A DNA stretch of 53,520 nucleotides from Candidatus Cryptobacteroides caccocaballi. Its GTDB lineage: Bacteria; Bacteroidota; Bacteroidia; Bacteroidales; UBA932. The stretch spans positions 1 through 53,520 of the forward strand of contig JAGHUQ010000004.1 of NCBI GenBank assembly GCA_018064725.1. Direction: 5' to 3'. The position numbers and the translations under genes were made by a program. This document shows, in pieces, positions 1-53,520 of this stretch. The notes under the pieces are model-generated. The model was given only the letters and a program-made list of their open reading frames with translations, was not told where the DNA came from and did no database searches. How positions within the stretch are numbered: the first letter of the stretch is position 1; each line of letters opens with the position of its first letter.

Positions 1-3000
1 GAATACTTGCCGGCGGTGAGCAGTGCAGCAGAAGACTTCAGCCTTGCCTCCATGATCAGGTTGTTCGGTGTCGTTCCTGACGCCGCCTTCACCTTCGTGA
101 AGAGGGCAGACCTGGACATGCAGAGCTCGCTGCAGAGCATCTCCACGGAGAGCTCAGTATTCGATATGTTGGCAGAGATGATCTCGTTGACCCTCGTCAT
201 GAGGTCTTTCTCGGTGACGGCAACGGCCTGCTCGAGTTCCTTCGGAAGAGGTGCGGAAGAAGAGTACTTGCGCACGAGCAGTCCACGCATCTTCAGCAGA
301 TGGGCGACGAGAGCATGGAGATGTTCCGGAGAGAACGGTTTCTTGACATGGGCATCGGCTCCGACATCGAGACTTTCAAGAACGGAACTGTCGTCTGCCC
401 TGGCAGTAAGAAGGATGAACGGAATGTGGCACAGATTGCGATCCTCGCGGACAAAACGGCATAGCTGTGCACCGTCAGTGCCGGGCATCATCCAGTCGCT
501 GATGATAAGTGAAACGTTCTTTTCCCTGAGAATCTCCTTTGCGACGTCTCCATTAGGCGCGCTGGTGACCTTGTACTCACCGGAGAACTCAGCGACAAGG
601 AATCGTCTCATATCATCGTCATCTTCCACGACGAGAACATACGGTTCCTTGCTTGAAAGGTCCACCTCGACAGGCATCTCTTCCTCTACGACTGCCAGAG
701 AACTGGTCTCCGGAGCCTGTGTCTGAGCAGCAGCCAGCATATCCTTCCTCACAGGGAGAGTCACGAGGAATTCAGATCCTGAGCCTTCGGTCGAGTTGAC
801 AATCACTGTTCCGGAGTGCGCCTCTACCATCTGCTTGACGATGACAAGTCCGATTCCGGTGCCAGGCTTACTCTCGTCCACGCGATAGAAAGGAGTGAAA
901 AGTTTCCTCCTTTCGAGTGCAGACATTCCGCATCCATTGTCCGACACGACTACAGAGAAAGTATCTCCGCCATCATCCACCGACAGCGACAGCGACACGC
1001 TGTCCTTCGTGTACTTTATCGCATTAGACAGCAAGTTGCTGACTATCTTTGTGAAAGCCTCCGGGTCTATCCATGCTTCCAATGACTCCGGCTGGCAGTA
1101 GAAGTTGAAATTCACTCCGTACTTCTCTATCGACGGCATGAATCTCTCACATACGGACTTGATAAGCTCCACGACGTTGGACGGAGCATAGTCGAGAACC
1201 ATTCCGCCGGACGCTGTCACGCGGCTGAAATCCAGCAGCTGATTGATCAGCTTGAGAAGTCTTCGACTGTTCTTGTCGATGACATCGAGGTCCTCGGCTG
1301 TCTTTGCAGGCAGCTCTTCCCTGCGGCCAAGTATATTCTCCAAAGGCGCCGTAATGAGAGAAAGCGGAGTCCTGACCTCATGTGCGATCATGGTCACGAA
1401 CTGAATCTTCGCGGCCATATCCTGCTCATCGCGCGTCTTGATGGCCTCATGGAATCTCTCGCTGTAATGCTTCTGGTACTTACGCTTGTTGTAGAGGAAT
1501 ATGCCGGTAGCCGTTGCCGCCGCAAGAAGTATGTATACTATCAACGCGAAGGCCGAGGCGAGAGGATGAGGCTTGACCGAGAAGGTAAATGATGCACCCT
1601 CCTCGTTCCAGAGTCCGTCATTGTTGCTCGCAACCACCACGAATCTATACTTTCCGCCCGGCAGCCTGGTGTACAGCGCACTTGTCCTGTTTCCGGCCTC
1701 ATGCCACTGGTCGTCAAATCCCTCAAGCTTGTACCTGTAGCGATTCTCCTCAGGAGAACAGTAGCTCAGTGCCGCATAGGAAATCAGTATATCCCTGGAA
1801 TTGTTGGACAACCTGGTCTTTCCGTCCATAGGCATAGGTTCTCCGTTAACCATGAAAGACCTGACAATGACCGGCGGCATATACTTGTTCATGTAGATAT
1901 TATGAGGATAGAAGCTTATGAACCCGTTGGTCGTGCCCACGTATATGCGTCCGTCCGAAGTCACCATTCCGGAATTGACCATGAACTGTTCATTGATTAT
2001 GCCCTCGGTACTTCCGTAATGGTTCACGTTACCGTCTGAAAGGTCGTAGCTGAACAATCCCCTGACCGTGGTAATCCATATACGAGTTCCATCACCGGTC
2101 ACGAAAAGAGCATCACAGTTTTCTCCGAGGTCCACCTTGTCGAATCTCCCGGATTCCTGGTCAAAGCGGCACAGACCGTCACGCGTACCTATCCAAAAAA
2201 CGGATTCAGTCCCCATGTATATACAGTTCACCCAGTCGCTGAGCAATCCGTCAGCTTCCGTATATGAAGTCCAATGCCCCGATGCTGGATCCATGCAGAA
2301 CAATCCGCTTCCGGAAGATGCGGCCCAAAGCTTTCCGTCCGAGGATTGCTTAAGGTCCACGACGATTTCGCCGATCTCCTTTATCGAAACGAACGTGTCC
2401 CCTTCGGGATCATAGCGGCGTATGTCCGTCATCGTTCCGGCTATCAGAGAGCCGTCGCTAAGCCTCAGCAAAGAATATACGCTGGATTGACGATAATTCT
2501 TGACCTTGCCGCTCTTCAGGTCAAGCCTGTCCAAGCCATTGCCGTATCCTCCGATCCACAGACAATTGTCCTCTGCATAGAGCGCATGTATATTGTAGGA
2601 GCCAAGCTCGACCTTACCGGAACCAGGTGTGTAAGACTTCAGTATCTTTCCGGTGAAAGGAGAGTAGCAGACAACGCCTCCGTTATCGGATCCTATCCAG
2701 AGATTTCCTTCTTCATCCTCGCAGAACGTACTCACGAGGAAGCCCTCGTTGCTTCCTGTCAGCCTCGACATGGACTCTCTCTCGAAGCTGCTGCTGTGTG
2801 GAGAGACGTAGTTGACTCCACCGAAATAAGTACCGACCCATAGACCACCCTCGCGATCAACCGTCAACGGATAGACGAACCTGTTCGATATGGAAGACAG
2901 ATCGGACTGATCATTTACGAAAAGTCTCCTGCTCCGGTCTACCACGTCCATCCACATAAGTCCGTCATCAGAGCCGACCAGGAGCTCGCCAGGTGCGAAC

Positions 3001-3818
3001 TCGATGATGGAATGGACATGAGAGAGGCCATCCGCAGAGCCTATCGGCGTCGCAGTCCTGTGCGCCCTGTCATATCTGAGCACACCTCCGTCCCACGTTC
3101 CCAGATAGATGACTCCAGCAGAAGACTCGCACATCGCCAACACCCTGGCAGCATTTCCTCCGATTGTCGAGAACGCATTCTCGGTGAAGGAATCCGTCAC
3201 GGAATTATACATATAGAGTTTTCCGTATGCATGCGTAGCCGAAACCATCACATTATTGTTTGAATCGGCCATAAGCGATTCGACTCCAGCTGTGACATCT
3301 CCCAATGTGTAATGATTGATTTTCTTGGAATAGACGTCATACCTGAAGATTCCCCCCGCGACTGACGCCATCCAGATGTTCCCCATCATGTCCTTGGCAA
3401 GAATCGTCACATTCGTCTCGAGGCATGCCCCGTCAGGTGCCACGACAGGCAGCCTGCGGAAGACATGGGCACTTTCAGGATTGCTGAAGAATACGCCGAT
3501 GTCCGAAGCAGCCCAAACAGTACCGTCATCACCGATCACGAGAACGTTCACGGACACGTTGGACTCGACACGGCCATCGAGGTCGAAATCACAGACATTG
3601 ACAGAGACTCCGTCATAGCAGGCAACGCCTGATCCGGTCGCGAACCACATCATTCCATCCCCATCCTGACATAGAGATGTCACCATATTTGAGGGAAGAC
3701 CGTCCTTTACTGAGAGATTTCTGAAGTAGAAGTCCGGAGATTTGCTTGCAAAAGCCATGACCGGCGACAAAATGGCAAGCAGAATCAACTTAAGGCGAAT
3801 TTTTGCAAATGAGTACAT
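1..3818 (-). CDS. Hybrid two-component system regulator (HTCS: periplasmic beta-propeller sensor, histidine kinase, receiver, AraC-type HTH), C-terminus truncated by the window edge
   Basis: Not in the ORF track because it runs off the left edge. The reverse complement from ATG at 3818 reads MYSFAKIRLKLILLAILSPVMAFASKSPDFYFRNLSVKDGLPSNMVTSLCQDGDGMMWFATGSGVACYDG. Near position 1 it reads AraC-like KVKAASGTTPNNLIMEARLKSSAALLTAGKY, with kinase and receiver segments between. Confidence 0.9.
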   Translation of the reverse strand, partial: MYSFAKIRLKLILLAILSPVMAFASKSPDFYFRNLSVKDGLPSNMVTSLCQDGDGMMWFATGSGVACYDGVSVNVCDFDLDGRVESNVSVNVLVIGDDGTVWAASDIGVFFSNPESAHVFRRLPVVAPDGACLETNVTILAKDMMGNIWMASVAGGIFRYDVYSKKINHYTLGDVTAGVESLMADSNNNVMVSATHAYGKLYMYNSVTDSFTENAFSTIGGNAARVLAMCESSAGVIYLGTWDGGVLRYDRAHRTATPIGSADGLSHVHSIIEFAPGELLVGSDDGLMWMDVVDRSRRLFVNDQSDLSSISNRFVYPLTVDREGGLWVGTYFGGVNYVSPHSSSFERESMSRLTGSNEGFLVSTFCEDEEGNLWIGSDNGGVVCYSPFTGKILKSYTPGSGKVELGSYNIHALYAEDNCLWIGGYGNGLDRLDLKSGKVKNYRQSSVYSLLRLSDGSLIAGTMTDIRRYDPEGDTFVSIKEIGEIVVDLKQSSDGKLWAASSGSGLFCMDPASGHWTSYTEADGLLSDWVNCIYMGTESVFWIGTRDGLCRFDQESGRFDKVDLGENCDALFVTGDGTRIWITTVRGLFSYDLSDGNVNHYGSTEGIINEQFMVNSGMVTSDGRIYVGTTNGFISFYPHNIYMNKYMPPVIVRSFMVNGEPMPMDGKTRLSNNSRDILISYAALSYCSPEENRYRYKLEGFDDQWHEAGNRTSALYTRLPGGKYRFVVVASNNDGLWNEEGASFTFSVKPHPLASAFALIVYILLAAATATGIFLYNKRKYQKHYSERFHEAIKTRDEQDMAAKIQFVTMIAHEVRTPLSLITAPLENILGRREELPAKTAEDLDVIDKNSRRLLKLINQLLDFSRVTASGGMVLDYAPSNVVELIKSVCERFMPSIEKYGVNFNFYCQPESLEAWIDPEAFTKIVSNLLSNAIKYTKDSVSLSLSVDDGGDTFSVVVSDNGCGMSALERRKLFTPFYRVDESKPGTGIGLVIVKQMVEAHSGTVIVNSTEGSGSEFLVTLPVRKDMLAAAQTQAPETSSLAVVEEEMPVEVDLSSKEPYVLVVEDDDDMRRFLVAEFSGEYKVTSAPNGDVAKEILREKNVSLIISDWMMPGTDGAQLCRFVREDRNLCHIPFILLTARADDSSVLESLDVGADAHVKKPFSPEHLHALVAHLLKMRGLLVRKYSSSAPLPKELEQAVAVTEKDLMTRVNEIISANISNTELSVEMLCSELCMSRSALFTKVKAASGTTPNNLIMEARLKSSAALLTAGKY

Positions 3819-3839
3819 GTATGTGGTTACTTTTCATAG

Positions 3840-3847
3840 CAAATATA
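3840..3847 (-). promoter_or_regulatory. Putative Bacteroidota -7 box (TATATTTG) for the HTCS gene
   Basis: Reverse complement TATATTTG matches TAnnTTTG, about 20 nt upstream of the HTCS ATG. Confidence 0.5.
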
Positions 3848-3942
3848 CTATTTTTTCATTTTTGGCAATCAAGTCATTCCGACGCTGGACTATTTTACGA
3901 AAAAAGTGTACAGAATTCCACCCGTTCTACGCGCGTATTGCG

Positions 3943-3950
3943 TATCTTTG
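3943..3950 (+). promoter_or_regulatory. Putative -7 box (TATCTTTG) of the arabinose operon
   Basis: TATCTTTG matches TAnnTTTG, 28 nt before the GH127 ATG at 3979. Confidence 0.55.
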
Positions 3951-3978
3951 TGTATCTTAAATTCAACTGATTCCACAC

Positions 3979-6423
3979 ATGAAGACACTAGGAACAATAG
4001 TAAATCTCACATTTGCAGCCACGGTGCTCGCATCCTGCTCTCAGGCAAGCGACATCCCCGTGACTGACATTCTCGAGGTTCCATTCACTGCGACCGAGAT
4101 CACCGACGGTTTCTGGGCACCTCGCATCGAGACCAACAGGACAGTCACCATCCCGGCCGCCCTCTATCAGTGCGACATCAACGGACGCTTCGACAACTTT
4201 GCAATTGCCGGCGGCCTGATGGAAGGAGAGCACAGAGGGGATTTCTCATTCGACGACACCGACCCATACAAAGTCATCGAAGGAGCATCCTATTCACTTG
4301 CCGCCCACTATGACCCCGAGCTCGACAAGAGAATAGACGACTACATCGCGATAATCGCAGCGGCGCAGGAGCCTGACGGCTACCTCTGCACCTGCGTAAC
4401 CAACAAATGCTACCGTCTCTCAGGATGGTGGGGAACCCACAGGTGGGAGAAGATCAACAGCCATGAACTGTACAACTGCGGTCATCTCTACGAGGCAGCG
4501 GTCGCTCACTACAAGGCGACAGGCAAGCGCACCCTCCTCGATGTCGCCCTCAAGAATGCAGATCTCGTATGCGAGACCTTTGGCGACGAGGAAGGAAAGA
4601 TACATCGTCCGGGAGGACACCCTATCGTCGAGATGGGACTCGCCAAACTCTACAAGGTCACCGGAGACGAGAAGTATCTCCGCCAGGCAAAGTATTTCTG
4701 CGATGAGACCGGCAGGTGCACCGACGGCCATGCTCCAAGCATGTACAGCCAGGACCACATGCCTATCATCGAGCAGGAGGAGATCGTCGGACATGCGGTA
4801 AGAGCAGGCTATCTCTATTCAGGAGTCGCCGATGTCGCAGCGCTTACCCATGACAAGGCTTACTTCGACGCGCTCAGCAGGATATGGGACAACATGGCAG
4901 GCAAGAAGCTCTACATCACCGGAGGTATCGGCAGCCGCGCACAGGGCGAAGGTTTCGGTCCCGAGTATGAACTGCACAACAGCCAGGACTACTGCGAGAC
5001 CTGCGCATCCATAGCGAACGTCTATTGGAACCACAGGATGTTCCTCTACACCGGAGACAGCAAGTACATCGATGTCCTCGAGATGGCCCTCTACAACGGA
5101 GTCATGTCCGGAGTTTCCCTCGACGGAGACAAGTTCTTCTACGACAACCCGCTCGAAAGCATGGGAGAGCACGCTCGCGAGGAGTGGTTCGGATGTGCAT
5201 GCTGCCCTGGCAACATCACACGTTTCGTCGCATCCGTTCCGAACTACATGTACGCAGTCAGAGGCAATGACATCTATGTGAACCTCTTCATCGACAGCCA
5301 TAGCGACATCAACACGGAAAACGGCGTTCTCCATGTATCACAGAGCACCAGGTATCCTTGGGACGGCAGCGTCAAGATCAAGCTTGACCCTGAGCAGGAA
5401 GGACAGTTCGCTGTCATGGTCCGCGTACCGGGCTGGGCTAAGGAAGCTCCCGTCGACACGGGACTTTACAGCTTTGTAGACAACAAGGGTGGCGTCAAGG
5501 TAAGCGTGAACGGCGGCAAGGACATCAGCGGCAAGCTTGTAGACGGATATGTCGTAATCGACCGCAAATGGAAGTCGGGTGACGAGATCAGCGTCGACTT
5601 CAACATGGACGTGCGCAAGGTTCAGGCCTGCGACAAGGTAGAGGACGACCGCGGCAAGCTCGCCATCATGCGTGGCCCTGTCGTATACTGTCTCGAAGGC
5701 GTTGACCAGGAGAACGGACATGTGTTCGACAAGTATATCCCTGCAGCTAACGAATTCACTGCAGAATACAAGCCTGAACTCCTCTGCGGTGTCGTTGAAC
5801 TCAGCGGCGAAGCCGTCAAGGTGGACCTCGACGGAAACGAGGAGAAGGTGACCGTAAAGGCAATCCCTTACAGCACGTGGTGCAACAGGGGCAGCGACGA
5901 GATGGAAGTGTGGATCCCTGTTTCGGCAGAACTCACCCATCCGAAGCCTCTCCCTACCATCGCATCACAGGCAACCGCATACACTTCGAGCGTGGCAGCC
6001 ATCCAGAACGACGCACCTGAATCAGCAGCTGGAATGGGCGATGCATGGGGCGTGAACGACCAGTGGGAGCCTAAGAGCTCACACGACATCAGCAAGCCTT
6101 ACCACTACTGGTGGCAGAAAAGAGGTTCCGAGGTCAACCTCGCATACAAGTTTGCAAAGAAGGAGACAGTATCTGAGGTTCAGGTATACTGGCTGTCGTT
6201 CGATCACTACGACGGAAACTACAGGGTGCCTGAGTCATGGAAGCTCTACTACCAGCTCCCTGACGGAAGGTGGAAGGAAGTCGAGGCGCTCGACGAGTAC
6301 GGAGTCAAGGAAGACTGCTACAACGTGGTACGATTCAAGCCTGTAAGCACCGACGGTCTCAACATCGTGGCAAAGCTCCAGGAAGGAGAATCCGGAGGTA
6401 TAATCGAATGGAAGGTCAAGTAA
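3979..6423 (+). CDS. GH127-family (DUF1680) beta-L-arabinofuranosidase-like lipoprotein
   Basis: Lipobox ATVLASC. Family landmarks: TDGFWAPRIETNRTVTIPA, YCETCASIANVYWNHRMF, EEWFGCACCPGN (Glu/Cys cluster of the GH127 active site). C-terminal discoidin-like segment. Confidence 0.85.
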   Translation: MKTLGTIVNLTFAATVLASCSQASDIPVTDILEVPFTATEITDGFWAPRIETNRTVTIPAALYQCDINGRFDNFAIAGGLMEGEHRGDFSFDDTDPYKVIEGASYSLAAHYDPELDKRIDDYIAIIAAAQEPDGYLCTCVTNKCYRLSGWWGTHRWEKINSHELYNCGHLYEAAVAHYKATGKRTLLDVALKNADLVCETFGDEEGKIHRPGGHPIVEMGLAKLYKVTGDEKYLRQAKYFCDETGRCTDGHAPSMYSQDHMPIIEQEEIVGHAVRAGYLYSGVADVAALTHDKAYFDALSRIWDNMAGKKLYITGGIGSRAQGEGFGPEYELHNSQDYCETCASIANVYWNHRMFLYTGDSKYIDVLEMALYNGVMSGVSLDGDKFFYDNPLESMGEHAREEWFGCACCPGNITRFVASVPNYMYAVRGNDIYVNLFIDSHSDINTENGVLHVSQSTRYPWDGSVKIKLDPEQEGQFAVMVRVPGWAKEAPVDTGLYSFVDNKGGVKVSVNGGKDISGKLVDGYVVIDRKWKSGDEISVDFNMDVRKVQACDKVEDDRGKLAIMRGPVVYCLEGVDQENGHVFDKYIPAANEFTAEYKPELLCGVVELSGEAVKVDLDGNEEKVTVKAIPYSTWCNRGSDEMEVWIPVSAELTHPKPLPTIASQATAYTSSVAAIQNDAPESAAGMGDAWGVNDQWEPKSSHDISKPYHYWWQKRGSEVNLAYKFAKKETVSEVQVYWLSFDHYDGNYRVPESWKLYYQLPDGRWKEVEALDEYGVKEDCYNVVRFKPVSTDGLNIVAKLQEGESGGIIEWKVK

Positions 6424-6424
6424 G

Positions 6425-8392
6425 ATGAAAAGAACCTTATCAATCATCGCATCTGTCCTGGCTCTTTGCTCATGTGCAAAGGTCCAGGACACGGTATGTT
6501 CACCCGACGGCAGAATCTGCGTGAAGGTCGGAGATGAAGGATACTCAGTATATTATGACGGAAATGCCGTTCTCGAGAACAGCGTCGCTCAGATGCAGCT
6601 TGCAGACGGTCGCGCCTACGGTACCGGAAGCAAGGTCGTTGCTTCAAAGCTGACCAAGACTCCGGTTCACGAGCATATCGCCGCGCCTTTCTACCGCCAG
6701 GCAGAGTTCGACATGGACTACAACACCCTCACGCTCAAGTTCGACGACGAGTGGAGCATGATCTGGTACGTATGTGACGAAGGCGCCGCATACAGGTTCG
6801 TCGGAGGAAAGGACGGAGTCGAGACCATCGTCAGCAATGAGCTTGCGGACTTCAATTTCGTAAATGACTCAGACTGCTGGATCAACTACTCATCCAACCC
6901 GAGGAAGCCTTATGCAATGGCATTCGAGGGCGTCTATGAGCACCAGATGCTCTCCGACGGCAGCGAACTCCCCGCTTTCATGCCGGTATCCGTAGGCATC
7001 GGAGGTGGCAGCAGGCTCACCATACTCGAATCAGACCTCAAGGCATATCCAGGTATGTTCGCAAGGGTCAGCGGCACGACCGTAAGTGCTGAATTCGCAG
7101 GTTACCCTGCTTCATTCGACAAATATCCTTCAAGGCAGCAGCTTTACGTGACCGAGCACGAGGATTACATCGCAAAGGTCTGCGGGAAGATGAATTTCCC
7201 ATGGAGGGTCCTTGCAATCAGCGAGAAGGAAACCGACATGCCTGTCAACAACATGGTCTATGCGCTCGCAGAGCCATCGAAGATTTCAGACACATCATGG
7301 ATCAAGCCAGGTTTCGCAGCTTGGGAATGGTGGAATGACTGGGGGCTCACCGGAGTGCCATTCAAGCCAGGCATCAACATGGAAACCTACAGGTATTACA
7401 TCGACTTCGCTTCGGCAAACGGTCTTGAATACATGGTGCTCGACGAAGGATGGAGCACCCCATCAAAGGGCGATATCCTCACATCTATCGACGAGATCGA
7501 CGTCAAGGCTCTCGTGGATTATGCAGCACAGAGGAATGTCAAGATCTGGCTTTGGACAGTATTCAACTGTCTGGACGAGAAGCTTGAGGATGCTTGCAAG
7601 AAATACTCGGAGATGGGAGTGGCCGGTTTCAAGGTCGACTTCCTTGACAGAAACGACCAGACCGCGGTGGAGATGATATGGAGAATCGCAGAATGTGCCG
7701 CAAGGTATCATCTCATGCTTGACTACCATGGAATATTCCCTCCGACCGGTATCTGCCGCACCTATCCTAACGTAGTGAACTACGAGAGCATACACGGCGA
7801 GGAGAACATGAAGTGGATCACCAGCGAGATGGACATGCCTGCGCTCAATGCCGCTTACCCTTTCCTCAGAATGATGGAAGGCTATGCAGATTATACTCCT
7901 GGCGGTCTCCAGAATGTCAGAAGAGACCAGTTCACGGACGTATACAGCAATCCGCTCGTTCAGGGAACAAGGGCACAGCAGGTAGCTCTCTACCTGACCC
8001 TCGACTCCCCTTTCAGCATGCTCTGCGACACTCCTAGCCGCTACATGGCTGACCAGGCGACCACAGATTTCATCTGTTCTCTTCCCAGGAACTACGATAA
8101 GACTCTCTGCCTCGACGGAAAGATCGGCGAGTACGTCGTCATGGCCCGCAAGGCAGGAGACGACTGGTATGTAGCCGGAACCACCAACTGGGACTCTCGC
8201 GAGCTCAGCATCGACCTCAGCGTCCTCGGAGACGGTGAGTATGAGATGGAATGCTATCTCGACGGCGAAGATGCAGACATAGACGCATGCAGCCACGTCA
8301 TCTCCAAGTCCGAAGCCAAGAAGCTGGGGAAGGTCGACGTACGCATGGCACAGGGTGGAGGCTTCCTCATCAAGCTCAAAAAGAACAACTAA
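6425..8392 (+). CDS. GH97-family glycoside hydrolase lipoprotein (retaining type predicted)
   Basis: Lipobox LALCSC. GH97-like PGFAAWEWWNDWG, MVLDEGW, GFKVDFLDRNDQ, LMLDYHGIFPPTGICRTYPNVVNYESIHGEE. Confidence 0.85.
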   Translation: MKRTLSIIASVLALCSCAKVQDTVCSPDGRICVKVGDEGYSVYYDGNAVLENSVAQMQLADGRAYGTGSKVVASKLTKTPVHEHIAAPFYRQAEFDMDYNTLTLKFDDEWSMIWYVCDEGAAYRFVGGKDGVETIVSNELADFNFVNDSDCWINYSSNPRKPYAMAFEGVYEHQMLSDGSELPAFMPVSVGIGGGSRLTILESDLKAYPGMFARVSGTTVSAEFAGYPASFDKYPSRQQLYVTEHEDYIAKVCGKMNFPWRVLAISEKETDMPVNNMVYALAEPSKISDTSWIKPGFAAWEWWNDWGLTGVPFKPGINMETYRYYIDFASANGLEYMVLDEGWSTPSKGDILTSIDEIDVKALVDYAAQRNVKIWLWTVFNCLDEKLEDACKKYSEMGVAGFKVDFLDRNDQTAVEMIWRIAECAARYHLMLDYHGIFPPTGICRTYPNVVNYESIHGEENMKWITSEMDMPALNAAYPFLRMMEGYADYTPGGLQNVRRDQFTDVYSNPLVQGTRAQQVALYLTLDSPFSMLCDTPSRYMADQATTDFICSLPRNYDKTLCLDGKIGEYVVMARKAGDDWYVAGTTNWDSRELSIDLSVLGDGEYEMECYLDGEDADIDACSHVISKSEAKKLGKVDVRMAQGGGFLIKLKKNN

Positions 8393-8415
8393 CTATCATA
8401 AATAACAAAACATAA

Positions 8416-10848
8416 ATGAAAAAGTCATTAGCAATAGCAGCTGCATTCCTTGCAGCAGCAGCGTGTACTTCAAAGCCTGCAGAGCAGGTAGAGACAGGTA
8501 ATTATCCTATCTCGCCAGTTCCTTTCACAAGCGTCAAGGTCAACCCTGACACTTTCTGGGGGCAGAGGCTCAAGGCTTCGCGCGAGGTAACCATCCCTCT
8601 TGCTTTCAGCAAGTGCGAGAGCGAGGGCAGATATGAGAACTTCGTGCATGCAGCAGAGCAGCTGCACGCAGACCACAACCTCGGCTTCGAGGTAGGAGGT
8701 TACTCTTTCGACGACACCGATGTCTATAAGACAATCGAGGGCGCCAGCTACATTCTCCAGACTTATCCTGACCCTAAGCTCGAGGCTTACATCGACAGCG
8801 TCCTCGTACTTGTCGCTGCAGCCCAGGAGCCAGACGGATATCTCTACACTGCACGTACCATGAACCCTGAGCATCCTCACGAGTGGGCAGGTACCAAGCG
8901 TTGGGAGACCGTGGAGGACCTCAGCCATGAGTTCTATAACCTCGGACACATGGTAGAGGGTGCGATAGCACACTATCAGGCAACCGGCAAGAGGACCTTC
9001 CTTGACATCGCAATCAAGTACGCTGACTGCGTCTGCCGCGAAGTCGGACTCGGCAAGGGTCAGGTTGACCGCGTTCCCGGACATCAGATCGCAGAGATGG
9101 CTCTTGCAAAGCTCTATACAGTGACAGGCGAGCGCAAGTACCTCGACCAGGCTAAGTACTTCCTTGACAGGAGAGGCTACACCACCCGTACCGACGAGTA
9201 CAGCCAGGCACACCTCCCTATCCTCGAGCAGGATGAGGCAGTGGGTCATGCAGTACGTGCCGCATACATGTACTCAGGTATCGCAGACGTTGCAGCTCTC
9301 ACCGGTGACGCCAAGTATATCGAGGCTATCGACCGCATCTGGGAGAACATCGTGGGCAAGAAGCTCTACATCACCGGCGGTATCGGTGCGACAAACAATG
9401 GCGAGGCTTTCGGCGCAAACTATGAGCTCCCTAACATGAGCGCATACTGCGAGACCTGCGCAGCCATCGGTAACGTATATGTGAACTACAGGATGTTCCT
9501 CCTCCACGGAGAGAGCAAGTATTATGACGTACTCGAGCGTTCACTCTACAACGGACTCATCAGCGGCGTCAGCCTCGACGGTGACGGTTTCTTCTACCCT
9601 AACCCACTCGAGAGCATCGGCCAGCATGCACGTAAGGCATGGTTCGGCTGCGCTTGCTGCCCTTCTAACATCTGTCGTTTCATCCCTTCATTCCCTGGTT
9701 ATATCTATGCCGTGAAGGATGACGCTCTCTACGTGAACCTCTTCGTTTCCAACACCATGGAGCAGAAGGTCGCAGGCAAGGACATCACCGTCAGCCAGAA
9801 GACCAACTACCCTTGGAACGGTGACATCGAGATCAGCGTGGACGCTACCGAGGCTGACAGCTTCACCATGAAGCTCCGTATCCCAGGTTGGGTTAAGGGT
9901 GACGTGGTTCCTAGCGACCTCTATAACTACACCGATGGCAAGCGCCTCGGATACAGCTGCAAGGTCAACGGTGCTGACGCTCAGGGCGAGCTCACCGAGG
10001 ACGGTTACCTCACCATCAAGCGCAACTGGAAGGCAGGCGACAAGATCGCCCTCCACTTCGACATGGAGCCTCGTACCGTAAGGGCACATCACGAAGTCAA
10101 GGCAGACCAGGGTCGCGTAGCTATCGAGTGCGGTCCGGTCGTTTACTGCGCAGAGTGGCCGGACAACAGCAACTTCTCAGTTCGCTCAGTCATCCTCAAC
10201 CAGAACCCTCAGATGAAGGTTGTAAGCCGTCCAGACCTCCTCTATGGACTCAACCAGATCGTAACAGATGCTCAGGAAATCGGTTTCGACAAGGCTGGCC
10301 GCATGAACATCAAGGACGTGAAGCTTACCCTTATTCCTTATTATGCATGGTGTCAGAGAGGCAGCGGTGAGATGACCGTATGGATTCCACAGGACCTCCG
10401 CGCTGCAAACCCTACAATGCCTGAGACCCTCGCTTCCAAGAGCAAGATCGAAGGATCACGCACACCATCATCAATTTCTGCAATCAACGACAGGCTCGTT
10501 CCGACCCCTGACAACGTAAGCATTCCATATTTCCACTACTGGCCAGCTGCCGGCGGCACTGAGAACATCATCTACAGGTTCCCAGAGAAGACCACTGTCA
10601 GCAGCAGCACCACCTACTGGTTCGACGACCAGCCTTGGGGTGGTTGCAAGGTTCCTCAGGCGTGGAGAATCTATTACAGCAACGACAAGGGCGAATGGGT
10701 AGAAGTTGAGGAGCCATCAGGCTATCCTACCGACAAGGACAAGGCATGCCAGGTACTCTTCAAGCCAGTAGCGACTACTGCAGTCAAGATCGAGATCGAT
10801 CAGCCAGAGGGCTTCAGCTGCGGTATCTATGAGTGGGAAGTAAAATAA
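8416..10848 (+). CDS. GH127-family beta-L-arabinofuranosidase-like lipoprotein (paralogue of 3979..6423)
   Basis: Lipobox LAAAAC. Same landmarks: YCETCAAIGNVYVNYRMF and KAWFGCACCPSN. C-terminal discoidin-like segment. Confidence 0.85.
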   Translation: MKKSLAIAAAFLAAAACTSKPAEQVETGNYPISPVPFTSVKVNPDTFWGQRLKASREVTIPLAFSKCESEGRYENFVHAAEQLHADHNLGFEVGGYSFDDTDVYKTIEGASYILQTYPDPKLEAYIDSVLVLVAAAQEPDGYLYTARTMNPEHPHEWAGTKRWETVEDLSHEFYNLGHMVEGAIAHYQATGKRTFLDIAIKYADCVCREVGLGKGQVDRVPGHQIAEMALAKLYTVTGERKYLDQAKYFLDRRGYTTRTDEYSQAHLPILEQDEAVGHAVRAAYMYSGIADVAALTGDAKYIEAIDRIWENIVGKKLYITGGIGATNNGEAFGANYELPNMSAYCETCAAIGNVYVNYRMFLLHGESKYYDVLERSLYNGLISGVSLDGDGFFYPNPLESIGQHARKAWFGCACCPSNICRFIPSFPGYIYAVKDDALYVNLFVSNTMEQKVAGKDITVSQKTNYPWNGDIEISVDATEADSFTMKLRIPGWVKGDVVPSDLYNYTDGKRLGYSCKVNGADAQGELTEDGYLTIKRNWKAGDKIALHFDMEPRTVRAHHEVKADQGRVAIECGPVVYCAEWPDNSNFSVRSVILNQNPQMKVVSRPDLLYGLNQIVTDAQEIGFDKAGRMNIKDVKLTLIPYYAWCQRGSGEMTVWIPQDLRAANPTMPETLASKSKIEGSRTPSSISAINDRLVPTPDNVSIPYFHYWPAAGGTENIIYRFPEKTTVSSSTTYWFDDQPWGGCKVPQAWRIYYSNDKGEWVEVEEPSGYPTDKDKACQVLFKPVATTAVKIEIDQPEGFSCGIYEWEVK

Positions 10849-10867
10849 CAAACAACTTATAATTATT

Positions 10868-12043
10868 ATGAAAAGTATTACCAGACTTGCTGCAATCGCA
10901 GCTGCCGCAGTAGCAGCCATCGCCTGCTCAGACGGCGACGTCCTTACCAAGTCAGGCCTCAATCCTAAGGATTTCGAGGCTCAGTACAACGGCAAGGCAA
11001 CCGCACTTTACACCCTTACCAACGAGAACGGTATGGAGGTATGTCTCACCAACTTCGGTGGACGTATCGTATCCGTAATGGTTCCAGACAAGAACGGTGA
11101 GCTCCAGGATGTAGTCCTCAGCTTCGACAAGATCAAGGATTTCTTCCCTGAGAACAACGCTTCTGACTTCGGTGCTACCGTAGGCCGTTACGCAAACCGT
11201 ATCAAGGACGGAAAGATCACCGTTGACGGCGTAGAGTACCAGCTTCCTCAGAACAACTTCGGACACTGCCTCCACGGCGGTCCTACAGGTTGGCAGTATC
11301 AGGTATATGAGACTGTCGAGGCTGACGATACCCACGTGAAGTTCCAGCTCGTTTCTCCAGACGGTGACAACGGTTTCCCTGGCACAGTTACCGCATGGGT
11401 TACCTACACCCTCACCGAGGACAACGCCATCGATTGTCTCTATGAGGCTGAGACCGACAAGACTACCGTCATCAACATGACCAACCACTCTTACTTCAAC
11501 CTCAGCGGAGACCCGGCAAAACACACCGTTTGCGGTGACTATCTCTGGATCAATTCAAGCACCTTCACTCCGGTTGACTCAACTTACATGACTACCGGCG
11601 AGATCATCCCTGTAGAGGGTACTCCAATGGACTTCAGCGAGTACAAGCCAGTAGGTCTTGAAATCGACAACTTCGAGTACGAGCAGCTCAAGAACGGTAA
11701 CGGCTATGACCACAACTGGGTTCTCGACAACGAGGGTGACGACACCGTTCCTGTAATCGGCCTCATCTGCCCTACTTCAGGCATCGAGCTTACCGTATAC
11801 ACCAACGAGCTTGGCATGCAGGTTTACTCAGGAAACTTCCTCGACGGCACCATCACCGGAAAGCACGGCGTCGTATATCAGATGCGCACCGGTATCTGCT
11901 TCGAGAGCCAGAAGTATCCTGACACTCCTAACAAGCCAGAGTGGCCTTCAGCACTCCTCCGTCCAGGTGAGCACTACTCAAGCCACTGCATCTATGCATT
12001 TTCTGTCAACGACCTCGGCCTCGAGGAGTATGTTGCCGAATAA
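10868..12043 (+). CDS. galM: Aldose 1-epimerase (mutarotase), predicted lipoprotein
   Basis: Lipobox AAIACSDGD. GalM motifs: TNFGGRIVSVMVPDKNG, GRYANRIKDGKITVDG, HCLHGGPTGW, NMTNHSYFNLSG. Confidence 0.88.
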   Translation: MKSITRLAAIAAAAVAAIACSDGDVLTKSGLNPKDFEAQYNGKATALYTLTNENGMEVCLTNFGGRIVSVMVPDKNGELQDVVLSFDKIKDFFPENNASDFGATVGRYANRIKDGKITVDGVEYQLPQNNFGHCLHGGPTGWQYQVYETVEADDTHVKFQLVSPDGDNGFPGTVTAWVTYTLTEDNAIDCLYEAETDKTTVINMTNHSYFNLSGDPAKHTVCGDYLWINSSTFTPVDSTYMTTGEIIPVEGTPMDFSEYKPVGLEIDNFEYEQLKNGNGYDHNWVLDNEGDDTVPVIGLICPTSGIELTVYTNELGMQVYSGNFLDGTITGKHGVVYQMRTGICFESQKYPDTPNKPEWPSALLRPGEHYSSHCIYAFSVNDLGLEEYVAE

Positions 12044-12082
12044 TCATACTGATCATCAAATAACATTAAAACAATAAGCATT

Positions 12083-14032
12083 ATGAACATCATTGACATG
12101 ATTACGGCGTCAGGCTTCCGTTCGATCGACCTCATCATCGTGGTCCTCTACCTCTGCCTCCTCGTCGTGCTTGGTCTCGTTCTCGGCCGTTCAAAGGACG
12201 GTGCGGAGAAGAGCGCTAACGACTACTTCCTCGCAGGTAACACCCTTACCTGGTGGGCTGTAGGTGCATCTCTCATTGCTGCCAACATTTCTGCTGAGCA
12301 GTTCATCGGTATGTCAGGAACCAGCTACGCTGACGGTATCGCAACCGCCGCGTACGAGCTCATGGCAGCTGTCACCCTCATCGTTGTAGGTAAGTTCCTC
12401 CTCCCTGTAATGCTCAAGAGGAAAATCTTCACCATCCCTCAGTTCCTCCGCGAGAGGTACAATGACGGTGTAGGTCTTGCATTCTCAGTGCTCTGGCTCT
12501 TCCTCTACGTATTCGTGAACCTTACTTCAGTGGCATGGCTTGGTGCACTTGCAATCGAGCAGATCCTCGGCCTTCAGGGTGCGATGATCGAGATCGGCAG
12601 CCTCACCATCTCAGTCAGGATGGTCATCATCCTCCTTCTCTATGTCATTGCCGGTGTATACTCAATCTACGGTGGTCTTGCATCAGTAGCATGGACCGAC
12701 GTGCTCCAGGTGACCTTCCTCGTCAGCGGTGGTCTCATCACTGCATTCTTCGCCCTCAAGGCAGTAGGTGGTGATTCAGGTGCACTCGCAGGTATCAGCA
12801 ACATCTTCCATGACCTCACTACCGGTGAGCATCTCACCGACAGCCATCTCCACCTCGTAGTACAGCAGAGCCACGGCGAGAGCGCATTCGCAAACGTGCC
12901 TGGTATCGCAGCTGTCGTAGGTGCAGTGTGGATCACCAACCTCGGTTACTGGGGCTTCAACCAGTACATCATCCAGAAGGGTCTCGCTGCAAAGAGCATC
13001 GAGGAGGCTCAGAAGGGTCTCGTATTCGCTGGATTCCTCAAGATTCTCATCCCATTCATCGTTTGTATCCCAGGTGTCTGCGCATACTACATCTCTATCC
13101 ATCCAGAGATCATGGCAGGTCTTCAGGGTTCGATCAACGTTGCTGATGACGCTTATCCTTGGCTCGTCAGGAACTTCACTCCTACCGGCGTGAAGGGTCT
13201 TACCTTCGCAGCTCTTTCTGCAGCGATCATCTCTTCACTCGCTTCAATGTTCAACTCTACCTCTACACTCTTCACCATGGATATCTATAAGAAGTATATC
13301 AACAAGAGTGCAAGTGACAAGAACCTCGTGAACGTTGGTCGTCTTACCTCAATCACCGCTCTCGTAATCGCTCTCGTAGCTGTGAAGCCTCTCCTCGGTG
13401 GTCTCGATCAGGCATTCCAGTACATCCAGGAGTACTCAGGATTCATCTATCCTGGTATCGTGATCGTATTCGGTCTCGGTCTTCTCTGGAAGAAGGCATC
13501 TGCAAAGGCTGCCGTCTGGACTGCAATCGCAACCATTCCTCTCGGAGTGATCTTCAAGATCTGTCTCGGTGACGTTCCTTTCCAGCTCCGTGCCGGTTAC
13601 ATCTTCATCATCCTCGTCTGCATGTTCATCATGATCTCCCTCATCGACAAGAAGGTGGAGAATTGCGAACTCCCTGCAGAGGAAGACCGCAAGAGCATGA
13701 ACAAGTGGGCGAAGATTCTCGGTGGTACCGGTCTCTTCTTCCTCGTTGTCGCTCTCATCGTGGTTATCTGGGGTGCATGTCTTCCAAGCTCAGCTACTCC
13801 TGAGAACAACCTCATCAAGTATCTCAACGATATCGGATTCCAGGCATTCATCTTCTTCGGCGTACTCATCGGAGTCAATGCAGTTTGGCTTTGGTACAAC
13901 GCTAACAAGAACTCTCAGGACCCTAAGGCAGTTCCGGTTGACCTCAGCTTCTTCAACACTTCAAAGGGTTATGCTATCGGTTCAATCGCCATCTGCGTAA
14001 TCGTTGCAATTCTTTACGTAATTCTCTGGTAA
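12083..14032 (+). CDS. Sodium:solute symporter (SSS/SGLT family), probable arabinose transporter
   Basis: Multi-TM protein with SSS signatures: DYFLAGNTLTWWAVGASLIAANISAEQFIGMSGTSY and ISSLASMFNSTSTLFTMDIYKKYI. Confidence 0.9.
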   Translation: MNIIDMITASGFRSIDLIIVVLYLCLLVVLGLVLGRSKDGAEKSANDYFLAGNTLTWWAVGASLIAANISAEQFIGMSGTSYADGIATAAYELMAAVTLIVVGKFLLPVMLKRKIFTIPQFLRERYNDGVGLAFSVLWLFLYVFVNLTSVAWLGALAIEQILGLQGAMIEIGSLTISVRMVIILLLYVIAGVYSIYGGLASVAWTDVLQVTFLVSGGLITAFFALKAVGGDSGALAGISNIFHDLTTGEHLTDSHLHLVVQQSHGESAFANVPGIAAVVGAVWITNLGYWGFNQYIIQKGLAAKSIEEAQKGLVFAGFLKILIPFIVCIPGVCAYYISIHPEIMAGLQGSINVADDAYPWLVRNFTPTGVKGLTFAALSAAIISSLASMFNSTSTLFTMDIYKKYINKSASDKNLVNVGRLTSITALVIALVAVKPLLGGLDQAFQYIQEYSGFIYPGIVIVFGLGLLWKKASAKAAVWTAIATIPLGVIFKICLGDVPFQLRAGYIFIILVCMFIMISLIDKKVENCELPAEEDRKSMNKWAKILGGTGLFFLVVALIVVIWGACLPSSATPENNLIKYLNDIGFQAFIFFGVLIGVNAVWLWYNANKNSQDPKAVPVDLSFFNTSKGYAIGSIAICVIVAILYVILW

Positions 14033-14035
14033 GCC

Positions 14036-14740
14036 ATGCTCGAAGAACTCAAGGAAAAAGTCTTCAAGGCCAATCTTGACCTCGTGAAGCAGGGCCTCGT
14101 AATCTTCACATGGGGCAACGTTTCAGGTATCGACCGTGAGAAGGGTCTCGTAGTAATCAAGCCTTCAGGCGTCAGCTATGACGAGATGAAGGCATCAGAT
14201 ATGGTTGTAGTCGACCTCGCTACCGGTAAGGTAGTCGAGGGCGACCTCAACCCTTCATCAGATACTCCTACCCACCTCGTGCTCTACAGGGCATTCCCTA
14301 ACATCAAGGGCGTCGTACACACCCACTCAACCTATGCAACCGCATTCGCTGAGGCAGGCAAGGACATCCCTAACATCGGAACCACCCACGCAGACTACTT
14401 CTACAAGGACATCCCTTGCACAAGGGACATGACCAAGGAGGAAGTCGAGGGTCAGTACGAGCTCGAGACAGGTAACGTGATCGTGGATGAGATCCTCAAC
14501 ATCCGTAAGATCAACCCGGATCACACTCCTGCTGTCATCGTAAAGAACCATGGGCCTTTCTCATGGGGAACATCTCCAGACAACGCAGTATACAATGCGA
14601 AAGTGATGGAGCAGTGCGCAAAGATGGCATTCATCGCATTCCAGGTAAATCCTGAGCTCACGATGAACCCTCTTCTCATCGAGAAGCACTACAACCGCAA
14701 GCACGGTCCTAACGCATACTACGGACAGAAGAAGAAATAA
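14036..14740 (+). CDS. araD: L-ribulose-5-phosphate 4-epimerase
   Basis: Class II aldolase fold: [59 protein letters not shown]. Confidence 0.93.
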
Positions 14741-14769
14741 AACCTACAAACAATAAGCTTTAACTATAA

Positions 14770-16311
14770 ATGATCAAGGCATTTGAAAACATGGAGCTCT
14801 GGTGGATTACCGGAGCACAGCTTCTCTACGGTGGCGAGACCGTAAAGATCGTAGACGGGCACTCACAGGAAATGGTGGCAGGCCTCAACGAGTCCGGCAT
14901 CATTCCTATCAAGGTCGTATATAAAGGTACAGCAAACAGCAGCAAGGAAGTTGAGGCCATCATGAACGAGGCCAACAACGCAGCTCAGTGCGTCGGTGTC
15001 ATCACCTGGATGCATACCTTCTCACCTGCAAAGATGTGGATCAAGGGTCTCCAGGCCCTCCGCAAGCCACTCCTCCACTTCCACACCCAGTACAACGCAG
15101 AGATTCCTTGGGATACCATGGACATGGATTTCATGAACCTCAACCAGTCTGCACACGGTGACATCGAGTACGGTCACATCTGCACCCGCATGCGCATCCC
15201 TAGAAAGGTTGTCGTAGGATACTGGAAGAGCGAGGAAGCTCAGAAGAAGATCGCCGTCTGGGCACGCGTTGCTGCAGCTGTCGCTGACGCACACGATGTA
15301 CGCTGCCTCATGTTCGGTATGAACATGAACAACGTTGCCGTTACCGACGGTGACCGCGTAGAGTTCGAGCAGCGCCTCGGCTACCACGTGGACTACTATC
15401 CTGTATCTTCTCTCATGAACTACTTCAAGGCTGTCACCGACGCTGAGGTAGATGCTCTCGTAGAGGAGTACAGGAAGGAGTACACCATCAAGATCGACGA
15501 GTGCGGCGAGCAGGTTTACTGGGAGAAGGTACGCAACGCAGCAAAGGCAGAGATCGCGATCCGTCGCGTGCTCGAGGCTGAGGGCGCTACCGCTTTCACC
15601 ACCAACTTCGACGACCTCGGAGAGGCTGACATCGACAGCCCTACATTCTGCGGCTTCGACCAGATCCCTGGTCTCGCTTCACAGCGCCTCATGGCAGAGG
15701 GTATCGGTTTCGGCGCAGAGGGCGACTGGAAGACAGCTTGTCTCTATCGTTCACTCTGGATCATGAACCAGGGCCTTTCAAAGGGTTGCTCATTCCTCGA
15801 GGACTACACTCTCAACTTCGCTGAGGACTGCACTTCAAGCCTCCAGAGCCACATGCTCGAGGTTACTCCTCTCATCGCTACCGACAAGCCAAAACTCGAG
15901 GTTCACTTCCTCGGAATCGGTATCCGCAAGCAGGAGACCGCACGTCTCGTATTCACCTCTAAGACCGGCGCCGGCTGCAAGGCTACCATCGTAGACCTCG
16001 GCAACCGCTTCCGTCTCATCACCAGCGACGTAGAGTGCATCGAGCCTAAGCCAATGCCTAAGCTTCCTGTAGCTTCTGCACTCTGGGTACCTCAGCCAAC
16101 CTTCGAGATCGGCGCAGGTGCATGGATCCTTGCAGGTGGTACCCACCACAGCGCATTCTCTTACGAGATCACCGCTGAGTACTGGGAGGATTTCGCTGAG
16201 ATGACCGGCATCGAGTTCATCGGTATCAACAAGGATACCACCATCAGCGGCTTCAAGCAGCAGCTCCGCAACAACGAGATCTACTACATGCTCAATAAGT
16301 CACTCATGTAA
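14770..16311 (+). CDS. araA: L-arabinose isomerase
   Basis: Starts MELWWITGAQLLYGGET. Contains MHTFSPAKMWIKGL and GTHHSAFSYEI. Confidence 0.95.
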   Translation: MIKAFENMELWWITGAQLLYGGETVKIVDGHSQEMVAGLNESGIIPIKVVYKGTANSSKEVEAIMNEANNAAQCVGVITWMHTFSPAKMWIKGLQALRKPLLHFHTQYNAEIPWDTMDMDFMNLNQSAHGDIEYGHICTRMRIPRKVVVGYWKSEEAQKKIAVWARVAAAVADAHDVRCLMFGMNMNNVAVTDGDRVEFEQRLGYHVDYYPVSSLMNYFKAVTDAEVDALVEEYRKEYTIKIDECGEQVYWEKVRNAAKAEIAIRRVLEAEGATAFTTNFDDLGEADIDSPTFCGFDQIPGLASQRLMAEGIGFGAEGDWKTACLYRSLWIMNQGLSKGCSFLEDYTLNFAEDCTSSLQSHMLEVTPLIATDKPKLEVHFLGIGIRKQETARLVFTSKTGAGCKATIVDLGNRFRLITSDVECIEPKPMPKLPVASALWVPQPTFEIGAGAWILAGGTHHSAFSYEITAEYWEDFAEMTGIEFIGINKDTTISGFKQQLRNNEIYYMLNKSLM

Positions 16312-16323
16312 TTGACCTGACAC

Positions 16324-17949
16324 ATGGACGCAAGATCAACCATTATCGCCGGCAAGGCCGTGCTTGGTATCGAGTTCGGTTCGACCCGTATCAAGGCTGT
16401 CCTCATCGACCAGGAAAACAAGCCGATCGCACAGGGTAGCCACGAGTGGGAGAACCAGCTCGTAAACGGACTCTGGACATACAGTACCGAGGCTATCTGG
16501 TATGGCCTCGAGGATTGCTACGCTGACCTCCGCAAGAATGTGAAGGCACAGTACGACTGCGAAATCGAGCAGCTCGCTTCTATCGGTATCTCTGCAATGA
16601 TGCATGGCTACATGGCATTCGGTCCTACCGGTGTCGCAAGCCGCGGTGCAGACCCTTCAGAAGTAGAGAAGATCCTCTATCCTTTTCTTACATGGAGAAA
16701 CACCAACACAGGCGCTGCAGCTGCTGAGCTCTCAAAGCTCTTCAACTACAACATTCCTCTCCGTTGGAGCATCTCTCACCTCTATCAGTGCATTCTCGAA
16801 GATAAGGAGCATGTCAAGGACATAACCTACATCACCACTCTTGCAGGTTATATCCACTGGCGTCTCACCGGCAAGAAGGTCCTCGGTATCGGCGATGCAT
16901 CAGGAATGATTCCTGTAGATCCTAAGACCAAGACCTACGATGCCGAGATGGTAAGGAAGTTCGACGAGCTCATCGCCCCTAAGGGCTACAACTGGAAGCT
17001 CGAGGACATTCTCCCAGATTGCCTCGTTGCAGGTGAAGAGGCAGGTTACCTCACCGAGCACGGCGCTCATCGTCTCGATATCTCAGGCCACCTCAAGGGC
17101 GGTTGTCCACTCTGTCCTCCAGAGGGTGACGCAGGCACCGGAATGGTCGCTACCAACGCCGTAAAGCAGCGCACCGGTAACGTTTCAGCCGGTACTTCAT
17201 CATTCTCAATGATCGTTCTCGAGAAGGACCTCAGCAAGCCTTACGAGATGATCGACATGGTGACCACTCCTGACGGCAGCCTCGTGGCAATGGTTCATTG
17301 CAACAACTGTACTTCCGATATCAACGCATGGGTAAACCTCTTCAAGGAGTACCAGCAGCTTCTCGGAATTCCTGTTGACATGAACGAGATCTACGGAAAG
17401 CTCTACAACCACGCCCTCACCGGCAATTCAGACTGCGGCGGTGTCCTCTCATACAACTATGTATCAGGTGAGCCTGTCTGCGGCTGTACCGACGGACGTC
17501 CTATGTTCCTCCGCTCAGCAAACGACAAGTTCAACCTCGCCAACTTCATGAGAGCACACCTCTACGCTACCGTAGGTGCACTCAAGATGGGTAACGACAT
17601 CCTCTTCAAGGAGGAGCACGTACAGGTCGACAGAATCACCGGTCACGGTGGTCTCTTCAAGACCAAGGGCGTAGGTCAGAAGGTTCTCGCAGCTGCACTC
17701 AACTCTCCTATCTCAGTGATGGAGACCGCAGGTGAAGGTGGTGCATGGGGTATCGCACTCCTCGCCGGCTACCTTGTCAACAAGAAGGGACTCAACCTCG
17801 CTGATTACCTCGAGATGATAGTATTCAACGGTGACAAGGGTGTGGAGATCGCACCGGATCCAGCTGACGTAGAAGGATTCAACACATGGATTGAGACTTA
17901 CAAGGCATGTATCCCTGCAGAGCAGAAAGCCTGCGAGTGCAAGAAGTAA
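16324..17949 (+). CDS. Ribulokinase, FGGY family
   Basis: GIEFGSTRIKAVLIDQ, FGPTGVASRGADPSEVEKILYPFLTWRNTNT, VSAGTSSFSMIVLE, HGGLFKTKGVGQ; adjacent to araD and araA. Confidence 0.88.
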   Translation: MDARSTIIAGKAVLGIEFGSTRIKAVLIDQENKPIAQGSHEWENQLVNGLWTYSTEAIWYGLEDCYADLRKNVKAQYDCEIEQLASIGISAMMHGYMAFGPTGVASRGADPSEVEKILYPFLTWRNTNTGAAAAELSKLFNYNIPLRWSISHLYQCILEDKEHVKDITYITTLAGYIHWRLTGKKVLGIGDASGMIPVDPKTKTYDAEMVRKFDELIAPKGYNWKLEDILPDCLVAGEEAGYLTEHGAHRLDISGHLKGGCPLCPPEGDAGTGMVATNAVKQRTGNVSAGTSSFSMIVLEKDLSKPYEMIDMVTTPDGSLVAMVHCNNCTSDINAWVNLFKEYQQLLGIPVDMNEIYGKLYNHALTGNSDCGGVLSYNYVSGEPVCGCTDGRPMFLRSANDKFNLANFMRAHLYATVGALKMGNDILFKEEHVQVDRITGHGGLFKTKGVGQKVLAAALNSPISVMETAGEGGAWGIALLAGYLVNKKGLNLADYLEMIVFNGDKGVEIAPDPADVEGFNTWIETYKACIPAEQKACECKK

Positions 17950-17972
17950 TCTCATTTCTTATTTCTATTATC

Positions 17973-17992
17973 CGGGCGGGCCTGACCGCCCG
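17973..17992 (+). promoter_or_regulatory. GC-rich hairpin in the ribulokinase-GH51 intergenic region
   Basis: Perfect 7-bp stem CGGGCGG-gcctga-CCGCCCG in the 73-nt gap, with no U-tract downstream. Confidence 0.5.
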
Positions 17993-18022
17993 TCCGGGTG
18001 CCAATTCCCCACACGACATAAC

Positions 18023-20074
18023 ATGAAAAGAGCACTATTATTTGCTGCCCTCCTGGCAGCAAGTTTCGCTGCAAATGCCCAGAAGCATATCAGCGTCGAT
18101 TTCAGCAAGGAAAAATTCCCTGTACAGAAGACGATGTACGGAGTATTTTTCGAGGACATAAACTTCGCAGCCGACGGCGGTCTCTATGCTGAGCTCGTCA
18201 AGAACCGTTCATTCGAATTCGACAACCCTCTCCAGGGCTGGCAGTCTTTCGGAAATGTCGAAGTACGCAACGACGGTCCTTTCAGCAATTGTCCGCACTA
18301 CGTACATCTCTCTTATGCAGGCCATCCCGTCAGAGTCACAGGACTTGAGAACGAAGGATACTTCGGCATGGGAATAGAAGAAGGCAAACAGTACCGATTC
18401 TCCGTATGGGCCCGTTGCGCAGGCAAGGCATCAAAGGAGTATATCAGCTTCCACCTCTGCGAGGACAACACTCAGGCCGATGACCAGAGATTCTTCAGCG
18501 GGGCCATCGAGATCACATCGAAGAAGTGGCAGAAATACGAAATGGTGTTCACCGCACCCAAGACCAGTCCAAAGGCAACTCTCCGCGTACTTCTCGAGAC
18601 CTGGGAAGAAGGCGACTCATGGAACGACAACGCATGCGTAGACCTCGAGCATATTTCCCTCTTCCCTGTCGAGACATTCATGGGTAGGGAGAACGGCCTC
18701 AGAAAGGATGTGGCTCAGGCAATAGCTGACCTCAAGCCAGGCGTATTCCGCTTCCCTGGAGGATGCATCGTCGAGGGAACAGACCTCGCGAACCGCTATC
18801 AGTGGAAGCATTCCGTAGAGCAGGTGGAAAACCGTCCGATCAACGTCAACAGATGGATGTATGACCAGAGCAACCGCTTCTTCGGAGACTACTACCAGTC
18901 ATACGGACTCGGATTCTATGAGTATTTCCAGTTCTCTGAGGATATAGGAGCAGAACCTCTTCCTGTCATCAGCTGCGGAATGGCATGCCAGTTCGAGAAC
19001 GACCCTGAGATGCATCCTCACGCAGACATCAAGGACCTTCAGCCCTACATCGATGATGCGCTTGACCTCATCGAATTCGCCAACGGTTCCGTAAAGAGCA
19101 AGTGGGGCAAGGTGCGCGCAGGTCTGGGACACCCGGAGCCATTCAATCTCCACTACATAGCCGTCGGAAACGAGCAGTGGGGCGATGACTTCATCACCCA
19201 TCTCGAGCCTTTCGTAAAGGCCATCAGAGCCAAGTATCCAGACATCAAGATCATCGGTTCGTCCGGTCCATACAGCGGCGGCGAGTGGTTCGAAGACCTC
19301 TGGCCAAAGATGAAGGAACTTGGCGCAGACCTCGTGGACGAACATTTCTACTCGAACGAGAACTTCTTCGAGCGCAACGCCGACAGATACGACAACTATG
19401 ACCGCAGCAGCAAGACCAAGGTCTTCGCAGGAGAATACGCCTGCCACGGCACCAGCGGTCACAAGTTCAACCATTTCAATGCGGCAATAGTCGAGGCGGC
19501 CTTCATGACCGGCCTCGAGAGGAATGCCGACGTGGTCTATATGGCTACGTACGCTCCCCTCCTCGCACATGTAGACGGATGGCAGTGGCGTCCGGACCTC
19601 ATCTGGTTCGACAATCTCAACACGATGAAGACCTGCAGCTACTATGTTCAGCAGCTCTATTCTCTATATAAAGGTACGGACGTACTCGACGTGACGATGG
19701 ACGGAAAGCCTGTGGCCGGCAAGGACGGTCAGAACAGCCTCTATGCCACCGCTGTCAAGGACTCAGCGGCCGGAGAGTATTACGTAAAGGTCGTTAACCT
19801 CAGCAACTATGCTCAGACCGTGAACATCGACCTGCGCAACCTTCCTGAGGGAATCAGCAGCTGCGAGCTCATTACGCTCCACTCTGACAATGCCATGGCC
19901 GACAACATCTTCACTCCTGACGCAGTCGTACCGCAGACAAGCACCATCGACCTCACTCCTGTAGAACATCCTGAATACTATTGGGAAATGGGAATGAGGA
20001 AACTCGAGGACGGAACGCCAAGCCTTATGGAAAGTCTCAGCGGACGCACTTTCGCAATCTTTAAGTTCAAATAA
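18023..20074 (+). CDS. GH51 alpha-L-arabinofuranosidase, secreted
   Basis: ORF track starts at 17891, but ATG at 18023 gives a signal peptide (MKRALLFAALLAASFAANAQ) and avoids overlapping the ribulokinase. GH51 landmarks: YGVFFEDINFAADGGLYAELVKNRSFE, FRFPGGCIVEG, AVGNEQWGDD, VDEHFY. Confidence 0.9.
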   Translation: MKRALLFAALLAASFAANAQKHISVDFSKEKFPVQKTMYGVFFEDINFAADGGLYAELVKNRSFEFDNPLQGWQSFGNVEVRNDGPFSNCPHYVHLSYAGHPVRVTGLENEGYFGMGIEEGKQYRFSVWARCAGKASKEYISFHLCEDNTQADDQRFFSGAIEITSKKWQKYEMVFTAPKTSPKATLRVLLETWEEGDSWNDNACVDLEHISLFPVETFMGRENGLRKDVAQAIADLKPGVFRFPGGCIVEGTDLANRYQWKHSVEQVENRPINVNRWMYDQSNRFFGDYYQSYGLGFYEYFQFSEDIGAEPLPVISCGMACQFENDPEMHPHADIKDLQPYIDDALDLIEFANGSVKSKWGKVRAGLGHPEPFNLHYIAVGNEQWGDDFITHLEPFVKAIRAKYPDIKIIGSSGPYSGGEWFEDLWPKMKELGADLVDEHFYSNENFFERNADRYDNYDRSSKTKVFAGEYACHGTSGHKFNHFNAAIVEAAFMTGLERNADVVYMATYAPLLAHVDGWQWRPDLIWFDNLNTMKTCSYYVQQLYSLYKGTDVLDVTMDGKPVAGKDGQNSLYATAVKDSAAGEYYVKVVNLSNYAQTVNIDLRNLPEGISSCELITLHSDNAMADNIFTPDAVVPQTSTIDLTPVEHPEYYWEMGMRKLEDGTPSLMESLSGRTFAIFKFK

Positions 20075-20075
20075 G

Positions 20076-21461
20076 ATGAAAAGAATAAGCCTGATGCTTG
20101 CTGCTGCAGTACTCGTACTTGCAGCGGGTTGTAAGAAGCCCCTCGAAGGGCCTGTTCCCGGTACGGACGAGCCCGGCACTGAGGAACCTGGAGATGAGCC
20201 CGGCACTGACCCGACACCTCAGGTAAAGGCCACTTACCAGCTCTACGGAGCTGTGGAAATGGAAATAACCACCGATGGCAATGCTCCTGTGGACTCCAAG
20301 AAATCCAAGGATGCACGCCCATGCACGATAAAGATAGATGGCAGCCTGCTCACCGAAGGCGGAGAGGAACTGGACTGCAGCTATGAAGGACGCGCAAGCA
20401 TACGCGGACGTGGAAACTCGACATGGCTGTGGTATCCTAAGAAGCCTTACCGCTTCAAGCTCGAAGAAAGCGCAGAGCTTCTCGGGATGAAGAGCGAGAA
20501 GGACTGGGTGCTGCTCGCGGACTACCGCGACGTGACTCACATGATGAACAACATCGGCTTCACCATGGCAGAGTACCTCGGCATTCCATATACCAACCAC
20601 ACCCGCTACGTGAAGCTGACCCTCAATGGAAAGTATCTGGGAGTCTATGTCCTCAGCGAACAGGTAGAAGAGGGAAAGAACCGGGTGAAAGTCGGTGAAG
20701 ACGGTATGCTTCTGGCACTTGACGTGGATGACGGTCCGAGCCAGAGCCCGGACGCGGCCGACAATTTCTATTCTGCCATCTATGGAACCGACGTGTGCGT
20801 GAAATATCCTAAGGATCCGACAGCCGAGCAGCTTGCTGCGGTCAAGGAAGAATTTGCCGTACTCGAGAGTGCCATCAAATCCAAGGATTGGCAGAGAATC
20901 AGCACTGTCCTCGACGTTGAATCGATGATAAGCTATCTCATTCTCGAAGAAGCCGTCTACAATGTCGAAATGGACAACGGTATAAGCATACGAAGCGGAT
21001 ACATAAACAAGACCGCAGAAGGACGCTGGACGATGGGGCCGGCATGGGACTTCGACGCAGGCTTCTGCTATGACTGGAGCGACATGTATGACAGAAATGG
21101 GCAAGGTCACAGCTATTTCTCCAGCTACAAGGGCCTTATCTACGGCAGCAACCCTTACACAGGAAAAGGCGCATACGGTGCAGGCATACCGAAGCTTTTC
21201 TCAGATCTCTGGGGCGTACCTGAATTCGTCAAGGCCTACAAGGAGAAGTGGAATGAGAACAAGGACGGTCTCCTTGAAGCCGTACTTGCCAACATAGATG
21301 CTGTCAACGAGGCCATCGGTAATGACCTCAAGGAAGATTCCGTTCTTTGGGGAATCTCGAAGAACTATGATACCGCAAGCGAGATATCCAGGCTTAAGAC
21401 CTGGCTTGTCAACCGCTTCAGCTATATTGACGGTATCATCACCATATACCCAATGCCGTAA
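20076..21461 (+). CDS. CotH kinase-like family lipoprotein
   Basis: Lipobox LVLAAGC, then a Pro/Glu/Gly/Thr linker. CotH-like GRASIRGRGNSTWLWYPKKPYRFKL, YLGVYVLSEQVEEGKNRV, GPAWDFDAGF. Confidence 0.82.
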   Translation: MKRISLMLAAAVLVLAAGCKKPLEGPVPGTDEPGTEEPGDEPGTDPTPQVKATYQLYGAVEMEITTDGNAPVDSKKSKDARPCTIKIDGSLLTEGGEELDCSYEGRASIRGRGNSTWLWYPKKPYRFKLEESAELLGMKSEKDWVLLADYRDVTHMMNNIGFTMAEYLGIPYTNHTRYVKLTLNGKYLGVYVLSEQVEEGKNRVKVGEDGMLLALDVDDGPSQSPDAADNFYSAIYGTDVCVKYPKDPTAEQLAAVKEEFAVLESAIKSKDWQRISTVLDVESMISYLILEEAVYNVEMDNGISIRSGYINKTAEGRWTMGPAWDFDAGFCYDWSDMYDRNGQGHSYFSSYKGLIYGSNPYTGKGAYGAGIPKLFSDLWGVPEFVKAYKEKWNENKDGLLEAVLANIDAVNEAIGNDLKEDSVLWGISKNYDTASEISRLKTWLVNRFSYIDGIITIYPMP

Positions 21462-21473
21462 ACATTTTTCCCA

Positions 21474-22904
21474 ATGAGAAAGACATTCATAATCATCGCG
21501 GCCATGCTCGCCGCTGCCTGCTCGCCAAAGAACGAGAAGCAGGTTTACATTCCTAAGGATCTCCAGGAGATGGACCTCAAGGACACCGCTTCTCTCTGGT
21601 GCTATGAAAGGTCTGCAGAGAATGACGACCTCGTATTCTTCTGGCAGAAAGGCTTCGGTCCCGACCTTGCGACCGCACCGGACTATCTCGGTCATAACAT
21701 GAAGGTAGACCTTCCTAACCTCATGGAAAGGTCTCAGCACTTCTATGACTTCTTCAAGAATGACCTCGGTTTCATACAGCCAGGTTCCAATGCCGACATC
21801 TACAAGATGATGGTAATGCTTATGTACTCAGACGAGGGAACCGCATATGGTGGAGATTACGACGGCGTCATCGGTGGTCTCTGGGTCACCCCGCTCCGCA
21901 CGTATGAGAAGAACCTCAACGTAATCGCGCACGAGCTTGGACACTCTTTCCAGAGCCAGCTTTCAAACGACACGGACAGCGGCTTCGGCGGGGGCGGAAT
22001 CTATGAGATGACATCACAGTGGATGCTCTGGAACGTCAACGAGGACTGGATGACCAGCGAGAATTACCACTGGAAGGCATTCATGGACCTGACCCATCTC
22101 GCATTCATGCATCCGGACAACATGTACCATTCTCCATATGTGCTCGAGTATTGGTCGAACAAGCATGGACTCAAGTTCATCGGCGACCTCTGGAGGGCAG
22201 CGAACCATCGTCATGACGTTATCCAGGTCTACGAAGAGTTCACCGGCATCGACGACTATCAGTTCGGACAGGAGATGTACGAGTTTGCATCAAAGTCCAT
22301 GACCTACGACTTCGACAGAGTCCGGGAGATCGCTGCTCCTTATGCAAACCAGCATACAGGGAAGCTCGAAGAGCCTGACGCTCAAGGATGGAGACGCATC
22401 GCACAGGGTCAGGAGCCACAGCAGTATGGCTACAACGGTATCGAACTTGACGTACCTGCACCTGGCACGACCATCGCAATCAACCTCAAGGGTGAGGCTC
22501 CTTACCTTGGTCCTATGAAGCGTTCAGCTGCGGCCTACGAGATTCCGGATGAGGTCGATGGTTCTGTAGGAGCCGAGCTTACGGACAGCGAGGACAAGCC
22601 GAACCTTCCAAAGGCTGATGTGCCTACACGTGAGGAAGCTCTCAAATCCGCAGCATCAGAGGCCACATGGACCTTTGGTCTCGTCGGTGTCAAGGCCGAT
22701 GGCACCCCTATCTATTCAGAGAGCCACAGCGTCGTATATGAAGGCATGGGATGGCAGAACTCTCTCGAGTTCACTGTTCCTTCGGACGAGCCGCTCGCAC
22801 ATCTCTGGCTCGTAGTCGTAGCGACTCCGCAGCACCATGTGGACGTCCTGGAGTGGAACAATGACTATCTGCTCTACTTCCCTTACAGGATTCACATCGA
22901 ATAA
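21474..22904 (+). CDS. Lipoprotein with HExxH zincin-like motif (DUF6055-like, tentative)
   Basis: Lipobox AMLAAAC; NVIAHELGHSFQSQLSNDTDSGFGGGGIYEMTSQWM. Family name from memory, not searched. Confidence 0.6.
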   Translation: MRKTFIIIAAMLAAACSPKNEKQVYIPKDLQEMDLKDTASLWCYERSAENDDLVFFWQKGFGPDLATAPDYLGHNMKVDLPNLMERSQHFYDFFKNDLGFIQPGSNADIYKMMVMLMYSDEGTAYGGDYDGVIGGLWVTPLRTYEKNLNVIAHELGHSFQSQLSNDTDSGFGGGGIYEMTSQWMLWNVNEDWMTSENYHWKAFMDLTHLAFMHPDNMYHSPYVLEYWSNKHGLKFIGDLWRAANHRHDVIQVYEEFTGIDDYQFGQEMYEFASKSMTYDFDRVREIAAPYANQHTGKLEEPDAQGWRRIAQGQEPQQYGYNGIELDVPAPGTTIAINLKGEAPYLGPMKRSAAAYEIPDEVDGSVGAELTDSEDKPNLPKADVPTREEALKSAASEATWTFGLVGVKADGTPIYSESHSVVYEGMGWQNSLEFTVPSDEPLAHLWLVVVATPQHHVDVLEWNNDYLLYFPYRIHIE

Positions 22905-22909
22905 CAAAC

Positions 22910-22944
22910 AAAGAGGCGGTGACCAAGATGGTCACCGCCTCTTT
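22910..22944. terminator. Bidirectional Rho-independent terminator between the HExxH lipoprotein and pta
   Basis: 15-bp perfect stem AAAGAGGCGGTGACC-aagat-GGTCACCGCCTCTTT between convergent genes. Confidence 0.85.
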
Positions 22945-22965
22945 TATAATCTGATTATTGTCTGC

Positions 22966-23976
22966 TTATTTAGCGTCCATAGCCTGGCAGGCGGTGATAG
23001 CTACCATCTTGTAGATATCGTCCACTGAACAGCCGCGGCTGAGGTCATTTACAGGACGTGCGATACCCTGGAGGATAGGGCCGATAGCATCTGCACCACC
23101 AAGACGCTGGATGAGCTTGTAACCGATGTTACCAGCCTCGAGGCTTGGGAATACGAGAACGTTAGCCTTACCTGCGATCTCTGAACCAGGAGCCTTCTTG
23201 CTACCTACTGAAGGAACGAGAGCGGCATCAGCCTGGAGCTCACCGTCAAGCTTGAGAGCTGGATCGAGCTCATGAGCAAGCTTGGTAGCCTCAACTACCT
23301 TATCAACGGCCTCATGCTTTGCAGAACCCTTGGTAGAGAATGAAAGCATTGCGACACGTGGATCAGCGAAACCAGCTACGCTCTTTGCGGTCTGAGCTGT
23401 GCAGACAGCGATCTGTGCAAGCTGAGAAGCGTCTGGAACAGGAGTAACGGCAACGTCACCGATTACGAGGACACCGTTCTCACCGTACTGCTCAGCATTG
23501 GTGAGCATGAGCATAGCGCCACTTACGCAGCTGATGCCAGGAGCGCACTTGATGATCTGGAGTGCAGGACGAAGTGTATCACCGGTAGTAGAGAGAGCGC
23601 CGCTGATCTGACCGTCAGCATCGCCGCTCTTGATGATAAGGCAACCGAAATAGAGAGTGTTGGTCTTTACGAGCTTCTCTGCCTGCTCCATGGTCATACC
23701 CTTGTTCTTGCGGAGCTCATAGAGGAGGTTGATGTACTCTGGAGTCTTCTCTGAAGTAGCAGGATCGATGATGGTAGCCTTATCGATGTTCTTGAGACCG
23801 AGTTCAGCTGCCTTTGCGAGAATCTCCTCGCGGTTACCGATGAGGATGATCTCTGCAAGCTCGTCACGAAGAGCCTGATCTGCTGCTGTGATGGTACGCT
23901 CCTCGAGGGACTCAGGGAGCACGATGCGCTGCTTGTTCGCCTTAGCGCGTGCGATGATGTTGTCAATCAAAGCCAT
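22966..23976 (-). CDS. pta: Phosphate acetyltransferase
   Basis: MALIDNIIARAKANKQRIVLPESLEERTITAADQ; GLVKTNTLYFG-like and SGALSTTGDTLRPALQIIK; adjacent to ackA. Confidence 0.95.
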   Translation of the reverse strand: MALIDNIIARAKANKQRIVLPESLEERTITAADQALRDELAEIILIGNREEILAKAAELGLKNIDKATIIDPATSEKTPEYINLLYELRKNKGMTMEQAEKLVKTNTLYFGCLIIKSGDADGQISGALSTTGDTLRPALQIIKCAPGISCVSGAMLMLTNAEQYGENGVLVIGDVAVTPVPDASQLAQIAVCTAQTAKSVAGFADPRVAMLSFSTKGSAKHEAVDKVVEATKLAHELDPALKLDGELQADAALVPSVGSKKAPGSEIAGKANVLVFPSLEAGNIGYKLIQRLGGADAIGPILQGIARPVNDLSRGCSVDDIYKMVAITACQAMDAK

Positions 23977-23997
23977 GGTTATATCTCTTATAAAATG

Positions 23998-25212
23998 TTA
24001 TTCCTGTTCGTTGAGAACGATGTTCATGGTATCGCGGGCAATCATGAGCTCCTCGTTGGTAGCGATGACAGCCATCTTGACCTTAGAGTCAGGGAGTGTG
24101 AGCATGATCTCGTCACCACGGGTCTCGTTAGCCTCGTAGTTGAACTTCACGCCAAGGTAACCGAGGTTCTCTGAGATGCGACGACGAAGGCGTGCATTGT
24201 TCTCTCCGATTCCACCGGTGAAGATGATGAGATCCACACCGTTCATCTCTGCGGTATAGCTTCCGATGTACTTGATGATGTCATGGGTGAGCTTCTTGAG
24301 AGCGAGCTTTGCGCGAGGATTGCCCTCGTTTGCAGCGGCGCTCACGTCGCGAAGGTCATTTGAAATGCCGGAAACGCCGAGGAGACCGGACTTCTTGTTC
24401 ATGAGAGTGTCCATCTCGGCAGCAGTCTTACCTTCCTTCATCTCGATGTAGGTAACGACAGCAGGGTCGATCGAGCCGCAACGGGTACCCATGATGAGAC
24501 CGTCGAGAGGAGTGAGACCCATGGTGGTATCCACTACCTTACCATTCTCGACAGCAGCGATAGAGCTACCGTTTCCGAGGTGGCAGGTGATGATCTTGGA
24601 ATTGTTGATGTCAAGACCAGCGAACTTTGCGCCCTCTGCAGATACGTACCTGTGGCTGGTGCCATGGAAACCGTACTTGCGGATAGAATACTTCTCGTAG
24701 TACTCGTATGGGAGAGCATACATGTAGTTGTATGCAGGCATGGTCTGATGGAATGCAGTGTCGAATACAGCAACCTGCGGAACCTCTGGAAGGACTTCCT
24801 TCACTGCGCGTATACCGCGGAGGTTTGCAGGGTTATGGAGAGGTCCGAGGTCACAGCACTTCTCCACGATAGAGATGAGGTGCTCGTCAACGAGCTTGCT
24901 GCATACGATCTCAGAACCGCCATGGAGCACGCGATGGCCCACAGCCTCGATGTCCTCAAGGGTATTGAGGCAACCGAGCTGCTTGTCGAGGAGAGCCTTG
25001 AGGACTTCCTTTACACCTACGGTATGATCTGCGACCGGAGTCTCATAATCGATTGAGTCCTTACCGATGGTAGTATGTTTCACATGACCCATCTCGCTGC
25101 CGATTCTCTCTACGAGACCCTTAGCCACGAGATTGTAGATTTCATTGCTCTTCATGTCAAGAAGCTGGTACTTGAGTGAAGAACTTCCGCAATTCAATAC
25201 GAGGATAATCAT
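23998..25212 (-). CDS. ackA: Acetate kinase
   Basis: MIILVLNCGSSSLKYQLLDM, VFDTAFHQTMPAYNYMYALPYEYYEKYSIRKYGFHGTSHRYVS, GGIGENNARLR. Confidence 0.96.
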   Translation of the reverse strand: MIILVLNCGSSSLKYQLLDMKSNEIYNLVAKGLVERIGSEMGHVKHTTIGKDSIDYETPVADHTVGVKEVLKALLDKQLGCLNTLEDIEAVGHRVLHGGSEIVCSKLVDEHLISIVEKCCDLGPLHNPANLRGIRAVKEVLPEVPQVAVFDTAFHQTMPAYNYMYALPYEYYEKYSIRKYGFHGTSHRYVSAEGAKFAGLDINNSKIITCHLGNGSSIAAVENGKVVDTTMGLTPLDGLIMGTRCGSIDPAVVTYIEMKEGKTAAEMDTLMNKKSGLLGVSGISNDLRDVSAAANEGNPRAKLALKKLTHDIIKYIGSYTAEMNGVDLIIFTGGIGENNARLRRRISENLGYLGVKFNYEANETRGDEIMLTLPDSKVKMAVIATNEELMIARDTMNIVLNEQE

Positions 25213-25263
25213 ATATTATAAGCTTAATTAATTTTCTCGGGAATAATTTCCATTATATCAAGG

Positions 25264-25271
25264 CAAATTTA
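25264..25271 (-). promoter_or_regulatory. Putative -7 box (TAAATTTG) of ackA-pta
   Basis: Matches TAnnTTTG on the minus strand upstream of ackA. Confidence 0.5.
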
Positions 25272-25312
25272 CTAATTTTATTAATAATATCGCCGAAAAT
25301 GAAGGGAAGATT

Positions 25313-26365
25313 ATGAAGGGTCCGGAGTTGGTCGCCGCCCTGGCGACCGGAGTGGCGGCGGGAGTGCTGTTTCCATACGATCACATCATCCTGTCCGGCA
25401 TGGTAACTTTGCTCGGCAGCATCATGGCATATCTGCTTTTGAAGGGCACGGAAAGCCGTTTTCCGTGGTATTTTGCAGTGCTGTTCCTGGCAGGAGCGTG
25501 CCGAGGACTGGCGTGGAAGATTGCAGGAGGAACAGGCCTCGAACCGCAGGACATGCAGCTGGTCGTCAAGGCTCGTGAAGCACTGTACGGGGCGATAGAT
25601 TCAGCAGGATTCGGCGAGAGCTCGGCACCTCTCGTGAAAGCCCTCCTGTCCGGAGACAGAAGCGACATCCCATCCGGACTCAGGGAAGCATTCCGCAACA
25701 GCGGAGCATCCCATATCCTCGCACTCTCCGGGATGCATCTCGGAATAATATACGCCATTCTGTCCAAGTGCATGTCCATTGCCGGAGGCCATCCTGTCGT
25801 GGTACGTCTGCGTGCCGCCGTCATCGTGACATGCTGCCTCATCTATGCCGTCGTAACCGGAGCATCGCCATCGATCATGCGAGCCTTCCTCTTCATCCTC
25901 CTCAGGGAAATTGCCGTCGTCAGCTGCAGAAGCAGGGAGCCGCTCACCATCTTCTCAAGCGCGATGATGATACAGCTTCTTCTCTCCCCCGGAAACATAC
26001 TCACCCCAGGATTCCAGCTGTCCTACCTCGCGATGGCCGGCATATACATACTCTTCCCATGGCTCTCATCCTTCTATCCTCCGGGCCCGAAAGATCCCCT
26101 GAAGAAAGTATGGGACATCGCGACGCTGAGCATTTCATGCCAAGCATTCACGGCACCCGTGGCATGGTATCATTTCCACAGCTTTCCGCAATGGTTCCTG
26201 CTTACGAACATGATAGCAATGCCTCTTGCAAGCCTGCTGATACCGGTGTCGCTGAGCGTTATCGTGCTGTCACAGATAGGAGCTTGCCCTGTCTTTCTCT
26301 CAAGATTCGCAGATCTGCTGGCCCAACTGATGAGCAGCGCACTGACTATCATCAGCACGCTATGA
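25313..26365 (+). CDS. Short ComEC/Rec2 competence-domain membrane protein
   Basis: ASHILALSGMHLGIIYAIL, VVTGASPSIMRAFLFILL, SPGNILTPGFQLSYLAMAGI. Only 350 aa; no C-terminal metallo-beta-lactamase segment. Confidence 0.8.
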   Translation: MKGPELVAALATGVAAGVLFPYDHIILSGMVTLLGSIMAYLLLKGTESRFPWYFAVLFLAGACRGLAWKIAGGTGLEPQDMQLVVKAREALYGAIDSAGFGESSAPLVKALLSGDRSDIPSGLREAFRNSGASHILALSGMHLGIIYAILSKCMSIAGGHPVVVRLRAAVIVTCCLIYAVVTGASPSIMRAFLFILLREIAVVSCRSREPLTIFSSAMMIQLLLSPGNILTPGFQLSYLAMAGIYILFPWLSSFYPPGPKDPLKKVWDIATLSISCQAFTAPVAWYHFHSFPQWFLLTNMIAMPLASLLIPVSLSVIVLSQIGACPVFLSRFADLLAQLMSSALTIISTL

Positions 26366-26387
26366 CAAAGCAAGCAGTAGCGGTCAG

Positions 26388-27473
26388 CTATTCCAGCACG
26401 AAAGAAGATGAGGTCCAGGCTTTCATCTCACCGGCCTCATCATAGATCAGGCATGCCTCGATACCCGGCATGGACTCCACCATCGCGCTTGCCTGCTCGA
26501 GTCCAAGAACCATGCAGATGGTGGCAAGGGCATCAGCCTTCGTCGAAAGGAAATCCCCGCCGTCAGTAGCAATCACGGTAGCGGAGAGCAGAGAGTGTGA
26601 AACCGGATAACCGGAACGAGGGTCGATGGAATGTGAGTATTTCTTGCCGTCCTTGACATAGAACTTGCGGTAATTTCCCGAGGTGACGATGCCGCAAGGA
26701 CCGGAAGGAGAGTGGAATACGCCCTGTACCATTGCCCCGGTGACATTGTTGCCGTCCTCAGGCTTGTCGATGCCAAGGGTCCATGCCTGACCTGAAGGAT
26801 TTACGCCGTCACAGAAGATCTCCCCTCCTATGTTGATAAGCATATCATGGACTCCGACCGAATACAGATATGACGCAACCAGGTCGACACTGTATCCCTG
26901 AGCGACAGCATTGAAATTCAGCTTGGGAAGAACTGGTGCATCGTCGGCAAGGCCTTCGAGGACTAGATCCTTCGGAGCAAGCGTGCCATCCGCGGACAAG
27001 ACATCGTCCATGTCAGGCACCAGGCGTCTCATTCCACAGCCGGAAAGGGTCATGGCCACCTGCTCGTCAGAAGGCATCTCACCTTCGGTAAAGCCGAAGC
27101 CCCATATATCGAAGAGAGGGCCCGCAGCAACGTCCAGTACTCCTTCGCTATCCTTCCAGAAATCATAAGACCTCGAATAGATATCCACCAGCATATCATC
27201 AGGAACTATCGTTTCTCCGGAGTTGAACTTCGACAGGAGAGATTCCTTGTTGTATCCAGAAAGCGAAAAGTCCACGACGTTGAGTATCGAGTCGATGGAA
27301 TGCTTCATGCTTTCAGGAGGTACGCTTGCACCCTCCGAGTTTACCGTGATCTGATAGTTTCCTCCCTGTGCATAACCCGTAATTGAGACATAGCCGGATT
27401 TCCCGCAGGAAACTGCAGACAACAGGGCTGCCGAAGCAACCAATAGCATGGTAATTGTATTGAGAGTCTTCAT
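26388..27473 (-). CDS. apbE: FAD:protein FMN transferase, ApbE family lipoprotein
   Basis: Lipobox LLSAVSC; LNFNAVAQGYSVDLVASYL, DMLINIGGEI, YSHSIDPRSGYPVSHSLLSATVIA. Confidence 0.9.
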   Translation of the reverse strand: MKTLNTITMLLVASAALLSAVSCGKSGYVSITGYAQGGNYQITVNSEGASVPPESMKHSIDSILNVVDFSLSGYNKESLLSKFNSGETIVPDDMLVDIYSRSYDFWKDSEGVLDVAAGPLFDIWGFGFTEGEMPSDEQVAMTLSGCGMRRLVPDMDDVLSADGTLAPKDLVLEGLADDAPVLPKLNFNAVAQGYSVDLVASYLYSVGVHDMLINIGGEIFCDGVNPSGQAWTLGIDKPEDGNNVTGAMVQGVFHSPSGPCGIVTSGNYRKFYVKDGKKYSHSIDPRSGYPVSHSLLSATVIATDGGDFLSTKADALATICMVLGLEQASAMVESMPGIEACLIYDEAGEMKAWTSSSFVLE

Positions 27474-27479
27474 TCAGTG

Positions 27480-27487
27480 CAAAATTA
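27480..27487 (-). promoter_or_regulatory. Putative -7 box (TAATTTTG) of apbE
   Basis: Matches TAnnTTTG just upstream of the apbE start. Confidence 0.45.
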
Positions 27488-27560
27488 CGCTTTTTCACTG
27501 ATTTTAGAGGAAAAATGCTCATATTTGCAAGGTTATACTGTAAACAAACACATTAATAGA

Positions 27561-28556
27561 ATGAAACTCGGAAAGGCATTTTCTACCTTCTTCTGCATAG
27601 CGGCCGCAATCGTCGCACTTTCATCATGCAAGAAAAAAAACGAGGATGACACCCTGTACTTCTCAGGCAACCTCAAGGTCCACGGAGGAAAGTCCATCAT
27701 CGCACAGGGAGAGACGCTCAAGTTCACGGCAGACGGACTCACCGGAACCGAAGGCCTTGATCTGACGTACAAGTGGACCGTGACAGACAAATCGAAGGCA
27801 GATACATCATATCTTGCCAAAGGAGAGTGGGAATACACCTTCCCTAAGGATGGCCTCAAGACCTACACTGTCACCTGCACCGTGTCTGCAACAGGTTACT
27901 ACAGTGCATCCGGAACCACCAATCTCACCATGGTCAAGCCAGGACCTGACGGAAGCATACCTGAGATATTCAACAATGAGGACACCGATTTCGTTACGGA
28001 TGAGGACGGAAATGCCTATTCTTATGTAAAGATAGGAGACCTCTTCTGGACAACCAGAAACCTCGGAACCAGCAAGGCCGGTGTCTCATATTTCGATGCG
28101 CCTATCATGAACGGCATCTCCGGAAAGTACTACACCTACGACGAAGCACTCACCATCTGTCCTGAAGGATGGAGACTCCCTACCGATGCAGAATGGATGA
28201 GCGTAGCACAGACCCTCACAGAGGAGCCCCTCAAGGAGCACGAGACCTGGAAGGGCGTCTGCGGTGGCTTCATGATTTATGCGAACTTCAACGAATACAA
28301 GCTCTGGGATTTCTGGCCGGAGGTTGACGTGACCAACAGCACCGACCTCAGAGTAATCCCTGTAGGATACGCAAATACGGAAACCCTCAATTTCGAGAGC
28401 TTCAACGAGCAGGCTGTATTCTGGACTGCCGATGAAAGGAACGATGAGCAGGCCTTCGTAAGATACATCGTAGAGTCCGTTCCGGACATGTATTGCATGG
28501 CTGCACACAAGTCAAGCTTCGGAGCATCCGTACGCTGCGTCAAAGATGCCGAATAA
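27561..28556 (+). CDS. FISUMP-domain lipoprotein with N-terminal PKD-like region
   Basis: Start at 27561 gives MKLGKAFSTFFCIAAAIVALSSCKKKN. C-terminal GNAYSYVKIGDLFWTTRNLGTS...CPEGWRLPTDAEW...SFGASVRCVKD. Confidence 0.85.
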   Translation: MKLGKAFSTFFCIAAAIVALSSCKKKNEDDTLYFSGNLKVHGGKSIIAQGETLKFTADGLTGTEGLDLTYKWTVTDKSKADTSYLAKGEWEYTFPKDGLKTYTVTCTVSATGYYSASGTTNLTMVKPGPDGSIPEIFNNEDTDFVTDEDGNAYSYVKIGDLFWTTRNLGTSKAGVSYFDAPIMNGISGKYYTYDEALTICPEGWRLPTDAEWMSVAQTLTEEPLKEHETWKGVCGGFMIYANFNEYKLWDFWPEVDVTNSTDLRVIPVGYANTETLNFESFNEQAVFWTADERNDEQAFVRYIVESVPDMYCMAAHKSSFGASVRCVKDAE

Positions 28557-28573
28557 TCTCAGCACGATATGAG

Positions 28574-28607
28574 AAAAGGCCGTGAACAGAAATTCACGGC
28601 CTTTTTT
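28574..28607 (+). terminator. Rho-independent terminator after the FISUMP gene
   Basis: 13-bp stem AAAAGGCCGTGAA-cagaaa-TTCACGGCCTTTT followed by T residues. Confidence 0.85.
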
Positions 28608-28622
28608 ATATCCTCATTGTAC

Positions 28623-29258
28623 CTAGCGCAGGTCAGTTATGATGTAGTCCCGTCCGAAAGAAGAATCCTTGATGGTGAATTCCGCGGCACTGGCCTTAGG
28701 ACCGAAACTGAAATTCGGGATCGTGATGTCGGTAACTGTTCCGTCCTTGACAGTCGCCTTCATGGAATACATCGCCGAGGCATCTGAGGCAATGGTAACC
28801 ACCAGTTCCCTGATATCGATGCTGGACACCTTAGGCACGAGCGTATAGCGTATCGCCGGCTTACCGTTGACATTCGTCTGCGCTTCGCTCTTGATGTTGA
28901 AGGCCTGTCCGATGCTGCCTATGAGCAGAGCCGGATTGAAGGCTCCTGCAGCCTCGGGAGAGTCCACCGGTTCTATTATGACTTCCTTGGAGTCCCTGTC
29001 CACAGTCCACATGGTGCTGCCGTTGCATGTCATCTCGAAGGAGCTCAGCTTAAGAGTGAAACAGTCCCCCTGGACTGCCGCCGATCCGCTGCCGTTCATA
29101 TGTGCCCCCGCAGAGAACTTATAGCTGAAAGATGCCTTGTTCGTCGCCACCTTTTCAGTGAACGTCGTAAGGGCATTCTTCTGCTGGGCGCCAGCCAGAA
29201 GCCCCGGAAGAAGTGCGATGCCGACCAAAAGAGGTCTGATAGAGAGTTTCATCATCAT
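28623..29258 (-). CDS. LolA-like outer-membrane lipoprotein carrier
   Basis: Signal peptide; SFSYKFSAGAHMNGSGSAAVQGDCFTLKLSSFEMTCNGSTMWTVDRDSKEVIIEP; overlaps the ftsK stop by 4 nt. Confidence 0.8.
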   Translation of the reverse strand: MMMKLSIRPLLVGIALLPGLLAGAQQKNALTTFTEKVATNKASFSYKFSAGAHMNGSGSAAVQGDCFTLKLSSFEMTCNGSTMWTVDRDSKEVIIEPVDSPEAAGAFNPALLIGSIGQAFNIKSEAQTNVNGKPAIRYTLVPKVSSIDIRELVVTIASDASAMYSMKATVKDGTVTDITIPNFSFGPKASAAEFTIKDSSFGRDYIITDLR

Positions 29259-31720
29259 TTGTTACAGAATGCGTCAAGTATAGGCTGGAGTTCATCGAGG
29301 CTCTGCACGAGAACCTGGCGCGGCTTTGAGCCGTCCTGCGGTCCCACGATGCCTGCGGCCTCGAGCTGATCCATCACCTTACCTGCTCTCGCATATCCCA
29401 TGCCAAGACGCCTCTGAATATCTGAAGTCGAGCCTTTCTGAGTCGTAACGACCAGTCTTGCAGCATCTTCGAAATTAGAATCGATCTTGTGCATATCTAT
29501 CATAGAAGCACCAGGTTCGCCGCCTTCGCCCGAATCCGCAGGGAGTTCAGGCAGATAGTATGGAGTATTGCAATGCTGACGGAAGCCCTTCTGATCGCCG
29601 ATGAATCTGGTGATCGCATCAATCTCCTTGGTGTCAATGTATGCACACTGTACTCGCTCCATCTTGATTCCCTCATAATAGAGCATATCTCCCCTACCGA
29701 TGAGCTTCTCGGCTCCCGGAGCATCGAGTATGGTACCAGAGTCGGTCCTGGAGATGACACGGAACGCGATACGGGTCGGGAAGTTGGCCTTGATAAGACC
29801 GGTGATGACGTCGACGGTAGGTCGCTGAGTCGCGATGATCACATGGATACCGGCGGCACGTCCCTTCTGCGCAAGACGTATGATAGAGCTGGTGACGCTC
29901 TTGCTGGTAGACTTGGCTCCCGAGGCTGCTGCCATGATAAGGTCAGCATACTCATCGATGACGACCACGAGGTATGGAAGGAATCTGTGTCCCTGATCAG
30001 GACGGAGATAACGGTTGCTGTACTTCTCGTTGTAGTCCTTGAGCTTGTTTACTCCAGCCTTGCTGAGAAGCAGATAGCGGTCATCCATCTCTATGCAGAG
30101 AGAACGGAGTATCTCGTCAGCCTTGACATGGTCCTTGACGATTACGTTCTCCATCTCGTCCTCCTCGCTGATTGCCTGAGGCATCGCTGCAAGGTAGTGG
30201 TGTATGAGCCTCTTATACGGAGTGAACTCGACCATCTTCGGATCGACGAAGACGAACTTGAGCTCAGACGGATGCTTAGAATAGAGAAGCGATGCCACGA
30301 TGACGTTGAGTCCGACGGACTTTCCCTGCTTGGTGGCGCCGGCCACGAGAAGATGAGGAGCATCGGCAAGGTCAAAGGTCTTCACCTTCTGGGTGATGGT
30401 ATATCCGAGCGCGATAGGGAGCTCGGCCTTGGACTCGCGGAACGAATCATCGTTGAACATAGCCTTGAGAGGGACCATGGACTTGGTTTCATTCGCAACC
30501 TCGATACCGACAGCATCTGCAAGCGTGGTCACGCGGACAGACTCGTTGCCGAGGGCCATAGCGATATCCTTCTCCACGTTCTTGACGGCTGCACTCTTCA
30601 TACCAGGGGCAAGCTTCACCTTGTAGAGAGTCACTGTCGGGCCGACGATGGCAGTCACTGACTCGACGAGTATCTTATAGCTCTCGAGGGTTGTACGTAT
30701 CCTGTTGTTGTTCGTCTCAATTTCAAAACGTGACACCGTGCGGATCTGGTCGCTGTAGTCAGCGAGGAGATCGACTGAAGGGAACTTGTAGTTTTCAAGC
30801 TCGGCCCTGACGTCTATTCTCTCGAGTTCATCCACGTTTTCCGTGAAGTCGTCACCCTCGACAATGGTAAGGCTATCGTCCGGAGCCACCGTCTCCACCG
30901 CAGCGGCAGGAGCTTCTGCTGCCGGAACAGTCTCAGTCTCAACCTCTGAATCATCTTCCACGAGCTCGGTCACCTCATCTGAAACGGCAGGCTCGTCAAG
31001 CGAGATCTCCTCCTTCTGAGGTTCCTCCGCAAACTGAGCGGCAACAGGATTGGCCACCTGTGCCGGAGCCAGGTCTTCACCCTCATCCTCAGGCTCTGGA
31101 GTACTGTCCACCTTTGTCTCGAATGCTCCGGAGAGCCACTTCGCAAAGCGACGGTTGGTGAAGGTCAGCCATATGACCGTACAGAGCGAAAGTATGAGCG
31201 CCGATCCTATCTTTCCAACGAAATTGTTCATGGAAGTCACGAGGCCCGAACCCACATATCCACCGAAGCCACCACCGAATGCCGTATCCGGTGTGAAAAG
31301 CTGTCCGAAGAAAGAGCATATGGTCGATACGAGAACGGCACCGGCAAATACGAGCAGAGTCTTCTTTGCAAGGTGCTCAGGCTTCGTCCTGAAGAACATG
31401 TGCCATGCGGCAAAAAAGAGGTATCCGAGGATGGCGAACACACCCAATCCAAGGAAACGCTCGACCAGAAGGTGTCCGATATGGAATCCGAGCTTTCCGA
31501 GAGGGTTTGCCACATCGGTAGTCGGCGCCATCATCTGAGGATCCGAGAGCAGGCTCTGATCGGTCTTCCAGGTAAAGAGATAGCTGACACATGCCAGGAG
31601 CGAGATAATCGCAACCACGGCAAGAGAAAGTCCACCTATCTTGAGATACAATGCCTTCTTCTCCTCGGACATTTCCTTGCGGGGAGTCTTGACCTTCGGT
31701 GTCTTTTCCTTTCTTGCCAT
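29255..31720 (-). CDS. ftsK: DNA translocase FtsK/SpoIIIE
   Basis: N-terminal TMs, acidic linker, Walker A PHLLVAGATKQGKSVGLN, VVVIDEYADLIM, RAAGIHVIIATQRP, winged-helix gamma domain STSDIQRRLGMGYARAGKVMDQLEAAGIVG. Confidence 0.96.
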   Translation of the reverse strand: MARKEKTPKVKTPRKEMSEEKKALYLKIGGLSLAVVAIISLLACVSYLFTWKTDQSLLSDPQMMAPTTDVANPLGKLGFHIGHLLVERFLGLGVFAILGYLFFAAWHMFFRTKPEHLAKKTLLVFAGAVLVSTICSFFGQLFTPDTAFGGGFGGYVGSGLVTSMNNFVGKIGSALILSLCTVIWLTFTNRRFAKWLSGAFETKVDSTPEPEDEGEDLAPAQVANPVAAQFAEEPQKEEISLDEPAVSDEVTELVEDDSEVETETVPAAEAPAAAVETVAPDDSLTIVEGDDFTENVDELERIDVRAELENYKFPSVDLLADYSDQIRTVSRFEIETNNNRIRTTLESYKILVESVTAIVGPTVTLYKVKLAPGMKSAAVKNVEKDIAMALGNESVRVTTLADAVGIEVANETKSMVPLKAMFNDDSFRESKAELPIALGYTITQKVKTFDLADAPHLLVAGATKQGKSVGLNVIVASLLYSKHPSELKFVFVDPKMVEFTPYKRLIHHYLAAMPQAISEEDEMENVIVKDHVKADEILRSLCIEMDDRYLLLSKAGVNKLKDYNEKYSNRYLRPDQGHRFLPYLVVVIDEYADLIMAAASGAKSTSKSVTSSIIRLAQKGRAAGIHVIIATQRPTVDVITGLIKANFPTRIAFRVISRTDSGTILDAPGAEKLIGRGDMLYYEGIKMERVQCAYIDTKEIDAITRFIGDQKGFRQHCNTPYYLPELPADSGEGGEPGASMIDMHKIDSNFEDAARLVVTTQKGSTSDIQRRLGMGYARAGKVMDQLEAAGIVGPQDGSKPRQVLVQSLDELQPILDAFCNK

Positions 31721-32352
31721 TATTTCTTGAAATTCTTACGGTTCTTCTTGTTGTTGCCCTGTTTCTTAGGGAGTCCCTGACCAGGACGGTTGAATACCTG
31801 ATCGTTTCTCACTGATGTGAGCTGAAGTCCTTCAGGAACCTTCACCCTGCCGCCGGAGAGTTTCTCGATGTCGGCGAATATGGTCTCATCGGCCACCGAA
31901 TCCTTATTCCAGATGAGGTACTGGGTCCTCATGTAGATTGCAAGATTACGGATTACATAGGTCTTGGTCTCGCCATCCTCCATCTCCGTGATAAGGTCGA
32001 TTATGCTCTCGATGTTGCGTCCGTAGTGGGTGGCCCTGATAGGTCTCTTCTCCACGGGCACGATGGCAGGACGGGCCGAAAGCTCCTCCGGAGTCGGCTT
32101 AGGGAAAGGAGAGTCCACGTCAAGCTGGAAATCCGAGATGATGAAAAGATGGTCCCAGAGCTTTCGCTCGTAATCCTCCTGCAGGTGCACCTGCGGATTG
32201 AGAAGCTCCATCACCTTCACTACGGCCTTGGCCTGTTCGTTCCTCTTCTCCCTGTCTTCTATCTGCATGAGCCCGGCCACCATCTTCTGGACATTTCGTC
32301 CGTACTCCGGCAACCTGAGCCCCTTTCTTTCCGTATTGTAGTCTTTCTCCAT
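31720..32352 (-). CDS. DUF4290 family protein
   Basis: MEKDYNTERKGLRLPEYGRNVQKMVAGLMQIEDREKRNEQAK, upstream of and abutting ftsK. Family recalled from knowledge. Confidence 0.8.
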   Translation of the reverse strand: MEKDYNTERKGLRLPEYGRNVQKMVAGLMQIEDREKRNEQAKAVVKVMELLNPQVHLQEDYERKLWDHLFIISDFQLDVDSPFPKPTPEELSARPAIVPVEKRPIRATHYGRNIESIIDLITEMEDGETKTYVIRNLAIYMRTQYLIWNKDSVADETIFADIEKLSGGRVKVPEGLQLTSVRNDQVFNRPGQGLPKKQGNNKKNRKNFKK

Positions 32353-32374
32353 TTTTCAGATGTCTGTAAGAATG

Positions 32375-32382
32375 CAAATATA
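32375..32382 (-). promoter_or_regulatory. Putative -7 box (TATATTTG) of the DUF4290-ftsK-lolA operon
   Basis: Matches TAnnTTTG on the minus strand, 23 nt upstream of the DUF4290 start. Confidence 0.5.
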
Positions 32383-32388
32383 CGATTT

Positions 32389-35300
32389 TTACAGGATTTT
32401 TCCGCTTTCGACATACCAAAGGTATGTTGACACTTCCGCATAGCCCATCTTGCGGAAGGTATCAGCATATCCCTCCACCTGGCGACGGTGACTATGCTTA
32501 GGGACACCGAACTTGTAGTCGATGACCATCAGCGAACCGTCAGGATTCTCGACCACCCTGTCCGGACGAAGCGGAGAACCGTCCTCGGAGATCAGCGAAG
32601 TCTCATTCCACACCCTGGAGGAGTCTTCCGGAAACCACCCGCGTGAGGCTACCGAAGCTATGGCGGACGAGAGAAGTCCCTCAGCATCAGAGGCTTCGTC
32701 CTGACTGAGCGATCCGTTCTCGACCGCGCCCATCACGGCCTCATGAAGATCGGCAGGGGCAACCACCTTCGAGAGAATATCGTGAAGGACGAGACCCCTG
32801 ATTCTCTTGGATGCAGACGCGCCGGCATCACCTTCATCGTTGAAGAAATCACTCGAATCCTTGCTGAAGCTGAGCCTTCCGGCAAGCGGCCATGAGCCGT
32901 ATGATCCGGGAAGAGCCCTGTAGTCATCATCCTCGACTTCGGGCCTGCGTCCCACGGAATCATGCAAGGCGACATGGTGATTCCTGACGTAATGCCAAAG
33001 TATCTGAGCGAAATCCGAGACCTCATGTGAAGGCTTCATCTCTGCTTTCTTTTCCCATTCCGCGTCGACCTGACCCACGATCCTCAACTGGTACCTGGCC
33101 CTGGTAAACGCGACATATGCGATGTTTATGTTGTCAACATACTGCCTCAGGAGTTCATCCCTGTAATCCTCGCTGAAGAGCGTATTCTCGCTTTTCTGAG
33201 AGAGGACAACATCGTAAATTCCCTGAGCGACACCGTCGAGGGCAGTACCTTCGACAGCCGGCCTGCACCATGTCCTGTCACTCTTGAACAATCCGGTCTT
33301 CTCGATGTAAGGCACTATGACGTAAGGGAATGCAAGACCCTTAGACTTATGTATGGTCATCACCCTCACGGAATCTCCCACCGAAGGAGAGCTGATGCTC
33401 GAATCATCGTCAGCCATGCTTTCCAGGAAGGCATGAAGTCCGTCCTGCTCCTTGTTTCTGAAATCCTGCACCTTGTCCATGAACGACTGGATGTACAAGG
33501 TCTCAGCCTCGAAAGTCTCAGGGTCCGAATCGCGCAGCATCCTGAGAAGTTCCTCGCAGAGATCGGCAAGGGAATGGTATTCGGACGGTATGGTCACGTC
33601 AAGCTGACGCGCCAGGTAGAGGTTCATCTGGTCTTCAGGATTGTCTATACTCGAAAGCAATGACAGCAGCCTGCGGACCGTGACTGAGGAAAGTATCCTG
33701 AGAGAGTCGTCTGTGACGACAGGTATTCCATTGGCGATGAGATAGCCGGCAATCTGCGATCCCTCTCCCCTGCCACGTGTAAGAATGCCGATCTCACTGT
33801 ATTTGAAGCCACTTTCATGGGCTTCCTTCACATAATCAAGAACCACCTCATCCTGCATGCGTTCTTCGCCGTCGCAGAACGAAATCCCGACACCGCCCGG
33901 TACGTCCTTCGAAGGGACCCATTTCTGGCACACATCCGCATATATTCTCGAGACAGGGCCAGGACAGCCGCAATATTTCATGTCAAGTATCTCAGCGGCC
34001 TCACGGAAGAATTCGTTGTTGAACTCAACTATTTCCTTGGAACTGCGCCAATTCTCGTCAAGCGGCGTATTCTTCACATCGAAGTCTCTCGCAATTTCAG
34101 AATCGAGGAGATTCCAGTCAGAACCCCGCCATCGATATATGCTCTGCTTCACATCACCGACGACAAGGTTGTAGAATCCCTGCGAGACGCTGTTCTCCAG
34201 CAGAGGTTTGAAATTATCCCACTGTATCCTTGACGTATCCTGAAACTCATCCAGAAGGAAATGTTCGAATCGGACACCCATCTTCTCGTAGATGAACGGC
34301 GCATCCGTGCCGTCGATGATGCCCTTGAGTATGGTGTTCGAATCATCGAGGCCCAGGACGTTCTTCTCTCTTAGCATCTCCCTGAATTCCTTGTTTATAT
34401 CATTCGCAAGGCCGAATCCATACACCTGATCCCTCAGGAGAACTGCGGTGCGATAGACCACATAGTCCTTTTCAAAAATCGCTGCGTAATTGTCCACGGC
34501 AGCCCTCATCGCCGGGGTGACACCGGCTGCAAGCTTGGCTTTTGCCTTGCCGTACCAACGATCCGCATCGCCGTGGAGATCACAGAACCTCTTGCCAGGT
34601 GCCTCTATGTCAGAATATCTGGCTCTGTCGCCCTTGATGCCTCTGCAGCGAGCCATCTCCTTCTCCATGAAGCCATAGCTTGTATCGGAAGGATTCATAC
34701 CCGCGTCTGCGAAAGCATCCTCCACGGCAGCCACAGCAGCATCCAGCTTGCCGACGAAGGCCTCTACGACATCCCGACACCCCTTGGATAGAGCTTTCAC
34801 CTTATCCTCGTCATAAAGATGCTCGGAATCCAAGCCGACCTCTTCCGCCTTTGAGCGATGGTCCTCACTGCGAAGCCTTCTGGCAATTTCCCTGAGGCTA
34901 TTCTCAAGATAGAAGCCCTTTCCGTTTTCCAGTCCGTCTATAGCATTGTCCGTAAGCCAGTTGAGCTTCTTCTCGTCCTCCTTTCCAGTCGTAAGGGAAT
35001 CCAGAACCCTGCCTACACACTCCGAGATCAAGGCATCCTTGTCAAGTTCGACCTGATAAGCCGCGAACTGCCCGAGCTCTCTGGAGAAAGCCTTCAGAGT
35101 CTGCTGGAAGAACTTGTCGATCGTGCTGATGGCGAAAGCGCTGTAGTCATGCAGGATATTGCACAGTACGGTGTTCGCGGTATCGCTGAGCGCCCCGTCA
35201 TCCGGAAAAAGTCCGATGAAGTCATCATGATACCCTGACTTGAGCGGATCCGTGGCCAGTGTGTGAAGTTCACTGAGTATGCGGCTTTTCATCTCTTCAG

Positions 35301-35439
35301 TAGCCTTGTTGGTAAAGGTCACAGCGAGAATATGCCTGTAGGCATACCTATCCCTCTCCGTGAGGAGCAGCCTGATGTATTCTTTTGCCAGCTGATGGGT
35401 CTTGCCCGATCCAGCGGATGCTTTCAATATCTCAATCAT
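32389..35439 (-). CDS. UvrD/Rep-type helicase-exonuclease (AddA/RecB-like)
   Basis: Walker A LKASAGSGKTHQLAKEY, FEHFLLDEFQDTSRIQW, VRVMTIHKSKGLAFPYVIVP, C-terminal nuclease-like LMVIDYKFG. Confidence 0.92.
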   Translation of the reverse strand: MIEILKASAGSGKTHQLAKEYIRLLLTERDRYAYRHILAVTFTNKATEEMKSRILSELHTLATDPLKSGYHDDFIGLFPDDGALSDTANTVLCNILHDYSAFAISTIDKFFQQTLKAFSRELGQFAAYQVELDKDALISECVGRVLDSLTTGKEDEKKLNWLTDNAIDGLENGKGFYLENSLREIARRLRSEDHRSKAEEVGLDSEHLYDEDKVKALSKGCRDVVEAFVGKLDAAVAAVEDAFADAGMNPSDTSYGFMEKEMARCRGIKGDRARYSDIEAPGKRFCDLHGDADRWYGKAKAKLAAGVTPAMRAAVDNYAAIFEKDYVVYRTAVLLRDQVYGFGLANDINKEFREMLREKNVLGLDDSNTILKGIIDGTDAPFIYEKMGVRFEHFLLDEFQDTSRIQWDNFKPLLENSVSQGFYNLVVGDVKQSIYRWRGSDWNLLDSEIARDFDVKNTPLDENWRSSKEIVEFNNEFFREAAEILDMKYCGCPGPVSRIYADVCQKWVPSKDVPGGVGISFCDGEERMQDEVVLDYVKEAHESGFKYSEIGILTRGRGEGSQIAGYLIANGIPVVTDDSLRILSSVTVRRLLSLLSSIDNPEDQMNLYLARQLDVTIPSEYHSLADLCEELLRMLRDSDPETFEAETLYIQSFMDKVQDFRNKEQDGLHAFLESMADDDSSISSPSVGDSVRVMTIHKSKGLAFPYVIVPYIEKTGLFKSDRTWCRPAVEGTALDGVAQGIYDVVLSQKSENTLFSEDYRDELLRQYVDNINIAYVAFTRARYQLRIVGQVDAEWEKKAEMKPSHEVSDFAQILWHYVRNHHVALHDSVGRRPEVEDDDYRALPGSYGSWPLAGRLSFSKDSSDFFNDEGDAGASASKRIRGLVLHDILSKVVAPADLHEAVMGAVENGSLSQDEASDAEGLLSSAIASVASRGWFPEDSSRVWNETSLISEDGSPLRPDRVVENPDGSLMVIDYKFGVPKHSHRRQVEGYADTFRKMGYAEVSTYLWYVESGKIL

Positions 35440-35442
35440 ATC

Positions 35443-38400
35443 TTACCTGCCGCAAATCATCCTGAAATCACAATACCTGCAGTTTTCCTTATCCTCTGTA
35501 CGGGCAAAAGCAACCTCCGGGTCAACCATGGAATTGAGTACCCCGGCAAGCCTCTCGTCCATGAGGGTTGCAAAGCACTCTCCAACCTCACTTGTCTTCG
35601 GAAGCTCCGTGAACAGCTTTGCCGTCGCATACATGGAATTGGATATCCTGTCGAGGCCGACGCCGAATTTCTCTGCCATCATCCTGTCGTAGATATAGAA
35701 CTGCAATCCGGCCTTGCGTGCCCTGTGCTTTGGATTTGAAGGGTCGAAGATTGCGTCCACGACAGTCTCCGCATCCCCGTCAGGCACTTCAAGAACCGAA
35801 GGGTCATCCTTGCCTGTCTTATAGTCAACCAGCCTGAGACGGCCTTTCTCTATGCTGTCTATCCTGTCGGCAATTCCGAAGAATTTCAGTCCGTGTATCG
35901 TATGTTCAAGCGGATACTCCGCACCGATGACCTCGTACGAGTCCCTGCCCGCTTCCTTCAGCATCCTTATCTCAGACTCTATGGTCTTCAGCACATATCT
36001 CACGATCACCCCCGCAAACACGAGGTCTCGGCCTGTCACCTCATCCGTATTGAGTTCCGCACAGATAAGCGACATGACCTTTGCACGAATTCCATCCTTG
36101 CAGGCAAGCCATTTCTCAAGATACTCCACCGTCACTCTTTCCTGACCCTTCACCTTCTCCTTTGCCAGCTTGTCGAATCCATCGGTACGCATCATTTCCT
36201 CATCTCCGATGAGAAGGGCTCTCATGACATTATGATAGACATTTCCTATCATCTTCGCATCCATGGACTCAGACACTTCCTCCTCTTTCTTCAGCCGTTT
36301 CACGGTATGGTAGTAGAACTTGGCCGGGCACTCGATGTAGTTCATCACCGATGACGGAGAAAGCGACCTGCTCTTTATGATTTCGATATCCTCGGCAGTC
36401 TTCTCGATGTCTCTGGAGACAATATCAGGAACGTCGATACCGGATTTAGCCACATAGAAGTTCATCGGCACATGGAAGTGATAGCGGAGCTGCTTTATAT
36501 ACCGGCTCTCCTCTCCCGATTTCAGGCCCTCGGTACGTGAATCGTACAGCAGCCAGACCTTCTCCGCCCTCGTGATCATACGATAGAAATAATATGCCCA
36601 GACCGCATCCTGATATTCATAGGTAGGCAGTCCGAAGCCCTTGCGAAGCTCGGACGGGATGAACGAAGAGCTGACGCTCCTTCGAGGGAACATACCCTCA
36701 TTGGCAGACAATATGACCATGTTCTTGAAATCCAGTGCGCGGGTCTCAAGCGGGCCCATGACCTGCAGTCCCCGGAGCGGTTCTCCCGTGAACGGAACCG
36801 AAACAGAGGCAAGCATGGATTCGAGCAGGTGGACAAAGGTCGCCGGACGTATATTCAGGTGCATGGAGCGCAGCCTGTTCAGGCTGGTATAATACTCCTT
36901 GGCAAAGTCTATCTCGAGAGCATAATCTGTCTTGTGTGCATCGGAGAACTGAATTTCATCGTTTTCGTCCCTCTCAGCCCTGAACCTCGAACCGACGAAG
37001 GCGACAACATCACAAAGATATGCGCAGAGATTATCGACCTGCCGGGCATCCTCTGCCTGGGAATCACTGCATGCCGGGCGGAAAATCACCTCCGGAAGGC
37101 CTGAACCGGAAAGGTCGGAGACAGGTATGTAATATTTGCGTGCCTTTCGTATCGAATCTATCTTTTCGAACACCTCCGAATTCCCATCGACCAACTTTCT
37201 GAATATTCCACTCGAGAATATGTTCCACACGTATTTGTGGTAGAACGCCCATTGATTCCCTTTCTGGCGCGCATGCATCTGCATCCTTATCACGTCATGC
37301 ATGAATGCATAGAATTCGCTGGCACCCATCGGGTAACCCATGGTAACGTTGATATCGCTTATCTCCGGAGGTATACTGTTCAGCAGAGGGAGCAGCAGGG
37401 ACTCGTCCGGCAGCACGACCGCATAATCATCCGGCCGGCCTCCAGAAACAATGTCACCGACTCTCTTCACCTGACCCACCGAAGAAGGGACGCTCACCAC
37501 ATTGAACTCCGGAAGAGCCACGCCATCGGGATCCGGAGTGAAGGCCGGCCTGAACCTCTTCACATTCTCTGACATGAACAGCGAAGACTTATTCAGAGGG
37601 TCCTTTATCATCTTGCCGCTCCAATCCCAGCAGAACTGAGCCAGGCCAGCATCGGACATCTTGCCGAGCACATGCTTCTCACATTCGTTCAGCGCATTCA
37701 GACCGACGAAGACAAACTGCTTTGTGTGAGGATAGGAAGCACTCAGGATATCACTCGCAGACTCCCTGTCAAGGCGTTCCGCGAAACTACGGTAAACCAT
37801 GCCCTCATAAGCCCATGACTTCCCCCTAAGCGCCTCGTTAAAATCCATGTACAGAGGGTAGAGAATACTCCATATCTGGCGGAAAGTCTCCTTGACCCCG
37901 CCCTCAGCGCTTTCTGACTTGAAGTGTTCGATGAAAGCCCTGATTGCCTTCTCCTGATTCTCGCTCAGATGAGAATAATCATCCTGGATTGCCTTGAAGT
38001 CCGCCACGTTGGTAAAGATCTGCGAAGGATCCACCCTATACTTGTCAACGTCATTGAAATCCCCCAGAAGGACGTCCCCCCAATAGATGAAATCATCAAG
38101 CGTCTCTGCCTTTGGATAGAGTTTGCGATAGCACTCGTACAGGACCACAAGAAGATTTATCCTGTCCGTGACTTTCACGTCCGCCGCCGTAGAGAAGAAA
38201 TCATTGATGGTGACCATCGCAGGCGCCATGAGCGGTGCTATGCCAGAGGACGCGGCCTCTTCACAGAGCCACTTTCGGAAGAAGGCGATCGCACGCCTGT
38301 TAGGGAACACGAAGCAGAGATCCCTGAGCTGAAGTCTACCCTCCTTGTGGGATTTGACATAGAACTGGGCTACCTGCCTGAGAAACGGAGTCATAAGCAC
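35443..38400 (-). CDS. PD-(D/E)XK nuclease superfamily protein (AddB-like)
   Basis: SPSSVMNYIECPAKFYYHTVKRLKKEE, LRLVDYKTGKDDPSV, C-terminal Cys cluster ENCRYCDFRMICGR; 3 nt upstream of the AddA-like gene. Confidence 0.88.
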   Translation of the reverse strand: MLMTPFLRQVAQFYVKSHKEGRLQLRDLCFVFPNRRAIAFFRKWLCEEAASSGIAPLMAPAMVTINDFFSTAADVKVTDRINLLVVLYECYRKLYPKAETLDDFIYWGDVLLGDFNDVDKYRVDPSQIFTNVADFKAIQDDYSHLSENQEKAIRAFIEHFKSESAEGGVKETFRQIWSILYPLYMDFNEALRGKSWAYEGMVYRSFAERLDRESASDILSASYPHTKQFVFVGLNALNECEKHVLGKMSDAGLAQFCWDWSGKMIKDPLNKSSLFMSENVKRFRPAFTPDPDGVALPEFNVVSVPSSVGQVKRVGDIVSGGRPDDYAVVLPDESLLLPLLNSIPPEISDINVTMGYPMGASEFYAFMHDVIRMQMHARQKGNQWAFYHKYVWNIFSSGIFRKLVDGNSEVFEKIDSIRKARKYYIPVSDLSGSGLPEVIFRPACSDSQAEDARQVDNLCAYLCDVVAFVGSRFRAERDENDEIQFSDAHKTDYALEIDFAKEYYTSLNRLRSMHLNIRPATFVHLLESMLASVSVPFTGEPLRGLQVMGPLETRALDFKNMVILSANEGMFPRRSVSSSFIPSELRKGFGLPTYEYQDAVWAYYFYRMITRAEKVWLLYDSRTEGLKSGEESRYIKQLRYHFHVPMNFYVAKSGIDVPDIVSRDIEKTAEDIEIIKSRSLSPSSVMNYIECPAKFYYHTVKRLKKEEEVSESMDAKMIGNVYHNVMRALLIGDEEMMRTDGFDKLAKEKVKGQERVTVEYLEKWLACKDGIRAKVMSLICAELNTDEVTGRDLVFAGVIVRYVLKTIESEIRMLKEAGRDSYEVIGAEYPLEHTIHGLKFFGIADRIDSIEKGRLRLVDYKTGKDDPSVLEVPDGDAETVVDAIFDPSNPKHRARKAGLQFYIYDRMMAEKFGVGLDRISNSMYATAKLFTELPKTSEVGECFATLMDERLAGVLNSMVDPEVAFARTEDKENCRYCDFRMICGR

Positions 38401-38410
38401 TATTTTTCGT

Positions 38411-38418
38411 CAAAGATA
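38411..38418 (-). promoter_or_regulatory. Putative -7 box (TATCTTTG) of the AddB/AddA-like operon
   Basis: Matches TAnnTTTG just upstream of 38400. Confidence 0.5.
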
Positions 38419-38495
38419 CATTCCGTTTGTACAAACATATCGGACAATCGGGAATATCTTTTCATCTTCTAATGCGAATATACGAAAAATATACG

Positions 38496-38503
38496 TACAT
38501 TTG
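38496..38503 (+). promoter_or_regulatory. Putative -7 box (TACATTTG) of the rubrerythrin gene
   Basis: Matches TAnnTTTG; a second match (TAATTTTG) at 38512-38519. Confidence 0.45.
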
Positions 38504-38565
38504 CAGCATAGTAATTTTGAATTATTCAAAACTATTCAAGTTTAATCCTAAAATCAGAAATAACT

Positions 38566-39114
38566 ATGGCAAAATTCATCTGCCCTGTCTGTGGATACGT
38601 TCACGAGGGCGACGCAGCACCAGAGAGGTGCCCACAGTGCAAGGTCCCAGGATCTAAGTTCAAGATGGTAGAAGAGAGCGAAGACCTCGTTTTCGTATGC
38701 GAGCATCATATCGGTGACGGCGTAGTAGAGGACGCAGAGGTAATGCAGGGCCTCAGGGACAATTTCATGGGTGAGTGCACAGAGGTAGGTATGTACCTTG
38801 CCATGTCACGCCAGGCTGACCGTGAGGGTTATCCAGAGGTTGCCGAGGCATTCAAGAGATATGCATTCGAAGAGGCAGAGCATGCAGCGAAGTTCGCAGA
38901 GCTTCTCGGCGAGGTTGTATGGGATACCAAGACCAACGTGGAGAAGAGAATGCAGGCTGAATGTGGCGCTACCGAGGGTAAGCTCATCCTCGCAAAGCGC
39001 GCCAAGGAGCTCGGCTACGATGCTATCCATGACACCGTACACGAGATGGCAAAGGACGAGGCTCGTCACGGAAGCGGCTTCCAGGGTCTCTACAAGAGGT
39101 TCTTCAAGAAGTAA
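38566..39114 (+). CDS. Reverse rubrerythrin (N-terminal rubredoxin domain plus ferritin-like domain)
   Basis: [30 protein letters not shown] at the N-terminus, followed by di-iron EEAEHAAKF and [10 protein letters not shown] motifs. Confidence 0.93.
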
Positions 39115-39131
39115 GAAAATCCTCATATACG

Positions 39132-39166
39132 AAAAGAGGCTGGTCAGATTCTGACCAGCCTCTTTT
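39132..39166. terminator. Bidirectional terminator between rubrerythrin and carboxylesterase genes
   Basis: 16-bp stem AAAAGAGGCTGGTCAG-att-CTGACCAGCCTCTTTT between convergent genes. Confidence 0.85.
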
Positions 39167-39184
39167 GTCTTATTGAATTCAGGA

Positions 39185-40741
39185 TTACTTGCCTGCGTTA
39201 GCCCAAGGGAAGTTCTCTCCTACGATAGGAGTACCCATCTGTGAAGCCTCTGCATCGTTCTGATCGAGCATGAAGAGCATGAAGTTAGGATTCTCCTCAG
39301 TGCAAGGAGTCCACTCGCCGCCGTTTGCGCCGTTAGGGTCGCTGTACTTTGCGAAGTTGGTCCAGGCAGTAAGCATCTTCTCAGAAAGATCCCAGTCACC
39401 CTGGGTCCAAGGACGCCAGCAGTGCTCGAGAGACTTGAAGACGAACCAAAGCTCTGATGAGTGGAATGCACCCTTGAGACGAGAGGTAACCTCTGGATGT
39501 GAGCCATCGTCTGGAAGAGGACGGGCGAACTCGTAAGCATAAGCCTTGTTGCCCTTCTCCTGACGGTTCTTGCAGAATGCTGCGATGCCGTCTGACATGT
39601 TGCCCATATCATTGAGGGTGTAACCGATCATGTAAGGAACGTCAGCGAGGGTGCCGTCGAGTGCAGCAGCATCGAAGCTCTCGAGTGAAACGTAACCGTC
39701 CACGATTGGACCGCCTGACACGCTGCCGAAATTGCCGGTTGCGTTGTTGTAGATAGTAGCAACGGTGTGCATTACCTCAGTGTCAGCAGCACGCATCTTT
39801 GCGAGGGTGTTGTAACCTGCCCAATCCATGACAACCTTGGTATTGAACTCTGAACGCTGGAGTGGGGTGAGACCTTCCGGAGCGACAGGAGCCTTGTAAG
39901 CAGCAAGCTTCTTCTCAGCAGGTGCACCCATGCCAGGGAAGTTGAAGCCACGAGGTGCGCCCATGCCGGCACCCTGTGAAGGGACGGTGATACCGCCTGC
40001 AGACTGGATGATTGCCTTGTGGAAGAGGCCGCGTGCGAGAGGAGACTCGCAAAGGGTCTTGACTGATCCGCCACCTGCACTCTGGCCGAAGATCATCACG
40101 TTGTCAGGGTCACCACCGAACTGTGCGATGTTCTTCTTGACCCACTTGAGTGACTCGATCTGGTCGAGGATACCGTAGTTTCCAGAGACGCCGTTAGGGT
40201 TCTCAGCTGAGAGCTCAGGATGGGTGAGGAAGCCGAATACGCCGAGACGGTAGTTGATGGTTACGAGAACCACGTCCTTGCCTGCGAACTCCTTGCCGTC
40301 GAACTCAGGCTCGGTACCGAAACCTTCGCGATATCCACCGCCATGGATCCAAACGGCTACCGGAAGCTTTGCACCAGGATTGCCAGACTGCTTGGTCCAT
40401 ACGTTAAGGTAGAGACAGTCCTCGCTGAAAGGTGCCTCATCACCATAACCCCACTCGGTGTAGTAGCCACCCTTGTACTGGATGTGCTGGTAGCTTGGGT
40501 TAGCGAAACGATCGCAGACCTTTACGCCCTGCCATGGTTCAACCGGCTGTGGAGCTTTCCAACGATTCTCCTTGATAGGAGCTGCTGCGTAAGGGATACC
40601 CTTGTAAGCAACGACACCAGCCACGCTGGTCTCAACGCCCTGGACCTGACCGCCCTCGATAGTGAGGATTGGGGTCTCAGCCTTTTTGGGAGCACACGCT
40701 GCCATTGCAACGAGTGCGATTCCGAGGATAATTTTTTTCAT
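39185..40741 (-). CDS. Type-B carboxylesterase, lipoprotein
   Basis: Lipobox VAMAAC; GIPYAAAPIKENRWKAPQPVEPW, SEDCLYLNVWT, VWIHGGGY, IFGQSAGGGSV. Confidence 0.92.
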   Translation of the reverse strand: MKKIILGIALVAMAACAPKKAETPILTIEGGQVQGVETSVAGVVAYKGIPYAAAPIKENRWKAPQPVEPWQGVKVCDRFANPSYQHIQYKGGYYTEWGYGDEAPFSEDCLYLNVWTKQSGNPGAKLPVAVWIHGGGYREGFGTEPEFDGKEFAGKDVVLVTINYRLGVFGFLTHPELSAENPNGVSGNYGILDQIESLKWVKKNIAQFGGDPDNVMIFGQSAGGGSVKTLCESPLARGLFHKAIIQSAGGITVPSQGAGMGAPRGFNFPGMGAPAEKKLAAYKAPVAPEGLTPLQRSEFNTKVVMDWAGYNTLAKMRAADTEVMHTVATIYNNATGNFGSVSGGPIVDGYVSLESFDAAALDGTLADVPYMIGYTLNDMGNMSDGIAAFCKNRQEKGNKAYAYEFARPLPDDGSHPEVTSRLKGAFHSSELWFVFKSLEHCWRPWTQGDWDLSEKMLTAWTNFAKYSDPNGANGGEWTPCTEENPNFMLFMLDQNDAEASQMGTPIVGENFPWANAGK

Positions 40742-40781
40742 GTTATATTGTGGTTTAAATGGTTATGAAATCAAATGATGC

Positions 40782-41987
40782 CTAGTCGATCTTGAAAGAG
40801 AATTTCCTGTCGTAGTTCTCACGGATACACAAATCCAGGCTGAGGTCCTCGCTGTTGTATACTGACGACCAGAGGGACATCCAGCTCCAGTCCTCGAACT
40901 TCTCCGGATCCAATCCTACGCGCTTCATCGCCTCGATCTCGTCCTGGTCGTTGAATACGATGCGTACACTCTTCATATAATCCATAGCCTCTGCCTTCGA
41001 TGGGGTCGGATTTGCCTTGAGGCTCTCGCAAAGCACGTCGAAACGCCAGTAGCCGAGCTCCTTCTTCTCCCAGAGACCGGTCTCCCTGTCGACACGACGG
41101 CCTGGAGTGAGGTAGAAGTTGGTCGACATGATATAAGGTGCATCCTCACCGATCAGATCCGGCGTACGGAGCACGTGCATCTCGTTATCCACATACTCGA
41201 TGATGACCCTGTCCCCGTTCGCATCCGCATAGATGTAGTGGAGATCCATATCCTCGTTCTGGAAGATGGAACGGACATCGAAACGGTCCATCATCGCGAT
41301 GGCCTCATCCACAGTCGCGCAGTTGTCGAGAACGACGCGGAGCATCCAGTTGGAAAGCATCGGAGTGCGGCCGCGGTCCTGCATGGTCGCCTCGAATTCG
41401 AGCTGCATGAAGCTGCCCATGAGACCTTTCTCATTGATACCGTCGAGGATGCTGAAAGGTGCGAAGATGGCCATCTCCTGATTGCGCACGGTACTGAACG
41501 GATTCTCGGGATCGGGATCTGCAAGGAGAGCGCTGACATCGGCGACACCTACCGACTTGTAGCCGTGCTCCGGTGCGGTATGCACCACGACATAGTAATT
41601 GCCTTTCACCGGATAGTCATAATTTCGGCCGAGCACATATCCCCCATCGCTGCTCGCCGATGAGAAAGTACTGCAGCCCACGCCCTGGGTGCTGGCATTC
41701 TGGAGAAGGATGCGGGACTCCGGCAGCAAGTTCTTGTAAAGGAGAAGAAGCGACTCGGGAAGAGAGCCACAGCCTTCCTTCATCATCTCCGGGAGCTTAT
41801 AATCCGCAGTATAGTTCATCTCGAATAGGTGTCCGTCGGACCCCTCCACTGCAGTTATGCTCTCCACGCTCGCCCTCTGGTCAGGGCTCCATTTCTCAGC
41901 ATTGTCCGCATCCGGGTCGGACGGTGCGCCGCATGCACTCAGCGCCGCTGCCGCCATGCAGCACAATCCATTCATATACTTTTTCAT
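40782..41987 (-). CDS. Ntn-hydrolase (choloylglycine hydrolase/C45-like linear amide hydrolase), lipoprotein with propeptide
   Basis: Lipobox ALSAC; GVGCSTFSSASSDGGYVLGRNYDYPVKG followed by GINEKGLMGSF. Confidence 0.75.
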   Translation of the reverse strand: MKKYMNGLCCMAAAALSACGAPSDPDADNAEKWSPDQRASVESITAVEGSDGHLFEMNYTADYKLPEMMKEGCGSLPESLLLLYKNLLPESRILLQNASTQGVGCSTFSSASSDGGYVLGRNYDYPVKGNYYVVVHTAPEHGYKSVGVADVSALLADPDPENPFSTVRNQEMAIFAPFSILDGINEKGLMGSFMQLEFEATMQDRGRTPMLSNWMLRVVLDNCATVDEAIAMMDRFDVRSIFQNEDMDLHYIYADANGDRVIIEYVDNEMHVLRTPDLIGEDAPYIMSTNFYLTPGRRVDRETGLWEKKELGYWRFDVLCESLKANPTPSKAEAMDYMKSVRIVFNDQDEIEAMKRVGLDPEKFEDWSWMSLWSSVYNSEDLSLDLCIRENYDRKFSFKID

Positions 41988-42009
41988 ATCCGCACTTACA
42001 TAGTCGTTA

Positions 42010-42017
42010 CAAAATTA
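42010..42017 (-). promoter_or_regulatory. Putative -7 box (TAATTTTG) of the Ntn-hydrolase gene
   Basis: Matches TAnnTTTG on the minus strand, 23 nt upstream of 41987. Confidence 0.45.
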
Positions 42018-42095
42018 CCATTATTAAGCAATTATCGCATAGATATTCATGACATTTTTTGATCAAAAGATGATAATAATCAGCAATTTGTTAGC

Positions 42096-42128
42096 AAGAG
42101 GCTGTCCAAAGATATTGGTCAGCCTCTT
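42096..42128 (-). terminator. Terminator-like hairpin downstream of the S4-domain gene
   Basis: AAGAGGCTG...CAGCCTCTT stem with partial inner pairing, directly after the stop at 42136 (minus). Confidence 0.6.
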
Positions 42129-42135
42129 ATCATCA

Positions 42136-42546
42136 TTACATATCGAGATCGTCAAGGTCGAATCCGTCGTCCAGAAGGTCCCAGAGCGAATCCATCTGAC
42201 GTCTGTCCTTCTTGGTCGGTCTGCCGGTTCCGCGGTCCCTCTTGAAGAAGAAGGTCTCCACCGGCGCTCTCATCTTCTCGAGTTCCTCCGGCGGAGTCAG
42301 GTTCTCCGCATACTGGGGCACAAACTTCGCGCCCTGCCTCTTGTCGATGGGTTCTATGACACGGAAGGTGAACTGCACCTGTCCCTTGCGGGCTGTGAGC
42401 ATATCCCCTGCCTTTATTTCACGGGAAGGCTTCACGTCCAGACCGTTGAGCTTCACCTTTCCGCCCTTGCAGGCATCGGTGGCGTCAGTGCGGCTCTTGT
42501 AGACGCGGATCGCCCAGAGGTACTTGTCTATCCTCGTGCTGTCCAT
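42136..42546 (-). CDS. S4-domain RNA-binding protein (Hsp15-like)
   Basis: MDSTRIDKYLWAIRVYKSRTDATDACKGGKVKLNGLDVKPSREIKAGDML. Confidence 0.88.
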   Translation of the reverse strand: MDSTRIDKYLWAIRVYKSRTDATDACKGGKVKLNGLDVKPSREIKAGDMLTARKGQVQFTFRVIEPIDKRQGAKFVPQYAENLTPPEELEKMRAPVETFFFKRDRGTGRPTKKDRRQMDSLWDLLDDGFDLDDLDM

Positions 42547-42550
42547 AACC

Positions 42551-43714
42551 CTAGTTGAGAAGCTCTCCTGATTCCAGACCTTCGTAGTCCTCGCCTTCGA
42601 GGTAGGCCTCGGTGTCTGGATTGATATACTGATCGACGTCTGTCCTCTTCTCGACGGTCGCCTCGAGAATCATGGTATTCCATTCCCTCGGCACGAGTAC
42701 ATAGTCTGGCATGTCTGCCGGCACGAGGACAACCTCACCCTTCGAAAGCACTGTGCTATCCGTATTCTTTCCGTCCTGAGAAGGCACCTGAATGGACACC
42801 TGTCCATCCACGCAGACATAGACAAGGAAGCTGCCTGACTTCGACGTGGATGCCTTTGCCGGCTCCTTCAGGCGTATGAGATTGACCGTAAACTCGGGGA
42901 CGCTGACAACATTTTCGACTACAGGAAGATCGCCTTCCGCCTTGTTCCAGAGTGGTCCGCGACGCCAGCGGGAAGCTGTGGCCGGGCTGTAGTTGACAAT
43001 ATCTATCGCCTCCTCGAGATGCATCTGGCGGACAGTGGCAGGATCAGACTCCCTGCCCCAGTCGTATAGGCGGAAGCTCATGTCGGAAGCCTCCTGGATC
43101 TCGGCAACAAGCAGTCCGTCACCCGCGGCATAGACCGTGCCCGGCGCTATATATATGGTGTCACCCTTCTTCGGATTGATTACGTTCAGAACCTCGTCCA
43201 CAGTTCCGTTGAGGCAGCGCTCATAGAACTCCTGCGCCGAAAGTTCGCGGGTGAAGCCAAGGTACACCTTCGCGTCCGGCTGCGCATCCATCACATACCA
43301 GAGCTTCGCGTTTCCGAGCGCGTCATAACGTTCCTCCGCGATCTCATCATCAGGATTCACCTTCAATGAGGACATACCTTTCAGGTCCATGAACTTCACC
43401 ATGACCGGGAACTGGAGTCCATACCAATTGTATACGTCCTCTCCCACTATCCTGTCGATATAGGTCTCCATGAGTTCCTCGACAGTATTACCGGCAAGCC
43501 AGCCGCCTTCCACGACAGACTCGATGAGTCCGGTGTCGGCAAGCTCGATGCTCTCGCCTATCAGGTCCTTTGCGCTGAGCTTATGTTCGTTTCCCTCATC
43601 GTCGGTCTCGACGAATGACTTACCCAGAGACTTGATAAGAGAATCGCCACCCCAAGGCTTCAGAGAAGGAATTGGGATGAACTTGAGCGGATATAGTTGT
43701 TTCTTTGTTTCCAT
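42551..43714 (-). CDS. manA: Class I mannose-6-phosphate isomerase
   Basis: [64 protein letters not shown]. Start moved from 43732 because that ATG lies inside the -7 box. Confidence 0.88.
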
Positions 43715-43731
43715 AGTGTCATGCATTGGCA

Positions 43732-43739
43732 CAAAGGTA
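43732..43739 (-). promoter_or_regulatory. Putative -7 box (TACCTTTG) of manA
   Basis: Matches TAnnTTTG; overlaps the ORF-track start codon at 43732. Confidence 0.5.
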
Positions 43740-43751
43740 TGAAAAAAATGC

Positions 43752-43759
43752 TAAATTTG
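43752..43759 (+). promoter_or_regulatory. Putative -7 box (TAAATTTG) of hisS
   Basis: Matches TAnnTTTG, 24 nt upstream of the proposed hisS ATG at 43784. Confidence 0.5.
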
Positions 43760-43783
43760 CCGTTCATACTATTTACGACAGAA

Positions 43784-45130
43784 ATGGCACAGAAACCATC
43801 GATTCCAAAGGGAACAAGAGACTTCGGCCCTGCTGAAATGGCAGCGCGCAATTATATATTCGACACCATCAAGAGCGTCTACAGGACTTACGGATACTCA
43901 CAGATCGAGACTCCTGCGATGGAGAATCTCAGCACCCTCCTCGGCAAGTACGGAGACGAAGGAGACAAGCTCCTCTACCGCATCCTCAACTCTGGCGACC
44001 CGTTCGCCACTGCGGACATGTCGAAACCTCTCACCACTCAGGTATGCGAGAAGGGTCTCAGATATGACCTCACAGTGCCTTTCGCACGTTTCGTGGTGCA
44101 GCATCAGAACGAGCTCACCTTCCCATTCAGGAGGTTCCAGATCCAGCCTGTATGGCGCGCTGACCGCCCTCAGAAGGGACGTTATCGCGAATTCTACCAG
44201 TGCGACGCTGACGTCATCGGCAGCACCTCCCAGATCAACGAACTCGAGCTCGTGCAGATCGTAGACCAGGTGTTCCGCAAGTTCGACGTTCGCGTATGCA
44301 TCAAGATCAACAACCGCAAGGTGCTCACCGGACTCGCAGAGATCTGCGGATTCCCTGACAAGGTAGTCGACATCACCGTAGCGATCGACAAGATCGACAA
44401 GATCGGAATAGAGGCGGTTGAAGCAGAGATGATGGAGAAAGGCCTCACCGCCGAGGCAGTGAAGATCATCGAACCTGTGCTCACCCTCCAGGGCAGCGCA
44501 AGCGAGAAGATCGCGACGATGAGGAGCATAATGAGCGCATCAGAAACCGGTCTCAAGGGCCTTGACGAGCTCGAGGAACTCTTCGGATTCATCGCGGCTG
44601 CAGACATCAGGAACCAGGTGGAGATCGACCTTTCTCTCGCCCGCGGCCTCAACTACTACACCGGAGCCATCTTCGAGGTCAAGGCGCTCGACTACCAGAT
44701 CGGAAGTATCTGCGGTGGCGGTCGCTATGACAACCTCACCGGCATATTCGGTCTTCCTAACATGTCCGGCGTCGGCATCTCGTTCGGCGCTGACCGCATC
44801 TACGACGTGCTCGGCGGACTCGACAAGTTCCCGAAGGAAGTCATGTCCACCACCAAGGTTCTCTTCGCGAACATGGGCGAGGCGATGTACCTCATCCCTG
44901 TCGTGAAGACTCTCCGCGAGGCGGGAGTCGCATGTGAGATCTATCCTGAACAGACCAAGCTCAAGAAACAGTTCGACTATGCCGACCGCAAGGGCATCTC
45001 GTTCCTCTCAATCGTAGGAAGCGATGAGGCAGCCCAAGGCGTCATCAACCTCAAGAACCTCGCCAGCGGCGAGCAGAAGTCCTTCCCTAAGGACGACCTC
45101 CAGTCGATACTTGAATTCCTAAACGCATAG
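43784..45130 (+). CDS. hisS: Histidyl-tRNA synthetase
   Basis: [65 protein letters not shown]. Start at 43784 rather than 43697, because the -7 box falls between them. Confidence 0.95.
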
Positions 45131-45134
45131 CAAG

Positions 45135-45704
45135 ATGAATCTCGCAGACAAATTGAAATTCTATAAGGACTTTCCTAAGCCCGGAATCAACTTCGTGGAT
45201 ATCATTCCACTCATCCAGAGCAGGTCGACCTTCCGTGAGCTCATGGACAAGGTGAACGAAGAGGTCACCGCGACAACCGTGGCAAACGTCGAGGCCAGAG
45301 GCTTCTTCTTCGGAGCACCTCTCCTTCTCGACCCGACAAGCAAGGTCAGCAACGTGATTCCTATCAGGAAGAAGGACAAGCTTCCATTCGCTTCTGACGA
45401 TCTCCAGAAAGTTGCGATCAAGAAGGAATACGGTGAGGATCTCGTAACCTTCAGAATCTCTGACATAGCTGCCGGAGAGCCGAACGGAGACATGTTCGAG
45501 ATCAACATCCTCGACGACGTTCTCGCGACAGGCGGCACAGCTGCCGGAATTGCCGAAGCCATGAACAAGCTCAAGATAGTAAAGGACGGAAAGACCTACG
45601 GCGTCAAGGTGACGAAGTTCGTATTCGTCGTGGAGATTGACGAACTCGCAGGCAAGGAGAAACTTGAGTCCATCGCCCCCGTAGCATCAATCATCCATAT
45701 ATAG
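45135..45704 (+). CDS. Adenine phosphoribosyltransferase-like protein
   Basis: YKDFPKPGINFVDIIPLI, VEARGFFFGAPLLL, VIPIRKKDKLP, PRPP-binding ILDDVLATGGTAAG. Confidence 0.85.
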   Translation: MNLADKLKFYKDFPKPGINFVDIIPLIQSRSTFRELMDKVNEEVTATTVANVEARGFFFGAPLLLDPTSKVSNVIPIRKKDKLPFASDDLQKVAIKKEYGEDLVTFRISDIAAGEPNGDMFEINILDDVLATGGTAAGIAEAMNKLKIVKDGKTYGVKVTKFVFVVEIDELAGKEKLESIAPVASIIHI

Positions 45705-45726
45705 AAAATCCACAGACGACAATATC

Positions 45727-45760
45727 AGACGCCATCGGAAACCCCGACGGCGTCTTTTTT
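45727..45760 (+). terminator. Rho-independent terminator after the apt-like gene
   Basis: Stem AGACGCCaTCGG-aaacc-CCGAcGGCGTCT (one mismatch) followed by a TTTTTT tract. Confidence 0.85.
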
Positions 45761-45835
45761 CAATAATTTTCACTTTATTTGTAATAAATAGAGGTATTGC
45801 TTCGTCTATATAGCAAACATTAAAAAACTGGAATT

Positions 45836-46036
45836 ATGGCAAAGAAGATTTATCGCATTCCCGAAGGTAAGATGATTGCCGGAGTATGCACCGGTATTGC
45901 TGACTATTTTGATATCGACCCTACTATCGTAAGACTTGCATGGCTCGTTGCATTCTTCTGTGCAGGAGCAGGCTTCTTCGCATACCTTATCGCAGCCATC
46001 ATCATCCCCGCACGTCCGGACATCTACATTCAATAA
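45836..46036 (+). CDS. PspC-domain small membrane protein
   Basis: MAKKIYRIPEGKMIAGVCTGIADYFDIDPTIVRLAWLVAFFCAGAGFFAYLIAAIIIPARP. Confidence 0.9.
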   Translation: MAKKIYRIPEGKMIAGVCTGIADYFDIDPTIVRLAWLVAFFCAGAGFFAYLIAAIIIPARPDIYIQ

Positions 46037-46051
46037 CCTTCCGCCCAGTCA

Positions 46052-46564
46052 ATGACGGTCCCAAAGGCAACCACGATGAACAGCGAACAGGAATTTGCGC
46101 GAATAGTCAAGGATCACAAGAGCACGATCTACACGGTCTGCTACATGTTCTCCAAGGACTCGGAGGAGGTCAACGACCTCTTCCAGGACATCCTCATCAA
46201 CATGTGGAAGGGATTCGGCTCATTCCGTGGAGAGTCCAGCGTTGACACCTGGATCTGGAGGATAAGTCTCAACACCTGCATCTCAGCAGAGAGAAAGAAG
46301 AAAAAGGCAGGTGAGAAAGTCCCTCTGACCATGGGAATAGACCTCTTCACGGACCAGGACGAAGGATCGAAGCAGGTCCAGAAACTCCACGAGAGGATTC
46401 ACAAGCTCGATGTGATCGACAGAGCCATCGTTCTCCTCTGGCTTGAGGATATCAGCTATGAGGAAATCGGCGCCATCGTCGGCATCAGCGCAAAGAACGT
46501 AGGAGTAAAGCTGTTCAGAATCAGAGAGCAGCTCAAGTCAATGTCAACCAACAACGAAGATTAA
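46052..46564 (+). CDS. ECF-type sigma-70 family RNA polymerase sigma factor (start more likely at 46076)
   Basis: DSEEVNDLFQDILINMWKGFGSFRGESSVDTWIWRISLNTCISAERKKKK, then region 4 LDVIDRAIVLLWLEDISYEEIGAIVGISAKNVGVKLFRIREQL. Confidence 0.9.
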   Translation: MTVPKATTMNSEQEFARIVKDHKSTIYTVCYMFSKDSEEVNDLFQDILINMWKGFGSFRGESSVDTWIWRISLNTCISAERKKKKAGEKVPLTMGIDLFTDQDEGSKQVQKLHERIHKLDVIDRAIVLLWLEDISYEEIGAIVGISAKNVGVKLFRIREQLKSMSTNNED

Positions 46565-46569
46565 TCAGA

Positions 46570-47160
46570 ATGGAAAACAATATATCAGACATCGAACTTC
46601 AGGACATGCGCGAGCAGATCGCAGCCCTCAAGGCAAAACTGTCAAACGAGGAAATCGTAAATGAAAAACTGCTCCGTAACGCGACCAAGTCCAGAATGAT
46701 GGAGATCCAGAAGAAAGGCCTCCTCAGCATACTGATCGGCATCTTCGCGATTCCTTATACCGCATGGGCCTTCAGCAACATCGGCCTCAGCTGGTATTTC
46801 GTAGGAGCGACCATCGCCATGCTCATCTTCTGCACCGCATGTACGGCCGTGATGCACCACAGGGTAAATTCCAACACCGCCAGCACAGGAAGCCTCTTCG
46901 AGTGCGCAAAGCAGATCAAGAAACTCAAGAAGGAGTATCTCGACTGGTTCAAGATCGCAATCCCTATGATCTGCTTCTGGATTGCCTGGCTTTGTACAGA
47001 GGTGATAATAAAAACCCCCGACATGGCCTATGCATTGGCACTTGTCGGAGGTATGATTTTCGGCGGATGTATCGGCGGTTTCATCGGTTACAGCATGCAC
47101 CGCAAGGTGATCAACACCTGCGACGACATCCTTGCATCCCTCGGTGAAACCGACGAATAG
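46570..47160 (+). CDS. Uncharacterised multi-TM membrane protein, candidate partner or anti-sigma of the adjacent ECF sigma factor
   Basis: Starts 5 nt after the sigma stop. N-terminal coiled-coil-like segment (DMREQIAALKAKLSNEEIVNEKLL), then about four hydrophobic segments. Confidence 0.6.
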   Translation: MENNISDIELQDMREQIAALKAKLSNEEIVNEKLLRNATKSRMMEIQKKGLLSILIGIFAIPYTAWAFSNIGLSWYFVGATIAMLIFCTACTAVMHHRVNSNTASTGSLFECAKQIKKLKKEYLDWFKIAIPMICFWIAWLCTEVIIKTPDMAYALALVGGMIFGGCIGGFIGYSMHRKVINTCDDILASLGETDE

Positions 47161-47169
47161 AATTCAGAA

Positions 47170-47952
47170 TTAAATACCAGCCTTCAGGCCCTTGATGACT
47201 GAAGCTGTGAATCCGGCCTCTTCCATTGCGTTGAGGCCTTTGATTGTCATACCACCGGCTGTGGTGACCTTATCGATCTGTGCCTCTGGGTGTGCACCGG
47301 TATTCCTGAGGAGTGAGACAGCACCCTGCATTGTCTGGGTAACGATCTTGACTGCATCAGAAGGGAACATACCGAGCTCGGTACCACCCTGTGAAGCAGC
47401 ATGCACATAACGGAGAGCGTATGCGATACCGCAAGAAGCAAGGCAAGTACCTGCCTGAAGCTGATGAGGCTCGACTACGAGTGATGTGCCTGTACCCTCG
47501 AGCATCTTCTCGAGAACAGCGATGTGCTCAGGCTTTGCGGTCACAGGTGCGATGAAGTTCATACTCTCGCAGTACTCTATGGCGATGTTAGGGATGACGT
47601 ATGAAATTGCAGGAACCTCACCGTTGTACTTGAAGCACTCGACGAGCTCGTCCTCCTTGACACCAGGTGCCATGCAGACAACGACCTGCTTTTCGAAATC
47701 GAGAACCGGAGCAATTTCCTTTGCCACTGCAGGAACGACCCATGGCTTAACGACTACGATGACGACGTCAGCGTCCTTGATTCCTTCCTTATTATCCGTA
47801 TTTGTATTCATTCCAAGCTCCTGATACCTGGTAAGGAGATTTGGGAATGGGCAGGTGATAGTAATATCAGATGCAGCAATGTGACCAGCCTTGGCAATAC
47901 CGATGGCAGCTGCACCGCCCATGTTGCCGGCTCCGATGATAGTTACTTTCAT
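47170..47952 (-). CDS. proC: Pyrroline-5-carboxylate reductase
   Basis: MKVTIIGAGNMGGAAAIGIAKAG, VVVVKPWVVP-like, PAISYVIPNIAIEY, SCGIAYALRYVHAASQGGTELGM, TTAGGMTIKGLNAMEEAGF. Confidence 0.93.
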   Translation of the reverse strand: MKVTIIGAGNMGGAAAIGIAKAGHIAASDITITCPFPNLLTRYQELGMNTNTDNKEGIKDADVVIVVVKPWVVPAVAKEIAPVLDFEKQVVVCMAPGVKEDELVECFKYNGEVPAISYVIPNIAIEYCESMNFIAPVTAKPEHIAVLEKMLEGTGTSLVVEPHQLQAGTCLASCGIAYALRYVHAASQGGTELGMFPSDAVKIVTQTMQGAVSLLRNTGAHPEAQIDKVTTAGGMTIKGLNAMEEAGFTASVIKGLKAGI

Positions 47953-47981
47953 TTCTCTATATAGCTTTAAGAATTGGACAG

Positions 47982-47989
47982 CAAAAATA
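47982..47989 (-). promoter_or_regulatory. Putative -7 box (TATTTTTG) of proC
   Basis: Matches TAnnTTTG on the minus strand upstream of 47952. Confidence 0.45.
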
Positions 47990-48081
47990 GCACTATTATT
48001 AATAATTACCTTGTAATATCGTACAATTGGATAACAATTCTATCCTATTGCCACCTTTTTGCTCACGATTCACCACAGACG

Positions 48082-48112
48082 GAGGAAGCCGGCCCGCTGG
48101 GTCGGCTTCCTC
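48082..48112 (-). terminator. Hairpin downstream of small protein A (candidate terminator, weak U-tract)
   Basis: 14-bp stem GAGGAAGCCGGCCC-gct-GGGTCGGCTTCCTC with one G-T wobble. Confidence 0.6.
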
Positions 48113-48133
48113 ATGTTCCGCAGTCACAGGACT

Positions 48134-48331
48134 TTAGTCGATCATGTCCTTGTAGTGGTTCACGAGTTCCTTGACGCTCTCCTCGTCAGAGATGTCGAAC
48201 TTGGCCATAGACCTTGACTTTGAGTTGGCGCGGTCGCCTACGCTGTTGATGCGTGAAGATGATACGTAGTCATAGACTCTGAATGCTGCTGCGAGAACGA
48301 TAACTGCTGCGATGATGATGATTGCTTTCAT
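48134..48331 (-). CDS. 65-aa single-TM small protein A
   Basis: MKAIIIIAAVIVLAAAFRVYDYVSSSRINSVGDRANSKSRSMAKFDISDEESVKELVNHYKDMID; gap-free paralogue of 50842..51039; own -7 box. Confidence 0.8.
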   Translation of the reverse strand: MKAIIIIAAVIVLAAAFRVYDYVSSSRINSVGDRANSKSRSMAKFDISDEESVKELVNHYKDMID

Positions 48332-48401
48332 GTTTTTGATGTTTTGTTATATAGTTGAACTTGATTGGTTGTTCCGTATTGTCTGTCGTTGTCTGACGGT
48401 G

Positions 48402-48459
48402 CAAAGGTATGGCTGTTCCGAGGGCTGGGAAATCATTGGCAACTCTTTGTTTCGATACC
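48402..48459 (-). promoter_or_regulatory. Promoter of small protein A: -7 box TACCTTTG plus conserved upstream motif
   Basis: Plus-strand CAAAGGTA (48402-48409), 36 nt, TTTGTTTC (48446-48453), inside TTGGCAACTCTTTGTTTCGATACC (48436-48459). Confidence 0.6.
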
Positions 48460-48521
48460 CCCTATAGACAAAAAATGGCAGGGAGTCACCCTGCCATCGT
48501 CACGACCAATCACGACTATCG

Positions 48522-49934
48522 TCACATCATGAGCAGCACCATCATCTGAGCAGCCAGCACACGCAGAAACATTGCCAGCGGATAGACGGTCGCATAGCCA
48601 ACTGCGGCCTCGTCGCTGTTCTTGTCCTGTTCGCCGGCAAATGCCAGCGCAGGTGGGTTGGTGCTCGAACCGGCAAGCACACCGATGAGAGTATTGTATC
48701 TTATTTTCATGACCACCTTTCCGAGGAACCCGCAGAAGAGAAGCGGAAGGATGGTGATCATTGCTCCATATGCGATCCATATGTATCCGCCCTTGTTCAC
48801 AATGGTATCCACGAAACCGTTTCCGGCCTCCAGTCCCACGCATGCAAGGAAGAGGGAGATTCCTATCTCACGTATCATCAGGTTCGCTCCGTTGGTCGTA
48901 TAGGTCACGACCTTGAGACGCGGTCCGAAACAGCTGATCAGAATCGACACGATGAGAGGACCGCCGGCAAGGCCGAGTTTCACCGGCTGAGGGATGCCGG
49001 GGAAATGGAAAGGAATCATTCCCAAAGCGCATCCCAGTGCTATGCCCGCAAAAATCGAGATAAGGTTGGGGCTGTCAAGTTTCTTCAGAGAGTTTCCCAG
49101 CACCTTGGTCATAGCGTCCACTGCAGGCTCACTGCCTACTACAGAGACTATGTCCCCGAGCTGTATCACGGTCTCAGGCTTGGCAGATATCTCTATGCCG
49201 GCGCGGCGTATCGTGGTGATGCTGACACCAAGGTATTTTTCAAACTCCAGCTTTGCGAGACTCTTTCCATTGATTTTCCTCTTTGAAACAATGATCTCCT
49301 TTTGAACCATCTTGGCGCCTTCTGTCTGTTCCACGAGTTCCTTGCTCTCCGTTGTCATTGACTCTGTTTTCTTGACCAGAGGTGCCTCGTTACGGTAGAA
49401 TATGGCCTTGAGGAGAATGAACGAGAGTATGCAGCCGACAACACCGAGAGGATAGGCAACGGCGTAACCCAATGCAATAGTCGGGGAGCCTGAGCCGACT
49501 GCGTCCGTGTACGCCTGCTGGGCAGCTCCAAGACCGGGAGTGTTGGTGACGGCACCGGACATCACGCCCACCATGGTGGGTGGATCTATTCCTGTAAGTT
49601 TTGTAATGATGACTGTCACGCCGACTCCGGTAAGGACAACAAGCGCTGCCAGCAGATTTAGTTTGACTCCACCAGCACGGAAACTGGAGAAAAAGCTCGG
49701 TCCGACCTGCATACCGATGGAATACACAAACATGATGAGTCCGAATTCCTTCATGAAATGTAATATCTGCGGATCGAGGTTGAATCCGAAATGTGAGAAC
49801 ACGATACCCACGAACAGTATCCACGTCACCCCGAGAGAAATACCGAAGAGTTTATACCCTCCGAGTAGTTTTCCCAGCGCAATCACTGCACTGAGGACAA
49901 TTATTGATAATCCAATTGACATTATTTCAACCAT
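48522..49934 (-). CDS. AspT/YidE/YbjL-type transporter with central TrkA-C-like domain
   Basis: Repeated membrane halves; MVGVMSGAVTNTPGLGAAQQAY and LIGVLAGSSTNPPALAFAGEQ; central ISAKPETVIQLGDIVSVVGSEPAVDAM. Internal ATG at 49922 overlaps the LysR stop (TAATG). Confidence 0.88.
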   Translation of the reverse strand: MVEIMSIGLSIIVLSAVIALGKLLGGYKLFGISLGVTWILFVGIVFSHFGFNLDPQILHFMKEFGLIMFVYSIGMQVGPSFFSSFRAGGVKLNLLAALVVLTGVGVTVIITKLTGIDPPTMVGVMSGAVTNTPGLGAAQQAYTDAVGSGSPTIALGYAVAYPLGVVGCILSFILLKAIFYRNEAPLVKKTESMTTESKELVEQTEGAKMVQKEIIVSKRKINGKSLAKLEFEKYLGVSITTIRRAGIEISAKPETVIQLGDIVSVVGSEPAVDAMTKVLGNSLKKLDSPNLISIFAGIALGCALGMIPFHFPGIPQPVKLGLAGGPLIVSILISCFGPRLKVVTYTTNGANLMIREIGISLFLACVGLEAGNGFVDTIVNKGGYIWIAYGAMITILPLLFCGFLGKVVMKIRYNTLIGVLAGSSTNPPALAFAGEQDKNSDEAAVGYATVYPLAMFLRVLAAQMMVLLMM

Positions 49935-50827
49935 TTATTAGCCCTGGCCATCACAGCACTGGACTGAGTTAGAATCTTGATGAACTCTTCCGCCGCTCTC
50001 TTGCGGTATGCCTTCTTCAAGGCATGTATACAGCCCTCCATCTTCGTGCCCGGAGAATTGAGAGGTATCGCTGTAAGTCCGTCTGACTGATAGAGCGCAG
50101 CCTCAGAGAGAAAAGTGATCATATGGTTTTCCCTTACCAGATCCAGCAGAATGCTGACAGACGTTATCTCAAGCTGCGTATTGAGCTTCTGGTCCGCTCC
50201 TGGAAAACAACGGTCGAAGGCATTCCTAGCCTGTGTCTCCTTGTCCGGCAGCGCAATCCTCTGCCCCATCAGGTCCTCAATGCTGAGGATGTCTCTATCC
50301 GCAAGAGGATGGTCTTCCTTCATGATCGCACACAACTGGTCATCGAACAGCTGATGTGACTCGATTTCCGGATCCAGTACCATAGGCGTGAAACTCAACA
50401 CGAAGTCAAGTTCCGATCGCTTCAGCTTATCGAGAAGATTCTCCATGTTTCGGCAGAAAACATTGAGTTTCACGCCACGATACTGTCTTGTAAATTCCCT
50501 GACAGCCTCCGATAATATAGGCGCGAATGAGTACGTGATACCTATATTCAGTTCACCGGAGAGCATTTCCTTGAGATCATTGATCTTCGTAAAGCACGAG
50601 TCCGCATCCTGAAGTGTCCTCTTTGCACTAGGATACAGATGTTTTCCACATTCGGTCAGACTTACGCTGTGACTGTCCCTTTGGAACAACTCCACTCCCA
50701 GTTCCTCCTCGAGCTGCCGGATCTGCTGGGAGAGAGTGCTCTGCGTGATGAAAAGCTGCCGTGACGCCTCGGAAAAATTAAGGGTTTCCGCCGTCTTGAC
50801 AAAATACCTAAGCTGCCTCAGTTCCAT
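49922..50827 (-). CDS. LysR-family transcriptional regulator
   Basis: MELRQLRYFVKTAETLNFSEASRQLFITQSTLSQQIRQLEEELGVELFQRDSHSVSLTECG. Confidence 0.95.
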   Translation of the reverse strand: MELRQLRYFVKTAETLNFSEASRQLFITQSTLSQQIRQLEEELGVELFQRDSHSVSLTECGKHLYPSAKRTLQDADSCFTKINDLKEMLSGELNIGITYSFAPILSEAVREFTRQYRGVKLNVFCRNMENLLDKLKRSELDFVLSFTPMVLDPEIESHQLFDDQLCAIMKEDHPLADRDILSIEDLMGQRIALPDKETQARNAFDRCFPGADQKLNTQLEITSVSILLDLVRENHMITFLSEAALYQSDGLTAIPLNSPGTKMEGCIHALKKAYRKRAAEEFIKILTQSSAVMARANKWLK

Positions 50828-50841
50828 CTTGATTCCATGTT

Positions 50842-51039
50842 TTAGTCATCTAGATCCTTATAATGCGCGAGGGCCTGTTTGATTGACTCCGGATCATTGA
50901 GATCTATGGTGGCAACGGTCTTGGACTTCCTGTTTGCCCTGGCTCCCACACTTTTCATCGGCTTACTTGTCAATACCTCAAGGACTCTGAGGACAAATGC
51001 GAGTATGATACACGCGAAAATGATAATGATTGCTTTCAT
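50842..51039 (-). CDS. 65-aa single-TM small protein B (paralogue of small protein A)
   Basis: MKAIIIIFACIILAFVLRVLEVLTSKPMKSVGARANRKSKTVATIDLNDPESIKQALAHYKDLDD; same length as protein A, about half the residues identical; 14-nt gap to lysR. Confidence 0.82.
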   Translation of the reverse strand: MKAIIIIFACIILAFVLRVLEVLTSKPMKSVGARANRKSKTVATIDLNDPESIKQALAHYKDLDD

Positions 51040-51106
51040 GATATATTATAATATTGTTATTGCCTTATGACTGGTCAACGTTACAGGGTGTCAAAATCTG
51101 ACAGCG

Positions 51107-51164
51107 CAAAGGTATATCTGTCAAAACAATCAAAAGAGACTTGGTAAGTGTTTGTTTCTATAGC
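51107..51164 (-). promoter_or_regulatory. Promoter of small protein B-lysR-transporter: -7 box TACCTTTG plus conserved upstream motif
   Basis: Plus-strand CAAAGGTA (51107-51114), 36 nt, TTTGTTTC (51151-51158), inside TTGGTAAGTGTTTGTTTCTATAGC (51141-51164). Confidence 0.6.
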
Positions 51165-51311
51165 AACTATCGTCAAACACAATAACAACCGGGTGCATCT
51201 ATTGCAGAATACGATAGCTGACTGATTCAAGCCACCTGTAGCCGCTATCGGAAAAAATGAATCAAGGCATGAAAAATCCGGCAGAATCGAACGGACATTG
51301 ACATAAATGAG

Positions 51312-51319
51312 TAACTTTG
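51312..51319 (+). promoter_or_regulatory. Putative -7 box (TAACTTTG) of GH43
   Basis: Matches TAnnTTTG, 55 nt upstream of the GH43 ATG. Confidence 0.45.
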
Positions 51320-51374
51320 ACGAGAGCATTGAATCACTCCACCAATCCAAGTCACAAAAAATACTACAATATCT

Positions 51375-52760
51375 ATGAAACGGATTGCATCAGTCATCGC
51401 AGCGGCAGCGGCAGCCTGCCTCAGCGCAAACGCACAGAACCCAATCATCACCGGCATGTTCGCCCCAGACCCGGCACCATATGTGCATGACGGTAAGGTC
51501 TACCTCTTCGTAGACCACGACGAGCCGGACGCAACATTCTATTTCATGAAGGACTGGCACATCTTCAGTTCCGAGGACATGGTCAACTGGACCCACCTTG
51601 GAGCGCAGGTCACCACCGCAACCTTTGACTGGGCCATCCAGGGTGACAACGCCTGGGCAAGCCAGGCCGTAGAGGTTGGCGGCAAGTGGTACTGGTACGT
51701 CAGCATCATAGAGAGATCCAGCCATGCGCAGACCATCGGCGTTGCGGTGGCAGACAATCCGATGGGACCATGGAAGGATGCGATCGGAGGTCCTCTTGCA
51801 AAAGGTGAAGGATCCTTCATCGACCCTACCGTGTTCGTAGACGACGACGGCAGCGCCTACCTCTTCTGGGGTAACAAGGGCTGCTGGTACGGCAAGCTCA
51901 ACCCTGACATGATTTCGTTCGAGAACGGTTTCAGGGAGGTTCCCGGATTCCATGACCCTGAGTGCTTCGGCCCAGCCGTAATGAAGATGAACTGGAGCAA
52001 GGGCGAGAAGGAGTTGATGGTGGGCTACGAGGAAGGTCCATGGGTGAACAAACGCAACGGCATCTACTATATGAGCTACCCTTCCGGCGGCGTGCCTGAG
52101 CACATGGCATACTCCACTGCTCTCAACATCAACGGTCCATGGACCTATGGAGGAAAGATCATGGATGAGGCTCCCAACAGCTTCACCATCCACGGCGGCA
52201 ATATCAGCTACAAGGGTCACGACTACATGTTCTACCACAGCGGCATGCTCCCTAACGGCAACAGCTACCGCCGCTCGGCATGCGTGGAGGAATTCCATTT
52301 CAACCCGGACGGTTCCATACCTTTCATCCCATTCACAGAAGAGGGTGTTGCACCTGTGGGCTGCATCAATCCATACAACAGGGTCGAGGGCGAGACCATG
52401 GCACAGTCTTTCGGCATAAAGAACGACCGTCTTGCAGGCAGCAGGCACTATGTAACATCCATCCATCAGGGAGACTGGATCTGCATCCGCGAGGTCGACT
52501 TCGGCAGCACCAGCCCTGCACAGCTCACCGCTGAGGTACTGAACGTGAAGAACCCAGGCCGCGCTGAATTCTACCTCGACGCCATCTACATCCAGGAAGC
52601 GCGAGTACGTCCCATCGCCACCATCAATGTGGAGGCTGGCAGCAGCGTGATCACCGCCCCCGTACGCGGCGAGGTGACCGGCAAGCATGACGTCTACATC
52701 CTCTTCCGCGGCGGCGACGAGCAGCTCTTCGACCTGGACTGGTGGCAGTTCAGCAGGTAA
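51375..52760 (+). CDS. GH43-family glycoside hydrolase with C-terminal CBM6-like module, secreted
   Basis: Signal peptide; FAPDPAPYVHDGKVYLF, GEGSFIDPTVFVDDDGSAYLFWGN, GYEEGPWVNKRNGIYYMSY, C-terminal beta-sandwich ending YILFRGGDEQLFDLDWWQF. Confidence 0.9.
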   Translation: MKRIASVIAAAAAACLSANAQNPIITGMFAPDPAPYVHDGKVYLFVDHDEPDATFYFMKDWHIFSSEDMVNWTHLGAQVTTATFDWAIQGDNAWASQAVEVGGKWYWYVSIIERSSHAQTIGVAVADNPMGPWKDAIGGPLAKGEGSFIDPTVFVDDDGSAYLFWGNKGCWYGKLNPDMISFENGFREVPGFHDPECFGPAVMKMNWSKGEKELMVGYEEGPWVNKRNGIYYMSYPSGGVPEHMAYSTALNINGPWTYGGKIMDEAPNSFTIHGGNISYKGHDYMFYHSGMLPNGNSYRRSACVEEFHFNPDGSIPFIPFTEEGVAPVGCINPYNRVEGETMAQSFGIKNDRLAGSRHYVTSIHQGDWICIREVDFGSTSPAQLTAEVLNVKNPGRAEFYLDAIYIQEARVRPIATINVEAGSSVITAPVRGEVTGKHDVYILFRGGDEQLFDLDWWQFSR

Positions 52761-52791
52761 TCTGATATTGAGCGCATACTGACCGGAAAGA

Positions 52792-53436
52792 ATGTCTGAC
52801 AAGCACTTCTTCATATTCGACATCGACGGGACCATCATCGACACCGAGAAGACCGGCGTTCTTTCCATGATGGACACGGCAAAGCAGCTGATGGACCTGG
52901 ACATGAGCTACGATCAGGCGTACGGATATTTCGGAATCCCGAGCCATAAGGTCGGCAGCCTGCTCGGATACCACGACGCAGCAGAGTTCGGGGAAGTCTG
53001 GGAAGAGAACTTCATCCGGCTTTCCTATATGATGCGTCCCTTCGACGGAATCGCCGATGTGCTCGAGAAGATACACTCCGCCGGACACAGCATAGGATGC
53101 GTCACTTCCCGCAACCGCTTCGAATTCGACAAGGACGTGCATCTTGCTCCCCTGCTGAAATACTTCGACCACAGCATATGCGCAGAGGACAGCGAGAGGC
53201 ACAAGCCACATCCCGACCCCATACTTAAGTACATCGAGAAAAAGGAGCACGATCTCGGCCGAAAGATCAGCACGGAAGAATGCATATACATAGGTGACAC
53301 GATGCACGACTGCCAGTGCGCCCATTCAGCAGGCTGCGAATTTGCCCTCGCCGACTGGAACGGCAGAGGCCAGCAGGGAATTCCTTCGGAATACCATTTC
53401 ACCGAACCCGCCCAGATTTTGGAATTCCTTGCATAG
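52792..53436 (+). CDS. HAD-superfamily phosphatase
   Basis: FFIFDIDGTIIDTEKTG, GCVTSRNRFEFD, KPHPDPILKYI, CIYIGDTMHDCQCAHSAGC. Confidence 0.9.
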   Translation: MSDKHFFIFDIDGTIIDTEKTGVLSMMDTAKQLMDLDMSYDQAYGYFGIPSHKVGSLLGYHDAAEFGEVWEENFIRLSYMMRPFDGIADVLEKIHSAGHSIGCVTSRNRFEFDKDVHLAPLLKYFDHSICAEDSERHKPHPDPILKYIEKKEHDLGRKISTEECIYIGDTMHDCQCAHSAGCEFALADWNGRGQQGIPSEYHFTEPAQILEFLA

Positions 53437-53444
53437 AAATTTGC

Positions 53445-53452
53445 TATCTTTG
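53445..53452 (+). promoter_or_regulatory. Putative -7 box (TATCTTTG)
   Basis: Matches TAnnTTTG immediately upstream of the partial lipoprotein ORF. Confidence 0.5.
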
Positions 53453-53456
53453 TTCC

Positions 53457-53520
53457 ATGCGCCTGATGAAGAACATATCTGTCCTGATCCTCGCGATCCT
53501 CGCATCTTCATGCGGTCCGT
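53457..53520 (+). CDS. N-terminus of a predicted lipoprotein (truncated by window end)
   Basis: ATG at 53457 gives MRLMKNISVLILAILASSCGP, a signal peptide with lipobox; start may be Met4 (53466). Confidence 0.6.
   Translation, partial: MRLMKNISVLILAILASSCGP

Follow-up and report, generated by a model that had tools for sequence, protein, structure and literature searches.

Single-span small proteins and a fixed-spacing operator-like motif at a lysR-aspT module of Candidatus Cryptobacteroides

The window analysed here is the whole 53,520-nucleotide stretch of contig JAGHUQ010000004.1 of Candidatus Cryptobacteroides caccocaballi. It carries two paralogous genes for 65-aa single-span proteins, smA and smB, on either side of genes for a LysR-type regulator and an AspT/YidE-family transporter. 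An operator-like motif at the same spacing from the promoter precedes both small genes, and small genes of this kind accompany lysR and aspT in all 22 genus modules that could be judged. Judged from sequence comparison, the small protein, which has a single span and occurs in a group of rumen-type Bacteroidales, probably acts as a so far undescribed exporter helper.

The small genes, their neighbours and their transcription units

The initial annotation had reported two 65-aa reading frames on the minus strand and the gene order smB, lysR, transporter gene, smA; coordinates and order held (Table 1). Its estimate by eye of about 33 identical residues was exact, with 33/65 in an ungapped alignment (BLASTP, E=7e-16), and the shared blocks MKAIIII, RV, SVGxRANxKS and HYKDxxD are present in both proteins. 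The gap between smB and lysR is 14 nt, and lysR and aspT overlap by 13 nt. Because aspT is followed by an intrinsic terminator and then by a separate operator and promoter for smA, we read smA as lying outside the predicted smB-lysR-aspT operon, which corrects the earlier reading.

Table 1. Features of the module in window coordinates.
Feature	Position	Strand	Description
smA	48134..48331	(-)	65-aa single-TM smB paralogue; own transcription unit
smB	50842..51039	(-)	65-aa single-TM small protein; gene 1 of smB-lysR-aspT operon
lysR	49922..50827	(-)	LysR-type transcriptional regulator, 301 aa; Pfam HTH_1 and LysR_substrate both matched
aspT	48522..49934	(-)	AspT/YidE (AAEx, TC 2.A.81) family transporter, 470 aa; Pfam, NCBIfam, PDB
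Operator-like motif and -7 box of smB operon	51104..51176	(-)	65.2 bits; box TATACCTTTGC
Operator-like motif and -7 box of smA	48399..48471	(-)	54.5 bits; 26-nt spacing as for smB
Intrinsic terminator between aspT and smA	48474..48498	(-)	-18 kcal/mol, z -4.6
Strong hairpin 3' of smA, probable terminator	48070..48122	(-)	-28.6 kcal/mol, z -4.1

The nearest relative of smA is the small gene of G377 (66% identity), and that of smB, by identity, is the small gene of G241. These nearest relatives speak against a recent tandem duplication as the origin of the pair, but a single clade of smA and smB is not rejected (AU p 0.216). Both branches are longer than those of most neighbours in the tree. Elsewhere in the window, at 45836-47160 on the plus strand, genes for a small PspC-like protein, a sigma-factor-like protein and a membrane protein were seen by eye in a row.

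Neither small protein has a Pfam or NCBIfam match above the curated cut-offs, a significant PHROGs match or a relative in the PDB. By sequence, no homologues outside the genus were found among 150 genomes drawn from the family, and none in plasmids or viral contigs; a wider genome-contig search gave a single match, on a contig that agrees with the G371 contig in length and in what it matches. In every genus member, residues 3-17 or so are hydrophobic and are followed by K/R, and by the positive-inside rule the tail is predicted to lie in the cytoplasm. Tyr stands at position -6 in 24/24 complete genus proteins, and the last residue is Asp in 23 of them and Glu in one. The SVGxRAN block is absent from some members, and tail length is dispensable. 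The small genes show amino-acid-level constraint, with pN/pS of 0.17-0.49 in close pairs. AF2 models of three sequences give a helix at residues 2-23 (pLDDT about 80-85) and low confidence elsewhere. A short single-TM protein encoded with a transporter has the form of a small transporter subunit, and the initial annotation's idea of membrane subunits or sensors that would serve the transporter is plausible.

The transporter belongs to the AAEx family, with two Asp-Al_Ex repeats (PF06826, two stretches, 1.3e-84), and has one TrkA_C domain (Pfam, 6e-9). It scores 577 bits against the NCBIfam YidE model PRK03818 (putative transporter; cut-off 449) and falls below the cut-offs of both NCBIfam aspartate-alanine antiporter models; AspT relatives are found in the PDB. 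AspT-family proteins of about 390-400 aa that lack the TrkA_C region are encoded at L052 5624-6733, L053 9031-10140 and L121 4847-6058. The window genome also has a second LysR of the same lineage (G000:C30:6511-7386, 46% identical). The gene beside it has a TonB-receptor-like start, and neither AspT nor a small gene was seen there.

An operator-like motif at fixed distance from the small-gene promoters

The motif upstream of the small genes spans about 36 bp, with a consensus of about GCGATWGCYGYTATAGAAACAAACACGAACCAA (the ATAG-GAAACAAAC motif). In 23/25 small-gene promoters its end lies exactly 26 nt upstream of a Bacteroidetes -7 box, TAnnTTTGC; the two exceptions are G307, which has no box of this form, and G179, which the simple consensus misaligned by 6 nt. 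From the -7 box to the ATG the distance varies between 32 and 130 nt. The smA and smB promoters are alike and ungapped from operator to -7 box, a likeness that the initial annotation does not mention.

With a matrix trained without the window genome, the smB and smA sites are the best two in the window, and the next scores -1.7 bits. The 4-Mb null had a maximum of 4.7 bits and zero matches reaching the smA score. Genome-wide counts came from a search with a composite pattern (3 mismatches allowed), not from the matrix: across the whole window genome it returned smB with 0 mismatches, smA with 1 and one weak site with 3. Across the order, operator matches were mostly background, and sites free of mismatches were limited to that of smB and one in G634. 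A sigma-70 style promoter scan was discarded as unsuited to Bacteroidetes. The earlier proposal of a duplicated LysR target thus has good support as a prediction, from the operator common to smA and smB, its strict spacing and its near-uniqueness in the genome. Because of the linkage, we infer that LysR is the protein bound to the motif. In six genus loci (L034, L037, L038, L043, L044 and L045) a second operator-like site, weaker at 17-26 bits and accompanied by a -7 box of its own, lies between small gene and lysR, immediately ahead of the latter; it suggests autoregulation in this sub-clade.

Run over the modules of G345, G471 and G319, the matrix found strong sites just behind aspT, which score 34.5-42.1 bits when its training omits the window sites. 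Each is followed by a 50-aa ORF (e.g. MYALYIIAFVAVAALAYRFSETLKARRAVVHAENETKLEKALDKYREIDD) that the homology search had missed, and the three products end in ALDKYREIDD, ALDKYRELDD and ALEKYKDYDD. The fixed operator geometry is thus a motif that finds small proteins missed by homology search, here in three genomes. At a fixed hydrophobicity threshold, a small TM ORF follows 26/30 operator sites versus 2/129 other TAnnTTTGC sites, a control that is partly circular since most of the 30 sites were found through the small gene. Among six sites outside training and window, two pass the threshold; the other four fall below it, yet a short ORF with a hydrophobic N-terminus is present at each.

Occurrence in the genus and in other families

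Small-protein homologues (E below 1e-4) were found in about fifteen of 400 genus genomes besides the window genome, and a search from the transporter side gave aspT loci in 23 of the 400. One module, that of G383, ends at a contig edge and was excluded, which left 22 to be judged. The small gene is contiguous with and ahead of lysR in 17/22; in G447 and G485 it lies on a separate contig, and if contiguity is assumed there it stands at the operon head in 19/22. The remaining three (G345, G471 and G319) have no small gene ahead of lysR and carry the short TM ORF behind aspT, in the position of smA. Both positions are filled only in the window genome. The two flanking copies, which the initial annotation took for a retained layout, are therefore not general: 1/23 modules has both, and the others have one copy, mostly upstream and downstream in three. 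The scattering of homologues through the genome that the same annotation had named as a counter-indication was looked for, and clear homologues lie at lysR-aspT modules or at contig ends consistent with them.

On contigs that are long enough, the small gene immediately precedes lysR and aspT; the type represented by G485 and G179 is the exception. In these two genomes (loci L105 and L107, respectively) the small gene is separated from lysR by a gene for a lipoprotein of ~200 aa, and lysR seems to have acquired a promoter for itself; in G485 the contig breaks lie close to a transposase-like gene. None of the window neighbours proC, GH43 and HAD turned up at the other loci. When AspT was searched for throughout the order with a strict cut-off, a single locus was added, and its flank, as far as read, had neither a related lysR nor a small gene.

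Four other Bacteroidales families, represented by G598, G634, G791 and G801, have a related LysR, an operator-type site (27.4, 29.1, 33.4 and a weak 12.5 bits, respectively) and a short hydrophobic ORF. The ORF has 39 aa in G598, 40 aa in G634, 57 or 73 aa in G791, depending on the start codon, and 22 aa in G801 (read by eye); the C-terminal motif ALxxYxxLxD is absent from all. An AspT gene follows lysR in G598 and G801; none was found in the 12 kb read in G634 or within the stretch read in G791. In G634 a fumarase gene adjoins the 40-aa ORF, with an apparent terminator and promoter of its own. More distant LysR relatives lie directly behind pairs of ThrE (DUF1212) and ThrE_2 genes (L055-L057, L062, L063, L067, L068 and L073), two of which were confirmed by Pfam and which we take to be exporters of the yjjPB type; the operator motif was not seen in the DNA read at these loci.

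Possible roles of the small protein and comparison with known systems

At roughly even chances, we favour a reading in which the small protein, besides being the main target of LysR, would serve the AAEx exporter as an accessory or regulatory membrane peptide; the exporter would probably carry C4-dicarboxylates. LysR, acting locally and probably as a co-inducer-dependent activator, would turn on the small-gene promoter, whose first product is a membrane protein of 46-66 aa and whose transcript would also encode LysR itself and the AspT-family exporter. The small protein would insert via its N-terminal helix and leave a cytoplasmic tail ending in the conserved ALxxYxxLxD-COOH helix, and this tail may bind the exporter or its RCK-like TrkA_C domain and so stabilise or tune it. 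In the window genome, smA with its own copy of operator and promoter would supply extra small protein in response to the same signal.

Fermenting Bacteroidales excrete succinate. ThrE-type genes could also serve threonine or serine export, which counts against a firm C4-dicarboxylate assignment. By analogy, the substrate of the exporter is most likely a C4-dicarboxylate such as succinate, or aspartate, because SucE1, which exports succinate, is an AAEx member (PMC9527358), ThrE/ThrE_2 pairs stand beside the distant LysR relatives, and fumarase is a neighbour in G634. In E. coli, yjjPB is a succinate transporter (PMC7236211).

The strongest case for placing the small protein in the LysR regulon, and not with AspT itself, comes from G634, where an operator stands before a 40-aa ORF without AspT. 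This layout bears on a rather unlikely alternative, in which the small protein acts on LysR, tethering or titrating it or reporting membrane or flux state to it as regulon feedback. The tie to LysR and the operator is indeed wider than the tie to AspT: in G634 and G791 the related LysR gene is divergent to an operator site and a short TM ORF, with AspT not nearby, and the weaker second site before lysR in several genus modules suggests autoregulation. However, no DNA-binding or LysR-binding part is recognisable in the small protein, the ALxxYxxLxD tail has been seen in the AspT-bearing genus alone, and LysR regulators normally sense small ligands in solution. We give a similarly low probability to a LysR-regulated membrane peptide with some other target, such as fumarate reductase or other respiratory enzymes, or envelope stress, with the exporter merely co-regulated. 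The fumarase neighbour in G634 and the independent transcription of smA and the downstream copies, as predicted from terminator and promoters, would fit it, but the small gene is present in 22/22 judged genus modules with AspT although their surroundings differ.

It is very improbable that the small ORFs are leaders or spacers rather than proteins, or that smA is a decaying relic. The long branches of smA and smB relative to most neighbours, and the sufficiency of a single copy elsewhere, would agree with decay, whereas the amino-acid constraint, the invariant C-terminus and the intact ORF, promoter, operator and hairpin of smA argue against it. A bolder extension of the favoured helper role, which we consider improbable, would make the small protein the central target of a single LysR lineage in several Bacteroidales families, as well as the first regulatory subunit dedicated to AAEx exporters, its C-terminal Asp/Glu gating C4-dicarboxylate export. 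The small protein would then be rapidly evolving, and its invariant last residue, a dicarboxylate in its own right, might dock at the substrate site or close to it.

The module brings together a candidate exporter, the regulator and operator that would control it, and a putative accessory peptide not described before, and is compact enough for direct genetics. Our literature searches returned nothing on AspT/YidE with LysR in Bacteroides or on small membrane proteins with LysR and no description of a small subunit of AAEx transporters; a full-text search that paired Bacteroides with a described succinate exporter was likewise empty. By Pfam and NCBIfam the window transporter falls within the AAEx family (AspT, SucE1, YidE), and it differs in its singly matched TrkA_C domain; AspT is described as a homodimer (PMC9527358). 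The closest likeness in form is to AcrZ-AcrB and KdpF, where a single-TM protein of about 30-65 aa is likewise co-encoded with a transporter or acts on one; AcrZ binds the membrane domain of AcrB and alters its activity (PMC7267776). Unlike these, to which no sequence relation was found for smA or smB, smB is encoded ahead of lysR and has a conserved soluble tail, and its putative partner is an AAEx-family exporter. As in LysR systems with an adjacent activated operon, the operator lies just upstream of the neighbouring operon's promoter, and some genomes have a weaker second site before lysR; here, however, lysR is inside the operon under its putative control, with a tiny membrane protein as the conserved first target.
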